64,000 nucleotides of DNA from Burkholderiaceae bacterium (GTDB lineage Bacteria; Pseudomonadota; Gammaproteobacteria; Burkholderiales; Burkholderiaceae_D): NCBI GenBank assembly GCA_031291325.1, contig JARLJG010000053.1:40445-104444 (forward strand), in the 5' to 3' direction. Below the pieces are notes generated by a model. The model was not told where the DNA came from. It did no database searches and worked only from the letters and a program-made list of their open reading frames with translations. This document shows positions 1-64,000 of the stretch, one piece after another (positions within the stretch are counted from its first letter, which is position 1; every line of letters starts with the position of its first letter). The position numbers and the translations under genes were made by a program.

Positions 1-1210
1 TCAACGGCAGCAGCATCTGGTGGCTATTGGTCATTTCCATCATGATGATGAACGACGTCAACGGCGCGCGCGTGACGCCAGACAGGTAGGCCGCCATCGT
101 CATCAAGACGACGGCACTATGCGGCGCGAGCGACGGCAACAGCATTGCGATGTTTTCGCCGAAGCCGGCGCCGACGGCCAGCGACGGCGCGAAGATGCCG
201 CCGGCAATGCCGCCCATCGACGACAGCAGTGTGGCAACCAGCTTGGCCATGCCGAAATACCAGGGCAGCGCGGCGCCGTCTTCCAGCGTTTGGCGGGCCG
301 CCTGATAGCCGGTGCCGAAAACCAGCCCGTCCGAGCAAGCGCCGATGGCCGCGACGCCCAGCCCGCATAGCGCTGCCAACAGCAGCGGTTGCCTGGCCGC
401 CAGCGCGCTCAAACGCGGCGGCATGCGCAAGGATGCGGCGATCAGCAGGCGGCTGAAGATTGCGCCGGCAGCGCCGCCGGTCACTGCGCACACCATGATG
501 GGAAAAATGCTGTAATGCCAATCGAGATGCGCCCCGCTGCTGCCGAAATAAGTGTAGTTCCCAAGTAGCGCCAACGATATCAAGCCGGACAGGATGACCG
601 TCACCAAAGTCGAGCTATTGGCGTTGAAGACGTGCTTTTTGCTGAGTTCCTCGATCGCAAACATGATGCCGGCGAGTGGCGTGTTGAAGGCCGCAGCGAT
701 GCCGGCCGCGCCGCCCGCGAGAATCAGGATGCGGCGCATGCCATCGCCACGAAACGGTCCGCGCCCGTGGAACGCATGCATGATCGACGCCCCGATCTGA
801 ACCGTCGGCCCCTCGCGCCCGATGGACGCGCCAAATGCCAGGCCGCCCAGCGTCAATAGCACTTTGCCGATGGCGATGCGGACCGACAACAAACGCGTGG
901 AGAGCTGCTCGCCGCTGGCATCGATGGCGGCGATCGTCTGCGGAATGCCGCTGCCTTGCGCGCCAGGAAAAAAACGCGCGCACAGATAGGCCAGCAGCGC
1001 AAAACCGACCGGCATGAAAAATAGCGGCGCAAAGCGGAACGTGCCGACAACCCATTGGTTGACGCGGGTCGCATATTCCGCGCCCAACGCCAGCCCGACA
1101 GCCAGCAAACCCACCAGAACGGGACCCAGCAGCCAAGCCGAACCGCGATGCCACAAAGTCAGCATGCTGTCCCAGGGATAGCGGGCATCGTTTTGCGACG
1201 GTATCGGCAT
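1..1210 (-). CDS. ClC-family voltage-gated chloride channel / H+-Cl- exchanger (C-terminus beyond window)
   Basis: Reverse-strand translation from ATG at 1210 (MPIPSQNDARYPWDSMLTLWHRG...) stays open to base 1 and contains GSGIPQ, GREGPTVQIG and IEEL motifs typical of ClC. Not in the ORF track because no stop lies in the window. Confidence 0.9.
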   Translation of the reverse strand, partial: MPIPSQNDARYPWDSMLTLWHRGSAWLLGPVLVGLLAVGLALGAEYATRVNQWVVGTFRFAPLFFMPVGFALLAYLCARFFPGAQGSGIPQTIAAIDASGEQLSTRLLSVRIAIGKVLLTLGGLAFGASIGREGPTVQIGASIMHAFHGRGPFRGDGMRRILILAGGAAGIAAAFNTPLAGIMFAIEELSKKHVFNANSSTLVTVILSGLISLALLGNYTYFGSSGAHLDWHYSIFPIMVCAVTGGAAGAIFSRLLIAASLRMPPRLSALAARQPLLLAALCGLGVAAIGACSDGLVFGTGYQAARQTLEDGAALPWYFGMAKLVATLLSSMGGIAGGIFAPSLAVGAGFGENIAMLLPSLAPHSAVVLMTMAAYLSGVTRAPLTSFIIMMEMTNSHQMLLPL

Positions 1211-1320
1211 CTAGGATATGGAAGAAAAATCGTGACGCTGTTTCATTGCGCCAATTCTGGACAGCTTCCGGCAAATGAAGTCAAATGTTGTCGTCAGATA
1301 GAAATACATTATGTCGGACA

Positions 1321-1355
1321 TTATATTCGATTAAACTATATTTGTGCGAATATAA
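1321..1355. promoter_or_regulatory. Candidate MarR operator in the divergent intergenic region
   Basis: Perfect 9-bp inverted repeat TTATATTCG (1321-1329) / CGAATATAA (1347-1355), next to the palindrome ATGTC-G-GACAT (1311-1321), just upstream of the MarR gene. Confidence 0.5.
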
Positions 1356-1383
1356 TTTGCGAAATACAACTTCTGGAACGAAT

Positions 1384-1902
1384 ATGCCCGGCAAGCAAGC
1401 ATTGCAAGACGATAGCAAGACAAACAGCGACGTGGCGACGCAGCCGCGCCTGGACATACTGAAGAAGCTGCGGATCGTCATCCGATCGGCGCAGCGCCAC
1501 TCGCAATGGATCGAGAAACAATGCGGCGTCAGCGGCGCGCAACTCTGGATGATGCAAGAATTGCATGACCATCCAGGCTTGCGAGTCGGCGAGCTGGCTG
1601 CCAGGCTGGCCATTCACCAGACCACGGCAAGCAACCTGGTGGACGCGCTGCGCAAGCTGGGTTACGTAGTAAAGGTGCGCGACGAGGTCGATCAGCGCGT
1701 GGTCAAGCTGGCGCTCACCGACGAAGGCATCGGCACCCTGGCGAAAGCGCCGAAACCGGCGCGCGGATTGCTGCCGGAAGCCATTTTGCACCTCGACGAA
1801 GCCAGTTTGGCGCAACTCGACCAAGGCTTGCAAGGGTTGTTGAAAAGCATCGGCCATCTCGACGAAGCCTTCGGCCTCATGCCGATGCCGTTCTCCATGT
1901 AG
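1384..1902 (+). CDS. MarR-family transcriptional regulator
   Basis: ORF from ATG 1384; wHTH core LRVGELAARLAIHQTTASNLVDALRKLGYVVKVRDEVDQRVVKLALTDEG. Confidence 0.85.
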   Translation: MPGKQALQDDSKTNSDVATQPRLDILKKLRIVIRSAQRHSQWIEKQCGVSGAQLWMMQELHDHPGLRVGELAARLAIHQTTASNLVDALRKLGYVVKVRDEVDQRVVKLALTDEGIGTLAKAPKPARGLLPEAILHLDEASLAQLDQGLQGLLKSIGHLDEAFGLMPMPFSM

Positions 1903-1912
1903 AAGGGTTTCG

Positions 1913-3718
1913 CTATACTGACGCCGTGCTCTGCTCCAGCCAGGCCTTGGCCGCGCCATCGACCAAGGGCGACAAGCGCGCCCTGACCGTTGCATGGTAA
2001 GCATTCAACCAGGCGATTTCGTCGGCGCGCAGCAGCGATAAATCGACGCAGCGGACATCGATCGGGCACAAGGTCAGCGTCTCGAACTCCAGGAATTCGC
2101 CGAACTCGGTCGTCGCCGCACTGCGGTTGAGCACCAGGTTTTCAAAGCGCACGCCCCATTGCCCGGGCCGATACGTGCCCGGCTCGATCGAGGTAATCAT
2201 GCCCGGTTGCATCGCCGTGTGCGGGTCCGGCAGGCTGTAGCAAGAAATCGATTGCGGCCCTTCGTGGACGTTGAGGAAGTAACCGACGCCGTGGCCGGTG
2301 CCGTGGCCGTAATCGACGCCGCCAGCCCAGATCGGCGCGCGCGCGATCGCGTCCAGCATCGGCGACTTGGTGCCGCGCGGGAAACGCGTGCTGCTTAACG
2401 CAATCAAGCCCTTGAGCACCAAGGCGCAGTCGCGCTTTTGCTGTGCCGACACCTGGCCGACTGCGGTCACGCGCGTGATATCGGTGGTGCCGCCCAGGTA
2501 TTGCGCGCCGGAATCGATCAACAGCAAACCATCGCCTTCGACGGTCGCATGCGCTTCCTCGGTGGCGCTGTAATGCGGCATCGCGCCGTTGGCATTGAAG
2601 GCGGCAATCGTGCCGAAGCTGGGGCTGACGAATCCGGGCCGCCGTGCGCGCGCAGCCGTCACCTTGTCGTCGATAGTCAGTTCGGTGATGGTTTCGCGGC
2701 CCAAGGCTTGCTCGAACCAGGCAAAGAATTCGCACAATGCAGCGCCGTCCTGCTCCATCGCGGCGCGCACATGCTGCACTTCCTGCTCGCTCTTGCGCGA
2801 CTTGGCGAAAACCGTCGGATTGATCGCTTCCACCACGCGCACCGTAATCGCCTGGCGCAGGCCCAGCGTCACGCGGCGCGGATCGAGCAAGACTACGCTG
2901 TCGGCAGGCAGGGCGCGCAAGGCTGCAGCAGCCTCTGCATAAGGGGCCAGATCGACCCCGTCTTGCGCCAGGATCGCGCGCAATGCCTCCGGCACTTTGC
3001 CGTCGGCGACGTACAAGGTCGCGCGCTCGGTACCGACCAGCGCATGGGCGACAAAGATCGGGTTATAGCTGACATCCGACCCGCGCAGATTGAACAGGTA
3101 GGCGATATCGTCCAGCGTCGAAATGAAATGCCATTGCGCGTGCTGCTCGCGCATTGTCTGCCGCACCGCCGCCAGCTTGGCGCTGCGCGGCAACGGAGCA
3201 TGCGGCGCTGCATGCTCGAACACCGGCGCGCTTGGCAGCGACGGACGTTCGCTCCAGATATCGTCGAGCAGATCGCAATCGGTGCGCAATTTGACCTGGC
3301 GCGCATTCAACGCCTGTTCCAGCGCGCGCGCGCCGGCCAGGCCCAGCACCGCGCCGTCGACCGCGACGGTTTGCCCCGGCTGCATATTCTCGGCCAGCCA
3401 ATCGACATGCAGCGCGCTGCCGCCGCCCGGAATCTTCATCAATGCGATGCCGGTGCCGGCCAACTGCGTTTCGGCTTGCGCCCAATAGCGAGCGTCGACC
3501 CACAGGCCGGCAAATTCGGCAGTAACGATCAAGGTGCCGACCGAGCCGGTGAAGCCGGACAGCCAGACGCGACCGCCCCAGCGGTCCGGCAAATATTCCG
3601 ATAAATGCGGGTCGGCTGAGGGCACCAGGCAGGCGTCCACTTGGCGGAGTGACATGGCAGTGCGCAAAGCCTGGATGCGCGTGCGGGTGATGGCTTGGGT
3701 AGCGTGGAGGGTATCCAT
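1913..3718 (-). CDS. Xaa-Pro aminopeptidase, M24B family
   Basis: 601 aa with creatinase-type N-terminus and M24 signature (LLIDSGAQYLGGTTDITR, GHGTGHGVGYFLNVHEGPQ, SIEPG). Confidence 0.92.
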   Translation of the reverse strand: MDTLHATQAITRTRIQALRTAMSLRQVDACLVPSADPHLSEYLPDRWGGRVWLSGFTGSVGTLIVTAEFAGLWVDARYWAQAETQLAGTGIALMKIPGGGSALHVDWLAENMQPGQTVAVDGAVLGLAGARALEQALNARQVKLRTDCDLLDDIWSERPSLPSAPVFEHAAPHAPLPRSAKLAAVRQTMREQHAQWHFISTLDDIAYLFNLRGSDVSYNPIFVAHALVGTERATLYVADGKVPEALRAILAQDGVDLAPYAEAAAALRALPADSVVLLDPRRVTLGLRQAITVRVVEAINPTVFAKSRKSEQEVQHVRAAMEQDGAALCEFFAWFEQALGRETITELTIDDKVTAARARRPGFVSPSFGTIAAFNANGAMPHYSATEEAHATVEGDGLLLIDSGAQYLGGTTDITRVTAVGQVSAQQKRDCALVLKGLIALSSTRFPRGTKSPMLDAIARAPIWAGGVDYGHGTGHGVGYFLNVHEGPQSISCYSLPDPHTAMQPGMITSIEPGTYRPGQWGVRFENLVLNRSAATTEFGEFLEFETLTLCPIDVRCVDLSLLRADEIAWLNAYHATVRARLSPLVDGAAKAWLEQSTASV

Positions 3719-3820
3719 GATTAATTGTAGTTTTCCTGTGAGTCGCAGTAAGCGACATCATACAGAAAGCCGCCGCTGCGCACTTGCGCGGGCGGCAAAG
3801 GCGCAACTATCTTGGCGCGC

Positions 3821-4528
3821 CTAGCCGGCCGCGTCGAACGAGCGCAGGCCGTCGAGATCGAGAATCGTCACGCTGCCGTAGTCGATCCGCAGCAACCCGG
3901 CCCTTTCCAGCACTTGCAACGCCTGATTTGCGCGCTGCCGCGAGGTGCTGCACAGATAGCCGATTTCTTCCTGCGAAATCTGCAATTGCCGTTGCTGGCT
4001 GGGATTCAGGTAAGAATTGAACAAGGCGGCCAGACAGCGCGCCACGCGGGCGTCGGTGTCGAGCATGCGGTCGTATTCCACCAGGGAAATAAACACCCCG
4101 AGCCGCTCGTTCAATTGCAGCAGCAGGAAACGATTGAAGGGGATGCTATTGTCGAGCAGCCAATTGAAGGTGGCGCGCGGCATGAATGCGAGGCGGCTGT
4201 CGCGCAACGCAATCACGTCGTAGCGGCGCGGCTCGGTCTTCAACACCGATCCTTCGCCAAACCAGCCGCCGGTCAACACCCCGGTAAACGTCACGGTTTT
4301 TCCTTCCGGCGAGTCGCTGCTCATCTTCAGCAAGCCGTCGATCACGCCGATCCAGTGTTCAACCTGGTCGCCCTTGTGGCAGACGTAGCCGCCGGCTGGC
4401 ACGAAGCGCTCGACTACTTCGGTTTCGACACGGGCCATTTGTTCTGCGGTCAAGGAGCGCGCCCAAATGGCTTGATGCAACATTTCCTGCAACACTGATT
4501 TCCTTGAATTCATTGTGCAACGCACCAC
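3821..4528 (-). CDS. Crp/Fnr-family transcriptional regulator
   Basis: cNMP-binding-like N-terminus plus C-terminal HTH (QISQEEIGYLCSTSRQRANQALQVLERAGLLRIDYGSVTILD). True start may be 4513. Confidence 0.85.
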   Translation of the reverse strand: MVRCTMNSRKSVLQEMLHQAIWARSLTAEQMARVETEVVERFVPAGGYVCHKGDQVEHWIGVIDGLLKMSSDSPEGKTVTFTGVLTGGWFGEGSVLKTEPRRYDVIALRDSRLAFMPRATFNWLLDNSIPFNRFLLLQLNERLGVFISLVEYDRMLDTDARVARCLAALFNSYLNPSQQRQLQISQEEIGYLCSTSRQRANQALQVLERAGLLRIDYGSVTILDLDGLRSFDAAG

Positions 4529-4552
4529 CGATAGATTGCAATTAACTGTGAA

Positions 4553-4570
4553 TTGTCAAACGAATGACAA
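4553..4570. promoter_or_regulatory. Candidate Crp/Fnr-type operator
   Basis: Perfect dyad TTGTCA-N6-TGACAA, 25 bp upstream of the Crp/Fnr gene start. Confidence 0.45.
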
Positions 4571-4685
4571 CAGACACGGGATTAAGGTTCTAGTATTCTC
4601 TGCAATATAGAAATACGCGAGACATTGTAAGCGGATATCGGTTGCCGAGGAATAACAAACCGGGCCGATTCCCACAATGTAAACA

Positions 4686-4818
4686 GGGCGTCTCTAAAAA
4701 TCGTAGCGAGCGGCCCAAGTTTGGGTCGAGAAGCGGAGCTGTACGAAGGTACAGTGAGCATCGCAGACCCGAAATGGCCGGGCCGCGTAAGCCGCGCAGT
4801 AGATTTTTAGAGATGCCC
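4686..4818. repeat. Element A: 133-bp long imperfect palindrome (MITE/structured repeat)
   Basis: Ends GGGCGTCTCTAAAAATC / GATTTTTAGAGATGCCC (16/17 inverted match), central hairpin TGTAC-GAAG-GTACA, inner arms also partly complementary. Confidence 0.75.
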
Positions 4819-4847
4819 GACAGTATTCAAAGCGAAAGAGCTGGCAA

Positions 4848-6821
4848 ATGGTGGAGACAACCCCAAACACACCCTTTTCGAGTGCAGCGTCGACGTTTCC
4901 GCGTCTGCTGTTGCAAAACGCGCAGATGCGCGCCGATTTACCGGCGATGCGCGAAAAAGACCTGGGTATTTGGCAAACCTGGAACTGGCCGCAAGTCGCC
5001 GCCGAAGTGCGCGCCTTTGCCTGCGGCTTGGCCGCTCTCGGCTTTCGGCGCGGCATGACGCTGGCCGTCATCGGCGACAACCGGCCGCGCCTGTACTGGG
5101 CGATGGCGGCGGCGCAATGCCTGGGCGGCATCCCGGTTCCCCTGTATCAAGACGCGCCGGCTGCCGATATGTCCTACGTGCTGGAAGACGCGGAAATCGA
5201 CTTTGCGGTGGCGGAAGATCAAGAACAAGTCGATAAATTGTTCGAAATCAAACAAACGCTGTCGCGTATTTCCCACATCGTCGTCGATTACGAGCGTGGT
5301 TTGCGCCACTATGGGCAGGCCGAATTGCGCACTTTCGAGAAAATCCAGGAATTGGGCCGCGCCTATGACTTGGCGCATCCCGACTTCTTCATGCAAGAAG
5401 TGGGCGCCGGCAGCGCGCAGGAAACTGCAATCATCCTGTATACCTCCGGCACCACCGGCAAGCCGAAAGGCGTTTGCCATAGCCATCAGGCGATGATTGC
5501 GACGGCTACGACGCTGGTCGAATTCGATCAGTTGAATCAAAACGACAATATCCTGTGTTACCTGCCGCTGGCCTGGATCGGCGATTTCCTGTATTCGTAC
5601 GCGCAGTCGATGCTGACCGGCCTGTGCCTGAATTGCCCGGAATCGCCGCACACCGTGATGACCGATTTGCGCGAAATCGGGCCGTCCTATTATTTCGGTC
5701 CGCCGCGCGTCTACGAAAACATCCTGACGCAAGTGATGATCCGCATCGAAGACGCAAGCTGGATCAAGCGCACCATGTTTCATTCGTTCATGAAGGTTGC
5801 CAAGCGCGTCGGCCTGCGCATCTTGCAGGGAGAGGGCGGCATCGGCCTGGGTGACCGCTTGCTGTATGCGCTGGGCGAGCTGGTGGTCTATGGACCGCTG
5901 AAAAACGTGCTCGGATTGTCGCGCGTCAAGGTGGCATACACCGGCGGCGAAGCGATCGGCCCCGACTTGTTCGATTTCTACCGCTCCATCGGCGTCAACT
6001 TGAAGCAGTTGTACGGGATGACGGAAACCTGCGTGTCGGTTTGCATGCAAGCCTCGGGCGAGGTCAAACTCGATACGGTAGGCCGCCCGATGCGCGGCGT
6101 CGAAGTAAAAATTGCAACCGATGGCGAAGTGCTGGTGCGCTCGCCCGGCTTGATGCAAGGCTATTTCAAGCGCCCGGACGACACCGCCGAAGCAATCGAC
6201 GATGACGGCTACTTCCACACTGGCGACGCCGGCTTTTTCGACCACGATGGCCATTTGAAAATCATCGACCGCGCCAAGGATGTCGGCAAGATGGCCGACG
6301 GTCGGATGTTTGCGCCGAAATACATCGAAAACAAGTTGAAATTCTTCCCCTTCATCAAGGAAGCGGTGGCCTTCGGCGACGGCCGCAACGAATGCACGGC
6401 CTTCGTCAACATCGACATCGACGCCGTCGGCAACTGGGCCGAGCGGCGCGGCATCTCTTACAGCGGCTATACCGACCTGACCGGACAACAAGCGGTGTAC
6501 GACTTGATCCACGAATGCGTCGAAAAGGTGAACATCGACCTGTCGCAAGACAGCTTGCTGGCCGGTTCGCAAATCTGCCGCTTCCTGATCTTGCACAAGG
6601 AACTCGATCCCGACGATGACGAGTTGACCCGCACCCGCAAGGTGCGACGCCGCTTCATCGCCGACAAATACGCGATCCTGATCGAGGCGTTGTATACGGG
6701 CAAGACTTCGCAATACATCGAGACCCAGGTGAAATTCGAAGACGGACGGCAAGGCAAGGTCAGCGCGGATTTGCAGATCCGCAGCGCCAAAACCTTTGTC
6801 GAAACCAAGAAAGCCGCCTGA
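4848..6821 (+). CDS. Long-chain acyl-CoA synthetase (AMP-dependent synthetase/ligase)
   Basis: 657 aa; IILYTSGTTGKPKGVCHSH AMP-binding signature, YGMTETC, GYFHTGDAG. Confidence 0.92.
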   Translation: MVETTPNTPFSSAASTFPRLLLQNAQMRADLPAMREKDLGIWQTWNWPQVAAEVRAFACGLAALGFRRGMTLAVIGDNRPRLYWAMAAAQCLGGIPVPLYQDAPAADMSYVLEDAEIDFAVAEDQEQVDKLFEIKQTLSRISHIVVDYERGLRHYGQAELRTFEKIQELGRAYDLAHPDFFMQEVGAGSAQETAIILYTSGTTGKPKGVCHSHQAMIATATTLVEFDQLNQNDNILCYLPLAWIGDFLYSYAQSMLTGLCLNCPESPHTVMTDLREIGPSYYFGPPRVYENILTQVMIRIEDASWIKRTMFHSFMKVAKRVGLRILQGEGGIGLGDRLLYALGELVVYGPLKNVLGLSRVKVAYTGGEAIGPDLFDFYRSIGVNLKQLYGMTETCVSVCMQASGEVKLDTVGRPMRGVEVKIATDGEVLVRSPGLMQGYFKRPDDTAEAIDDDGYFHTGDAGFFDHDGHLKIIDRAKDVGKMADGRMFAPKYIENKLKFFPFIKEAVAFGDGRNECTAFVNIDIDAVGNWAERRGISYSGYTDLTGQQAVYDLIHECVEKVNIDLSQDSLLAGSQICRFLILHKELDPDDDELTRTRKVRRRFIADKYAILIEALYTGKTSQYIETQVKFEDGRQGKVSADLQIRSAKTFVETKKAA

Positions 6822-6850
6822 ACGGCGCATCACGAGGCGACCCCATCACT

Positions 6851-7639
6851 ATGACAGACCAGCGCAAAATCGGCGATGTGATCCTGGACTTGCAGGGAAT
6901 CTCGCTATCGTTTGGCGGCGTGCGCGCGCTGACCGACATTTCCTTCAACGTCCGGCAGCATGAAATCCGCGCAATCATCGGCCCCAACGGCGCAGGAAAA
7001 AGTTCGATGCTCAACGTCATCAACGGCGTCTACCACCCGCAGCAAGGCAGCATCATGTTTCGCGGCCAGACCCGGCGCGCAATGAATCCGACCAGCGTCG
7101 CCCATCAAGGCATCGCCCGCACCTTTCAAAACATCGCGCTGTTCAAGGGCATGACGGTGCTCGACAACATCATGACCGGGCGCAATACCAAGATGCGCAG
7201 CGGCTTGTTAGCCAATGCGCTCTGGTGGGGCAAGGCCCGCAACGAAGAAATCGCGCATCGGCGCAAGGTGGAAGAGGTGATCGATTTCCTGGAAATACAG
7301 CATATCCGCAAGACACCGGTCGGGCGCTTGCCGTATGGTCTGCAAAAGCGCGTGGAATTGGCGCGCGCGCTGGCGGCCGAGCCGGACATGCTGCTGCTGG
7401 ACGAACCGATGGCCGGTATGAACGTAGAAGAAAAACAGGACATGTGCCGCTTCGTGCTGGACGTCAACGACCAGTTCGGCACCACCATCGTGCTGATCGA
7501 GCACGACATGGGCGTGGTGATGGATATTTCCGACCGCGTGGTGGTGCTGGACTACGGCAAAAAAATCGGCGACGGCACGCCGGACGAAGTGATGAAAAAC
7601 CCGGACGTGATCGATGCCTATCTCGGCACTTCGCACTGA
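6851..7639 (+). CDS. livG: Branched-chain amino acid-type ABC transporter ATP-binding protein (LivG-like)
   Basis: Walker A GPNGAGKS, Walker B MLLLDEP, LivG-like architecture. Confidence 0.9.
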   Translation: MTDQRKIGDVILDLQGISLSFGGVRALTDISFNVRQHEIRAIIGPNGAGKSSMLNVINGVYHPQQGSIMFRGQTRRAMNPTSVAHQGIARTFQNIALFKGMTVLDNIMTGRNTKMRSGLLANALWWGKARNEEIAHRRKVEEVIDFLEIQHIRKTPVGRLPYGLQKRVELARALAAEPDMLLLDEPMAGMNVEEKQDMCRFVLDVNDQFGTTIVLIEHDMGVVMDISDRVVVLDYGKKIGDGTPDEVMKNPDVIDAYLGTSH

Positions 7640-7660
7640 ACAACTGAGGTTATGTGCCTT

Positions 7661-7692
7661 GCTCCCCTCTCCCGCCTGCGGGAGAGGGGAGC
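7661..7692. repeat. REP-like palindrome (GCTCCCCTCTCCCGCCTGCGGGAGAGGGGAGC)
   Basis: 32-bp perfect palindrome in the livG-livH gap; related copies at 37811, 42381 and 42522. Confidence 0.8.
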
Positions 7693-7727
7693 ATTGCGCG
7701 TAACATCATTGAACAAGGAAGTTTTCA

Positions 7728-8642
7728 ATGCAATTTTTCTTTGAAATCCTGATCAACGGCATGCTGTCCGGCTTGATGTATTCGTTAGTCGCGCTCGGCT
7801 TCGTGCTGATCTACAAGGCGTCCGGCGTGTTCAACTTCGCGCAGGGCGCGATGGTATATTTCGCCGCGCTGGCGGTGGTCGGCTTGATGGACAAGGGCTG
7901 GCCGATGTGGGCGGCCATAGGCGGCGCTTTCGTGGTCATGCTGATCCTGGGCCTGGCGACCGAGCGGCTGGTGTTGCGCAAACTGGTCAACCAGCCGGCC
8001 ATCACGCTGTTCATGGCGACCATCGGCTTGAGCTTCTTCCTCGAAGGCCTGGGGCCGCTATTGTTCGGCAGCGAAGTGCGTGCCATCGATCTGGGCATCG
8101 TCGACGAGCCGATCGAAGCGATCATGAATTCGGTCGGCATCGGCGTTTCCAAGTTCGACCTGTTCGCCTCCGGCATGGTGATCGTGCTGGTCACGCTGCT
8201 GAGTCTGTTCTTCCAGAAGACCAAGGTCGGACGCGCGCTGCGGGCAGTGGCCGACGACCATCAGGCGGCGCTCTCGCTCGGCATCCCATTGCAGCATATC
8301 TGGGCCATCGTCTGGGGCGTGGCCGGATTCGTCGCCTTGGTGGCCGGCTTGCTGTGGGGTTCGCGCAATGGTGTGCAGTTTGCGTTGACGATGACGGCGC
8401 TGAAGGCCTTGCCGGTGTTGATCCTGGGTGGCTTCACGTCGGTGCCGGGCGCCATCGTCGGCGGCTTGATTATCGGCGCGTCGGAAAAGCTGGCCGAGAT
8501 TTATTTGCCTCCGATCATGCAGGATATGTTCGGCGGCAATTTCGGCGGTATCGAAGGCTGGTTCCCGTATGTGTTCGCGCTATTGTTCTTGTTGGTGCGG
8601 CCTGAGGGTCTGTTTGGCGAAAAACATATCGATCGGGTTTAG
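7728..8642 (+). CDS. livH: Branched-chain amino acid-type ABC transporter permease (LivH-like)
   Basis: 304 aa polytopic; GLMYSLVALGFVLIYKASGVFNFAQGAM typical of LivH. Confidence 0.92.
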   Translation: MQFFFEILINGMLSGLMYSLVALGFVLIYKASGVFNFAQGAMVYFAALAVVGLMDKGWPMWAAIGGAFVVMLILGLATERLVLRKLVNQPAITLFMATIGLSFFLEGLGPLLFGSEVRAIDLGIVDEPIEAIMNSVGIGVSKFDLFASGMVIVLVTLLSLFFQKTKVGRALRAVADDHQAALSLGIPLQHIWAIVWGVAGFVALVAGLLWGSRNGVQFALTMTALKALPVLILGGFTSVPGAIVGGLIIGASEKLAEIYLPPIMQDMFGGNFGGIEGWFPYVFALLFLLVRPEGLFGEKHIDRV

Positions 8643-8650
8643 GAAAACGC

Positions 8651-9727
8651 ATGCTATATCGTGAAGCCGGACAATTCAAAACGACCTACGTCGCCGACGG
8701 GCAGATTTTCCCGATCCGGCAAGACCGGATCGCCTTCGTGCTGCTGTTGGCGGTCGCCTTCGTCGTCATTCCGTTGGGCGCCAGCGAATACTGGTTTTCG
8801 GCGATTTTGACGCCCTTCCTGGTGCTGGCGCTGGCAGCGCTCGGCTTGAACATCCTGACCGGCTACGCCGGCCAGTTGTCGCTCGGATCCGCTGCCTTCA
8901 TGGCGGTCGGCGCTTACGCCTCCTACAATTTTCAATTGCGCATCGACGGCATCCCGATCCTGTTGTCCTTCGTGCTGGGCGGCGTCTGCGCGGCGGGCGT
9001 CGGCGTGCTGTTCGGCCTGCCATCGCTACGCATCAAGGGCTTTTACCTGGCGGTGGCGACGCTCGCCGCGCAATTCTTCGTGATCTGGGTATTGACCAAA
9101 TTTCCGTGGCTGTCGAACGACAGCTCGTCCGGCGTCATCAGCGCGCAAAAGATCAATATCCTCGGCATTGCCATCGACACGCCGATGCGCAAATACCTGC
9201 TGGTGCTATCGGTCGTGTCGATCCTGGCGCTGACGGCGAAAAACCTGGTGCGCTCGTCGACCGGGCGCGCGTGGATGGCGGTGCGCGACATGGACGTGGC
9301 CGCCGAAGTGATCGGCATCCCGTTGATGAAAACCAAGTTGCTGGCGTTCGCGGTCAGTTCGTTCTATTGCGGCATCGCCGGCGCGCTGTATGCGTATTGC
9401 TACCTCGGCTCGGTCGAGCCGGACGGCTTCTCACTCGAACTATCGCTGCGCATCCTGTTCATGATCATCATCGGCGGCGTCGGCAGCATCCTCGGCGCCT
9501 TCCTCGGCTCGGCCTTCATTTTGCTGTTGCCGATATTCCTCGACAATTTCCTGCCGCCGCTGGCGAACCTGCTGCACCTGCCGTTGCGCAGCGAATCGCT
9601 GTCGCATATCCAGTTAATGGTGTTCGGCGCGCTGATTATCTTTTTCCTGATCGTCGAACCGCATGGCTTGGCGAGGTTATGGCAAATCACCAAGGAAAAA
9701 TTGCGGCTTTGGCCTTTCCCGCATTGA
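8651..9727 (+). CDS. livM: Branched-chain amino acid-type ABC transporter permease (LivM-like)
   Basis: 358 aa; LGLNILTGYAGQLSLGSAAFMAVGAYASY typical of LivM. Confidence 0.92.
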   Translation: MLYREAGQFKTTYVADGQIFPIRQDRIAFVLLLAVAFVVIPLGASEYWFSAILTPFLVLALAALGLNILTGYAGQLSLGSAAFMAVGAYASYNFQLRIDGIPILLSFVLGGVCAAGVGVLFGLPSLRIKGFYLAVATLAAQFFVIWVLTKFPWLSNDSSSGVISAQKINILGIAIDTPMRKYLLVLSVVSILALTAKNLVRSSTGRAWMAVRDMDVAAEVIGIPLMKTKLLAFAVSSFYCGIAGALYAYCYLGSVEPDGFSLELSLRILFMIIIGGVGSILGAFLGSAFILLLPIFLDNFLPPLANLLHLPLRSESLSHIQLMVFGALIIFFLIVEPHGLARLWQITKEKLRLWPFPH

Positions 9728-9780
9728 ACGCACTGAACGTATTGAACGCATTGATCGAACGGTTTAAAGGAGACGAAAGC

Positions 9781-11106
9781 ATGAAACGCATCAAACATTT
9801 GTTGTTGTCCATGACCACCGCAATCGCACTGATTGCGCCGCTCTGCTCCGCTGTCGCCGACAGCAACGACCAATTCATCGCGCTGCCCAGCTACCGCGTC
9901 GGCCCGTACGGCGCCAACGGCCAGGCGTTTTATGGCGGCTATGTCGATTATCTCAACTACGTCAATCTCAAGGAAGGCGGCGTCAATGGCGTCAAGCTGT
10001 CCTGGGAAGAGTGCGAAACCGAGTACAACAATGCCAAGGGCGTCGAATGCTACGAACGCCTGAAAGGTAAAAACCCGGTCACCAAGGGCACTGCCTACAA
10101 CGTGATGGCAACCGGCATCGCCTACGCCTTGATCGACAAGTCGGCGGAAGACAAGGTGCCGCTGATGATGGTCGGCTATGGCCGCACCGACGCGGTCGAC
10201 GGCTCGGTCTTCCCGTATGCGTTCCCGTTGGTCACGACTTACCAGATGCAAGTGTCGGCCATCGTCAAATATCTGGCGTCGAAGAATGGCGGTTCGCTGG
10301 CCGGCAAGAAGATCGTCTACCTGTATCACGATTCGGCCTACGGCAAGGAACCGATCGTCGCGCTGGAAGCCGAGAGCGCGATCGGCAAGTTCAAGCTGGT
10401 GGAAATCCCGGTCGCCCATCCGGGCAACGAGCAGGGCGCGCAATGGCTGCGCATCCGCCAGGAAAACCCCGACTACGTGATCTTCTGGGGCTGGGGCGTG
10501 ATGAACCAGACCGCGCTGAAGGCGGCGCAAAAGGTCGGCTATGCGCGCGACAAGATCGTCGGTTCCTGGTGGGCCGGTTCGGAAGAAGACACGATCCCGG
10601 CTGGCGAAGCCGCCAAAGGCTACCTGAGCGCCACCTGGAACGTGGCCGGCGCGAACGTGCCGCTGATCGCCGATATCGAAAAAGTGGTGTACGCCACCGG
10701 CAAGGGCAATCTGCAAGACAAGAGCAAGGTCGGCACGGTGTTGTATAACCGTGGCGTCTCGGTCGCAGTGGCGACGGTGGAAGCGATCCGCACCGCGCAA
10801 GCGAAATTCGGCAAGGGCAAGGTAGTCAGCGGCGAGCAAATGCGCTGGGGCCTGGAAAACCTGAACATCACCAACGCCCGCCTGACGCAACTGGGCGCGA
10901 CTGGATTGCTGCCGGAAATCAAGACTTCCTGCGCCAATCACGAAGGTTCCGGCATGGTCAAGATTCAGCAATGGGATGGGACGAAGTGGAACATCGTCAC
11001 GCCCGACTGGATCGAAGGCAACAAGGCACTGATCCATCCGCTGTTCATGGCGAATGCGGCCAAGTATGCGAAGGAAAAAGGCATCACTCCGGGTTGCCTT
11101 AAATAG
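9781..11106 (+). CDS. ABC transporter substrate-binding protein (Leu/Ile/Val-binding type)
   Basis: ATG 9781 after AAAGGAGA; signal peptide MKRIKHLLLSMTTAIALIAPLCSAVA; periplasmic binding fold. The ORF-track start at 9106 is upstream read-through. Confidence 0.88.
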   Translation: MKRIKHLLLSMTTAIALIAPLCSAVADSNDQFIALPSYRVGPYGANGQAFYGGYVDYLNYVNLKEGGVNGVKLSWEECETEYNNAKGVECYERLKGKNPVTKGTAYNVMATGIAYALIDKSAEDKVPLMMVGYGRTDAVDGSVFPYAFPLVTTYQMQVSAIVKYLASKNGGSLAGKKIVYLYHDSAYGKEPIVALEAESAIGKFKLVEIPVAHPGNEQGAQWLRIRQENPDYVIFWGWGVMNQTALKAAQKVGYARDKIVGSWWAGSEEDTIPAGEAAKGYLSATWNVAGANVPLIADIEKVVYATGKGNLQDKSKVGTVLYNRGVSVAVATVEAIRTAQAKFGKGKVVSGEQMRWGLENLNITNARLTQLGATGLLPEIKTSCANHEGSGMVKIQQWDGTKWNIVTPDWIEGNKALIHPLFMANAAKYAKEKGITPGCLK

Positions 11107-11173
11107 CGTCTATCTACTTTTTGGTTCATCTGAGTATTTTGTGGGTAAGTTATTTGGCTCCAACCTAACCCTC

Positions 11174-11256
11174 CGTCATTCCCGCGAAGGCGGGAATCCA
11201 TAAGGCGTTCGCTCGATCGAACTCAGTATGGGTTCCCGCCTTCGCGGGAACGACGA
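11174..11256. repeat. Inverted pair of REP-like units (CGTCATTCCCGCGAAGGCGGGAATCCAT ... ATGGGTTCCCGCCTTCGCGGGAACGACG)
   Basis: Two ~28-bp units in head-to-head inverted orientation between the SBP gene and livF. Confidence 0.8.
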
Positions 11257-11343
11257 GGTTTTTATCACACTTGAGACAATGCGTTTTCTTACCGACAAAA
11301 AGACCCGACCAGCCTCTATTTTACATAGGGAAAACACAGGATC

Positions 11344-12147
11344 ATGAGCAGCGGACTAAGCGTCAACAATATCGAAGTGATCTACGATCATGTGATCCTG
11401 GTCTTGAAAGGCGTGTCGCTCGACGTGCCGGAAGGGAAAATCGTGGCCTTGCTCGGCGCCAACGGCGCCGGCAAGAGCACCACGCTGAAGGCGATTTCCA
11501 ACTTGCTGTCCGCCGAACGCGGCGACGTGACCAAGGGCAGCATCGAGTATCGCGGCCAGCGCATCGACCGCTCGACGCCGAACGATCTGGTCAAGCGCGG
11601 CGTGATTCAAGTGATGGAAGGACGGCATTGTTTCGCCCACCTGACCATCGAGGATAACCTGTTGACCGGCGCCTACACGCGCGGCATCTCGAAGGCCGAA
11701 ACCAAGCACGAGCTGGAAAAGATTTACACCTATTTCCCGCGCCTGAAGGTGCGCTGCAAGTCGCTCTCCGGCTATACCTCCGGCGGCGAACAGCAGATGA
11801 CCGCGATAGGCCGCGCGATGATGGCCAAGCCGTCGATGATTCTGCTGGACGAACCGTCGATGGGCCTCGCGCCGCAGATCGTCGAAGAAATCTTCGAGAT
11901 CGTCAAGGACTTGAACCGCCGCGAGAAAGTCTCGTTTTTGCTGGCCGAGCAAAACACGATGATCGCGCTGCGCTACTCGGACTTCGGCTACATCCTGGAA
12001 AATGGCCGCGTCGTGATGGAAGGCGCGGCAGCGGATCTGGCCGGCAATGAAGACGTCAAGGAATTCTACCTGGGCGTCGCCAGCGGCGAGCGCAAGAGTT
12101 TCCGCGACATGAAATTCTACCGACGCCGCAAGCGTTGGCTGGCATAA
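11344..12147 (+). CDS. livF: Branched-chain amino acid-type ABC transporter ATP-binding protein (LivF-like)
   Basis: GANGAGKSTTLKAISNLL Walker A, SGGEQQM signature, MILLDEPSMGLAP. Confidence 0.9.
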   Translation: MSSGLSVNNIEVIYDHVILVLKGVSLDVPEGKIVALLGANGAGKSTTLKAISNLLSAERGDVTKGSIEYRGQRIDRSTPNDLVKRGVIQVMEGRHCFAHLTIEDNLLTGAYTRGISKAETKHELEKIYTYFPRLKVRCKSLSGYTSGGEQQMTAIGRAMMAKPSMILLDEPSMGLAPQIVEEIFEIVKDLNRREKVSFLLAEQNTMIALRYSDFGYILENGRVVMEGAAADLAGNEDVKEFYLGVASGERKSFRDMKFYRRRKRWLA

Positions 12148-12159
12148 GGAAAATCGGCC

Positions 12160-13413
12160 ATGAATGAGTATCTGGACACGCTTGAAGTGCGCGATCCGCA
12201 AGCGCGCGAACGCGCCGCGCTGGCAGCCTTGCCGCATTTGCTGGCGCAAGCCAAAACGACCCCCGGCTGGGCGCGCATACTGCAGCACGTAGATGCCGCC
12301 GACATCGATACGCGCGCGGCGCTGGCGCAACTGCCGGTGACGCGAAAATCCGATTTGCACCAGTTGCAAAGCGAGTCGTTGCCGTTCGGCGGCTTGACGG
12401 TGACGCCGCCGCATCGCCTGCGGCGGCTATTCATGTCGCCCGGCCCGATCTTCGACCCGGAAGGCCACAGCGCCGACTGGTGGCGCTTTGCGCGTCCGAT
12501 GTTTGCGGTCGGCGTGCGCGCCGGCCATATCGTGCAAAACTGCTTTTCCTATCACTTCACGCCGGCAGCGGCGATGGTCGAAGGCGGCGCCGCCAAGCTC
12601 GGCTGCACCGTCATCCCCGCCGGCATCGGCCAGACCGAAATGCAAGTGCAGGCGATGGCGACGCTAAAGCCGGAAGTGTATGCCGGCTCGCCTTCGTTCC
12701 TGAAACTGATCGTCGAAAAAGCGCGCGAAATGGGCGCGGATATCGGCAGCGTGCAGCGCGCCATCGTCGGCGCGGAAGCCTTGCCGCCATCGCTGCGCAA
12801 CTGGCTGCGCGACAACGGCGTGCCGCAGGTGTTGCAGATGTACGGCTCAGCCGACATCGGCAACATCGCCTACGAATCGGCCTGCGACGGCGAAGTCAAC
12901 CCAGGCATGATCCTCGACGAAGACTTGCTGCTCGAAATCGTCCGCCCCGGCACCGGCGACCCGCTGCCCGACGGCGAAATCGGCGAAGTCGTCGTCACCT
13001 CCTTCAACCCGGATTATCCATTGATCCGCTTCGCCACCGGCGACCTGTCGGCCGTGCTGCCCGGCCTCTCGCCCTGCGGCCGCACCAACACCCGCATCCG
13101 TGGCTGGCTAGGCCGCGCCGACCAGACCGCCAAGGTGCGCGCGATGTTCATCCATCCGTCGCAGGTGGCGCAAGTGCAAAAGCGCCACCCGCAAATCGTC
13201 AAATCCAGATTGATCGTCAGCGGCCACATGGGGCAGGACGAAATGACGCTGCATTGCGAAGTCGAGCAACCCGACGCCGCGCATCCTATGGCGGCGGCGG
13301 TTGCTGACAGCATCCGGGATATCACCAAGCTGCGCGGCGACGTGCGCTTTGTGGCTTGTGGGAGTTTACCGAATGATGGTAAGGTTATTGATGATGTTCG
13401 GAAGTATGAATAG
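12160..13413 (+). CDS. Phenylacetate-CoA ligase-like AMP-binding enzyme
   Basis: 417 aa PaaK-like (RKSDLHQLQSESLPFGG, YGSADIGNIAYES, RTNTRIRGWLGRADQTAKVRAMFIHPSQV). Confidence 0.82.
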   Translation: MNEYLDTLEVRDPQARERAALAALPHLLAQAKTTPGWARILQHVDAADIDTRAALAQLPVTRKSDLHQLQSESLPFGGLTVTPPHRLRRLFMSPGPIFDPEGHSADWWRFARPMFAVGVRAGHIVQNCFSYHFTPAAAMVEGGAAKLGCTVIPAGIGQTEMQVQAMATLKPEVYAGSPSFLKLIVEKAREMGADIGSVQRAIVGAEALPPSLRNWLRDNGVPQVLQMYGSADIGNIAYESACDGEVNPGMILDEDLLLEIVRPGTGDPLPDGEIGEVVVTSFNPDYPLIRFATGDLSAVLPGLSPCGRTNTRIRGWLGRADQTAKVRAMFIHPSQVAQVQKRHPQIVKSRLIVSGHMGQDEMTLHCEVEQPDAAHPMAAAVADSIRDITKLRGDVRFVACGSLPNDGKVIDDVRKYE

Positions 13414-13499
13414 GGCGCAGTCGTTTTGAATTGGGCTGAAAGTGATCACATGCTTTCCACTTCCATAACACGTTTGGTGAACATGGGAAAAATTCAATA

Positions 13500-13715
13500 A
13501 TGTCAGCGACACCAAAACCGCTATATTGTGGCGAAGCATGCACAAATGCGATGCTTTTTCGATCATTTGGCACATGCCCTGAATGCAACAAAATTTGGGA
13601 CTGCCAATGCGGCGACGACAATCGTCACTATAAAAATAACGCGTGGAAAATCTGCGACACTTGCTCCAGGCAACAACACCGTTGCGTAAAATGTGGCGCT
13701 GAAATCAAAAGCTAA
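13500..13715 (+). CDS. Small Cys-rich (zinc-ribbon-like) protein, function unknown
   Basis: 71 aa with 10 Cys including three CxxC pairs (CPEC, CDTC, CVKC). Confidence 0.6.
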   Translation: MSATPKPLYCGEACTNAMLFRSFGTCPECNKIWDCQCGDDNRHYKNNAWKICDTCSRQQHRCVKCGAEIKS

Positions 13716-13768
13716 AAATAACCAAGAGTGGGCACAGGTGCCCACCGGACTTTCCCGTTAGGCTATTT

Positions 13769-14185
13769 ATGGCATCAACAGAACCGGCAAGTTTTATAAA
13801 TCTAGATTTAGAGTTGGAATCGCATTCGAATTTGAGCGCGCTTGCTCAGCACCTGGCGGGTCAAGTTTTTGTACTTTTTAATGGTGAGACTGCGCAAGGA
13901 TTTCGTCTCGTAATGGAGCCGTTAATTGATAGCGCGTTGAATGGGAACCCGTTGGCATGTACAGAGCATTTCATTGCGCTCTTGAATTCTCTGCCAAAGG
14001 AACTTCTGGATATTTGGAAAAATTGCACATTTCGGGTGTTTGACTACGGCTTTGAAGGTGGTATTGAGTGTCCGCCGCTGCACACTACGATATGCACGGC
14101 CTCGCTGCTTCAAATTGCAAATCTTGGGGCGGACATCCGAATTACAGTATACCCGTTTCGAGAAGAAGAACCCTGCACCAAATAG
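13769..14185 (+). CDS. Hypothetical protein, possibly DUF4279-like
   Basis: 138 aa intact ORF; pattern (LDLELESHSNLSALAQHL... ADIRITVYP) resembles DUF4279 proteins; not verified. Confidence 0.55.
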   Translation: MASTEPASFINLDLELESHSNLSALAQHLAGQVFVLFNGETAQGFRLVMEPLIDSALNGNPLACTEHFIALLNSLPKELLDIWKNCTFRVFDYGFEGGIECPPLHTTICTASLLQIANLGADIRITVYPFREEEPCTK

Positions 14186-14243
14186 GTGGGCCAAACAAAA
14201 GCATTAGCCTAAACGCGCAGTCAATTTTGGTATCATTGAAGCC

Positions 14244-14693
14244 ATGAGCACCTTCGCCATCGTTACGTTCGGTATCATCGCTGCATTCCTATTCTCCGCT
14301 TGGAAAGGCGGGCAATTGCCAATGCCGTTTAGAATCCGTACATGCCAAGGAGTCGAATGGCGCGAAGCATTCCCGGATGTTCCGAAGCAGAATATCCGCG
14401 CCTTTCTTTTGTTATTTGTCGATGCATTCGCATTCAAAGACAGCGCCAAGTTGCAGTTCAATCCAAACGACAAAATTCTTGATGTCTATCGCTCTTTGTA
14501 TCGGCACGAGTGGCTACCAGACGCTCTTGAACTTGAGATGTTCGCCAAGCTTATCGAGAAAACATATCGTGTCAGCTTTAACGCAGTATGGAGCGAACAC
14601 CTTACCCTTGGAGAATTGTTCGCTCATTCAATTGGGGCCGGGAAAAACATGCCCCCCACCAAATTAAACAATACTGAACGCCCTTCCGGTTAA
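14244..14693 (+). CDS. Hypothetical membrane-anchored protein
   Basis: 149 aa with N-terminal TM segment (MSTFAIVTFGIIAAFLFSAWKGG) and soluble C-terminal part. Confidence 0.5.
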   Translation: MSTFAIVTFGIIAAFLFSAWKGGQLPMPFRIRTCQGVEWREAFPDVPKQNIRAFLLLFVDAFAFKDSAKLQFNPNDKILDVYRSLYRHEWLPDALELEMFAKLIEKTYRVSFNAVWSEHLTLGELFAHSIGAGKNMPPTKLNNTERPSG

Positions 14694-14712
14694 GAGATGC
14701 GCGAAAGCTGTC

Positions 14713-16014
14713 CTAATCCACCGCCTCATTAACCAACCGACCCGGCACCAAAAGCGTCAACACCGCCCCCGCGAGCAACGACCCAGCCAGCGCCAGCATG
14801 CCAATATTGGTGCTATGCGTCGCATCCTTCAACCACCCAACCAGATACGGGCTGACGAAGCCGGCCAGGTTGCCGAGCGAATTGATCAGCGCGATTCCCG
14901 CTGCTGCCGCCGTGCCGCCGAGGATGGCTGTCGGCAGGCTCCAGAATAGCGGCAGGCTGGTGATGATGCCGGCGGTTGCCAGCGTCAATGCCGCCAGAGC
15001 GAGCCATGCGTTGTCTGCGTACATGGTGCTCAATACCAGGCCGACGCCGCCCGCCAGCGCCGGAATGGCGACGTGCCAGCGCCGTTCGCGGCGGGCGTCG
15101 GCGCTGTGGCTGACCAGCAGCATGACTACCGTTGCGCAGGCGTACGGAATTGCCGACAACAGCCCGACATCCAGCGCACTCTTGACACCGCTGGCCTTGA
15201 TTAAGGTCGGCAGCCAAAAGCCGACGCCGTACAGCCCCATCACCAGGCAGAAATAGATCAAGGCCATCAGCCACACACGCGGATTGGCGAACATGCCAGC
15301 CAGCGCGTGTTCGGATTTGCGCCCGGCTTCTTGCGCGATGTGCGCTTCCAGCATTTGCTTTTCCGCTTCGGTGAGCCAGTTGGCATCGCGGATGCGGTCT
15401 TGCAGATAGAAGAATACGACCAGGCCGACCAGAATCGACGGCAGCGCCTCGCACACGAACATCCATTGCCAGCCCGCCAAGCCGCCCACGCCCGGCATGT
15501 TTTGCATGATCCAGCCGGAGAGCGGGCCGCCGATGACGCCCGATAGCGGCACCGCCGTCATGAACAGCGTGGTGATCTTGCCGCGCCGCTGCGATGGATA
15601 CCAATAGGTGATGTACAGGATGACGCCGGGGAAAAAGCCGGCCTCCGCCGCGCCGAGAAAAAAGCGCACGATGTAAAACGTCAGCGGCGTATCGATGAAA
15701 ATCATCGCGCCGGAAATCAAGCCCCAGGTAATCATGATGCGGGCGATCCAGATGCGCGCGCCGACCCGATGCAGGACGATATTGCTGGGTATCTCGAACA
15801 GGAAATAGCCGATGAAAAAAATCCCCGCGCCCAGGCCGAATACCGTGTCGCTGAAGCGCAAGTCGCTCAACATTTGCAGCTTGGCGAAGCCGACGTTGAC
15901 GCGATCGAGGTAAGCGACCACGTAGCTGACGAAGAGCAGCGGGATCAGCCGGCGCGTGACTTTCGCGTAGATCGCGGCTTCTTGCGCTTTCGACATCAAA
16001 TCGGGTTGGGACAT
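14713..16014 (-). CDS. MFS transporter, anion:cation symporter-like
   Basis: 12-TM MFS protein (YLDRVNVGFAKLQM..., GAAEAGFFPGVILYITYWYPSQRRGKI). Start at MSQPDLMSKAQ preferred over 16083. Confidence 0.88.
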   Translation of the reverse strand: MSQPDLMSKAQEAAIYAKVTRRLIPLLFVSYVVAYLDRVNVGFAKLQMLSDLRFSDTVFGLGAGIFFIGYFLFEIPSNIVLHRVGARIWIARIMITWGLISGAMIFIDTPLTFYIVRFFLGAAEAGFFPGVILYITYWYPSQRRGKITTLFMTAVPLSGVIGGPLSGWIMQNMPGVGGLAGWQWMFVCEALPSILVGLVVFFYLQDRIRDANWLTEAEKQMLEAHIAQEAGRKSEHALAGMFANPRVWLMALIYFCLVMGLYGVGFWLPTLIKASGVKSALDVGLLSAIPYACATVVMLLVSHSADARRERRWHVAIPALAGGVGLVLSTMYADNAWLALAALTLATAGIITSLPLFWSLPTAILGGTAAAAGIALINSLGNLAGFVSPYLVGWLKDATHSTNIGMLALAGSLLAGAVLTLLVPGRLVNEAVD

Positions 16015-16087
16015 ATGCGGTCTCGAGGTTGTCGTTGCCCGGCCGGATCGCATAGGCAATGTAGCGGGAATGCGGCGAATCAACGCG

Positions 16088-16226
16088 TAGGTTGGGCTAG
16101 GCTTTATCAGCCCAACGTTTAACGTGAAAAAGGCCGATCAAATTTCAAAGCACCACGCACAGAATTATTGCTTTTGCCTTGCCAGCGTCGAATGTTGGGC
16201 TAAACAAAACCGTTAGCCCAACCTAC
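16088..16226. repeat. Nested inverted repeat element (GTAGGTTGGGCTA ... TAGCCCAACCTAC)
   Basis: Perfect 13-bp terminal inverted repeats (16088-16100 / 16214-16226), two internal hairpins with GTTGGGCT/AGCCCAAC arms, and an imperfect ~20-bp direct repeat outside. Confidence 0.7.
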
Positions 16227-16278
16227 CAAATCAATGTCCCGCCGAATCGCGCTGGCGATGCGGCGGGAATGCAGCGAA

Positions 16279-18129
16279 TCAGCTTTTCTTGCGCGCCTGA
16301 ATCGCTTCAATCTCATCCATGATCTTGTTCATGCGCGCAAACACCGCCTGATACGGCGCTGGCGTTGCCAGGTCGACGCCGGCTGCCTTGACCAGATCGT
16401 ACGGATAGGCGGAGCCTCCGGCGCGCAGGATGTTCAGGTAACGCTCGCGCGCGCCCGCTTCGCCGTTGAGGATCGAGGCGGCGAACATCGAGCCGGCGGA
16501 GATCGAGGTCGCGTACTGGAACACGTAGAACTGGTTGTAGAAATGCGGAATGTACGCCCATTCCATCGCGTACAAGTCGTCGATCTTGACCACGCCTTCC
16601 TTGTCGCCGTGGTAGCGGCGCAGGATGTCGCCGTAGATCTTGGTAAGGTCTTCGCCGGTCAGCGATTCGCCTTTGTCGACCTTGGCATGCACTTCGCGCT
16701 CGAAGTCGGCAAACATCGCTTGCCGGAAGAAGGTGGTGCGCAGATTTTCCAGCGCCGAGCCGAGATAGAGCATGCGCTCGTCGTCGGTCTTGGCGATCTT
16801 CAGCATGTGGTCGAGCAACAACGTTTCGTTGGTGGTCGACGCGATTTCGGCGGTGAAGATCGGGTAATCGGCGGTGATGAAGGGCTGCGCATGATTCGCC
16901 AGATGCGAATGCATCGCATGGCCCCATTCGTGCGCCAGCGTCGACACCGATTCATAGTCGTCGTTATAGTTCAGCAGCAGGTAGGGATGCACGTCGTAGG
17001 CGATGCCGTTCATGTACGCGCCGGATAATTTGTGCGGACGCGGATAGACATCCATCCAGCGATGCTGCAATGCATCGCTCATCGCCGCCACGTAATCCGG
17101 CCCCAAGGGCTTGACCGCATCCAGCATCAATTGCTTGCCTTCGGCGACCGGATATTTCAAGTCGCTGGTCAATAGCGGCGGATACATGTCGTAGTAGTGC
17201 AAGTCGCCGATGCCGAGCAGTTTTGCGCGCAGTTTGAAGTAGCGATGCAGGGTCGGCAAGTTGGCGCGAGTCTGGTCGATCAGCATGTTGTAGACTGCCG
17301 GCGGGATGTCGTTGCCGTCCAGCGCGCGCGACAGCGAATCCGGGTAGTTGCGCACCTTGGTGTAGACCGCTTCCTTCTTCAATTGCTCGTAGAAGGTGAC
17401 GCCGAAGGTGCGTTCGAATTCCTTCCATTTCCCCCAAAAGGCATCGAACACTTTCTTGCGGTCGTCGCGGTTGCCGACTGCTCGGTACTTGGTGTACGCG
17501 GCCTGGTCGAGCTTGACTTCGGTGCCGTCGGATAGCTTGACGGTCGGCCACGGCAAGTCGGCATTGGACAGCATCGTGTAGACATCGCCGCCGGCATTGG
17601 TCGCCAAGCCGAACTGGGCGACGATCGCTTCGCCCTTGGCATCCAGGGTATGCGGCGCGGCGCGCAATATCTGGTCCAGCGGATGGCGGTAGATCGCCAG
17701 CGCCTTGTCTTGCTTCAGGAACCCATCGATTTTCTTGCGGCCCAGCGCCAGCACTTCGGGGCGCACGAAAGAGGTGGCTTCGTCGACCTTGCTGGCGAGG
17801 ATGTCGGATTTCTGACTGAGGTCTTGCCCGATGTTGGCGCCGGTATCCTGGTCGTGCGTTTGCGATGCGTACGAAGTCAGGCGCTCGAAGCGCCGCAGGA
17901 TGTCGGCTTCCAAATCCATGCATGCCCGGAAGCGTCTGACGGACTCGCCGAGTTTGCCCTTGCAGCCGGCAAAATCCTTCAATTGACCTTCCAGCTTGAC
18001 GCTGTCGGCAGTCCACGCATCGGCGCTGACATACAAATCCGCCAGATTCCAGCGGTCGTTCTCGGTTTCTGCGGCAACGCCGAAGAGCGGCGTCAACGCG
18101 AATACGGCTATCGGTAAATATTTATACAT
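16279..18129 (-). CDS. pepF: Oligoendopeptidase F, M3 family, with signal peptide
   Basis: HEWGHAMHSH zinc motif, M3B architecture, N-terminal MYKYLPIAVFALTPLFGVAA. Confidence 0.92.
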   Translation of the reverse strand: MYKYLPIAVFALTPLFGVAAETENDRWNLADLYVSADAWTADSVKLEGQLKDFAGCKGKLGESVRRFRACMDLEADILRRFERLTSYASQTHDQDTGANIGQDLSQKSDILASKVDEATSFVRPEVLALGRKKIDGFLKQDKALAIYRHPLDQILRAAPHTLDAKGEAIVAQFGLATNAGGDVYTMLSNADLPWPTVKLSDGTEVKLDQAAYTKYRAVGNRDDRKKVFDAFWGKWKEFERTFGVTFYEQLKKEAVYTKVRNYPDSLSRALDGNDIPPAVYNMLIDQTRANLPTLHRYFKLRAKLLGIGDLHYYDMYPPLLTSDLKYPVAEGKQLMLDAVKPLGPDYVAAMSDALQHRWMDVYPRPHKLSGAYMNGIAYDVHPYLLLNYNDDYESVSTLAHEWGHAMHSHLANHAQPFITADYPIFTAEIASTTNETLLLDHMLKIAKTDDERMLYLGSALENLRTTFFRQAMFADFEREVHAKVDKGESLTGEDLTKIYGDILRRYHGDKEGVVKIDDLYAMEWAYIPHFYNQFYVFQYATSISAGSMFAASILNGEAGARERYLNILRAGGSAYPYDLVKAAGVDLATPAPYQAVFARMNKIMDEIEAIQARKKS

Positions 18130-18337
18130 GGCATCGGTCCTGGATCGCAGTTGATGAAATGATTCTTCTGTTTATTTTTATCCTTCGGCGCGGAAAATGC
18201 GCTCTCGGGAAACTCCGTAATTGGCGTAATTTTGAATTGAATAGTTAGCGCCAAAAGGTGATTGTAGTGACTTTGCCGGGCTGCGGGCGATTTTTGTCCG
18301 CGCCGATCTTGCGACGCAGAAAAATTCCCCAAGGGAA

Positions 18338-19561
18338 TTATTCCGATGCGGAGGCGATCGTCTTTTCCAGCAGTGCGTGAAATGCCGCAAACACTTTTTT
18401 CGCCTGCACCAGCTTGTAGGGAAACAACTCCACCGAATCCATCGCATGGATCACCGCCGCGCTATCGATCTCGAATACCAGTAAACGGCCATCCGGCGCT
18501 TCGGCGCAATCGATCACCAGATAGTCCAGCCCGGCAGCTTGCCGGATCGCCTGCAACGCCTGCCGATGGCGCGCGCCGAAAGCGGTGTCGAAATCCTGCA
18601 TGAAGCGCGCCTCTTCATCGCGCTTTTGCGCGCTGGCGCCCATGTGCGCATTCAGGTAATGGATCATCCAATGCTCGGAAATCGCCATGTGGCCCGCGTA
18701 GGCCTGGCCGTCGACCAGCACCACGCGGTATTTGCGATACAGGCCGTCGGCATTGCGATAATCGACGAAGCGCGACATGAAAAAGGTCGGCTCGGGCCTG
18801 GCTTGCAGGTAAGCCGCCAGCTCGCCCGGCGCGTCGATTTTCAGCAAGCCTTGGCCGGCATGCGAATCGACCGGGCGCACGATCAGCGGATAGCGGCCAT
18901 CGGCCAGCGCGTCCGTCAGCGCCAGCGACCCCTCGCCCAGTTGCGCCAGAGCCGCGCGCGAAATCTGCGCCGACAGCGGCATGTCGATGCCGGGCAAGGC
19001 TTGCAGCATCGCGCCGACGCTGTCGCGCGACAGGCGGGCGATGCGTTCGGGGCGGTTCAGCAATGGTCGCTTGCAGTTTGACAATTGCTGCGCCAGCAGT
19101 TGCAGCAGCGGTCGGGCGTGTGCCGATTCGCCCACAGCAACAAAAATCAGGTCGTGTTCAGGCAAGTCGGCGGGCAAGCCTTGCGCCGGGTCCAGGTAGA
19201 GCATGTCGAGTGCGATATCGCTGCCTTGCACGATAAATTCCAGCGGCGTATTGGCAGCCAGATCGCCATGATGCATCAAGGCCAGCAAGCGAATTTTCGC
19301 GCTGCCGCTTGCCGGCAATTGGTACAAGCGCTTGATCTTCAGCGCCTGCGCCTGCGTTGCCAAGCCGATGTCGTGCTTGAACCACAGATGCGAAATGACG
19401 GCCAGATCCATCAAGGCTTCGGCGTCGCGCGGATTGCCCTTCAACCGCGCCATCAATCGATTGGCGACATCGGTCAAGGACATGCCGGAACATGTCATCG
19501 TCATCAATGCGGCCAAGCCCAACAATGGTTGATTTGGCCGATCTGCGTCTTCGATTGTCAT
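18338..19561 (-). CDS. Uncharacterised ATP-grasp-like protein with N-terminal helical (TPR-like) region
   Basis: ~407 aa; YPLIVRPVDSHAGQGLLKI, FMSRFVDYRNADGLYRKYRVVLVDGQAYAGHMAISEHWMIHY, LLVFEIDSAAVIHAMD consistent with ATP-grasp. Confidence 0.65.
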   Translation of the reverse strand: MTIEDADRPNQPLLGLAALMTMTCSGMSLTDVANRLMARLKGNPRDAEALMDLAVISHLWFKHDIGLATQAQALKIKRLYQLPASGSAKIRLLALMHHGDLAANTPLEFIVQGSDIALDMLYLDPAQGLPADLPEHDLIFVAVGESAHARPLLQLLAQQLSNCKRPLLNRPERIARLSRDSVGAMLQALPGIDMPLSAQISRAALAQLGEGSLALTDALADGRYPLIVRPVDSHAGQGLLKIDAPGELAAYLQARPEPTFFMSRFVDYRNADGLYRKYRVVLVDGQAYAGHMAISEHWMIHYLNAHMGASAQKRDEEARFMQDFDTAFGARHRQALQAIRQAAGLDYLVIDCAEAPDGRLLVFEIDSAAVIHAMDSVELFPYKLVQAKKVFAAFHALLEKTIASASE

Positions 19562-19663
19562 GGTTAACTGTAATAGGATATCTCCGAACACGATAGCAAA
19601 AATAGGCCGGGAAGTGGAATTATTTGCCGTCCGCGCCAGAACGGGTATGATGGCAACTACGCC

Positions 19664-19924
19664 TTGAACCTAGAAACGGCAGTTGGACAGGTGCGAGTGT
19701 GCGTTTTTCCGGCTTTCTGGCAAGGCGCGACGACGACGCAGACTGATGTCTGCTAGGAGGAGGGTGTTTCACTGAAACACCGAAAACGCCAGGGAGCCGG
19801 AAAAATGTGCAATCGCGCCTGTAGCGCTCTGACCTTTTAGGTGAACGTTTTAATCTCACGGAATCTTAATCGATTCATGCACTTACCAATAGCTGGAAGC
19901 GGTCAACTGCCGTTTCTAGGTTCA
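19664..19924. repeat. Element B: ~261-bp nested palindromic element upstream of nudC
   Basis: TIRs TTGAACCTAGAAACGGCAGTTG / CAACTGCCGTTTCTAGGTTCAA; inner ~35-bp imperfect inverted arms 19687-19722 / 19788-19822; hairpins GCAGAC-TGAT-GTCTGC and GGTGTTTC-ACT-GAAACACC. Confidence 0.8.
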
Positions 19925-19936
19925 ATACAACACGCC

Positions 19937-20752
19937 ATGCTGCAAACGCCCGCGCATTTCATTCCCCTTATCACCGCTATCGTGCATGCGAATCCGACCA
20001 CGCTGGTATTTCGCGGTGACGAATTGCTGGTGCGCGATGCCGATTTGAGTCTTGCATCGGTCGCCGTGGAGCTCCAGCCCGAGCGCCTCCATCCAGTTGG
20101 AACCTTGGGCGACAGCTACTTTCAAGTCACCTGGGTCGAGCGCAATACGCTTGCCGCGAGCGGTCATAGCTTCAAGAAGCTGCGCTCGCTGGTCGGCGTA
20201 CTCGACGAGCAACTGCTTGCGATTGCCGGGCGCGCCTACCAGATCGCCGAGTGGGCGCGCACGCACCGTTATTGCGGCGTCTGCGCGACAGAAACCGTGT
20301 TGCTGGCCGGCGAACGCTGCTTTAAATGCCCGGCGTGCGGGATGTCCGCCTACCCGCGCATTTCGCCGGCGATGATGGTATTGATCCGCAAAGGCGATGC
20401 GATCTTGCTGGCCCGCCACACGGCGTCGCCGACCAACCGCTTCAGCGCGCTGGCCGGTTTTTTGGAAGCCGGCGAATCGATCGAGGAAGCGGTACACCGC
20501 GAAGTGTTCGAGGAAGTGCGCCTGAAAATCCACAACCTGCGCTATTTCGGCAGCCAGTCCTGGCCCTTCCCGCACTCGCTGATGATTGCCTATACCGCCG
20601 ACTACCTGAGCGGCGAAATCGCCATCGATCTCGATGAAATCGCCGAAGCGCGCTGGTATGGGCCGGGCGACGTGTTGCCGGCGTATGCTGCGGGGTACTC
20701 GATTGCCGGCCTGCTGATCGAGTCGCACCTGGCCGCCATCGCCCGCAAGTAG
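19937..20752 (+). CDS. nudC: NAD+ diphosphatase (NADH pyrophosphatase), Nudix
   Basis: Zn ribbon CGVCATETVLLAGERCFKCPACG and Nudix box GFLEAGESIEEAVHREVFEEV; start at MLQTPAHFIPL. Confidence 0.92.
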   Translation: MLQTPAHFIPLITAIVHANPTTLVFRGDELLVRDADLSLASVAVELQPERLHPVGTLGDSYFQVTWVERNTLAASGHSFKKLRSLVGVLDEQLLAIAGRAYQIAEWARTHRYCGVCATETVLLAGERCFKCPACGMSAYPRISPAMMVLIRKGDAILLARHTASPTNRFSALAGFLEAGESIEEAVHREVFEEVRLKIHNLRYFGSQSWPFPHSLMIAYTADYLSGEIAIDLDEIAEARWYGPGDVLPAYAAGYSIAGLLIESHLAAIARK

Positions 20753-20776
20753 CGTAGCGGCGGATTTACGTCGCCT

Positions 20777-21922
20777 TCACGCAGCGCCCAGCGCTGCGAT
20801 TTCGCGCGCCAGGTTGGCCAGCGCGTCGTCGCCATAGCTTTCCGCGAAATAGGCGTCGCCATACAACGAGCCGGCTCTGGCCTTGTCGCATAAATGCAGC
20901 AGCGCTTTGCGCCGCTTGGCCTTGTATTCTGGCTCCGGCACATGCGCATATTCCTGCCGGATCGCCGCCGCATAGGCGTCGTAAGTTTCCGCGTCTTGCC
21001 CGAGTATGGCCAGATCGATGCCCAGCATCACGTCTTTCAACGGATGGGCAATCGCCGATTCCTGGAAATGGTCGGTGGCGCGGATCAAGTCGGCGCTGCC
21101 GTCGTCGGCAATGTGGACCAGCTTACTGCCCTGCCACAGCGTGGCGCTGGCTTCTTCGTCGGAAATCCCTTCCAGCGCATGCCCGTATACCGCATCGTGA
21201 AACCAGAACGCCTTTCTCAGCGTGTCGATTTCCACCGCGCTCGCATCGGTGCGCCCGGCCCAGGCCTTGATCTCGCTCAGGCCATGCACCAGGTGGTCGA
21301 GGTTGTGATAATGGCGGGACGCCGCGCCGTAGCAGGCCTCGCCGGTCAGGTAATCGAACCAGTAATCGGCGTCCGCCGTGCTGGCTTGGTCGGCGCTTTG
21401 CGAAGTCCAGAGGGATTCCCACTCCTTGCGCAGCCAATCGAGTATCCACGCCTGGTAGGCCGGGCGCGGCACGAATTTTTTCATGTTCCAGTGCCAGCCG
21501 ACCGGCCCTTGCAGGTTCCTGACGAAGCCGGAACTGACCGATCCGAGGTCGCGCGGCGGCATCACGAAGATGGTCTTGGCGCCTTGCAACACGTCGACAT
21601 TGGTTTGCTGGATCAGGTTTTCGTAGTCGAAATCGCTGGTATTGCGGATCCCGCGTATCAGGTAGTCGATGCCTCTTTTCTTGGCCACGCGCGCGGTGTA
21701 GTCGCTCTTGACGATGACCACGCGCACGTTATCCCAACCGCGTTCGGCGGCGCTCTGCTCGACGATGCGCTTTCTTTCTTCCGCTGAAAATTGCGGCTTT
21801 TTCAACGTATTTTCGGACAGGAAAATGGTTACCTCGTCGGCCAGCGCGCGCGCTTCGCCGATCACCCACATGTGGCCATTGGTGATCGGATCCAGGGTCC
21901 CGGAAAATGCGATTTCTTTCAT
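20777..21922 (-). CDS. Fusion: CoaD-like (phosphopantetheine adenylyltransferase-type) nucleotidyltransferase + HD-type predicted phosphohydrolase
   Basis: N-terminus KEIAFSGTLDPITNGHMWVI, KKPQFSAEER, YLIRGIRNTSDFDYE (CoaD motifs); C-terminus RHYHNLDHLVHGL, FWFHDAVY, ATDHF, DLAILG (HD-family pattern) in one uninterrupted ORF. Confidence 0.85.
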   Translation of the reverse strand: MKEIAFSGTLDPITNGHMWVIGEARALADEVTIFLSENTLKKPQFSAEERKRIVEQSAAERGWDNVRVVIVKSDYTARVAKKRGIDYLIRGIRNTSDFDYENLIQQTNVDVLQGAKTIFVMPPRDLGSVSSGFVRNLQGPVGWHWNMKKFVPRPAYQAWILDWLRKEWESLWTSQSADQASTADADYWFDYLTGEACYGAASRHYHNLDHLVHGLSEIKAWAGRTDASAVEIDTLRKAFWFHDAVYGHALEGISDEEASATLWQGSKLVHIADDGSADLIRATDHFQESAIAHPLKDVMLGIDLAILGQDAETYDAYAAAIRQEYAHVPEPEYKAKRRKALLHLCDKARAGSLYGDAYFAESYGDDALANLAREIAALGAA

Positions 21923-22102
21923 TGTTTGCGCCGCTCCGCAGGGTAAGGTGGTTGCCGCAATATCGTGCATTCAAGCACTGAAATGGATTGTTTGCCGCAT
22001 GCTTGCCAAATTCTTCGGTCAGAAAGGATAAACTATCACATTTCCAGATTCGCCTTGTCGATCGGACACTTTCGTCGCCACTTTACCTGTAATCGCTCCA
22101 AC

Positions 22103-23176
22103 ATGACCACTTTCAATGTCGAAAACATCAACGTCACCGCCTTCGATCCGATGCCGTCGCCGGAAGATTTGCACCAGCGCCTGCCCTTGTCGGAGGCCGC
22201 CGGCAATACCGTCACGCAAGGACGGGAAGCGCTGCGCAATATTCTAGAGCGCAAGGATCCGCGACTATTCGTCGTGGTCGGTCCATGCTCGATCCACGAT
22301 CCGGTCGCCGGACTCGATTATGCGCGGCGCCTGCGCAAGTTGCAGGACGAAGTGGGCGATGCGCTGTTGCTGGTGATGCGCGTGTATTTTGAAAAACCGC
22401 GCACCACCACCGGCTGGAAAGGCTATATCAACGACCCCGACATGGACGATTCCTTCCGTGTCGACGAGGGCATGCACAAGGCGCGCAAATTCCTGCTGGA
22501 CGTGTGCGAACTGGGCCTGGCTACCGGCACCGAGGCGCTCGACCCGATCTCGCCGCAATTTCTCGGCGACTTAATCGCCTGGACTGCCATCGGCGCCCGC
22601 ACCACCGAATCGCAAACCCATCGCGAAATGTCGTCCGGCTTGTCGACCCCGGTCGGCTTCAAGAACGGCACCGACGGCGATGTCAGCATCGCCATCAATG
22701 CGATCCTGTCGGCTTCGCATCCGCACTCTTTCCTCGGCTTGAACGACCAGGGCCGGGTCGCGATCGTGCGCACACGCGGCAACCGGCATGGGCATGTGGT
22801 GTTGCGCGGCGGCGACGGTCGCCCGAATTACGACACGGTATCGGTGGCGATGGCCGAGCAAGCTCTGACCAAGGCCGGTCTGCCGGCCAATATCGTGGTC
22901 GATTGCTCGCACGCGAACAGCTACAAGAATCCCGCCTTGCAGCCGCTGGTGATGACCGACGTGGTCAATCAGGTGCGCCTGGGCAACCGCTCGCTGGTCG
23001 GTGTGATGATCGAATCGAATATCGTGGCCGGCAAGCAAAACATCCCCGCCGATTTGTCGCAGTTGAAATACGGTTGCTCGGTCACCGATGGCTGCGTCGA
23101 TTGGGAAACCACGGAAACCATGATCCGCGACGCCGCCAAATCCTTGCGCCCGCTGCTGGCGGAGCGTTTGAAGTAA
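22103..23176 (+). CDS. aroG: 3-deoxy-7-phosphoheptulonate synthase (DAHP synthase, AroFGH class)
   Basis: VVGPCSIHDP, MRVYFEKPRTTTGWKGYINDP, IVVDCSHANSYKNP. Start at MTTFNVENIN preferred over 21965. Confidence 0.95.
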   Translation: MTTFNVENINVTAFDPMPSPEDLHQRLPLSEAAGNTVTQGREALRNILERKDPRLFVVVGPCSIHDPVAGLDYARRLRKLQDEVGDALLLVMRVYFEKPRTTTGWKGYINDPDMDDSFRVDEGMHKARKFLLDVCELGLATGTEALDPISPQFLGDLIAWTAIGARTTESQTHREMSSGLSTPVGFKNGTDGDVSIAINAILSASHPHSFLGLNDQGRVAIVRTRGNRHGHVVLRGGDGRPNYDTVSVAMAEQALTKAGLPANIVVDCSHANSYKNPALQPLVMTDVVNQVRLGNRSLVGVMIESNIVAGKQNIPADLSQLKYGCSVTDGCVDWETTETMIRDAAKSLRPLLAERLK

Positions 23177-23198
23177 GCGGAAAAGCAAGCAGGGCCGC

Positions 23199-23753
23199 GT
23201 GTCGACTATGGCAGCGCAATTCGCCGCGCAATTCCTCGATTGCCAGTCGACGGCGGCGAGTTGCCAGTTGCGCGATGCGGCCATCTATCTCGCCCCTTCC
23301 GTTTTGCTGGCCGCTCTGTTCCGCTTTCTGAGTAACTACCATCCGGTATTTTTCGTTTTTCGGCTGGCGGGAACGATTTGCCATGAATTGGCGCACTTGA
23401 CGGTCGGCATGCTGACCGGCGCGTCGCCGCAATCGTTTTCCGTGATACCGCGCCGCAAGGGCAAATTCTGGCAGCTTGGCGCGGTGACGCTGACCAATAT
23501 CCGCTGGTATAACGCGGCCCCGGCGGCGCTGGCGCCTTTGCTTATCGTGTCGATTCCGGCTGCGGTGGCTTACTGGCGCACGCAGGGCGGCTTGCATTTC
23601 GAGGTAATCGATATCGGGCTGGCCTTCTTGCTGGCGCCGCAATTTCTTTCCTGCCTGCCATCGGTCGCAGACTGGAAGATCGCGCTGCGCTCGTGGCCGT
23701 ATCTGCTTTTGGGCGGCGGCCTGTGGTGGCTGTGGCACAGCATTTTGCAGTAG
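23199..23753 (+). CDS. Small membrane protein with HExxH motif (M50-like)
   Basis: 184 aa, several TM segments, GTICHELAHLTVGMLTG. Confidence 0.6.
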   Translation: MSTMAAQFAAQFLDCQSTAASCQLRDAAIYLAPSVLLAALFRFLSNYHPVFFVFRLAGTICHELAHLTVGMLTGASPQSFSVIPRRKGKFWQLGAVTLTNIRWYNAAPAALAPLLIVSIPAAVAYWRTQGGLHFEVIDIGLAFLLAPQFLSCLPSVADWKIALRSWPYLLLGGGLWWLWHSILQ

Positions 23754-23809
23754 CGCAGAAACGCAACAGGGGCGCGTGCGCCCCTGGTTCACGACATTCG
23801 ACAACAGTA

Positions 23810-24592
23810 TTACTGCATGTGCCAGCCGTGGCTGACGGTGATCGATTGCCCGGTCAACGCGTTCGAGCCGAACGAGGCCAGGAACAGCGCAGTTTGCGCG
23901 ACATCCTGCACGGTCGTGAACTCGCCGTCGACGGTTTCTTTCAGCATGACGTTCTTGATGACATCGGCTTCGCTGATGCCGAGTTCCTTCGCCTGCTCGG
24001 GGATTTGCTTGTCGACCAGTGGCGTGCGCACGAATCCCGGACAGATCACGTTGGCGCGGATCTTGTCTTTCGCGCCTTCCTTGGCGACCACTTTGGCCAA
24101 GCCGATCAAGCCGTGCTTGGCCGCGACATACGGCGCCTTCAACGGCGACGCTTCATGCGAATGGACCGAACCCATATAGATCACCGAACCGCCACGACCG
24201 GCAGCGATCATCGCGCGCATGCAGGCGCGGGTGGTGAGGAAAGCGCCGTCCAGATGGATGGCGAGCATCTTTTTCCAGTTGTCGTAGCTCAGGTCGACCA
24301 GCGGGCTGATGATCTGGATGCCGGCGTTGCTGATCAACACATCCATGCCGCCGTATGCGGCCACGGCCTCGGCCACACCCTTGTCGACTTGCGCTTCGTC
24401 GGTGACGTTCATCGCCACGGCCATCGCCGTGCCGCCGGCCTTGACGATTTCATTGGCGGTTGCGGTGGCGGCGTCGAGCGCCATATCGGCGATCACCACC
24501 TTGGCGCCTTGGCGCGCATATTCAAACGCGATTTCCTTGCCGATGCCGCTGGCGGCGCCGGTAATCAGCGCAACTTTGTCTTTGAGTAACAT
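23810..24592 (-). CDS. 3-hydroxybutyrate dehydrogenase (SDR)
   Basis: [25 protein letters not shown] motifs, [26 protein letters not shown]. Confidence 0.92.
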
Positions 24593-24603
24593 GATGTGAT
24601 CCT

Positions 24604-25350
24604 CTATTTCGATAGGTTGAGGTAGTCGTGGACGACCTTGCCATACGGCAGGGTCAGGTCGGCCATGATATGCACTGCAGATAATACTTCCAGCACCGGC
24701 AACGCAGCAACCGGGGCCAGCGCATGCGGATTCAATTCGAGGCCGCCGGGGCCGCCCCACGCGCCTTTGATGACGACATCGGTCAAGCTGTATTGCACCA
24801 GTTCGCAGATGCGCGGCGTGCCGTCGACGTGCGGAATCACTTTCAACAGAAAGCAGGGCTCTTCCATCGACTTCTTGACGGCGGCGGCATCCAGGGTTTT
24901 GTGCTTATAGCCCATGGTGCCGGTCGCCACGCGGAAATCGCTGTAATCCAGCGTGCCGATCAAGGTATCCTTGTGCACGCGCAATTCCGGCTCGCCCAGC
25001 TTCTTCGGGAAACCCCACAGCTCGCGTCCGGCGGCAATCGGCGGATGATCGTTCAAATACATGCTGTGCACATAACCGCCGGCAACGCCATCGAGCGTGA
25101 CCGGAATCACCTGCCCCGATTCGCAATAGTGGCCGAATCCGGTCGAGTCCGGCATGTTGATGAATTCGTACTTGACCACCGGCTCGGTCATCTTGAGCGG
25201 CGCAGGCAGAATTTTTTGCAGCAATTCCGGGTCGGTGCGATAGGTGATGACCAGGTATTCGCGGTCGACGAAACGGTACGGCCCCGGTGGAAATGCCGGA
25301 TTATGCATCGGCATGGCAAATGCGTTGCTGCGGACTTCGTCTTCTGTCAT
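24604..25350 (-). CDS. adc: Acetoacetate decarboxylase
   Basis: 248 aa from [30 protein letters not shown] and overall Adc pattern. Confidence 0.92.
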
Positions 25351-25352
25351 GT

Positions 25353-26456
25353 TTATTCTTCCTGTGGCAATTCGTGAATAATCAGGCCCGCGTGCGGCGG
25401 CAGCGGTTGCAGCCATGCCTTGTGCCGCAGCGCGCGGCGGCAATCGTGGATGCCGGCTTGCCAGCGCTTGCCGACCGTTTCTGCGCTGAAATCGATATCC
25501 TTGAAGACATTGTCGCCAGGTAATGCTTTCATGATTAAATTGACGACATTGATCGTATGATCGCAACCCATTTTTATCAGTGGCTGCAACTCCTCCTTCT
25601 GACGCGCAGCCGGCGGCAGATTCTTGGCCAGCACGCGAATCGCGCGCTGCAGGTCTTGCAATCTTTGATGCACCAGCAATTGTTCCGCCGAACGACTGGC
25701 GTATTGAATATTCTTGTAACGCGACAGCGCGTCGGCGATCGATTCTGGCCGATTTTCTGTAGCGTCCCATAGATCGACCATGAAGCACAGCGCATCGCGT
25801 TTCTCGTTGGCTTCCAGAAACACTTCGAGCGGCGAATTCGAATACACGCCGCCATCCCAATAGGCGCGGCCATCGATCTCGATCGGCGGAAAGCCCGGTG
25901 GCAAAGCGCCGCTGGCCATGATGTGTTCCGGGCCGATCTTTTGCTTGGCGCTGTCGAAGACCGCGCTTTGGCCGTTGTCGATATCGACCGCGCAGACGCT
26001 GATGCGCATCGCGCCGCTGTTGAGGTAATCGAAATCGACATACTTCTCCAGCGTCGCCTTCAGCGGCGAGGTATCGTAAAAACCGGCCTTGTCCAAATCC
26101 ACTTTGGCATGGATATCCCAGGAAGCGCCGATGCGCGGCTTGAAAAAACCTTCGACGCCATTGAGCAGGGTGCCGAAGGTGGCCACCGAGTTCGGCAAAT
26201 TCATCCACGCATGCATGCCCGGCCACATGCTGGGGCCGGGCGCCGGCGCCAGGCTATTCCAGAACGCTTGCAACTGCGCGACCCGCGCTTCGGGTTGATT
26301 GCCCGCGATCAACGCGCTATTGATCGCGCCGATGGAAGTGCCGATCACCCAATCGACGGGCGTGTGGTGTTCCATCAAATTCTGATAGACGCCGGCCTGA
26401 TAGGCGCCCAACGCGCCGCCGCCCTGAAGAATCAAAACCGTATCTTGCTGTGGCAT
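25353..26456 (-). CDS. Patatin-like phospholipase family protein
   Basis: [39 protein letters not shown]. Confidence 0.92.
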
Positions 26457-26656
26457 GCTTACTTTCCATGATATTGCGAAATTCGCAAACTGAGATGGTA
26501 GCCGAGATTTCGGCACTTCACTTGACGACCGCGCGATTGCCATAAAATCGTCGTGCTGTAATCTCTAAGAGTCCGATATGATAAAGCGATGTCATGCCGA
26601 TATTATGTCAGGCGCATGACATCGCTTTTGCGCTGCTGTTGGACGCGCCTATCCGA

Positions 26657-28609
26657 TCAAGCGCCGCGCGCCGCTTCGCCTTTCATCGATTTCGACAACT
26701 CACCCGCTTTCAGCGAACTCATCAGCGACAGCAAAGTCGTCAACGCGTTGCCGCCGCCCAACTGGATTTGCGGCACCAGCGGCACTTTCGACACCTCGAA
26801 CGATTCGGCCAGCCGCAACATCACGGTTTGCATCAATTGCTTGTCGGCGCCTTCACCCTGCAAGGCTTCCGACTTGGCCTTGATGGCTGCCGCTTCCGCC
26901 TCGCCGACCGAGCGGATCGCCGAAGCGCGGCCTGACCCTTCCAGTTCCTGCTTGAATTTTTCCGCATGCGCTAGCGCTTCGATTTCCTGGCGCTTCTTTT
27001 CCGCCGCCTTCACGTTCGCCGCACCCTGGTTTTCCTTGATCGAGATATCGACCAGCGAGCCGGTCAACTCCTTTTGCTTGGCGGCGCGTTGCTCGGCTTC
27101 GTTCAATTCGCGCTCCTTGTCGGCGGCGATCTGCTTTTGCGCAAACGTCTCGACTTGTTCGCGCGCGATCTGGCGGTCGCGCAACTGCGCCATGATGTTG
27201 TCGATCTTGGTGTCGCCCGGTTGCGGCTTGGGCGTGCCGATCAGCACTTCCTGGAATTCCAGCGAATAGTTCTGGAAGCGCGTGTGCATGTCGCGCGACG
27301 CATTGTCTTGCAATTCGCTGCGCGACTGGATCAACTCGATAAAGGTCTTGGTTTGCGACACGTTCTTGAAGTACGAGGACACCATCGGGTCGAGCGTCTG
27401 TTCGACCAATTGCTTGACGTTGCCGAAACGCTGCACCACCATCGGCGCCTTGCGGTAATCGATATGCACCACCACCGACAGCGGCAATTGCGGCTCGAAC
27501 GCATCCTTGGTAATCAAGGTGATTTCGCGCAGGTTCGAGTCGAAGCTGGAACCGCTTTCGCCGGATTTCCACATCAGCACGAAGTTGGTGGTCGGCACCA
27601 GTTCGATTTTACCGGCGTAGGTGTTGAACGCATATTTGCCGGGCATCAGCGGATCGCGCCAGACGCCACGGCAACCGCTTTCCACCAATTCGCCGTGGCT
27701 GTATTCCTTGCCGGACAAGTCGTCGCCCTTGCGTCCGGTATAGGAAACAACCACGCCGACGAAGCCGACTGGAATAATCGTCTTGCGAATGAATTCGACG
27801 GTCGCAAACAAGCGGTTGATGTAGTAAGTGCCTTCCACCAGCACGCGCTCCTGACGGCCGCGCTTGCCGCCGGCGGCCAGAAATTTTTCCGGCTCCTGGA
27901 ACGAATTATGGCTGTCGCCGACATCCGGCGCCAACAACTCATCCTTGGGCAAACCGGGGCCGTCTTGCACGGTGACGATGGCCAATTGATCCGAATCGTG
28001 GGCGCCGGCCGCTTCCTTGATAACCACCGGCGTGAAGGCGCTGCGCTCGTCGAGCACACCGCGCATCAGTTCGTAATATTGCTTTTCTTGCCCATCCAGC
28101 GACAATGAATACGTCGCCTCTTCGGTCATCACCACGAACAGCGCCGGATTGATGATGTGCGTGCCCTCGCGCAATATTTTGCGCTGCGGCCCCTTTTGTC
28201 CGCCGCCTTCCAGGAAAGCGCGCACGTCGCGGAAATCGCCTACCGTGGAATTTTCGGCCAGGGTTTGTCCAGCCGGCAAATCGATGCCGTCGCGGGCGAA
28301 CACGTAACCGATCTTGCCTTGCGTGACCGACACCATCGGATGAATATGCACCCGATATTGCAGCGGCGCAAAGAAATGGAAGCCGCCGCGCCGCAGTTCC
28401 GGCTGGAAGCCCGCTTCGCCATGCAGGGCGAGCAAACCGCTCTTGACCGACCCGGATGAACTCCATAGTTTTTCGATCACGCCGATGCGATCGTTCGGTA
28501 TGTACCGGATGATTCCGGTGATAAAGATTACCAGCGTGCCTACCAAGCCAATTACCAGCACGACTACGGCTGTCGAAAGCCAGCCCATGCTCATCAGTTC
28601 GCTAAACAT
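26657..28609 (-). CDS. Large SPFH/Band 7 (flotillin-like) protein
   Basis: 650 aa; N-terminal TM, SPFH-type core, long coiled-coil C-terminus (AEQRAAKQKELTGSLVDISIKENQGAANVKAAEKKRQEIEALAHAEK). Confidence 0.85.
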   Translation of the reverse strand: MFSELMSMGWLSTAVVVLVIGLVGTLVIFITGIIRYIPNDRIGVIEKLWSSSGSVKSGLLALHGEAGFQPELRRGGFHFFAPLQYRVHIHPMVSVTQGKIGYVFARDGIDLPAGQTLAENSTVGDFRDVRAFLEGGGQKGPQRKILREGTHIINPALFVVMTEEATYSLSLDGQEKQYYELMRGVLDERSAFTPVVIKEAAGAHDSDQLAIVTVQDGPGLPKDELLAPDVGDSHNSFQEPEKFLAAGGKRGRQERVLVEGTYYINRLFATVEFIRKTIIPVGFVGVVVSYTGRKGDDLSGKEYSHGELVESGCRGVWRDPLMPGKYAFNTYAGKIELVPTTNFVLMWKSGESGSSFDSNLREITLITKDAFEPQLPLSVVVHIDYRKAPMVVQRFGNVKQLVEQTLDPMVSSYFKNVSQTKTFIELIQSRSELQDNASRDMHTRFQNYSLEFQEVLIGTPKPQPGDTKIDNIMAQLRDRQIAREQVETFAQKQIAADKERELNEAEQRAAKQKELTGSLVDISIKENQGAANVKAAEKKRQEIEALAHAEKFKQELEGSGRASAIRSVGEAEAAAIKAKSEALQGEGADKQLMQTVMLRLAESFEVSKVPLVPQIQLGGGNALTTLLSLMSSLKAGELSKSMKGEAARGA

Positions 28610-28969
28610 GTTTTTCCCTTTTTATTCATTTTGATAGGTTTGCGACGTCGACCGCCGTCAGTCGACGTCAATTGACGTCCATCGCAAAGTCGTCTTTCCT
28701 TTGCGTTGCAGCAAAATGCAATGCGCGATGGCATTGCGACGGCGGGAGGATTAGTAGCTGCCCAAACGAAGGGCAGCGTCATATTGGAGGCGGCGGACTC
28801 AAGTAACGATGATGACCACTGAAAGGGTCACGCTTGTTTTGGTGAAGTCACTGTAGACGGAGTCATGCCCGAATGCAATCCCATGAGTATGGTAATCGGT
28901 GTGGCGAATTACCGATGCAACGACCTGGATTTCATGAAAATTTCCAGCCGGCAATGCCTCTTGCAGAGC

Positions 28970-28991
28970 GTCACATGTCGGTCACATTTGG
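28970..28991 (+). promoter_or_regulatory. Candidate Pho box upstream of pit
   Basis: Direct repeat GTCACATGTCG / GTCACATTTGG with 11-nt period (28970-28980 / 28981-28991), 62 bp upstream of the pit start. Confidence 0.5.
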
Positions 28992-29052
28992 CAGGTAGAT
29001 TCGACATTTTTGTATATCGTCGAATTTATTCACTTCTTGGAGGCTATACGCA

Positions 29053-30684
29053 ATGAATTCCAGCGCCACCACCGTCGCTGCAGCTGGCCCGGCTATCCCG
29101 ACCGCGCCGGCGACGCCGCATATCGACCAAAAGAACGGCCCGGTCACAGTCCTTATTTTCATCGGCCTGTTGCTGCTGGGCGTATTATTTACTGCCTATA
29201 GCCTGCGCTCCGACGTCACCAGCGCCGGCCCGGTTTCGGCCAATTGGCTGCCTTACCTGTTGCTTGGCTTGGCGCTGTTGATCGCGCTCGGATTTGAATT
29301 CGTCAACGGTTTCCACGATACTGCCAACGCGGTCGCCACCGTCATCTATACGCACTCGCTGCCGCCGCACTTCGCAGTGCTGTGGTCCGGCTGCTTCAAC
29401 TTCCTCGGCGTGCTGGTGTCAAGCGGCGCGGTGGCGTTCGGCATCATTTCGCTGTTGCCGGTCGAGTTGATCCTGCAAGTCGGTTCCGGCTCCGGCTTCG
29501 CGATGGTGTTCGCGCTGTTGATCGCCGCCATCATCTGGAATCTGGGCACTTGGTGGCTCGGTTTGCCGGCATCCTCGTCGCACACGATGATCGGCTCCAT
29601 CCTCGGCGTCGGCGTTGCCAATGCGTTGATGCATGGGCGCGACGGCACCAGCGGCGTCGACTGGGAGCAAGCGGCAAAGGTCGGCTATTCGCTGCTGCTG
29701 TCGCCGCTGGTCGGCTTTATCTGTGCCGCGCTGCTGTTGTTGACGCTGCGCGCATTGGTGAAAAACAAGGAATTGTACGAAGCGCCCAAAGGCCGGAAAG
29801 CACCGCCGTGGTGGATCCGCGGATTGCTGGTGCTGACCTGCACCGGCGTGTCGTTCGCGCATGGCTCCAACGATGGCCAAAAAGGCATGGGCTTGATTAT
29901 GCTGATCCTGGTCGGCACGGTGCCAATGGCGTATGCGTTGAATCGTGCAATGCCGGTCGGCCACGTCACGCAATTCGTCGCGGTCGCGCAAGTGACCGAG
30001 CAATCGCTGACCAAATTCGTCGGCCCGACCGCGTTGGCGCCAGCCGATCCGCGCAAGACCATGTCCGAATATGTGCGCACCAAGGAATTGACTCCCGCCG
30101 TGGTGCCGGCCTTGGCGGCTTTGACCGAGTCGATCGGGACCCAAGTCAAGTTGTACGGCACCCTGGATCGCGTGCCGGCCAACACCGCCAGCAATGTGCG
30201 TAACGACATGTACCTGGCGGCTGAAGGCATCCGTTTCCTCGAGAAGAATCCGACGCTCAAATTCGATGCCGACACCAAGGCCAATCTGACCGCATTCAAG
30301 AAGCAGATCGACGATGCGACCAAGTTCATTCCATTGTGGGTCAAGATCGCGGTCGCCATCGCGCTCGGCCTGGGCACCATGGTCGGCTGGAAGCGCATCG
30401 TCGTGACCGTCGGCGAAAAGATCGGCAAAACCCACCTGACCTATGCGCAGGGCGCGTCGGCGGAATTGGTGGCGATGCTGACCATCGGCGCTGCCGACAT
30501 GTTCGGTTTACCGGTTTCGACCACTCATGTATTATCTTCCGGTGTGGCGGGCACCATGGCCGCCAATAAGTCCGGCCTGCAAGTGTCGACGATTCGCAAC
30601 CTGGTCATGGCCTGGGTTCTGACCCTGCCGGTGGCAATCTTGCTCTCCGGGTCCCTGTATTGGGTGTTTTCGCACGTGTTTTAA
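29053..30684 (+). CDS. pit: Inorganic phosphate transporter, PiT family
   Basis: 543 aa; GFEFVNGFHDTANAVATVIYT and FAHGSNDGQKGMG signature repeats. Confidence 0.93.
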   Translation: MNSSATTVAAAGPAIPTAPATPHIDQKNGPVTVLIFIGLLLLGVLFTAYSLRSDVTSAGPVSANWLPYLLLGLALLIALGFEFVNGFHDTANAVATVIYTHSLPPHFAVLWSGCFNFLGVLVSSGAVAFGIISLLPVELILQVGSGSGFAMVFALLIAAIIWNLGTWWLGLPASSSHTMIGSILGVGVANALMHGRDGTSGVDWEQAAKVGYSLLLSPLVGFICAALLLLTLRALVKNKELYEAPKGRKAPPWWIRGLLVLTCTGVSFAHGSNDGQKGMGLIMLILVGTVPMAYALNRAMPVGHVTQFVAVAQVTEQSLTKFVGPTALAPADPRKTMSEYVRTKELTPAVVPALAALTESIGTQVKLYGTLDRVPANTASNVRNDMYLAAEGIRFLEKNPTLKFDADTKANLTAFKKQIDDATKFIPLWVKIAVAIALGLGTMVGWKRIVVTVGEKIGKTHLTYAQGASAELVAMLTIGAADMFGLPVSTTHVLSSGVAGTMAANKSGLQVSTIRNLVMAWVLTLPVAILLSGSLYWVFSHVF

Positions 30685-30692
30685 AGGTGAAC

Positions 30693-31601
30693 ATGAACGA
30701 CCCGGAACTGCTTAAACGCATCAATCTCGATCTGGCCGATGGCTACGACGAGGAATTGGAACTGGAGTTGGAGGACCGCCCGGTCGATCCGCTGACCGGC
30801 GAATCGGTGGCCCGCACCGACGAGGAAAAGGAATACCGGCGGCGCTATTTCCGCGAATTGTTCCGCCTGCAAGGCGAGTTGGTCAAGCTGCAAGACTGGG
30901 TGGTTCACACCGGCCACAAGGTCGTGATCCTGTTCGAGGGCCGCGACGCCGCCGGCAAGGGCGGCGTCATCAAGCGCATCACGCAACGCTTGAATCCAAG
31001 GGTGTGCCGCGTGGCAGCCTTGCCGGCGCCGAACGACCGCGAACGCACGCAATGGTATTTCCAGCGCTATGCGTCGCACCTGCCGGCGGCCGGCGAAATC
31101 GTGCTGTTCGACCGCAGTTGGTACAACCGCGCGGGCGTCGAACGGGTGATGAATTTTTGCACCGACGATCAATACGAGGAGTTTTTCCGCTCCGCGCCGG
31201 AATTCGAGAGAATGCTGGTGCGTTCCGGCATCCAGTTGATCAAATACTGGTTTTCGATTTCCGACGAGGAACAGAATGTGCGCTTCCTGGGCCGCATCTA
31301 CGACCCGTTGAAGCAGTGGAAGCTAAGCCCGATGGACCTGGAATCGCGCCGCCGCTGGGAAGAATATACGAAGGCCAAGGAAATCATGCTGGAACGTACC
31401 CATATTCCAGAAGCGCCTTGGTGGGTGGTGCAAGCGGTCGACAAGAAGAAAGCCCGCTTGAATTGCATCCATCATTTGCTCAGCCTGATGCCGTACAAGG
31501 AAATCGAGCACACACCCATTGAGCTGCCGCCACGCGAGCATCACGAGGATTACGCGCGCCGCCCGGTGCCGCCGGAAATCATCGTGCCGGAGATCTATTA
31601 G
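30693..31601 (+). CDS. ppk2: Polyphosphate kinase 2 family protein
   Basis: VILFEGRDAAGKGGVIKRI, FDRSWYNRAGVERVMNFC, PPK2 motifs. Confidence 0.93.
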   Translation: MNDPELLKRINLDLADGYDEELELELEDRPVDPLTGESVARTDEEKEYRRRYFRELFRLQGELVKLQDWVVHTGHKVVILFEGRDAAGKGGVIKRITQRLNPRVCRVAALPAPNDRERTQWYFQRYASHLPAAGEIVLFDRSWYNRAGVERVMNFCTDDQYEEFFRSAPEFERMLVRSGIQLIKYWFSISDEEQNVRFLGRIYDPLKQWKLSPMDLESRRRWEEYTKAKEIMLERTHIPEAPWWVVQAVDKKKARLNCIHHLLSLMPYKEIEHTPIELPPREHHEDYARRPVPPEIIVPEIY

Positions 31602-31627
31602 GGCTGATCCGTACGCAACCCCGACCG

Positions 31628-31657
31628 CCGATCCCGTTATTCAGGGATCGGTTTTTT
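31628..31657 (+). terminator. Rho-independent terminator downstream of ppk2
   Basis: CCGATCCC-GTTATTCA-GGGATCGG followed by TTTTTT. Confidence 0.85.
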
Positions 31658-31795
31658 ATCGTCGGCCACCGTATCCGGTGCGGGGTCTGGCCGGTCAGTG
31701 TGTTGAGCGGTTTTTTGCGCCAGCTTTTCCTGTTTCTTTTGCTTTTTGGCAATTTCTTTTTGGCGCTTCTCGAATGCGTAGTTTTGTTTAATCAT
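31637..31795 (-). CDS. Small highly charged protein, 52 aa (absent from ORF track)
   Basis: Reverse-strand ATG at 31795: MIKQNYAFEKRQKEIAKKQKKQEKLAQKTAQHTDRPDPAPDTVADDKKPIPE*, ending inside the terminator loop. Confidence 0.65.
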   Translation of the reverse strand: MIKQNYAFEKRQKEIAKKQKKQEKLAQKTAQHTDRPDPAPDTVADDKKPIPE

Positions 31796-31971
31796 CTGCG
31801 GTCCAATTCAATCGGTGGGAAGCGATAGGTGCTGTAGCGCCATTATCCTGTAAAAGGATGGATGGAAACGGGCTATCTGCAAATCTTTCCGCAATTGTTA
31901 TTCAGCAACAAAACGCGATATTAGCGACAAAATTATTGTTTTAACATCATCCATGCTGGTCAAGCCCGGCG

Positions 31972-34074
31972 TCAAGCGATTATCCGCTGCAAGCCAAGCA
32001 CGAAAGAAACGCCGTCGCCGACATTCTGGACGGTGATGGTGCCGCCCATTTTCGCCATATACGTCTTGGCGACAAACAAGCCCTGGCCCCGATTGCCGTT
32101 GGCGGCGGCCTCGTGCTGGTCGGAAACGCCGTACTCGAATATCTTGTCGATCAAGTCGCCCGCGATGTTCGGGCCGCTGTTATGGATCGTGATGGTGGCG
32201 GCGGTTTCCGTGGTTTTCAGGTCGATCGCGATGACCGAACCCGGCGTGCGATAACGATCGGCATTGCGCAACACATGCGTGACCACGTCTTCCAGCGAAT
32301 AGTCGTCGGCGCGCACCATTACCGCCGCCACGTTTGCATTGTAGGCGACCCGGTCGATGCCGACCAGCGGCGCGTTGCCGGCGACGTTTCTCAAGAAGGC
32401 GTCGATGTCGATGGCGGTGACTTGCAACACCGTTGACTGAAACGCTTCGGAGGGCGAGGCGTTTCCATACAACACCTTGATCGCCTGCTGCATGCGGTTG
32501 ATGTAGCGGTTGCTCGGACTTTCGGCGGAGCCATGCAAGGCCATCAGCGATTGCAGCGGCGACATGATTTCGTGGCCGACTGCGTGCCACATCTCTTTCT
32601 CTTGCTCGGCGCGGATTTCCTCGCGCTCCACGTCTTCCTTCACGCGCCGCAGCAAATCCTGCAGGCAACTCGCCAAGACGCCCAACTCGTCGACGCCGCG
32701 CAAATCGGACAAATCGAATTGAGCGAGTCCGCCCGAACCCTTGACGATCTTCGACAGCGACGCCGCGCGCTTGGTCAGCAAGGTGATACGGCGGATGATG
32801 CCGACTTCGATCACCAGCCACGCCAGGAACAGCGCCAGCAGCATCGCACCGACAAACCAGGAAACCCGCGCCGCCACCACGCCCAGGCTTTGATTGACGC
32901 TGCGCACATCGCCGGTCAGCGTGACGTCGTAAATGCCGCTGGACGTGACGATGGGCAGTTTGATTTCATTGGGCGCAGCCGATTCGTCGACCGGCAGGCG
33001 GCGCACCAGCCGGCTCAGCCAGCGCGACGAATCGTCGGGGCGGTCTTCGGCCCCGATCAGGCTGACGATATCCGTATTGCCCGCCGAATTTGCAGCCGGA
33101 TTACGCTTGCGGATGCGCAGCGTCTCGCCCGGCAACAGCAGCGAAGCCAAGTCGCCGATGGCGAAGTTGCGCGCCGCGTTGGCGCTCTTGCTGTCGAAGA
33201 GCACGGGGCCGTCGCCGGGTGGCAGGACTTCGATATGCACCTGAATCTTGTCCAGATCGGCGGGCGGCCAGACCGGGCGCTTTTGCTGGAACAATTCGTC
33301 TTGCAAGACGCCGACCGGCAAGCGCAGCGAGAAAAAGGAACTGCGCAGGCAGCCGGGATTGCCATCGTCTTCTTCGGCCTTGCTGCAACGCGTGCTTTGC
33401 CAGATCCAGCCGCGAAAATCCTTGACCGGCCTTGTGTCGACCTGTTCGCCGTCGTCGCTGGCAAAACCGGTCAGGCGGCCATGCGCGCCGTGGATTTGCA
33501 CGGCGGTGAAGTCGCCCGATTTCTCGAACGGCGCGATCCAGCGGTAAGTCTGCCCGCGCAGCGCTACCGTGACCAAAACCCGGTGCGCGGTCGTCAAATC
33601 CTGCTCGCCGTGCTGGTGCGCAACCAGCTCGCCGCTGACGAAGCTGCCGGCGGCATAGATGAAGCCGCCGGCCCATGGGTTGTTGCCGACGGCCACGCAC
33701 AGCGACCCGCTGTCGCCATATTGCACCAGGCAGCCGGACATCGTGATCGCCTGCTGCACCTTGGTCTGGTCGTCGAAATCGAGCGACGGAAACGGCAGCA
33801 ATACCGGATGCAAGGAAGCCGGCCCGCCATTGTCGGTGCGCGGATTAAGCAGCGCCAATTGCCCGGACGGATGGCGCAGCGTCGCCGAAATCTGTTCGCC
33901 GGTCTTGTGGAAGCTGTAGCGGTAATTGTTGTAGCTGAGCTGCTTTTCCTGTTGCAGCACATATAGCGCCAGCGCGACCGCAGCCACCGCCAGCAGCAGG
34001 AAAGCGCCGCGAAACAGGATGCGCAGCCGGTATTGACCGATGTTGGGCAAGCGTATTTTCATCGCAAAATTCAC
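31972..34074 (-). CDS. Sensor histidine kinase
   Basis: 700 aa; N-terminal TM, large periplasmic region, second TM, H-box WHAVGHEIMSPLQSLMALHG, C-terminal HATPase region (HNSGPNIAGDLIDKIFEYGVS, GQGLFVAKTYMAKMGG). Confidence 0.88.
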   Translation of the reverse strand: MNFAMKIRLPNIGQYRLRILFRGAFLLLAVAAVALALYVLQQEKQLSYNNYRYSFHKTGEQISATLRHPSGQLALLNPRTDNGGPASLHPVLLPFPSLDFDDQTKVQQAITMSGCLVQYGDSGSLCVAVGNNPWAGGFIYAAGSFVSGELVAHQHGEQDLTTAHRVLVTVALRGQTYRWIAPFEKSGDFTAVQIHGAHGRLTGFASDDGEQVDTRPVKDFRGWIWQSTRCSKAEEDDGNPGCLRSSFFSLRLPVGVLQDELFQQKRPVWPPADLDKIQVHIEVLPPGDGPVLFDSKSANAARNFAIGDLASLLLPGETLRIRKRNPAANSAGNTDIVSLIGAEDRPDDSSRWLSRLVRRLPVDESAAPNEIKLPIVTSSGIYDVTLTGDVRSVNQSLGVVAARVSWFVGAMLLALFLAWLVIEVGIIRRITLLTKRAASLSKIVKGSGGLAQFDLSDLRGVDELGVLASCLQDLLRRVKEDVEREEIRAEQEKEMWHAVGHEIMSPLQSLMALHGSAESPSNRYINRMQQAIKVLYGNASPSEAFQSTVLQVTAIDIDAFLRNVAGNAPLVGIDRVAYNANVAAVMVRADDYSLEDVVTHVLRNADRYRTPGSVIAIDLKTTETAATITIHNSGPNIAGDLIDKIFEYGVSDQHEAAANGNRGQGLFVAKTYMAKMGGTITVQNVGDGVSFVLGLQRIIA

Positions 34075-34787
34075 ACGCCCTGGTCGGCCCAGCGGAAGCC
34101 GCGCATCGGAATGTTTTCGATGCAGGCAAAATCGGGGTCGACTTCGCGGAACGCATCGCGGATGGTGCTGACGTGCTTGCGGATATTGTCGCGGTTGCGC
34201 CCGCTCTTGACGACTTGGAACAACTGCTCGTAAGTGACCACCTGACCCCGGTGCTCGTACAAGGCGGACAGGATGCGTTGCGCGGTCAGCGGCAGATTGA
34301 TGCGCTCGCCGCGCCAGATGGGATTGCGCTGGCGCAGCGGATCGACCGACAATTCGTTGTCGGCGGCAACCGGCGCGCTCTCCTTGCCCGCGCTCCTATC
34401 CTTGGCCGCGCGCAGGATTTCCAGGAAGGTCTCGATGAAGTCGGCTTCCTCGAAGGTGGCTTTTTGCAGGTAATCCCAGGCGTCCAGCGCCTTCATGATG
34501 CTGCGGTAGATGGTGGCCGGCATCGCCGACACCACCAGCACCGGCGTCGCCTGGCTCTTGTTGATCGCATTGATGATGGCCACGCCGGCATGCCGTTCGC
34601 GCCCCAGTTCGATATCCAGCACCACCAGGTCGTAGGTTTCGCGCGCGATGGCGGCCTCGGCATCGTCGCGGGTATGCCATTGGTCGACCCGGATGCCGGG
34701 TTTGGCCGATTCGATCCAGCCCTTCAACTGATTGCTGGTGGGAATATCGTCTTCGATTACCGCTACTTTCAACATTTCACTCTCCAT
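34071..34787 (-). CDS. Response regulator, REC + winged-helix DNA-binding
   Basis: VAVIEDDIPTSNQLKGW, YDLVVLDIELG, C-terminal wHTH; overlaps the kinase gene. Start may be 34775. Confidence 0.88.
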   Translation of the reverse strand: MESEMLKVAVIEDDIPTSNQLKGWIESAKPGIRVDQWHTRDDAEAAIARETYDLVVLDIELGRERHAGVAIINAINKSQATPVLVVSAMPATIYRSIMKALDAWDYLQKATFEEADFIETFLEILRAAKDRSAGKESAPVAADNELSVDPLRQRNPIWRGERINLPLTAQRILSALYEHRGQVVTYEQLFQVVKSGRNRDNIRKHVSTIRDAFREVDPDFACIENIPMRGFRWADQGV

Positions 34788-35059
34788 ACCTGGTTCGACA
34801 AGTCGAACCGATAAGCGAAAGTATCCACGCTTTCCAGTGAAATGTCTGCGCCGGGCTGTGAGTTTTTCTTCACACGGCTTACCGAACGGCGACGGCTAGG
34901 AATAACCGCTGCCGGCGAGTGACGTTTCTGCCCCTGCCTCTGCATTGATACTTCCGCGCACTGCGGCGCAAGATTCATCTTACGGCAACGCGCTGCAACC
35001 CGGACACCAACAGCGCGCCAACCGCCAACTTGAACGAAGTGCCAACCCAGGGAGCTATC

Positions 35060-36361
35060 ATGACTGAGAAACTTGAAATACTGGCGCAAGGCTTGCTTGC
35101 GCTGTTGACCAAAACCGTGGCTGCCGTCGGCAGCCTGATCGGCGGCGCTGCCGCTATCGTGCGCCGCGCCTGGATGTTGATCCTGGCGCTGGGCGTGGCC
35201 GCCGCCGCCGGCTACGGCTTGTACACGCATCCGCCGTTCAAAACGCTGGAACGCGGCGAAGTCGGCATCCGCACCAATAAATTGACTGGCGACACGACCG
35301 AAGTGCGCGACGGCTTGGCCGTGGTCATCCCCGGCCTGCACGAATTGCGCCGCTACTCGCTGCTCGACCAAGTCTATCGCCCCACCCGTAGCGCCAAGGC
35401 CGACGGCGAAGCGCCGTTCCAGTCGATCGAAGGCTTGTCGCTGGGAGTCGACCTGACCATCCGCTACGCACTCGACCCCAGCAAACTGGGCACGATGGCG
35501 AAAAAGCTGCCGACCGATATCAATGGCGAAATCGTCGAGCCGGCAGTGCAGGGCGTGATCTACAAAGCCTTTACCCGTTACTCGGTGCGCGATATTTTCT
35601 CGGCCAAGCGCGGCGACATCCAAAAGGAGATTGAAGATGAGTTAAAACCGAAACTGGCCAGCGACGGCATCTTGTTGCGCGGCGTGCTGATGGGCCAGGT
35701 CGATTTGCCGCACGAGTACCGGCAAGGCATGGAAAAACTGCTGGCCGAGGAATTGGAAACCGAAAAGATGAAATACACGCTGGACTTGAAGAGCAAGCAA
35801 GTGCAGCAAACCGAACTGGAAGCGCAAGCCGACAAGGTCAAGCGCGAAACCGCCGCCGAAGCCGCCGGCAACGAGCAGGTGATCGCCGCCAAGGCGCAGG
35901 AAGAAGCGATGAAGCATGTGCTGCCGTTCAAGCAAAAACAAATCGAACAACGCCAATATGAAGCCGAGGCAGAAAAAGTATCGCGTGTCAAAACCGCAGA
36001 AGGAACTGCCGAGGCACGCCGCATCGAAGCCTCCGGCGAAGCCGATTCGCGCCGCAAACTGGCCGATGTCGAAGCGTATCGGCTGGAAACGATAGGCAAA
36101 GTCGCCAGCGCCCAGTTGGAACGCGACGGCGCATTGATTACCAAGAATCCCTTGCTGATCCAAAAGACGATGGCCGACAAATTGTCCGACAAGATTTCGG
36201 TGATTATCGCCCCGCCCCCGGCTGCCGGCGGCTTCATCGGTTCCGCATTGTTGGGCGCAAATCAGCAAAACACCAGCCGCAAAGCTGCGCAACCGTCGGA
36301 GCAGGACGAGCAACCGGCTGACGGTCAAAATGAACAACCAGCATCTGTGGGGATCAACTAA
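35060..36361 (+). CDS. SPFH/Band 7 (prohibitin-like) protein
   Basis: N-terminal TM, FKTLERGEVGIRTNKLTGDTTEVRDGLAVVIPGLHELRRY, coiled-coil C-terminus. Confidence 0.8.
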   Translation: MTEKLEILAQGLLALLTKTVAAVGSLIGGAAAIVRRAWMLILALGVAAAAGYGLYTHPPFKTLERGEVGIRTNKLTGDTTEVRDGLAVVIPGLHELRRYSLLDQVYRPTRSAKADGEAPFQSIEGLSLGVDLTIRYALDPSKLGTMAKKLPTDINGEIVEPAVQGVIYKAFTRYSVRDIFSAKRGDIQKEIEDELKPKLASDGILLRGVLMGQVDLPHEYRQGMEKLLAEELETEKMKYTLDLKSKQVQQTELEAQADKVKRETAAEAAGNEQVIAAKAQEEAMKHVLPFKQKQIEQRQYEAEAEKVSRVKTAEGTAEARRIEASGEADSRRKLADVEAYRLETIGKVASAQLERDGALITKNPLLIQKTMADKLSDKISVIIAPPPAAGGFIGSALLGANQQNTSRKAAQPSEQDEQPADGQNEQPASVGIN

Positions 36362-36363
36362 TC

Positions 36364-37776
36364 ATGCTCGCCGCTCTCGCCGCCGCCGCTTTCACCGCCA
36401 TCGTCACCCAGGACAGCGCCGCCTTGCGCGCCGCGCCGCGCGACTCGGCGTCGCAACAAGCCGTGCTGTTTCAAGGCGACAGCCTTGAAATACGCGGCCA
36501 ACGGATGGATTACCTGCAAGTGTACGACCACCGTCGCGAGCGCGGCGGCTATATCCGCGCATCGCAGGTGCGCACCCAATCGCTGGAAGCCAAGGACGCG
36601 CCGGACTTGCTGGCGGTGGTGCGCTTCCTGCGCGACACGCCGGGCGCCGAGGCGTTAGGCATCAGCTACGCGGCGGCCTACCTGAAGGCCGCGCCCGCCG
36701 AAGCGATCGGCCCGGAACCGTTCGATGCGATCGGCACGATGGCCGAGCGGCTGGCGCGGCGCGCTTCCGGCAAGCAGGGCAAGACAGACGACACGGTCGT
36801 CGCCGCGCACCTGGAAGTGGCGGCCAGCTACGGCGTCGCCATGCAAGGCTTCGAGCGCGACGGGCGCATCCAGCTCTGCTACAACGGCGAAGCGTTCCGC
36901 CGCGTGTTGGCGATGAATTCCAGCGACGAGCAACGCGCGCGCGCCGCGCTGGCGCTGACCAAGCCGGAATGCGTGGACCCGAACCTGACGCCGACCGAGC
37001 GCGCCGCCCTGGACACGTGGCGCGCCGATGTCCTCGAGCGCGTCAAGCTGACCGATCTGCCCGAATACGAAAAGAACCGCCTGCACATGCGCCGCGCCGG
37101 CGTCTGGGCCAGCATCGCCTTCGAGCGCACGCGCCAGCACCAGCCGGCGCAGGAAGCGGCCAGCCGCGCGGTGCAAGAGCTGGCGGCAGTCAACAAGACC
37201 GAAATCGCCGAGCCGGATACCAGCAGCTACACCGACGCCGCAGTGCGCGTAGCGGCATCGCGCTGGGCCGCCGAACCGGAACCGGCAACCGGCAACGGCC
37301 TGGCGGTCGTGACGACGCCCGGAGGACCGGGCGAAACCTGCGTATCGCTGGTCGACGCCAAACACGACCAGAAAGCGCCGCTTGCCAAGCGCTGCACCTA
37401 TGGCCTGGTATGGAAAGCCTCGGTCAGCGTCAATGCGCAAAAGACGGCGCTGACGCTGGCGGTGCAACCGCTCGATTCGTGGCGCGAACTATGGGTATTC
37501 CGCCAGGCAGCCAATGGCTGGAGCATCGATATCCTGCCTCCCGCCGCCGACGCGCCGGACCTCGGCTACCTGGAATTCGCCGGTTGGGTTCCTGGCACGG
37601 CCAAGATGCTGGCGGTGCGCGAAGCGCGCATCGATGGCCGCTTCAAACGCAGCTTCGAGGTGATTAACATGGTATCGATGGAGGTGGAAAAGCAGGCCGA
37701 CAATCCGCACTCGTTGAGCTTGTTTTATCGCTGGCAAGATGCGGGGTGGAAGAGCGGGACTTTGAGTTTGCGATAG
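36364..37776 (+). CDS. Hypothetical protein with N-terminal SH3-like region
   Basis: 470 aa; TQDSAALRAAPRDSASQQAVLFQGDSLEIRGQRMDYLQVYDHRRERGGYIRASQV resembles bacterial SH3; starts 2 nt after the SPFH stop. Confidence 0.65.
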   Translation: MLAALAAAAFTAIVTQDSAALRAAPRDSASQQAVLFQGDSLEIRGQRMDYLQVYDHRRERGGYIRASQVRTQSLEAKDAPDLLAVVRFLRDTPGAEALGISYAAAYLKAAPAEAIGPEPFDAIGTMAERLARRASGKQGKTDDTVVAAHLEVAASYGVAMQGFERDGRIQLCYNGEAFRRVLAMNSSDEQRARAALALTKPECVDPNLTPTERAALDTWRADVLERVKLTDLPEYEKNRLHMRRAGVWASIAFERTRQHQPAQEAASRAVQELAAVNKTEIAEPDTSSYTDAAVRVAASRWAAEPEPATGNGLAVVTTPGGPGETCVSLVDAKHDQKAPLAKRCTYGLVWKASVSVNAQKTALTLAVQPLDSWRELWVFRQAANGWSIDILPPAADAPDLGYLEFAGWVPGTAKMLAVREARIDGRFKRSFEVINMVSMEVEKQADNPHSLSLFYRWQDAGWKSGTLSLR

Positions 37777-37808
37777 AGGGCGTCGCTAATTCATAACTGA
37801 TGACGCGC

Positions 37809-37845
37809 TTTGCTCCCCTCGCCCGCAGGCGGGAGAGGGGAGCAA
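37809..37845. repeat. REP-like palindrome between convergent genes
   Basis: TTTGCTCCCCTCGCCCGCAGGCGGGAGAGGGGAGCAAAA. Confidence 0.75.
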
Positions 37846-37861
37846 AACGCGCAACATCGGT

Positions 37862-39403
37862 TCACAAATAGCGCTCAATCACATCAGCCAATATATCGAA
37901 AGCCGGCTTGATGCGCGCATCTTCGACGCCGCCATAGCCCAGCACAAGACCTTTCAAAGACCGGTCGTGGTCGTGGTAATAGCGCGACAGCGGGCGCACC
38001 GCAATGCCGGCTTGTTCGGCGGCGTTGGCGATGGCGGCATCGTCGCAATGAGCGGGCAATTGCAAGACCACGTGCAAGCCGGCGTCGCTGCCGGTGGTGG
38101 TGACCAGTTCGGGCGGAAAGCGGCTGGCGACGGCTTGCTGCAACAGCGACAAGCGGGTTGCGTACACCGCGCGCATGCGGCGGATGTGCGCGGTGAAAAA
38201 TCCCTGTTCCATGAACGCCGCCAAAGTCGCCTGCACCAGCAGGTTGCCGCCGCGATGCAGTTCTTCCATGCCGACGATAAACGGTTTCACCAGCGCCAAC
38301 GGCAACACCAGGTAGCCGAGCCGCAAGCCGGGAAACAGCGTCTTGCTGAAGGTTCCCATGTACAGCACCCGATCGGAAGTGTCCAACCCTTGCAGCGACG
38401 CGATGGTGCGGCCCGAATAGCGGAATTCGCTGTCGTAGTCGTCTTCGACGATCCAGCACTGATGATGCTTCGCATATTCCAGCAACAGGCGGCGGCGCGC
38501 CAGGCTCATCACCATGCCCAGCGGATATTGGTGCGAAGGCGACAGGAAAATGAAGCGCGGCACCGCCTTGAAATCCTCGGCGTCCGGGCACAGGCCTTCG
38601 GCATCGACCGGGACTGCGCGAAAATTCAAGCCGGACGCGCGCAACAGGTTGCGCGTGCCCCAGTAACAGGGGTCTTCCAGCCACGCCAGGTCGCCGGGGT
38701 CGCCCAAGAGCCGCATGCACAGGTCGATCGATTGATGGATGCCGGCGGTTATCACCACCTGTTCCGGCACGCAATCGACCGCGCGCGCCAATTTCAAATG
38801 ATCGGCCAGCGCTTCGCGCAGCGCCATGTGGCCGCCGCCTCGGGCATAAGTCAGCGCCGACGGCGCCGGATTTTTCCAGGCCTTGTTTTGCAGCCGGTTC
38901 CAGATGCGATACGGAAATTCGGTGACGTCGGGCACACCGGGCACGAACGCCCCCCACTGTTGCGGCGAAGCGCCCGCCGATTTCACCAATTGCTGGCCGC
39001 GCTGCGACAATATCGGCCCGCCCTGCTCGGCGGGCGTTGCATCCGACGCCTGCTTGCGCTCCAACTCGACCAGGTGCGGCGCGGTGTCGGTGACGAAGGT
39101 GCCGCTGCCGGAACGCCCTTCGACATAACCTTCGGCCAGCAATTGCTCGTACGCGTACAGCACCGTATTGCGCGAGATGCCCAATTCGGTCGCCAATTCG
39201 CGGCTGGACGGCAACTTGCCGTTGACCGGCAGCACATGTTCGAGGATGGCATTGCGCAACAACTGGTACACCTGGCGATTGTAGGGAATCTTCGATTCCT
39301 CATCCAGATGCTGGAGCAGATAGTCTGAAAGTATGAGCGTAAGCAAGAGGCACCCTATATAACTTGTGTTTACATTGTACTGCCAAGCGGCACCATCAAA
39401 CAA
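37862..39403 (-). CDS. MocR/GabR-type regulator (GntR wHTH + class I aminotransferase domain)
   Basis: GntR HTH (LPSSRELATELGISRNTVLYAYEQLLAEGYVEGRSGSGTFV) plus PLP fold (EDDYDSEFRY, MGTFSKTLFPGLRLGYLVLP). Confidence 0.92.
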   Translation of the reverse strand: MFDGAAWQYNVNTSYIGCLLLTLILSDYLLQHLDEESKIPYNRQVYQLLRNAILEHVLPVNGKLPSSRELATELGISRNTVLYAYEQLLAEGYVEGRSGSGTFVTDTAPHLVELERKQASDATPAEQGGPILSQRGQQLVKSAGASPQQWGAFVPGVPDVTEFPYRIWNRLQNKAWKNPAPSALTYARGGGHMALREALADHLKLARAVDCVPEQVVITAGIHQSIDLCMRLLGDPGDLAWLEDPCYWGTRNLLRASGLNFRAVPVDAEGLCPDAEDFKAVPRFIFLSPSHQYPLGMVMSLARRRLLLEYAKHHQCWIVEDDYDSEFRYSGRTIASLQGLDTSDRVLYMGTFSKTLFPGLRLGYLVLPLALVKPFIVGMEELHRGGNLLVQATLAAFMEQGFFTAHIRRMRAVYATRLSLLQQAVASRFPPELVTTTGSDAGLHVVLQLPAHCDDAAIANAAEQAGIAVRPLSRYYHDHDRSLKGLVLGYGGVEDARIKPAFDILADVIERYL

Positions 39404-39581
39404 AATGGAACGGACCTATGTCCGCGCACGAAAATAATTCATCATTACGCCATGCTCTGGTTCCAGCAAATTCATTGAAGGGGTTGGTCCGACTTTTTTG
39501 CGGGTAAGGAAACCACCCGCGCACGTCGGCAAGAACCCCGTCGTTCCCGCATAGGCGGCAGATTAATATTAAAGGAAGAAC

Positions 39582-40865
39582 ATGACTACCAATCAAGAAT
39601 GGAAAGCCCGCAAGGATGCGGCGACGCCGCGCGGCGTCGGCGTGATGTGCAATTTCTACGCCGAGCGCGCGGAAAATTCCGAAGTGTGGGATATCGAAGG
39701 CAATCGCTATATCGACTTCGCCGCCGGCATTGCGGTCCTCAATACCGGCCATCGGCACCCGAAGGTCGTCGCCGCGATTGCCGATCAATTGACGCGCTTC
39801 ACACATACTGCCTATCAAGTGGTTCCCTACGGCAGTTACGTCACGCTGGCCGAGGAAATCAATCGCCTGACGCCGGGCACCCACGCCAAGAAGACCGCGT
39901 TGTTCACCACCGGCGCCGAAGCGGTGGAAAATGCGGTGAAGATTGCCCGCGCCGCCACCAAGCGCCCGGCGATCATCGCCTTTTCCGGCGCGTTTCATGG
40001 CCGCACGATGATGGGCATGGCGCTGACCGGCAAGGTCGATCCGTACAAGATCGGTTTCGGCCCCTTCCCCGGCAACGTGTATCACGCGCCGTATCCGAAT
40101 GCGCTGCACGGGGTGTCAATCGCTGACTCGCTGCACGCATTGCAGACGCTGTTCAAGTCCGACGTCGATCCCAAGCAAGTAGCAGCCATCATCATCGAAC
40201 CGATCCAAGGCGAGGGCGGGTTCAACGTGGCGCCGGTGGAGTTCATGCAAGCCTTGCGCCAGTTGTGCGACGAGCACGGGATTCTGCTGATTGCCGACGA
40301 AGTGCAGTCCGGCTTCGCACGTACCGGCAAGCTGTTCGCGATGGAACATTTCGGCGTGATCCCCGATCTGATGACACTCGCCAAGAGCCTGGCCGGCGGC
40401 ATGCCGCTTTCCGCCGTCTGCGGCAAAGCCGAGATCATGGACGCAGCCGGCCCCGGCGGCTTGGGCGGCACCTATGCCGGCAATGCGCTGGCGGTGGCAG
40501 CGGCGCTGGCGGTGCTGGGCGTCATCAAGGAAGAAAAACTGGTGGAACGCGCCAACCATCTGGGCCAAATGCTGGATGACTGTTTGCAGGCAATCAAGGC
40601 CGATCGCAACAGCAATGGCCGGATCGCCGACATACGCGGCTATGGTTCGATGCGCGCGGTCGAGTTCCAGGTGCCGGGAACCGGCAATCCCGATCCCGCA
40701 TTCACCCAGAGGGTGCGCGAAAAAGCGCTTGAAAAAGGCTTGCTGCTGTTGACGTGCGGCGTGTATGGCAACGTAATCCGTTTCCTGTACCCGCTGACCA
40801 TTAGCGATGCGCTCATGCAAGAGGCATTGACTATCCTCGACTCCGTCATCCGCGAATTGCAATGA
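39582..40865 (+). CDS. gabT: 4-aminobutyrate--2-oxoglutarate transaminase
   Basis: 427 aa; [48 protein letters not shown]. Confidence 0.93.
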
Positions 40866-42322
40866 GCGTGTTGAACCTGAAGGACCCCGGCCTGTTCCGG
40901 CAACAAGCGTATATCGACGGCAACTGGTGCGATGCCGACGACGGCAAAACCATCGTCGTCACCAATCCGGCGACCGGCGAATATCTCGGCACGGTGCCGG
41001 AAATGGGCGCGACCGAGACCGCTCGCGCGATCGCGGCAGCCAACACCGCCTGGAAAGGCTGGCGTGAAAAGCTGGCCAAGGAGCGCTCTGCGATTTTGCG
41101 CAAGTGGCATGACCTGATCCTCGCCAACGTCGACGATCTGGCGGCCATCATGACCGCCGAGCAAGGCAAACCCCTGGCCGAGGCGCGTGGCGAAATCGCC
41201 TATGCCGCATCGTTCATCGAATGGTTTGCGGAAGAGGGCAAGCGCATCTACGGCGACACCATCGCCACGCCGGCGCAGGGCCGCCGCATCCTGGTCACCA
41301 AAGAACCGATTGGCGTGTGCGCGGCGATCACGCCGTGGAATTTCCCTTCGGCGATGATTACCCGCAAGGCCGGGCCGGCCTTGGCGGCGGGCTGCCCGAT
41401 GATCGTCAAGCCGGCGGAGCTGACGCCGTTCTCGGCGCTGGCCTTGATCGAGCTCGGGCAGCGCGCCGGCATTCCGCCTGGTGTGTTGAGCGTGGTGACC
41501 GGCAACGCGCCGCAGATCGGCGGCGAGATGACTGCCAACCCGCTGGTGCGCAAGGTGACGTTTACCGGCTCGACTGCCATCGGCAAGCTGTTGATGCGGC
41601 AATCGGCGGATACGGTCAAGAAGCTGTCGCTGGAATTGGGCGGCAATGCGCCCTTCATCGTCTTCGACGATGCCGACCTCGATGCGGCGGTCGAAGGCGC
41701 GATGGCCTCCAAGTACCGCAACAGCGGGCAAACCTGCGTTTGCGCGAACCGCTTTTACGTGCAAGACGGCGTGTACGATGCGTTCGCCGAAAAGCTGGTG
41801 GCGGCAGTCCAGAAGCTGCAAGTCGGCGACGGCGCTGCGCCCGGCACCACGCAAGGCCCGCTGATCGACGAGCGCGCAGTGAAAAAGGTCGAAGCGCACA
41901 TCCGCGATGCAGTCGGCAAGGGCGCGAAAATCCTGACCGGCGGCAAGCGGCATGCGCTGGGGCATAGCTTTTTCGAGCCGACCGTGGTCGGCGATGTCAC
42001 GCAACAGATGCAGGTGGCGCGCGAAGAAACCTTCGGCCCGCTGGCGCCCTTGTTCCGCTTCCAGCGCGACGAGGATGTGGTGGCAATGGCCAACGATACC
42101 GACTTTGGCCTGGCATCGTACTTCTACAGCCGCGACATCGGCCGCATCTGGCGCACTGCCGAGCAATTGGAATATGGGATGGTTGGCATCAATACCGGCC
42201 TGATCTCGAACGAGGTCGCGCCGTTCGGCGGCGTCAAGCAATCCGGCCTGGGGCGCGAGGGGTCGAAATACGGGATCGACGATTATCTGGCGATCAAGTA
42301 TTGGTGCTTGAGCGGGATGTAA
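40862..42322 (+). CDS. gabD: NAD(P)-dependent succinate-semialdehyde dehydrogenase
   Basis: 486 aa; [34 protein letters not shown]; overlaps the gabT stop. Confidence 0.93.
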
Positions 42323-42380
42323 ACCGATTCCGGCCTGTCGTGCGACAGTAGCGCAATCGCACTACTGTCAAAACAACAGT

Positions 42381-42563
42381 GCCCCCTCTCCCGCAGGCGG
42401 GAGAGGGTTGGGGTGAGGGCGACTGCCAAGACCTTCAACGTCAACCTGCAGGAAGCCTGAAGTTTCTTGAGCTTGAGGAGAGAAATATCTAAGCTCGCAG
42501 CCCGCTTTTCTCTTGGCATGCTCCCTCACCCCCGCCCCTCTCCCGCCTGCGGGCGAGGGGTGA
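42381..42563. repeat. Inverted pair of REP-like units (BIME-like)
   Basis: CCCCTCTCCCGCAGGCGGGAGAGGGTTGGGGTGAGGG (42381-42420) and its near reverse complement CCCTCACCCCCGCCCCTCTCCCGCCTGCGGGCGAGGGG (42522-42563). Confidence 0.8.
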
Positions 42564-42628
42564 CGTACGCCACCTCAAGATGCGGATAATAATCAGCGCC
42601 TACGCGGGAAAGACGGCGATGATTTTTG

Positions 42629-44116
42629 TTAAACGATCCTGATCCAGGTCGTCTTCATTTCCGTGTACTTGTCGAACGCATGCAACGACTTGTCGCGGCC
42701 ATTGCCCGACTGCTTGAAGCCGCCGAACGGCACCGTCATGTCGTCTTCATCGTATTGATTGACATGCACGGTGCCGACCCGCAGCGCGCGCGCCGTCTGG
42801 TGCGCCTTGCGGATATCGGAGGTCCAGACTGCCGCTTGCAGGCCGAACGAGGTGGCATTCGCCGCGCGGATCGCTTCGTTCAGATCGGTGAAGCTGAGCA
42901 CCGACAGCACCGGCCCGAAAATCTCTTCGCGCGCAATCCGCATATCGTTCCCGACTTGATCGAAAATCGTCGGCGTCACGTAGTAGCCGCCGCTCTCGGT
43001 GCGCGCCTGTTCGCCGCCGGCCAGCAGTTGCGCGCCCTGCTCCTTGCCCGACTCGATAAAGCCGAGCACCGACTTGAGTTGGATGCCGTCGACAATCGCG
43101 CCCATTACCGTGTTTTCGTCAAGCGGATCGCCGGGTTGGAAATCCGGCACCATCGCCAGCGCTTTTTCCAGGAATTTATCCTTGATCGATGCTTCGACAA
43201 ACAGGCGCGACGGCGCGTTGCAGCTTTCGCCCTGGTTGAAATAGATCGAGCCGACCGCCGCACTGACGGCAGCATCCAGATCGGGACAATCGGCGCAGAC
43301 GATGTTGGGCGACTTGCCGCCCAGTTCGGTCCAGGCGCGTTTCAGGTTCGACTGTCCCGCATATTGCACGATCAGCTTGCCGACCTTGGTCGAGCCGGTG
43401 AAAGCAATGCAATCGACATCCATGTGCAAGGCCAGCGCGCTGCCGGCTTCGTGGCCGTAACCTGGCAACACATTGAATACGCCGGGCGGAATTCCCGCTT
43501 GCAGCGCGATTTCGGCCAGCCGCAACGCGGTCAGCGGCGACTTTTCCGACGGCTTGAGCACCACGCTGTTGCCGACCGCCAGCGCCGGTCCGATTTTCCA
43601 TGAAGCCATCAGCATCGGATAATTCCACGGCACGATCGCGCCGACCACACCGACCGGCTCGCGCGTAATCAGCGCCAGCGCAGTGTCCGGCGTCGGCGCG
43701 ATTTCGTCGTACACCTTGTCGACCGCTTCGCCATACCAGCGGATGCAATTGGCAGCGCCGTTGACATCGACGCTCAGGCTGTACTTGATCGGCTTGCCCA
43801 TGTCGAGCGTTTCCAGCAGCGCCAGTTCGTCGCGGTTGGCCACGATCAGGTCGGCGAATTTGATCATGATGCGCTTGCGCGCAGCCGGCGCCAGACCGGC
43901 CCAGCGGCGGTCCTCGAAGGCGTTGCGCGCAACTGCCACGGCAGCGTCGACATCGGCCACGTCGCAGCGCGCGACCGGGCCGAGGCTGCGGCCATCGACC
44001 GGCGAGATATCGTCGAAGGTGGCGCCCGATTTCGCCCAGACGCGCTGGCCGTCGATCAGCGCGCGGCCATCGATTGCCAGGTTCCTGGCGCGCTCATGCC
44101 AAAGGGTTGTTGTCAT
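42629..44116 (-). CDS. puuC: Aldehyde dehydrogenase, gamma-glutamyl-gamma-aminobutyraldehyde dehydrogenase-like
   Basis: ~495 aa from MTTTLWHERARNLAIDGRALIDGQ; ELGGKSPNIVCADCPDLDAA, NQGESCNAPSRLFVE; polyamine gene context. Confidence 0.88.
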   Translation of the reverse strand: MTTTLWHERARNLAIDGRALIDGQRVWAKSGATFDDISPVDGRSLGPVARCDVADVDAAVAVARNAFEDRRWAGLAPAARKRIMIKFADLIVANRDELALLETLDMGKPIKYSLSVDVNGAANCIRWYGEAVDKVYDEIAPTPDTALALITREPVGVVGAIVPWNYPMLMASWKIGPALAVGNSVVLKPSEKSPLTALRLAEIALQAGIPPGVFNVLPGYGHEAGSALALHMDVDCIAFTGSTKVGKLIVQYAGQSNLKRAWTELGGKSPNIVCADCPDLDAAVSAAVGSIYFNQGESCNAPSRLFVEASIKDKFLEKALAMVPDFQPGDPLDENTVMGAIVDGIQLKSVLGFIESGKEQGAQLLAGGEQARTESGGYYVTPTIFDQVGNDMRIAREEIFGPVLSVLSFTDLNEAIRAANATSFGLQAAVWTSDIRKAHQTARALRVGTVHVNQYDEDDMTVPFGGFKQSGNGRDKSLHAFDKYTEMKTTWIRIV

Positions 44117-44181
44117 TCTCGTTCTCCATTCTTGTGTTACTGCATTATCGCGCGCACTGCGGCGCGCTACCTTGGTTCGAT

Positions 44182-45024
44182 TCAGGCTGCGGATTCCTGC
44201 GGAGTCCGGTAAGCCGCCGCCTGCTCTTCGGCGCGTTTGCGCTCCTGCCGCGCCAGCCACAGGCTGCCCAGCAATACGCCCAAGCCGACCACTGCGACGG
44301 TGATCGTGGCCACCACGTTGACCGATGGATTCAAACCCAGCCGGGCGCGGGAAAACAATACCAGCGGCAGGGTGGTCGTGCCGGGGCCGGACAGGAAGGC
44401 GCTGGTCACCACATCGTCGAGCGAAATCGTAAACGTCAGCAACCAGGCCGACACCAGCGATTGCGCAATCAGCGGCAGGGTCACCAGGTAAAACACCTGG
44501 AACGGCTTGCAGCCGAGATCCATCGCCGCCTCTTCCAGCGACTTGTCCATGCTGACCAGGCGCGATTGAATCACCACCGCCGCGTACGAAGTGCAAATCG
44601 AGGTATGCCCGATCCAGATCGTCAGCAAGCCGCGCCGACCGAAGAACTGGTCGCAGGAAACGAAAAACAGCAGCAGCGACAAGCCGGTAATGACTTCCGG
44701 CACCACCAGCGGCGCGTTGATGTGGGCGATGAACAGCGCGCGCCCGCGAAAGCGGGTGTAGCGCACCATCACGAACGCCGCCAGCGTGCCCAGCACCACC
44801 GAGGCGCTGGCCGACAGCAGCGCGACTTTGATCGATACCAGGAAGCCATCGATGATTTCCGTATCGTCCAGAATCGCCGCATACCATTTCAGCGAGAAAT
44901 GCGTCCACAGACTGGCCAGCTTGGATTCGTTGAAAGAAAAGACGATCAGCGTAAAGATCGGCAGATAGAGGAACACGTAGCCGCCGATCAACCACGATAA
45001 ACCGAATCGGTTGCGCATGCTCAT
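44182..45024 (-). CDS. potI: Putrescine ABC transporter permease PotI-like
   Basis: Polytopic; EEAAMDLGCKPFQVFYLVTLPLIAQSLVSAWLLTFTISLDDVVTSAFLSGPG. Confidence 0.88.
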   Translation of the reverse strand: MSMRNRFGLSWLIGGYVFLYLPIFTLIVFSFNESKLASLWTHFSLKWYAAILDDTEIIDGFLVSIKVALLSASASVVLGTLAAFVMVRYTRFRGRALFIAHINAPLVVPEVITGLSLLLFFVSCDQFFGRRGLLTIWIGHTSICTSYAAVVIQSRLVSMDKSLEEAAMDLGCKPFQVFYLVTLPLIAQSLVSAWLLTFTISLDDVVTSAFLSGPGTTTLPLVLFSRARLGLNPSVNVVATITVAVVGLGVLLGSLWLARQERKRAEEQAAAYRTPQESAA

Positions 45025-45944
45025 GCCCCCTTCGCCGTGCTGCTATCGACTTGATACTTGTTGAAGACCGCCAGCGGAATCAGGATCAGCACCACCATCG
45101 AGACGGCGACGGCGGACGCCATGGTCCAGTCGTTGTTGCTGAAAAATTCGTTCCACAGCGTGCGGCCTATCATTTGCGTTTCCGGCCCGCCCAACAATTC
45201 CGGGATCACGTATTCGCCCAGGCTGGGGATGAAGACCAGCATCGAACCGGCGATGATGCCGGCCTTCGACAGCGGCACCGTAATCAGCCAGAAGGTCGTC
45301 AATGGCCGCGCGCCGAGGTCGGAAGCCGCTTCCAGCAGTGTCAGGTTCATTTTCACCAGCGTCGAATACAAAGGCAGGATCATGAACGGCAGATAGGTAT
45401 ACACCAGCCCGACCATCATGGAAAACGAGGTGTACATCATCTTGATCGGCGTATCGATCACATGCGCCCAGATCAGCAAATTGTTGATGACGCCATTGTC
45501 GTCGAGCAGTCCCTTCCATGCGTACACGCGCAGCAGGTAAGAGGTCCAGAACGGCAGCGTGACCAGCATCAACAGCGTGGGCCGCCAGGTAGCCGGCGCG
45601 CGCGCCATGAAGTAGGCGAACGGATAGCCGACGATCAGGCAAATCACCGTGTTGAGCGCGGCCAGCTTGATCGAATACCAATAGGTGTACACATACAGCG
45701 AGTCGGTCACCAGGAACAGGTAGTTCGACAGGCGCACGCGCAGGATGGCGACGCCGTCGATGTACTCGAACAAGTCCTTGAAGCGGATGCCTTCGGTGTC
45801 GGAAATGCTGAGCTTGAAGACGATCAGAAACGGCAGCGAGAAAAACAGAATCAGGAAAATATACGGAATCCCGATCACGCTGCGCTTGCCCCAGCCCTTT
45901 CTGAGTGCCGGCGAATGCCAGAAATTTTCGAGCAGCTTCATCAT
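45021..45944 (-). CDS. potH: Putrescine ABC transporter permease PotH-like
   Basis: LLEAASDLGARPLTTFWLITVPLSKAGIIAGSMLVFIPSLGEYVIPELLGGPETQMIG. Confidence 0.9.
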   Translation of the reverse strand: MMKLLENFWHSPALRKGWGKRSVIGIPYIFLILFFSLPFLIVFKLSISDTEGIRFKDLFEYIDGVAILRVRLSNYLFLVTDSLYVYTYWYSIKLAALNTVICLIVGYPFAYFMARAPATWRPTLLMLVTLPFWTSYLLRVYAWKGLLDDNGVINNLLIWAHVIDTPIKMMYTSFSMMVGLVYTYLPFMILPLYSTLVKMNLTLLEAASDLGARPLTTFWLITVPLSKAGIIAGSMLVFIPSLGEYVIPELLGGPETQMIGRTLWNEFFSNNDWTMASAVAVSMVVLILIPLAVFNKYQVDSSTAKGA

Positions 45945-47029
45945 TGCGTGAGCACCATCAACGACGTGTCGCGCCAGACCGCATAGACGCTTGCGCCGCG
46001 TTCGAGCATGTCGCTATGCCGTTCGGTGCTGGGAACGGTGACTTGCAACTGCAAGCCGCTGTCGAGCAGCACGCGGTAGCTGGACGACGCGCCGAAGTAG
46101 GCGCTTTCCGCGATCTTGCCCTCTACGCAGTTATAACTGCGCTCGGCAGGCGCCTCCCTCAGCAGTTCGATATTCTCGGGCCGCAGCGCGACGCTCAAGG
46201 CCATCCCGAGCGAGCCGCTGATGCCGTGCCCGACATACAATTTTCCTTGCGGCGTTTCGATCACGCAGTGATCCGGTTCGTCCTCGGCCAGGGTGCCCTG
46301 GAACAGGTTGACGTTGCCGATGAAATCGGCGACGAAGCGGCAGTTCGGCGTTTCGTAGATTTCTTGCGGGGTGCCGACTTGCTTGAAGCTGCCGCTGCTC
46401 ATGATGGCGATGCGGTCGGCCATCGTCATCGCTTCTTCCTGGTCGTGCGTGACCATCACGCAGGTGACGCCGACTTTCTTGATGATGTTTTTCAACTCGA
46501 ATTGCGTCTGTTCGCGCAGCTTGCGGTCGAGCGCGCCGAGCGGCTCGTCCAGCAGCAGCAGGCGCGGCTCCAGCGCCAGGCTGCGCGCCAGCGCCACCCG
46601 TTGCTGTTGCCCGCCGGATAATTGATGTGGCTTGCGCTTGGCATACGGTTTGAGCTGCACCAGCCCCAGCATGCGCTCGACCTGCTCGGTGATCTTCTGC
46701 TTGTCGAGTTTTTGCCGCTTGAGGCCGAAGGCGATGTTTTCCCACACAGTCATGTGCGGGAACAACGCATACGACTGAAACATCATGTTGATCGGCCGCT
46801 CATACGGCGGCATCTTGGAAATTTCGATGCCGCCCAGATCGATGCTGCCGCTGCTTGGCGTTTCAAACCCGGCCAACATGCGCAACAAGGTCGATTTGCC
46901 GCATCCCGAGGAGCCCAGCAGCGCAAAGATTTCGCCTTTTTGGATATCGACGGTGACATCGTCGACTGCCGCGACACCGTCGAAATCCTTGTTGAGGCGA
47001 TGGATGCGCAGATAACTTGCGTCGCTCAT
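45941..47029 (-). CDS. potG: Putrescine ABC transporter ATP-binding protein PotG-like
   Basis: LLGSSGCGKSTLLRMLAGFE, LSGGQQQRVALARSLALEPRLLLLDEPLGALDRKLREQ. Confidence 0.92.
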   Translation of the reverse strand: MSDASYLRIHRLNKDFDGVAAVDDVTVDIQKGEIFALLGSSGCGKSTLLRMLAGFETPSSGSIDLGGIEISKMPPYERPINMMFQSYALFPHMTVWENIAFGLKRQKLDKQKITEQVERMLGLVQLKPYAKRKPHQLSGGQQQRVALARSLALEPRLLLLDEPLGALDRKLREQTQFELKNIIKKVGVTCVMVTHDQEEAMTMADRIAIMSSGSFKQVGTPQEIYETPNCRFVADFIGNVNLFQGTLAEDEPDHCVIETPQGKLYVGHGISGSLGMALSVALRPENIELLREAPAERSYNCVEGKIAESAYFGASSSYRVLLDSGLQLQVTVPSTERHSDMLERGASVYAVWRDTSLMVLTQ

Positions 47030-47093
47030 GCCGTTCTCTCCAGCCAATCTTGATACTGAGGGTTGCATCGGGCGCTATTCTCCATAATTTGTT

Positions 47094-48278
47094 TCAAAGA
47101 CCGGTCTTGAAGGTTGTATACAGCCGCGTGCGCAGGCGCCGGATGTCGTTGCTGACTGCATCGGGCGGCGCCATCCTGGCGAGAACGTCGCCTTCCAGGA
47201 ATACCGCCTTGTTCGCCCTGACCTCGGGATTGATGTATTTGTCGGCGGCGCGCACCGGATTGTCGTAGAACACCTTGTTGACGATACCGGCCTGCACTTC
47301 CGGGCGATAGATGTAGTTGATCCATTTGTACGCGTTTTCCACGTGTTCGGCGTCGGACGGGATCGCCATCGCGTCGAAGAACAGCAGATTGCCGCTTTTG
47401 GGCAGCAGGATTTCGATATGCTGGCCGTTCTTCGCTTCCTTCGCGCGCTGCGCGGCAATGCCGATGTCGCCGTTATAGCCGACGGCCATGCACAGCGAAC
47501 CGTTGGCGAGATCGTTGATATAACCGGACGACGAAAACAGCGTGATCGAAGGGCGAATCGCGGCCAGCAACTTGCCGGCATCCACGTAGTCGGACGGCTG
47601 CTTGCTGTAGGGCGGTCGCCCCAAGTAGTGCAGCGCCGCCGGGAACATCTCGTCGCCCGAATCGAGCACCGAGATCCCACACGACTTGAGCCGCTCTGCA
47701 TATTTCGGCTTGAACAACAGATCCCAGGAATCGTCGGGCATCGGCATGTTGCCGAGCGCCGCCTTGACCTGGTCGACGTTGATGCCAAGCGTGGTGATGC
47801 CCCATAGCCACGGCGCCAGGTGATCGTTGTTCGGGTCCAGCGTGGACAACATCTTCAACACGTAAGGATCGACATTTGCCAGGTTGGGAATCTGGCTCTT
47901 GTCGAGCTTCTTGAACAGGCCGCCCTCAAGCTGGATTTTCGCCCAATGCACCGATGGCACCACGATGTCGTAGCCGGTGTGTCGCGCCAGCAGTTTTGCG
48001 TGCAGGGTTTCATTCGCATCGTAGGTATCGAAACGCACCGTGATGCCGGTCTCTTTTTCGAAATCCTGGATCGTGGTCTCGCCGATATAGTCGGACCAGC
48101 TATAGATATTGAGGACTTTCTGTTCTTTTTCCCTGTCCGCAGCCGACTGCGTGCAACCCAGCAAAAGAATGCCGAGCGCGCAAGCGCCCAGCATTCTCAG
48201 GCAGATTCCCGTTCTATTTTTTTGTCGGCCCACCGTCACTCCGCTTCTCCCCACCATTGCATCCCCGCTCACATCCAT
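47094..48278 (-). CDS. potF: Putrescine-binding lipoprotein PotF-like
   Basis: Lipobox LLLGC; VLNIYSWSDYIGETTIQDFEKETGITVRFDTYDANETLHAKLL. Confidence 0.9.
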   Translation of the reverse strand: MDVSGDAMVGRSGVTVGRQKNRTGICLRMLGACALGILLLGCTQSAADREKEQKVLNIYSWSDYIGETTIQDFEKETGITVRFDTYDANETLHAKLLARHTGYDIVVPSVHWAKIQLEGGLFKKLDKSQIPNLANVDPYVLKMLSTLDPNNDHLAPWLWGITTLGINVDQVKAALGNMPMPDDSWDLLFKPKYAERLKSCGISVLDSGDEMFPAALHYLGRPPYSKQPSDYVDAGKLLAAIRPSITLFSSSGYINDLANGSLCMAVGYNGDIGIAAQRAKEAKNGQHIEILLPKSGNLLFFDAMAIPSDAEHVENAYKWINYIYRPEVQAGIVNKVFYDNPVRAADKYINPEVRANKAVFLEGDVLARMAPPDAVSNDIRRLRTRLYTTFKTGL

Positions 48279-49714
48279 CCGCGCGTCTGCAAATCCTTTA
48301 GCGTAGCATCAAGGCAATACTTGATCAATGCCACCATTTCGTCGATTTGCGCCCGCGTCATCACCAGTGGCGGCGCGATAATCATGCGATTGCCGACTGC
48401 GCGCATAATCATGCCGTTGCCGAACATGTGGCCCCGGCACACCATGCCGACATCCAGTTCGGAGGGGAAGAACTCGCAATCGTGCACATTGTTCGCTTTC
48501 TTCTTGACCAGCACCAACCCGGCGGTAAAGCCGATGGTTTCGGCCATGCCGACCAATGGATGCTCGATCAGCTTTTCGAAAACCTGCTTCAAATACGGGC
48601 CGGTATCTTCGCGCACTTTGTCGACCAGCTTCTCGGATTCCAGGATGCGCAGATTTTCCAGCGCGGCCGCGCACGCGACCGGGTGCCCGGAGTAGGTGAA
48701 GCCGTGGTTGAAGTCGCCGCCTTTTTCGATCAGCACGTCGGCCACCTTGTCGCCGACCAGCACGCCGCCCAGCGGCACGTAGCCGGAAGTGACGCCCTTG
48801 GCAAAGGTCATCAGATCCGGCTTGATGCCGAAATATTCGCTGCCGAACCAATGGCCGAGTCGACCGAAACCGCAGATCACTTCGTCGGCAATCAGCAAGA
48901 TGCCGTACTTGTCGCAGATGCGCTGGATTTCCGGCCAGTAAGTGGCGGGCGGGATGATGACGCCGCCGGCGCCCTGGATCGGCTCGCCGATGAAGGCGGC
49001 GACCTTGTCGGCGCCGACTTCGAGGATTTTCGTTTCCAGCCAGGATGCCGCCTTCACGCCGAACTCGTCCGGCGTCATGCCCTTGCCGTTTTCCAGATAG
49101 TACGGTTGGTCGATATGGACGATGCCGGGAATCGGCAGCCCGCCTTGTTCATGCATGTAGGACATGCCGCTTAGCGATGCGCCGGCCATGGTGCTGCCGT
49201 GATAGGCGTTCTTGCGGCTGATGATGACATGCCGTTCCGGGCAGCCTTGCAAATCCCAATAGCGGCGCACCATGCGCACGTTGGTGTCGTTGCCTTCGGA
49301 CCCGGAACAAGTGAAAAATACGTGCTTGAATTGCGGCGGCGAGATGGCGGCCAGCTTGGCGGCCAATTGTGCTGCCGGCGCATTGGTGGTCTGGAAGAAG
49401 CTGTTATAGAACGGCAATTCCTGCATTTGCGCATGGACTGCATCGGCAATGCTGGCGCGGCCGTAACCGGCATTCACGCACCACAGGCCGGACATGCCGT
49501 CGATCAGGCGCTTGCCTTCCGAATCCCAGATATAGATGCCGTCGCCCTTGACGATGACGCGGGCGCCTTGGGCGTTCAGCGATTTGAAATCGGTAAACGG
49601 ATGCAGGTAGTGGGCGCTGTCGATTTGTTGGATCGCGCGCGTGTCGACGGCGGCTTGGCGGCGGCCGGCGGCGGGGACGACGATAGTCGCAGGGGTAAAA
49701 GGTGTCGGTTGCAT
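48269..49714 (-). CDS. Class III aminotransferase, putrescine--pyruvate aminotransferase (SpuC)-like
   Basis: 481 aa; HYLHPFTDFKSLNAQGARVIVKGDGIYIWDSEGKRLIDGMSGLWC, LIADEVICGFGRLGHWFGSEYF. Confidence 0.87.
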   Translation of the reverse strand: MQPTPFTPATIVVPAAGRRQAAVDTRAIQQIDSAHYLHPFTDFKSLNAQGARVIVKGDGIYIWDSEGKRLIDGMSGLWCVNAGYGRASIADAVHAQMQELPFYNSFFQTTNAPAAQLAAKLAAISPPQFKHVFFTCSGSEGNDTNVRMVRRYWDLQGCPERHVIISRKNAYHGSTMAGASLSGMSYMHEQGGLPIPGIVHIDQPYYLENGKGMTPDEFGVKAASWLETKILEVGADKVAAFIGEPIQGAGGVIIPPATYWPEIQRICDKYGILLIADEVICGFGRLGHWFGSEYFGIKPDLMTFAKGVTSGYVPLGGVLVGDKVADVLIEKGGDFNHGFTYSGHPVACAAALENLRILESEKLVDKVREDTGPYLKQVFEKLIEHPLVGMAETIGFTAGLVLVKKKANNVHDCEFFPSELDVGMVCRGHMFGNGMIMRAVGNRMIIAPPLVMTRAQIDEMVALIKYCLDATLKDLQTRGWM

Positions 49715-49815
49715 GATCGGCTTTCAAGTCTGTGGGACGTGCGGCGCTGCAAACGGCGCACGTCCATCGTTATCGGTTTTGGCTATCCTGCCGCAGCGGC
49801 AGGACGGGCGGTTGT

Positions 49816-51186
49816 TTACACGTGCAATAACAAATGCTCGCGCTCCCACGGGCTGATGACGGTCATGAACTCCTGATGCTCCAAATCCTTGATCGCCGCG
49901 TAGACATCGATAAAACGATCGCCGAGCACACTGCGCAGGTGCTTTTCGGCGCGCAAACCGGACAAGGCTTCCGACAGGCTTTGCGGCAACTGGTAGTCGA
50001 GATCGTAGGCGCTGGCGGTGGTGATCGCGGTCGGCTCCAGATGTTCGGTCATGCCGAGATAGCCGCAGGCCAGCGTCACTGCCAATGCCAGATAGGGATT
50101 GGCGTCGGCGCCAACCACGCGGTTTTCGACGCGCCGGTCCTGCGGACCGGATTCCGGCACGCGGAAACCGACGGTGCGGTTGTCGCGCCCCCACTGGATA
50201 TTGATCGGCGCGGCGGTATGGCGCACGATGCGGCGGTAGGAATTGACGTACGGCGCGACCAATGCCATTGCCGCCGGCATATAGCGCTGCAAGCCGCCGA
50301 TGTAGTGGGTGAAGGCGACCGAAGCGGTGCCGTCGTCCTTGCTGAAAATATTCTTGCCGGTCTTGCTGTCGACCACGCTCTGGTGGATGTGCATGGCGGA
50401 ACCCGGCTCGCCGGTCATCGGCTTGGCCATGAAGGTCGCATACATATCGTGCTTCAAGGCCGCTTCGCGCAAGGTGCGCTTGAAGAAGAATACCTTGTCG
50501 GCCAGTGCCAGCGGCTCGCCGTGCAAGAAGTTGATTTCCATCTGGCCGGCGCCGATTTCGTGGATCAGCGTGTCGACATCGAGTTGCATCAGTTCGCAAT
50601 AATCGTAGATGTCTTCAAACAGCGGATCGAATTCGTTGACCGCGTCGATGCTGTAGATCTGGCGGCTGGTTTCAGCCCGTCCACTGCGTCCGACCGGCGG
50701 GCGCAAAGGCAGGTCCGGGTCGGTATTTTTGGCGGTCAGATAGAACTCCAGCTCGGGCGCAACGATCGGCGACCAGCCTTTTTCGGCGTACAGTTCCAGC
50801 ACGCGGCGCAACACCGAGCGCGGCGCGAAATCGACCAGCGTGCCATCGGCGAAATAGCAATCGTGGATCACCTGCGCAGTCGGGTCGATCGCCCAGGGCA
50901 CCAGCGTGATGGTATTCGGATCGGCGCGCAAAATCATGTCGCGGTCGGTGGCCGAGATGGCGCGGTCGTAAGCGGTGTCGTTGGTCGGATAATTGCCGGT
51001 GACGGTCATGCCCAGCACCGCTTCGGGCATGCGCATGCCGCGCTCTTCGGTGAATTTGCCGCGCGGCAGGATTTTGCCGCGCGCAACGCCGGTCAAGTCC
51101 GGCACCAGACATTCGATTTCGGTGACACGTTTTTCATTCAGCCACAAATCCATGTCGCTGTAGGTAAAATTATTGCGTAATGACAT
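49816..51186 (-). CDS. puuA: Glutamine synthetase family protein, gamma-glutamylputrescine synthetase-like
   Basis: 456 aa; GS catalytic core (GAGQMEINFLHGEPLALADKVFFFKRTLREAAL, GSAMHIHQSVVD). Confidence 0.88.
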   Translation of the reverse strand: MSLRNNFTYSDMDLWLNEKRVTEIECLVPDLTGVARGKILPRGKFTEERGMRMPEAVLGMTVTGNYPTNDTAYDRAISATDRDMILRADPNTITLVPWAIDPTAQVIHDCYFADGTLVDFAPRSVLRRVLELYAEKGWSPIVAPELEFYLTAKNTDPDLPLRPPVGRSGRAETSRQIYSIDAVNEFDPLFEDIYDYCELMQLDVDTLIHEIGAGQMEINFLHGEPLALADKVFFFKRTLREAALKHDMYATFMAKPMTGEPGSAMHIHQSVVDSKTGKNIFSKDDGTASVAFTHYIGGLQRYMPAAMALVAPYVNSYRRIVRHTAAPINIQWGRDNRTVGFRVPESGPQDRRVENRVVGADANPYLALAVTLACGYLGMTEHLEPTAITTASAYDLDYQLPQSLSEALSGLRAEKHLRSVLGDRFIDVYAAIKDLEHQEFMTVISPWEREHLLLHV

Positions 51187-51207
51187 GATGTTTTCTCTCG
51201 TTTTTTT

Positions 51208-51247
51208 ACTTGCGATTACTTGCGATTATTTGCGAATACTTGCGTTA
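51208..51247. repeat. Four tandem 10-nt repeats upstream of puuA-like gene
   Basis: ACTTGCGATT / ACTTGCGATT / ATTTGCGAAT / ACTTGCGTTA, 22-61 nt upstream of the start at 51186 (minus strand). Confidence 0.8.
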
Positions 51248-51350
51248 CATGGCACTCCAACGCATGGATGCCATGAAAATTTCCGTTGACGTCAGTGCCA
51301 GGCGTGACGCCAGCTACGGAACGTGCAGCGCCAGTATCTCAACCGCTATT

Positions 51351-52127
51351 TCAACTATTTCCATGCGCGCCTCCCTGTCTGCTGGCCCGATAGGCGCGGC
51401 AAGCCGCGCCGAACGCGCCGAAAATCTTCATCGAATCCGGGTTCTCGGTGACCCGCCATTCGGGATGCCATTGCACTGCCAGCGTAAAGCCGGCGGCGCC
51501 TTGCACGCTATACGCTTCGACCAGGCCGTCTTCGGCGCGTGCCTCGACTTGCAAGCCATCGGCCAGCCGGTCGATGCCTTGGCCATGCAGCGAATTGACC
51601 ATGATGTCGCCGGCGCCGCCGAGGTTTTGCGCGAGGCGTCCGCCGGCGACAATTCGCACCGGGTGCGCGGGCGCATATTGTTCGTCCGGCGGCTTGCTCG
51701 AATCGTCGCGGTGATCCATCATGCCGTCCACCTCATGCACGGCTTGATGCAGGCTGCCGCCAAGCGCGACGTTGATTTCCTGCGCGCCCCGGCAAACCGA
51801 CAACAACGGGATGCCACGTTCCACTGCAGCCCGAATCAGAGGCAAGGTGGTGGCATCGCGCGCGGGGTCCAGCGGCAAGGCCGGGTTATGCACTTCCTGG
51901 CCGAAATGACTGGGGTGGACGTTGGATGGCGAGCCGGTCAGCATCACGCCGTCGGCGATGCGCAGCACCGCTTCCAGGTCCATCGCCTCGGCGATAGCCG
52001 GCAGCACCAGCGGCATGCACGCGGCGCCGAGGGTGACTGCATCGACATATTTCACCTGGGTGACGAAATAGGGATGAAAGCCGATATCTTTAACGCAAGA
52101 TGGGACGATTACGATAGGTCGTTGCAT
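51351..52127 (-). CDS. puuD: Gamma-glutamyl-gamma-aminobutyrate hydrolase (class I GATase-like)
   Basis: VMLTGSPSNVHPSHFG, GIPLLSVCRGAQEINVALGG, QWHPEW. Confidence 0.9.
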   Translation of the reverse strand: MQRPIVIVPSCVKDIGFHPYFVTQVKYVDAVTLGAACMPLVLPAIAEAMDLEAVLRIADGVMLTGSPSNVHPSHFGQEVHNPALPLDPARDATTLPLIRAAVERGIPLLSVCRGAQEINVALGGSLHQAVHEVDGMMDHRDDSSKPPDEQYAPAHPVRIVAGGRLAQNLGGAGDIMVNSLHGQGIDRLADGLQVEARAEDGLVEAYSVQGAAGFTLAVQWHPEWRVTENPDSMKIFGAFGAACRAYRASRQGGAHGNS

Positions 52128-52474
52128 GATCTTATTCACGTTTGCTTCTCGGCCGTCCGAAAAATTCGGGCTGGCCTTTCTGGACGCGACTCCGACTTGA
52201 AATGAAAACATTTCCTGCCGATAGAGCCAATTTATTCAATAAAACTTTATTCCGATACACCACCTAAAATATACGCCAATTCCGCCATTTAGCTATGAAT
52301 ATTTCCATAGCGCAAAGCATATTCTGGATTTGGTATATTTGCTAGTCACACTTTATCAATATCGATAGAGCCACTTCGCAAGGCGAAATCAATTTACAAT
52401 TTCCGGCAAAAACCCGCTTCTATGCGATCCGAGCGCACTACCGCGGTACGCGCTCGGAACCCACACAAATTTTG

Positions 52475-54910
52475 CTAGAACTTGGTCGCGAGACTCAAGC
52501 CGATACTACGCGGGAACACCCGATAACCTTCGACGATCGAAGCAACCTGCGGGTGCTGGATAATCGTATTGTTGTCGAGCGCATTCTTGATGAAGAACGT
52601 CAAGTCCGCATGATCGAAGGAAATCCCGGTGCTGAAATTGACCGTGTAGTATTGCGGACGAATGTAGTCTTGTTGAGTCGGATCCAGGGAACCGTGGCTG
52701 CTGCCGACCCATTGGACGCCGCCGAGAACGAAGGCACTCTTGTCGCCAACACTGAAATTGTATTGTGCGGAAGCGGTGGCGTTGAATTTCGGCACCCCTT
52801 CGATTTCTGCACCGGCCACCGCGCCTTTCACGCCGCTGGAATCACCGACACTGTTGGTCAAGACCGCCTTGGTGTATCCGCCCGCCGCGCTCAACGTCAA
52901 GCCAGGCATTGGCTTGGCCTTGATTTCGACTTCGAAACCTTTGGCTGTCGCGTCCCCTGCATTTTGGTCAAACGTGTAAGTGCAATTTGGCAGGTATACC
53001 TGCTGCTGGATATCGCTCCATTTGACGTAAAAGGCGTCGGCATTGATGGATAGATGATTGTTGAAAAAACGCGACTTGTTGCCGATCTCGTAGCTCCACA
53101 GGCTGTCCGACTTGTAGGTTCCGGGCGCAGCGGTAAGGCCGATATTGGCCAGGTCGCCTGCACAAGTTATCGGCGGAACGTAGGTATTGGCACCGCCCAG
53201 ACGGAAGCCTTTTGCCAGACTCGTATAGACCGTGTCGGTTGGGTCGACTTCCCAGGTCAGCGCGTATTTTGGCGTGAAGGCAGTCGAGCTTTGCGATCCA
53301 CTTCCGACATCGCCGGCGCCGGCCAGGTAATCGCCATTTTGTTGATCGAGCGTATCGGTCGCCTTCAGGAAGCGCGCCCCGACCGTGGCATGAAACGTCG
53401 GCGCGAAGTAGTAATTCACCTCGCCAAACACCGAGGTCTGCCGCTCATAATAGTGGAATATCCCATAATACGAATTGTCGTTCGGGAGGACGCCTGAATA
53501 TGTGAACACAGTAGAAGGGTTGGCCTGGGTGATCGGGGTAGCCGGATTGACGCTGTACTGTGCAAAAATGGCGTTGACGCCGTAGATCGGATCGTTTTCG
53601 ACGATATTCGTGTGCTGCTCCGACACGTACCCCCCGGCGACCCAAGTCCAGGGAGAAACTTTGGGGTCATATGCTTTCGAAGCGACCCGGAGTTCCTGCG
53701 AAAATTGACGCACTTGATTATCAAGGAACACTGCCGAGGGCAAGTTTGAGATCGCCGCCGCCAAGCCGTCCGGAGCTGTCGATAGGATGTTACTCGCCAG
53801 CGAAGCGCTGTTGTACTGCGTCCCATTCTGAATGCGGTCGAATTTGCGTTGGAAATAGCTGGTGACCGATGTGATGTCAAAGCTGTCGAAGCTATAGCCA
53901 ACCGTAAGACTTGGCACCAGCAAGACGTCGGTCGAGGACTCGCGCACCGGCTTTTGGGCCTCGTACAAGGGTAACGGAGGATTGACGGTAAACGCGCCGA
54001 TGTCGTGCGCGTCAAGCTTTTGGTAATAGACGGACGGCGTAATCGTCAGATCGCGGGTCGGCTTCCATTTCAAAGCCAGGCGCAATTCGTTATCGTCGAT
54101 CTTGTTGATATTGTTGGAGATGACATTTCCGTTGCCATCGACTTGATCGATATAACCGCCCTGATGTTCGGTCTGGACGCCGATGCGCAGTGCCAGCTCA
54201 TCTTCTTTCAGCACAATGTTACCGACCGAATTGGCCGAGTAATTCATGCTGCCGCCCTTGGTATTGGACACCTCGGAATAGGTGTCGAATTCATTTTCTT
54301 TCAGATCCGGCTGGTTGGCGATGAACTTGATGGTGCCGCCCATCGAACTGGCGCCGTACAGCGTGCCTTGGGGGCCGCGCAACACTTCGACGCGATCGAT
54401 GTCGAAAAACTTCGGCTCCACCGTGCCCATGCTGTACGTATTGCCGACCGTGATGGACACGTCGTCCAGGTACACGCCCACCGTGGCAGCGCCAGCCGAG
54501 GAGCTGATGCCGCGCACTTCGATGTTTTCCGTGCCGGGCCCCGCGCCGCCGTTGCCGCTGCCAGCGGTAAAGGAGATGTTCGGCACCGCACGCGTCAGGT
54601 CGGTGAAGTCGGTGACATGCTCGGCCTGCAGGTCGGCGCCGCTTACTGCGGTGATGCTCATGGCCACCTTGTTCGGGTCTTCCTTGCGTTTTTGCGCGGT
54701 CACGGTAATCGTTTGGATCTCATCCGATGCTGCCGAGCTCTTGGAAGCGGTCGACGCCGCCTGCTTGGGCTTGGCGCCGGAATCGTTGACGGTCGCCGCG
54801 CCGGTGTTATCTGCAGCGGGCGGCAACTGCTGCGCCCATGCGGATGCCACCAGGATCGTCGATGCCGTTGCAATCGCACAATCAAATGTTATTTTCTTAT
54901 TACTGCCCAT
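52475..54910 (-). CDS. TonB-dependent receptor
   Basis: ~811 aa; signal peptide, plug (ITAVSGADLQAEHVTDFTDLTRAVPNISF, VEVLRGPQGTLYGASSMGGTIKFIA), C-terminal beta-barrel ending FPRSIGLSLATKF. Confidence 0.93.
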   Translation of the reverse strand: MGSNKKITFDCAIATASTILVASAWAQQLPPAADNTGAATVNDSGAKPKQAASTASKSSAASDEIQTITVTAQKRKEDPNKVAMSITAVSGADLQAEHVTDFTDLTRAVPNISFTAGSGNGGAGPGTENIEVRGISSSAGAATVGVYLDDVSITVGNTYSMGTVEPKFFDIDRVEVLRGPQGTLYGASSMGGTIKFIANQPDLKENEFDTYSEVSNTKGGSMNYSANSVGNIVLKEDELALRIGVQTEHQGGYIDQVDGNGNVISNNINKIDDNELRLALKWKPTRDLTITPSVYYQKLDAHDIGAFTVNPPLPLYEAQKPVRESSTDVLLVPSLTVGYSFDSFDITSVTSYFQRKFDRIQNGTQYNSASLASNILSTAPDGLAAAISNLPSAVFLDNQVRQFSQELRVASKAYDPKVSPWTWVAGGYVSEQHTNIVENDPIYGVNAIFAQYSVNPATPITQANPSTVFTYSGVLPNDNSYYGIFHYYERQTSVFGEVNYYFAPTFHATVGARFLKATDTLDQQNGDYLAGAGDVGSGSQSSTAFTPKYALTWEVDPTDTVYTSLAKGFRLGGANTYVPPITCAGDLANIGLTAAPGTYKSDSLWSYEIGNKSRFFNNHLSINADAFYVKWSDIQQQVYLPNCTYTFDQNAGDATAKGFEVEIKAKPMPGLTLSAAGGYTKAVLTNSVGDSSGVKGAVAGAEIEGVPKFNATASAQYNFSVGDKSAFVLGGVQWVGSSHGSLDPTQQDYIRPQYYTVNFSTGISFDHADLTFFIKNALDNNTIIQHPQVASIVEGYRVFPRSIGLSLATKF

Positions 54911-55279
54911 AGTAACCTCCATAAATAACCGATGTAATGTTCGTTTCGTCTCACTTCTTTTTGACTTCTTTGAAAACGAACCGCACGCAAGAACCGCAAC
55001 GCCGCGCCGAATCCTTTATTTTGGCGCAGCAACCCAAATGAATTTCAAACCTGCTGCAGGCGGGAATGGACGTTCGCCCCAAAATTTCCACCCGCCGACT
55101 TAAAATAGTGCAACTTTTCCTTTTGGAACCAATTTAGTGCGAAAATTCTTGTTGCGATGCACCACTTGACAGATATAATAAGCACATAACGTGCCTATGA
55201 CGACTGGTTCGATCCTAGCTTAAGTGGTATTTGGTATCGTTTATAGCTCCACTTTAATAATGTTGATGGCACCACTTAT

Positions 55280-56797
55280 TTGAATGGCGAATTTTCCATG
55301 TCCGCATCGCGAATTCTGAACACAACACTGGGGCAAGCGGACTTCCATCCCCATCTGTCGCAACAGCGCCGCCTGTATGAGGCGGTTCGTGCCGCGATCC
55401 TGACGCAACAACTTGCGGCCGGCAACAAGCTGCCGTCGACCCGCGCCATCGCCAGCGATCTCGGCATTGCGCGCAACACCGTCATCGCCGCATTCAAGCA
55501 GCTCGCTGCCGAAGGCTACGTTTCATCCGCTCTCGGCAGCGGCACGTATATTTCGGCCAGCTTGCCTGAAAATCCGCTTTCCACGCTTGCTGTTAGCGAA
55601 CCGCCGATTGCGAATCAGCCTTCAACGTCGTGCGGCGATGCAGCAAACCTTTCCGCGCGCGGCAGCAAATCGACCGCCTATGCTGCGGGCGCGCGCTTCG
55701 AGATTCAACCGTTCGCTCCGGGCGACCCCGACTTTTCCATTTTCCCGTTGAAGCTGTGGCAGCGCATCCAAAACCGTGTGTGGCGCGACGCCCGCCCGGA
55801 ACTGCTCGATTACGGTCTGGCGGGCGGCTACCTGCCGCTGCGGAGTGCCATTGCAGAGTATCTGCGCGCTTCGCGCTCTGTCAATGTTTCGGTGGAACAA
55901 GTCATGATTACGTCGGGCACGCAACAGTCGCTCGACTTGTGCGCGCACATGCTGACCGACGCCGGCGATACCGCCTGGGTCGAGGATCCCTGCTACTGGG
56001 CGGCGCGGCGCGTGTTCGAGTCGCGCGACCTGCTATTGCATCCGGTGGCGGTCGACGCCAAAGGCATCGCCCCGAACGAGCGCGACCTGGCGACCGCCCC
56101 GCGTCTCATTTATGTCACACCCTCGCATCAATACCCGACCGGCGCGGTGATGACGCTGGCGCGCCGCCGCAAGCTGCTCGATATTGCCGCCGCCAAACGC
56201 GCATGGATTTTGGAAGACGATTACGACAGCGAGTTCCGTTACACCGGCCGGCCGCTGGCTTCGCTGCAGGGATTGGATCCCTATGGCCGCGTAGTCTACA
56301 TGGGCACTTTTTCCAAGATTCTCTATCCCGGCATCAAGGTCGGCTACCTGGTGGTGCCTCCGGCCCTGGTTCGACCGTTCAAGACTGCGTTGTACGATTT
56401 GCAAAGGCCGGGCCAGATGACGGTGCAGGCGGCGTTGGCCGATTTCATCGCGCTCGGGCATTTTGCCACCCATATCCGCAAAATCCGCCAAGCGTATGGG
56501 GCCAAGCGCGAATTGCTGTGCAAGACCCTGGTCGCGCAAATGGGCGACGGCATCGCCATCTCGGGTGAAGAATCGGGCCTGCATCTGGTGGTGGAATTGC
56601 CGAGCCATGTCGACGATGTCGCCGTGGCGCGGCTGGCCGCCGAATCGGGAATCGAGGTCATGGCGCTCTCGACCTATTATGCAGCGCAACCGGCGCGCCG
56701 TGGCTTGCTGGTCGGCTATGCGTATGTGGCGCCGGGAAAAATAGCGTATTACGGTAAATTGTTGACCAATGTGATCCGCTCGGCGGTCAGAAAATGA
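55280..56797 (+). CDS. MocR-type regulator (GntR wHTH + aminotransferase domain)
   Basis: LPSTRAIASDLGIARNTVIAAFKQLAAEGYVSSALGSGTYI and MGTFSKILYPGIKVGYLVVPP; paralogous to 37862-39403. Confidence 0.92.
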   Translation: MNGEFSMSASRILNTTLGQADFHPHLSQQRRLYEAVRAAILTQQLAAGNKLPSTRAIASDLGIARNTVIAAFKQLAAEGYVSSALGSGTYISASLPENPLSTLAVSEPPIANQPSTSCGDAANLSARGSKSTAYAAGARFEIQPFAPGDPDFSIFPLKLWQRIQNRVWRDARPELLDYGLAGGYLPLRSAIAEYLRASRSVNVSVEQVMITSGTQQSLDLCAHMLTDAGDTAWVEDPCYWAARRVFESRDLLLHPVAVDAKGIAPNERDLATAPRLIYVTPSHQYPTGAVMTLARRRKLLDIAAAKRAWILEDDYDSEFRYTGRPLASLQGLDPYGRVVYMGTFSKILYPGIKVGYLVVPPALVRPFKTALYDLQRPGQMTVQAALADFIALGHFATHIRKIRQAYGAKRELLCKTLVAQMGDGIAISGEESGLHLVVELPSHVDDVAVARLAAESGIEVMALSTYYAAQPARRGLLVGYAYVAPGKIAYYGKLLTNVIRSAVRK

Positions 56798-56809
56798 GGG
56801 GGAGATTCG

Positions 56810-57751
56810 ATGAACGGTGACGGCGCGTTTCGACGCAAATCCCTGTATGGCAGCGGTATCGAGAATACCTATTCCGGCGCGTTAAGCTTCCTGCGGCGCA
56901 ACTATACGCGCGAGCTGGCCGGCGTCGACATCGCGGTATCCGGCATCCCGCTCGATCTGGCGACCACTTTCCGTCCCGGCGCGCGCTTGGGGCCGGCGGC
57001 TATCCGCGCCGCCAGCGTGCAGTTGGCAGAGCTGAAACCGTATCCGTGGGGTTTCGATCCGTTCGAGCGCCTGGCCGTCATCGACTACGGAGATTGCTGG
57101 TTCGACGCCCACAATCCGCACACGATCAAAGAGTCCATCGTGGAGCACGCGCGCACCATTTTGGCCAGCGACGCCAAGATGCTGACCCTGGGCGGCGACC
57201 ATTACATCAGTTATCCGCTATTGATTGCGCATGCGGAAAAATATGGCAAACCGCTATCGCTGATTCATTTCGACGCCCACTGCGACACCTGGCCCGACGA
57301 CAGCAACGACTCGCTCAACCACGGCACCATGTTTTACAAGGCGGTCAAGGATGGCTTGATCGATCCCGCCACCTCGGTGCAGGTTGGGATACGCACCTGG
57401 AACGACGATTACATGGGCGTCAACATCCTCGACGCCGCATGGGTGCATGCGCACGGCGCGGCGGCGGCAGTCGAGAAAATTCTGTCCATCGTCGGCGAGC
57501 GGCCGACTTATCTCACCTTCGATATCGATTGCCTGGACCCGGCTTGCGCGCCCGGCACCGGCACGCCGGTTGCGGGCGGCTTGAGTTCCGCGCAGGCGCT
57601 GGCGATCGTGCGCGGCATGGGGCCGGCCAACCTGGTCGGGATGGACGTGGTGGAAGTGTCGCCGCCGTTCGACCACAGCGAAATCACGGCCCTGGCCGCC
57701 GCGCACGTGGCGCTTGATTTGCTGTGCGTCCTGGGTAGCCGACTAGTGTAG
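56810..57751 (+). CDS. speB: Agmatinase
   Basis: 313 aa ureohydrolase; LGGDHYISYPLL, HFDAHCDTW, SIDCLDPACAPGTGTPVAGGL-type motif. Confidence 0.9.
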   Translation: MNGDGAFRRKSLYGSGIENTYSGALSFLRRNYTRELAGVDIAVSGIPLDLATTFRPGARLGPAAIRAASVQLAELKPYPWGFDPFERLAVIDYGDCWFDAHNPHTIKESIVEHARTILASDAKMLTLGGDHYISYPLLIAHAEKYGKPLSLIHFDAHCDTWPDDSNDSLNHGTMFYKAVKDGLIDPATSVQVGIRTWNDDYMGVNILDAAWVHAHGAAAAVEKILSIVGERPTYLTFDIDCLDPACAPGTGTPVAGGLSSAQALAIVRGMGPANLVGMDVVEVSPPFDHSEITALAAAHVALDLLCVLGSRLV

Positions 57752-57906
57752 TGCTTCGTAATTGGTGGAGCAAAAGAAGCGATGGATTTTTGCGTCAGGC
57801 TAGGCGCACACCGGAGCGATAGTGAACTATCGCGAGGATTTGCAACGACGCATGGCGCGAAAAGACTCGCTTATTTTGTTTCATCAATTGCGAAGCACTA
57901 CACTAG
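57743..57906. repeat. Element C: 164-bp long imperfect palindrome overlapping stops of two convergent genes
   Basis: TIRs CTAGTGTAGTGCTTCGTAATTG / CAATTGCGAAGCACTACACTAG (21/22); central hairpin GCGATAGT-GA-ACTATCGC; imperfectly complementary arms between. Confidence 0.85.
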
Positions 57907-59198
57907 AATAAGTCCTTCAGTTGGTAGTACAACATCCCCAACACCAGCGCCGGTGTGCGCATCAACGCGCCGCCGGGAAACGGATGGTGATTCAGGCGCG
58001 CCAGCAGATCGAAGCGCTCCGCTTGACCGGCAATGGCTTCGGCGGCCAGCTTGCCGGCCATGCCGGTCAATACCAGCCCGTGCCCGGAAAACCCTTGCAT
58101 GTAAAAGATATTGTTGCCGAGGCTGCCGAAGTCTGGCGCGCGGTTCATCGTGATGTCGACAAATCCGCCCCACGCCTGCGCCATCGGCAGATCCGCCAGT
58201 TGCGGGAATACCTTCAGCATGCGCGCCCGCATGCTGGCCGCCAAATTGGGCGGCGTCGCCGTGCTGTAGCTGACGCGCCCGCCGAACAACATGCGGTGAT
58301 CGGCGGTCAGGCGGAAATAATCGAGCACGAAATTGGTGTCGCACACCGCGCTGCGGTGCTTGATCAACGCATCGGCGCGCTCCTTGCCCATCGGCTCGGT
58401 GGCGACGATATAGGTGCCGACCGGCATGATGCGCGACGACAATTCCGGCGCCACGTCTTTGCCGTATTCACCCAGGTAGACATTGCCCGCCAACACCGCG
58501 TAGCTGCAGCGCACGCTGCCGCCGGCGGTTTTAATCAGCGGCTTGTCGCCGCGCACGAGTTGCTGCACCGGCGAGTCCTCGAAAATCTGCACGCCGGCAG
58601 CGCGCGCGGCGGCAGCCAGGCCGAGGCAATATTTGAGCGGATGCAGATGGCCGGAATTGGCATCGTAGGCGCCGGAATGAAAGCGTTCGCTGGCAATCCA
58701 ATTGCCGATATCCGCAGCCGGGATCTGTTCCATCTTGTAGTCGTAGGCGCGCGCGATATGCTCGACCCAGGCCGACAAGCTCTGCCCCTTGCCGCGATTG
58801 ACCGCCACGCTCATATAACCGGGGACGAAATCGCAGTCGATGGCATGCTTCTCCATCCGCTGCCGCAGCAATTGCAAGCCCTCCACCGTGAGTTGCCAGG
58901 CGCGCCGCGCGTCGTCGGCCGGCAATTGCGACTCGACCGCATCGTCGCCGGCAAAGCCCACCAGGGCCTGCCCGCCGTTGCGCCCCGATGCGCCCCAACC
59001 CACCTTGTTCGCTTCCAGCAGCGCGACAGAATAACCGCGCTCGGCCAATTCCAGCGCCGCCGAAATCCCCGCCAAGCCACCGCCGACCACGCACACGTCG
59101 ACTTGCAAGTCGCCGGCCAGCGCGGGCGATGCCGCCGACCGCTTGACGCTGGCTTCGTAATAAGAGTCGGTCAGCTTGTTATCTATGTTCAAGAGCAT
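57903..59198 (-). CDS. puuB: FAD-dependent oxidoreductase, gamma-glutamylputrescine oxidase-like
   Basis: DAO family; VDVCVVGGGLAGISAALELAERGYSVALLEANKVGWGASGRNGGQ. Confidence 0.88.
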   Translation of the reverse strand: MLLNIDNKLTDSYYEASVKRSAASPALAGDLQVDVCVVGGGLAGISAALELAERGYSVALLEANKVGWGASGRNGGQALVGFAGDDAVESQLPADDARRAWQLTVEGLQLLRQRMEKHAIDCDFVPGYMSVAVNRGKGQSLSAWVEHIARAYDYKMEQIPAADIGNWIASERFHSGAYDANSGHLHPLKYCLGLAAAARAAGVQIFEDSPVQQLVRGDKPLIKTAGGSVRCSYAVLAGNVYLGEYGKDVAPELSSRIMPVGTYIVATEPMGKERADALIKHRSAVCDTNFVLDYFRLTADHRMLFGGRVSYSTATPPNLAASMRARMLKVFPQLADLPMAQAWGGFVDITMNRAPDFGSLGNNIFYMQGFSGHGLVLTGMAGKLAAEAIAGQAERFDLLARLNHHPFPGGALMRTPALVLGMLYYQLKDLF

Positions 59199-59502
59199 CG
59201 GTTTTCCTCGTGGCTTGGTTATGCCTGGACTGCGGATGCGATCCGGCTTTAATCTTGTGATTCATTGTGACAATTAATGCGGAACCATAAAAGATCCAAT
59301 TTATTCATTTTAATGGATCCGCTTTATCGATTCAAGTGCAAATCGAAAGCAAGATTCGTTCTCGGAAGAATCTTGTGTGCAAAAGACCGCAATTTGCTTT
59401 ACTTTCACAATTTGCCAACCAAACATTTCAAACAAATCATTTATGGGAGTAATAACGACGCCTAGAATCGTTGGCAACTCGTAATTTCAGTGGGAGATCG
59501 AC

Positions 59503-60858
59503 ATGAATTTGACGGATATGAAAGACAGCAATAGCCCCGCGACGCGCAGCGATGCGGCCTGGCTGGATGCGTATTGGATGCCGTTTACCGGCAATCGCAA
59601 TTTCAAGGCCAACCCGCGCATGATCGTCGGCGCCAAGGGCTGCTATTACACCGACGCCGACGGGCGGCAGATTTTCGACGGCTTGTCCGGCCTGTGGTGC
59701 AGCGGGCTGGGTCATGGCCGCAGCGAAATTGCCGAAGCGATCGGTCGCCAGGCGGCGGCGCTCGATTATTCGCCGGCATTCCAGTTCGGTCACCCGCAGG
59801 CATTCGAGTTGGCCAACAAGATCAAGGAACTGACTCCCGCCGGACTCGATTACGTGTTTTTCGCCGGTTCCGGGTCGGAGGCAGTCGAGACTGCGCTGAA
59901 GATGGCGCGCGCCTACTGGCGCACCAAGGGGCAGGCCGGCAAGACGCGCTTTATCGGCCGCGAAAAAGGCTATCACGGCGTCAACTACGGCGGCATCTCG
60001 GTCGGCGGCCTGGTCGCCAACCGCAAGATGTTCGGCCAGGGCATCGAAGCCGATCATCTGGCGCACACCGTGTTGAAGAAAAATGCGTACACGCGCGGCA
60101 TGCCGGCGGAAGGCGCAGAATTGGCGAACGGCTTGCTGGACTTGATCGCGATGCACGACGCCTCGAATATCGCGGCAGTGATCGTCGAACCGTTTTCCGG
60201 TTCCGCCGGCGTGCTGATTCCGCCGCAGGGCTACCTGAAGCGCCTGCGCGAGATTTGCGATGCGCACAACATCCTGCTGATTTTCGACGAAGTGATTACC
60301 GGCTTTGGCCGCGCTGGCGGCTACACCGGAGCCGATGTCTTCGGCGTGGTGCCCGACATCATGACCTTCGCCAAGCAAGTGACAAATGGCACGCAACCGC
60401 TGGGCGGCGTAATCGCCAAGAAGGAAATCTACGATACCTTCATGGCTGCCGGCGGGCCGGAATACATGTTGGAATTCCCCCACGGCTACACCTACTCCGC
60501 GCATCCGATCGCCTGTGCAGCAGGGGTGGCGGCGCTTGACCTGCTGGTCAAGGAAAACGCGATCGAACGGGTGCAGGCGCTGGCGCCTTATTTCGAAAAT
60601 GCTGTGCATAGCCTCAAAGGTAGCAAGCACATCACCGATATCCGCAACTTCGGCCTGGCGGCAGGTTTGACCTTCGACGCGCTTCCCGGCGAACCGGCAC
60701 GCCGCCCGTACGAGATTGCGATGCGCTGCTGGAAGAAGGGCTATTATGTGCGTTACGGTGGCGACACGATCCAATTGGCGCCGCCCTTCATTGCCAGCGA
60801 AGCCGAAATCGACAGCCTGATTAGCGCGTTGGGCGACGCCATCCAGGAAACTGCATAG
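59503..60858 (+). CDS. Class III aminotransferase, beta-alanine--pyruvate transaminase-like
   Basis: [81 protein letters not shown]. Confidence 0.88.
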
Positions 60859-60881
60859 CACTTAATTTGGAATATACGACC

Positions 60882-62381
60882 ATGTCATCCACACCCATCA
60901 TCGGCCATTTCATCAACGGTCGTCACGCGGACGGCGGCAGCCGCTCGCAAAACGTCTACAACCCGGCAACCGGGATTGCCGAAAAGCGCGTTGCGCTAGC
61001 CGACAAGGCTAGCGTCGAAGCCGCCATCGCCGCCGCGCAGGCGGCCTTTCCGGCCTGGCGCAATACCCAGCCGGCGCGGCGCGCGCAGGTGATGAACAAA
61101 CTCAAGCAATTGCTGGAAGCGAACGCCGACAAACTGTGCCAACTCATCACCGCCGAACACGGCAAGGTACTGAGCGATGCGCTGGGCGAGCTGCAACGCG
61201 GCATCGAGAACGTCGAGTTCGCCAGCTATGCGCCGGAATTGCTGAAGGGCGAACATAGCAAGAACGTCGGCCCGGCCATCGATAGCTGGAGCGAATTCCA
61301 GCCCCTGGGCGTGGTCGCCGGCATTACGCCGTTCAACTTCCCGGCGATGGTGCCGCTATGGATGTGGCCGATTGCCGTCGCTTGCGGCAATACCTTTGTG
61401 TTGAAACCGTCGGAGCGCGATCCATCGGCGTCGCTGCTGATTGCCGAACTGGCGCTGGAAGCGGGCTTGCCGCCGGGCGTCTTGAACGTGGTCAACGGCG
61501 ACAAGGAAGCGGTCGACACCTTGCTCACCGATGCCCGCGTGCAAGCGGTCAGCTTCGTCGGCTCGACACCGATTGCGCAATATATCTATCAGACCGGCAC
61601 CGCGCAGGGCAAGCGCGTGCAGGCATTGGGCGGCGCCAAGAACCATGCGGTGGTAATGCCGGACGCCGACATCGCCAATGCGGTCACAGCGCTGATCGGC
61701 GCGGCTTTCGGCTCCTGCGGTGAACGCTGCATGGCGATCCCGCTGGTGGTTGCGGTCGGCGACGCCACCGCCGATGCGGTAGTCGCCAGCCTGAAGGCGG
61801 AAATCGCCAAGATCAAGGTCGGCCCCGGCATAGACGCCGGCATCGACATGGGCCCGCTGATTACCCGCGAGCATTGCGACAAAGTGCGTGGCTATGTCGA
61901 GCAGGGCATACGCGAAGGCGCGACCCTGGTGGTCGATGGGCGTGAAACCAAGGTGGCGGGGGACGGCTATTTCCTCGGCGCCTGCCTGTTCGACCACGTC
62001 AAGCCCGGCATGAAGATTTATCAGGAAGAAATCTTCGGCCCGGTGCTGGGTGTGGTGCGCGTGGCGAGCTTGCAGGAAGCGATGGACTTGATCGACGCCC
62101 ACGAATATGGCAACGGCACCTGCATTTTCACGCGCGACGGCGAAGCGGCGCGCTACTTCACCGACAATATCCAGGTCGGCATGGTCGGCGTCAACGTGCC
62201 GCTGCCGGTGCCGGTCGCGTATCATTCGTTCGGCGGTTGGAAACGCTCGCTGTTCGGCGACCTGTCGGCCTATGGGCCGGATGGCGTGCGTTTCTATACC
62301 AAGCGCAAAACCATCACCCAGCGCTGGCCGTCCGCCGGCGTGCGCGAGGGAGCCGTATTCAGCTTCCCATCGCATCGTTAA
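60882..62381 (+). CDS. mmsA: CoA-acylating methylmalonate-/malonate-semialdehyde dehydrogenase
   Basis: [50 protein letters not shown] typical of MmsA. Confidence 0.9.
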
Positions 62382-62407
62382 ATTCAACAAGTGGGCAGGA
62401 GAGACGT

Positions 62408-63775
62408 TTGAGCAATTCAAAGGCATTTACCAAGGACTATCCCGGCGCCGACGCGCTCAAAGCCTTCTTTGAACAGCGCCGCGCGCAACAGGTCGAATGC
62501 CTGTTTGCCGATATCTCCGGCTACCCGCGCGGCAAGCTGATGCCGGTGCACAGCTTTGCCGCCGGGGCCGAGTTGCGCATCGCCCAGGCGATCCCGATGC
62601 AGGCGGTCACCGGCGACTATTCGTACGACCCGATCTTCCCGGACGCCGACCCCGATATCCGCCTGGTTCCAGATTACGCCACGCTCAAGCCGGCGCCGTG
62701 GGCCAGCGTGCCGCGCGCGATGGCGATCCACGATTGCGTGGAACTCGACGGCACGCCTTGCAAGTTTGGGTCGCGCGCGATTTTGAAAAATGTTCTGGCG
62801 CGCTATCAGGAAAAGGGACTGACCCCGGTGGTGGCGCCCGAGATCGAGTTTTACCTGACCGCGCAAAACGTCGACCCGAATCTGGCGCTGACGCCGCCGG
62901 TTGCGCGCAGCGGCCGCGCCGAGCAGGGCCATTCGGCGTATAGCCTGCACATGCTCAACGAACTGGCGCCGTTCTGGGACGAATTCCGCGCCGCGCTCGA
63001 CGTGCTCGGCGTGCAGTCCGATACGTGGATACACGAAACCGGCATGTCGCAGTACGAAATCAATCTGATGCACGGCGACGCGCTGGCGGTGGCCGACCAG
63101 GCCTTCCTGTTCAAGTATGCGGCCAAAGAGATTGCGCTCAAGCATGGCATCAACGCGGTCTTCATGGCCAAGCCGATCTCCGGCCAGCCGGGCAGCTCGA
63201 TGCACCTGCATCAAAGCATCGTCGACGAGCAGGGCCGGAATATCTTCAGCAACGAAGACGGCAGCGAAAGCGCGCGCTTCCGCCAATTCATCGGCGGCCT
63301 GCAAGCCTACCTGCCGGACCTGATGCTGATCTACGCGCCCTTCGTCAACTCCTACCGGCGCTTCGTGACCGGCAGCCAGGCGCCGATCAATATGCACTGG
63401 GGCTACGACAACCGCACGGCGGGCTTGCGCATTCCGATCAGCGGCGCGGCAGCGCGGCGGGTGGAAAACCGCATTGCCGGAGCCGACGCCAATCCCTACC
63501 TCGCCATCGCGGCATCGCTGGCAGCCGGACTGGCCGGCATCGAAGAAGGCTTGACACCGACCGAGCCGATCGTCGGCAACGGTTACGATCACGCGCACGA
63601 TCTGGCGCGCGGCCACTTGATTGCGCTGGAACAGATGGTCAAAAGCGATTCAGCCCGGCGCTTGCTCGGCACGGATTTCGTGACCGGCTTTACCGCCGTC
63701 AAGGAATTGGAATACCAAAGCTATCTGCACGAAATCAGCGCGTGGGAGCGGCGCTTTCTTTTGCCGCAGGTCTAG
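62408..63775 (+). CDS. Glutamine synthetase family protein (second copy), gamma-glutamylpolyamine synthetase-like
   Basis: GS core (QYEINLMHGDALAVADQAFLFKYAAKEIAL, GSSMHLHQSIVD). In-frame TTG at 62408 preceded by AGGAGAG; the 62237 ATG overlaps mmsA. Confidence 0.85.
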   Translation: MSNSKAFTKDYPGADALKAFFEQRRAQQVECLFADISGYPRGKLMPVHSFAAGAELRIAQAIPMQAVTGDYSYDPIFPDADPDIRLVPDYATLKPAPWASVPRAMAIHDCVELDGTPCKFGSRAILKNVLARYQEKGLTPVVAPEIEFYLTAQNVDPNLALTPPVARSGRAEQGHSAYSLHMLNELAPFWDEFRAALDVLGVQSDTWIHETGMSQYEINLMHGDALAVADQAFLFKYAAKEIALKHGINAVFMAKPISGQPGSSMHLHQSIVDEQGRNIFSNEDGSESARFRQFIGGLQAYLPDLMLIYAPFVNSYRRFVTGSQAPINMHWGYDNRTAGLRIPISGAAARRVENRIAGADANPYLAIAASLAAGLAGIEEGLTPTEPIVGNGYDHAHDLARGHLIALEQMVKSDSARRLLGTDFVTGFTAVKELEYQSYLHEISAWERRFLLPQV

Positions 63776-63808
63776 GACACGAACGGTACTTACGTTTACG
63801 CAAATTGT

Positions 63809-63836
63809 CTGTATTGTCGCAGCGTTGACAATACAG
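63809..63836. terminator. Hairpin downstream of glutamine synthetase-like gene (possible terminator or IS end structure)
   Basis: CTGTATTGTC-GCAGCGTT-GACAATACAG, 10-bp perfect stem, no T-tract. Confidence 0.4.
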
Positions 63837-63879
63837 GCATGCTACAAGCGCCGGCATTTGGTAGATACTGTTATCCCCG

Positions 63880-64000
<121 letters not shown>

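Follow-up and report, generated by a model that had tools for sequence, protein, structure and literature searches.

The window, meaning the whole 64,000-nucleotide stretch analysed here, comes from a bacterium of the Janthinobacterium/Duganella group and carries on its minus strand an intact open reading frame that starts with ATG and can be extended in frame upstream as far as 21970. As a sequence-only reading of the stretch had claimed, this frame fuses a CoaD-like adenylyltransferase to an HD-type phosphohydrolase; both active sites are kept and all motifs quoted by that reading are found in it (Table 1). The full-length model has a pLDDT of 85.8. Two residues of this copy, G132 and N136, are unusual. 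The fusion gene and nudC are convergent, with the gap of 24 bp that had been reported. The fusion was also described as unusual, which holds. A separate canonical coaD (183.7 bits) is present at C46 of the same genome. Two genes away from the fusion, at 18338-19591, a 417-aa protein shows weak RimK/CofF ATP-grasp similarity.

Table 1. Position of the fusion gene, its two halves, their motifs and the neighbouring nudC in the window.
Feature	Position	Strand	Basis or conservation
CoaD-HD fusion gene, 381 aa + stop	20777..21922	minus	ORF, profile match, single-ORF fusion in relatives
CoaD-type adenylyltransferase half, residues 1-160	21443..21922	minus	TIGR01510 and modelled fold
T14-N-G-H17 nucleotide-binding motif (TxGH)	21872..21883	minus	T14, G16 and H17 unchanged across 80 bacterial fusions and in the phage one
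LIRGIR motif, R90/R93 = E. coli CoaD R88/R91	21644..21661	minus	both arginines invariant
VSSGFVR motif, equivalent of ISSSLVK	21518..21538	minus	G132 here, S in 80/80 best relatives
HD-type phosphohydrolase half, residues 165-381	20780..21430	minus	phrog_19425 match and AlphaFold2 model
H206..H210 of HYHNLDH, putative metal ligands	21293..21307	minus	invariant in 80/80 fusions and in phage and solo homologues
H242-D243, HD doublet	21194..21199	minus	invariant
D303 (DLAILG), last putative metal ligand of H..HD..D	21014..21016	minus	79/80 fusions; invariant in 36-sequence HD alignment
nudC, convergent neighbour, outside the system	19841..20752	plus	NF001299 NAD(+) diphosphatase, 245.8 bits

The adenylyltransferase half

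Residues 6-157 score 116.7 bits against the NCBIfam CoaD model TIGR01510 and thereby pass its curated equivalog cut-off of 103.3. TIGR01510 is the best family match for the fusion, with the NadD or NadM models far below. The half matches 34 solved CoaD sequences, and its model superposes on solved PPAT/CoaD structures with a target TM-score of about 0.82 and an rmsd of about 2.5. Ten residues (T9, H17, K41, R90, R93, Y100, E101, N108, S130 and S131) are invariant in all of the best 80 relatives; in CoaD they bind ATP and the phosphate of 4'-phosphopantetheine (PMC3764209). Expressed in E. coli numbering, TxGH, K42, R88, R91, E99, N106 and S128/S129 are likewise kept in 80/80. The side chains expected to contact the pantetheine arm, with roles taken from PMC3764209, have changed relative to E. 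coli CoaD (A37 to S, L73 to Y, M74 to T), while N106 is kept and P8 corresponds to S7 by alignment. These altered contacts are fixed in the alignment of fusions and, since they depart from classical CoaD, the acceptor may differ from plain 4'-phosphopantetheine. The VSSGFVRN motif, earlier singled out as divergent, is indeed present, but its divergence is private to the window's genome: the best 80 relatives have S132 in 80/80 and A136 in 77/80 cases.

Judged by sequence, this half belongs to a divergent CoaD subfamily of phage-like character and is predicted to be an intact adenylyltransferase. A standard CoaD model would label the enzyme plain CoaD and overlook its partner domain.

The HD half

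The C-terminal half matches the PHROG family phrog_19425 'phosphohydrolase' at 2.9e-16 and has no match in Pfam (to E 5) or NCBIfam (to E 1). Its H..HD..D metal-binding motif, typical of the HD superfamily, is complete, and the AlphaFold2 model is all-helical (pLDDT 93.7). Among solved folds, Foldseek ranks HD-type cyclic-nucleotide phosphodiesterases closest, with a probability of 1.00 and a best E of only 0.019, which is not significant. Membership of the AcpH or YqeK families was rejected for lack of profile matches: for AcpH (PF04336) there is no Pfam match up to E 5 and an hhalign probability of 0.1% with an AcpH profile of two sequences, and for YqeK (COG1713/TIGR00488) no NCBIfam match up to E 1. 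A defence system was considered and dropped, as the PADLOC anti-phage models do not match the fusion.

Homologues of the HD half occur in 42 of 398 Pseudomonadota genomes, about a tenth, and bacterial solo forms are 28-42% identical to it. We know of no function for these solo phosphohydrolases of the phrog_19425 type, which we take to be COG4339-like; literature searches for COG4339, covering mostly open literature, gave nothing. Near the 24 bacterial solo HD genes inspected, neither CoaD nor CoaE was present within about 1.5 kb. Because solo forms are common in bacteria and these 24 lack such neighbours, the HD chemistry may reach beyond CoA.

Distribution and selection

When 85,462 species genomes were scanned and the best 80 relatives (63-72% identity to the fusion) retained, nearly all of these came from Oxalobacteraceae: Janthinobacterium, Duganella, Rugamonas, Pseudoduganella, Massilia, Undibacterium and unnamed Burkholderiales. 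Two loci stem from metagenome bins titled Myxococcales (L144) and Rhodocyclaceae (L189), labels that may be wrong. PLSDB contained no fusions on plasmids, only partial matches. All 80 relatives, from independent genomes, are single-ORF fusions, which excludes a sequencing error joining two genes, and the catalytic residues of both halves are nearly invariant among them, with no sign of active-site loss. Across 667 non-independent pairs, the median dN/dS is about 0.06 in the CoaD half and about 0.15 in the HD half. Both halves are under purifying selection and the gene is maintained. This bears directly on the possibility of an artefact or a decaying gene, either two genes joined by error or a dead paralogue. 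On paper a second CoaD-like gene is redundant and the window copy has its two unusual residues, yet the motifs are intact, dN/dS is far below 1 in both halves and the fusion is uniform in the relatives; for the family this explanation is refuted, and we regard it as extremely improbable.

Among 146 sampled genomes of the same family the fusion occurs in 24, each of which has a second CoaD match (24/24). With the canonical CoaDs of this family the CoaD half shares about 30% identity. Given that second match and the canonical coaD of the window's genome, the fusion is no substitute for CoaD, and replacement of the housekeeping enzyme is ruled out.

Gene neighbourhood

The 80 further loci have neither nudC nor aroG beside the fusion. 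The theme shared with NudC that had been suggested for the locus is thus unsupported, since the adjacency is not conserved, and a NudC partnership was dropped.

A different neighbour recurs. A gene for a divergent dephospho-CoA kinase, CoaE2, abuts the fusion in at least eight bacterial loci: its end lies within a few bases of the fusion start or overlaps it in six of the 80 fetched loci (L126, L144, L189, L199, L201 and L202), and it likewise abuts the fusion in G111 and G138. Within the 146-genome sample CoaE2 is found in three genomes, all of which have the fusion, in each case adjacent. CoaE2 scores over the TIGR00152 cut-off and forms a clade of its own (support 98/96) in a tree that gives no phage derivation. 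Most fusion genomes, the window's included, lack it; a single gain followed by later loss would be compatible with the fusion tree, which is no proof of it.

In about half of the loci a sensor-kinase-like gene lies just upstream on the same strand, preceded by a response-regulator-like gene, an arrangement that looks like local synteny. A TetR-family regulator (56-63% identical) is divergent from CoaE2 or near the fusion in L201, L199, L189, L207, L208 and L023, and in L032 (870-1499) one is found upstream of a solo HD gene; shared TetR-type regulation of CoaE2/fusion and solo HD is possible. In the Rhodocyclaceae-labelled bin (L189:3104-8839) the CoaE2/CoaD-HD pair is followed by an opposite-strand gene for an NrtR-like regulator and a pncA-pncB-nadE-nadM cluster, so that NAD and CoA genes stand side by side.

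Phage arrangements

Profile searches of viral CoaD loci, checked by Pfam and PHROGs, revealed three further joins; together with the fusion in bacteria and a phage fusion found by tblastn, this makes five ways in which HD is linked to CoaD or CoaE, four of them in phages. A 462-kb phage (LR756500.1) encodes a full-length CoaD-HD fusion that is 27% identical over 98% of the query in tblastn, with CoaE 26 kb away; a locus identical to it is present in IMG/VR. In L334 a CoaE-HD fusion (7392-8627) overlaps CoaD (8609-9133), whereas in L324 a CoaD-CoaE fusion (5992-7119) overlaps HD (7109-7732). In L335 an HD gene ending at 7998 abuts CoaD, followed by a Nudix gene. Phage loci often have CoaE and then CoaD but no HD (L256, L319-L323 and L326), and wider phage searches with single-protein queries returned little beyond the query loci.

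HD proteins of this kind are rare in phages (8 of 50,697 records), and because of this rarity the repeated joins to CoaD or CoaE are not chance. The bacterial and phage joins tie this HD family to the two final reactions in the synthesis of CoA and, as far as we found, give a widespread, uncharacterised hydrolase family its first testable pathway.

Within about 50 kb of its fusion the LR756500 phage also has genes for a NAPRTase, a PncA-like protein and a NadM-Nudix-like protein. As a separate NadM-Nudix-like protein is encoded, the CoaD-HD protein is not needed there for NAD. An ADP-ribosylglycohydrolase and a PARP-like protein (L005:1796-2596 and 15140-16414) are found near the fusion and the NAPRTase.

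Origin of the halves

The bacterial CoaD half groups with several large-phage CoaDs (support 95/77) and has in common with them GHxW and, after the SSxxV motif, a GPxGW-type (GxxGW) segment. It sits on a very long branch. For the HD domain, the tree unites the halves of the bacterial fusions with solo HDs from bacteria (96/99) and puts phage HDs in other places. A single clade of bacterial and phage fusions is not rejected by the AU test for the HD half (p 0.124) or the CoaD half (p 0.271). Long branches make both trees unsafe for origin, and common and independent origin would both be compatible with the trees and AU tests. Should the fusions have arisen independently, the functional link would be even stronger.

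Proposed role and alternatives

Taken together, the CoaE2 neighbour, the phage joins and the phage-like CoaD half assign the protein to late coenzyme A metabolism. The sequence-only reading was right on the identity of the two halves and unsupported on the link to NudC, and these three features had escaped it. The explanation that we put foremost, tentatively and with somewhat less than even confidence, is an accessory late-CoA module beside the housekeeping CoaD, with the HD half as a clean-up enzyme in the CoaD/CoaE metabolite pool. The fusion protein would be its core. The N-terminal half would most likely convert ATP and 4'-phosphopantetheine, or a close variant, into dephospho-CoA. In relatives that encode CoaE2 alongside, this kinase would be the partner; in the window's genome the one CoaE found there would serve. 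The C-terminal half would be a metal-dependent phosphohydrolase acting on misformed or damaged products of the adenylyltransferase, such as wrong-nucleotide dinucleotides or surplus dephospho-CoA. We infer with good support that it acts in the same pool as the CoaD half. The clean-up role would be a guess from precedent, because in NadD-YqeK, the best-studied protein of such design, the HD domain hydrolyses the off-base analogues that its partner NadD produces, and a clean-up role has been proposed for YqeK (PMC9426524).

The main rival lets the HD half supply the substrate: it would cut 4'-phosphopantetheine off holo-carrier proteins, after which CoaD and then CoaE would rebuild CoA as a unit for recycling the prosthetic group. 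This would put HD, CoaD and CoaE on one route and account for all joins; E. coli AcpH, which performs such a cleavage, is an HD-family enzyme (PMC8557913), and the closest folds of the HD model, though not significant, are phosphodiesterases. Yet the comparison with the two-sequence AcpH profile detects no similarity, the window's genome has an AcpH homologue of its own, and PMC8557913 reports no sign of PptH feeding CoA salvage and cites older work in which released phosphopantetheine is excreted. We therefore consider recycling unlikely, albeit deserving of real weight. Similar doubt attaches to the broader idea that bacteria and large phages repeatedly assembled CoaD, CoaE and HD into an accessory module for making or recycling CoA, or a CoA-like cofactor, along a path apart from housekeeping, for instance from 4'-phosphopantetheine taken from carrier proteins; it seems to us an unlikely proposal, if a serious one. 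Independent construction of the module by phages and bacteria would mean that controlling late CoA metabolism matters in infection or stress in a way that has not been described.

The HD half could instead be a brake, a phosphatase on 4'-phosphopantetheine, dephospho-CoA or CoA that tunes flux much as is described for the phosphatase domain in human PANK4. HD enzymes often act as phosphomonoesterases, and the genetic linkage is identical to that behind the clean-up reading, but it would be odd to build a brake into an extra CoaD while the main CoaD is untouched, which makes this rather improbable. The divergent CoaD and CoaE2 might also yield something other than CoA, either a CoA-like or a modified cofactor, with HD acting on its intermediates. 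Every sampled genome with the fusion has a second CoaD, the pantetheine-arm contacts are changed and fixed, the CoaD half has its very long branch and CoaE2 its separate clade. Nevertheless, the residues holding ATP and the 4'-phosphate are unchanged, and we know of no gene for a new acceptor; the chance of this seems small. NAD metabolism, with an NMN or NaMN adenylyltransferase and a hydrolase working with NudC, could draw on the convergent nudC of the window, the NAD cluster just downstream in L189 and the NAD genes around the phage fusion. It is very unlikely given that nudC is at 0/80 other loci, that the CoaD match far exceeds those to NadD or NadM, that the LR756500 phage has its separate NadM-like enzyme and that the kinase partner is CoaE-like and not an NAD kinase.

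Relation to known systems

CoaD itself, phage coaD/coaE (PMC11097641) and, through NadD-YqeK, nucleotidyltransferase-HD fusions are already known; no earlier description of the CoaD-HD fusion, the CoaE2 partner or the permuted phage modules was found in the searchable, mostly open, literature. NadD-YqeK (JCVISYN3A_0380, present in most mycoplasmas) similarly joins an adenylyltransferase of the same superfamily to an HD phosphohydrolase within one cofactor pathway (PMC9426524). It differs in carrying NadD instead of CoaD, in serving NAD instead of CoA, and in that YqeK belongs to COG1713. With canonical CoaD the fusion shares fold, catalytic residues and a score over the TIGR01510 cut-off, but it is set apart by its low identity (about 30%), altered pantetheine-arm contacts, extra GPxGW segment, fused HD and coexistence with a canonical copy. 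Compared to solo phrog_19425 proteins, the HD half is of the same family, whereas the solo forms stand alone.

In snow viromes coaD and coaE are abundant viral genes, according to the accessible text of PMC11097641, which does not mention a link to HD. The fusion groups with several such large-phage CoaDs and has GHxW and the GxxGW segment in common with them, but is a resident bacterial gene family. AcpH-type phosphopantetheinyl hydrolases belong to the HD superfamily and act on a CoA-derived group (PMC8557913), without detectable sequence-profile similarity to the HD half. The AcpH homologue of the window's genome lies at G000:C21:56791-57342 (L333), and of 30 genomes sampled from the family just 3 have such a homologue.
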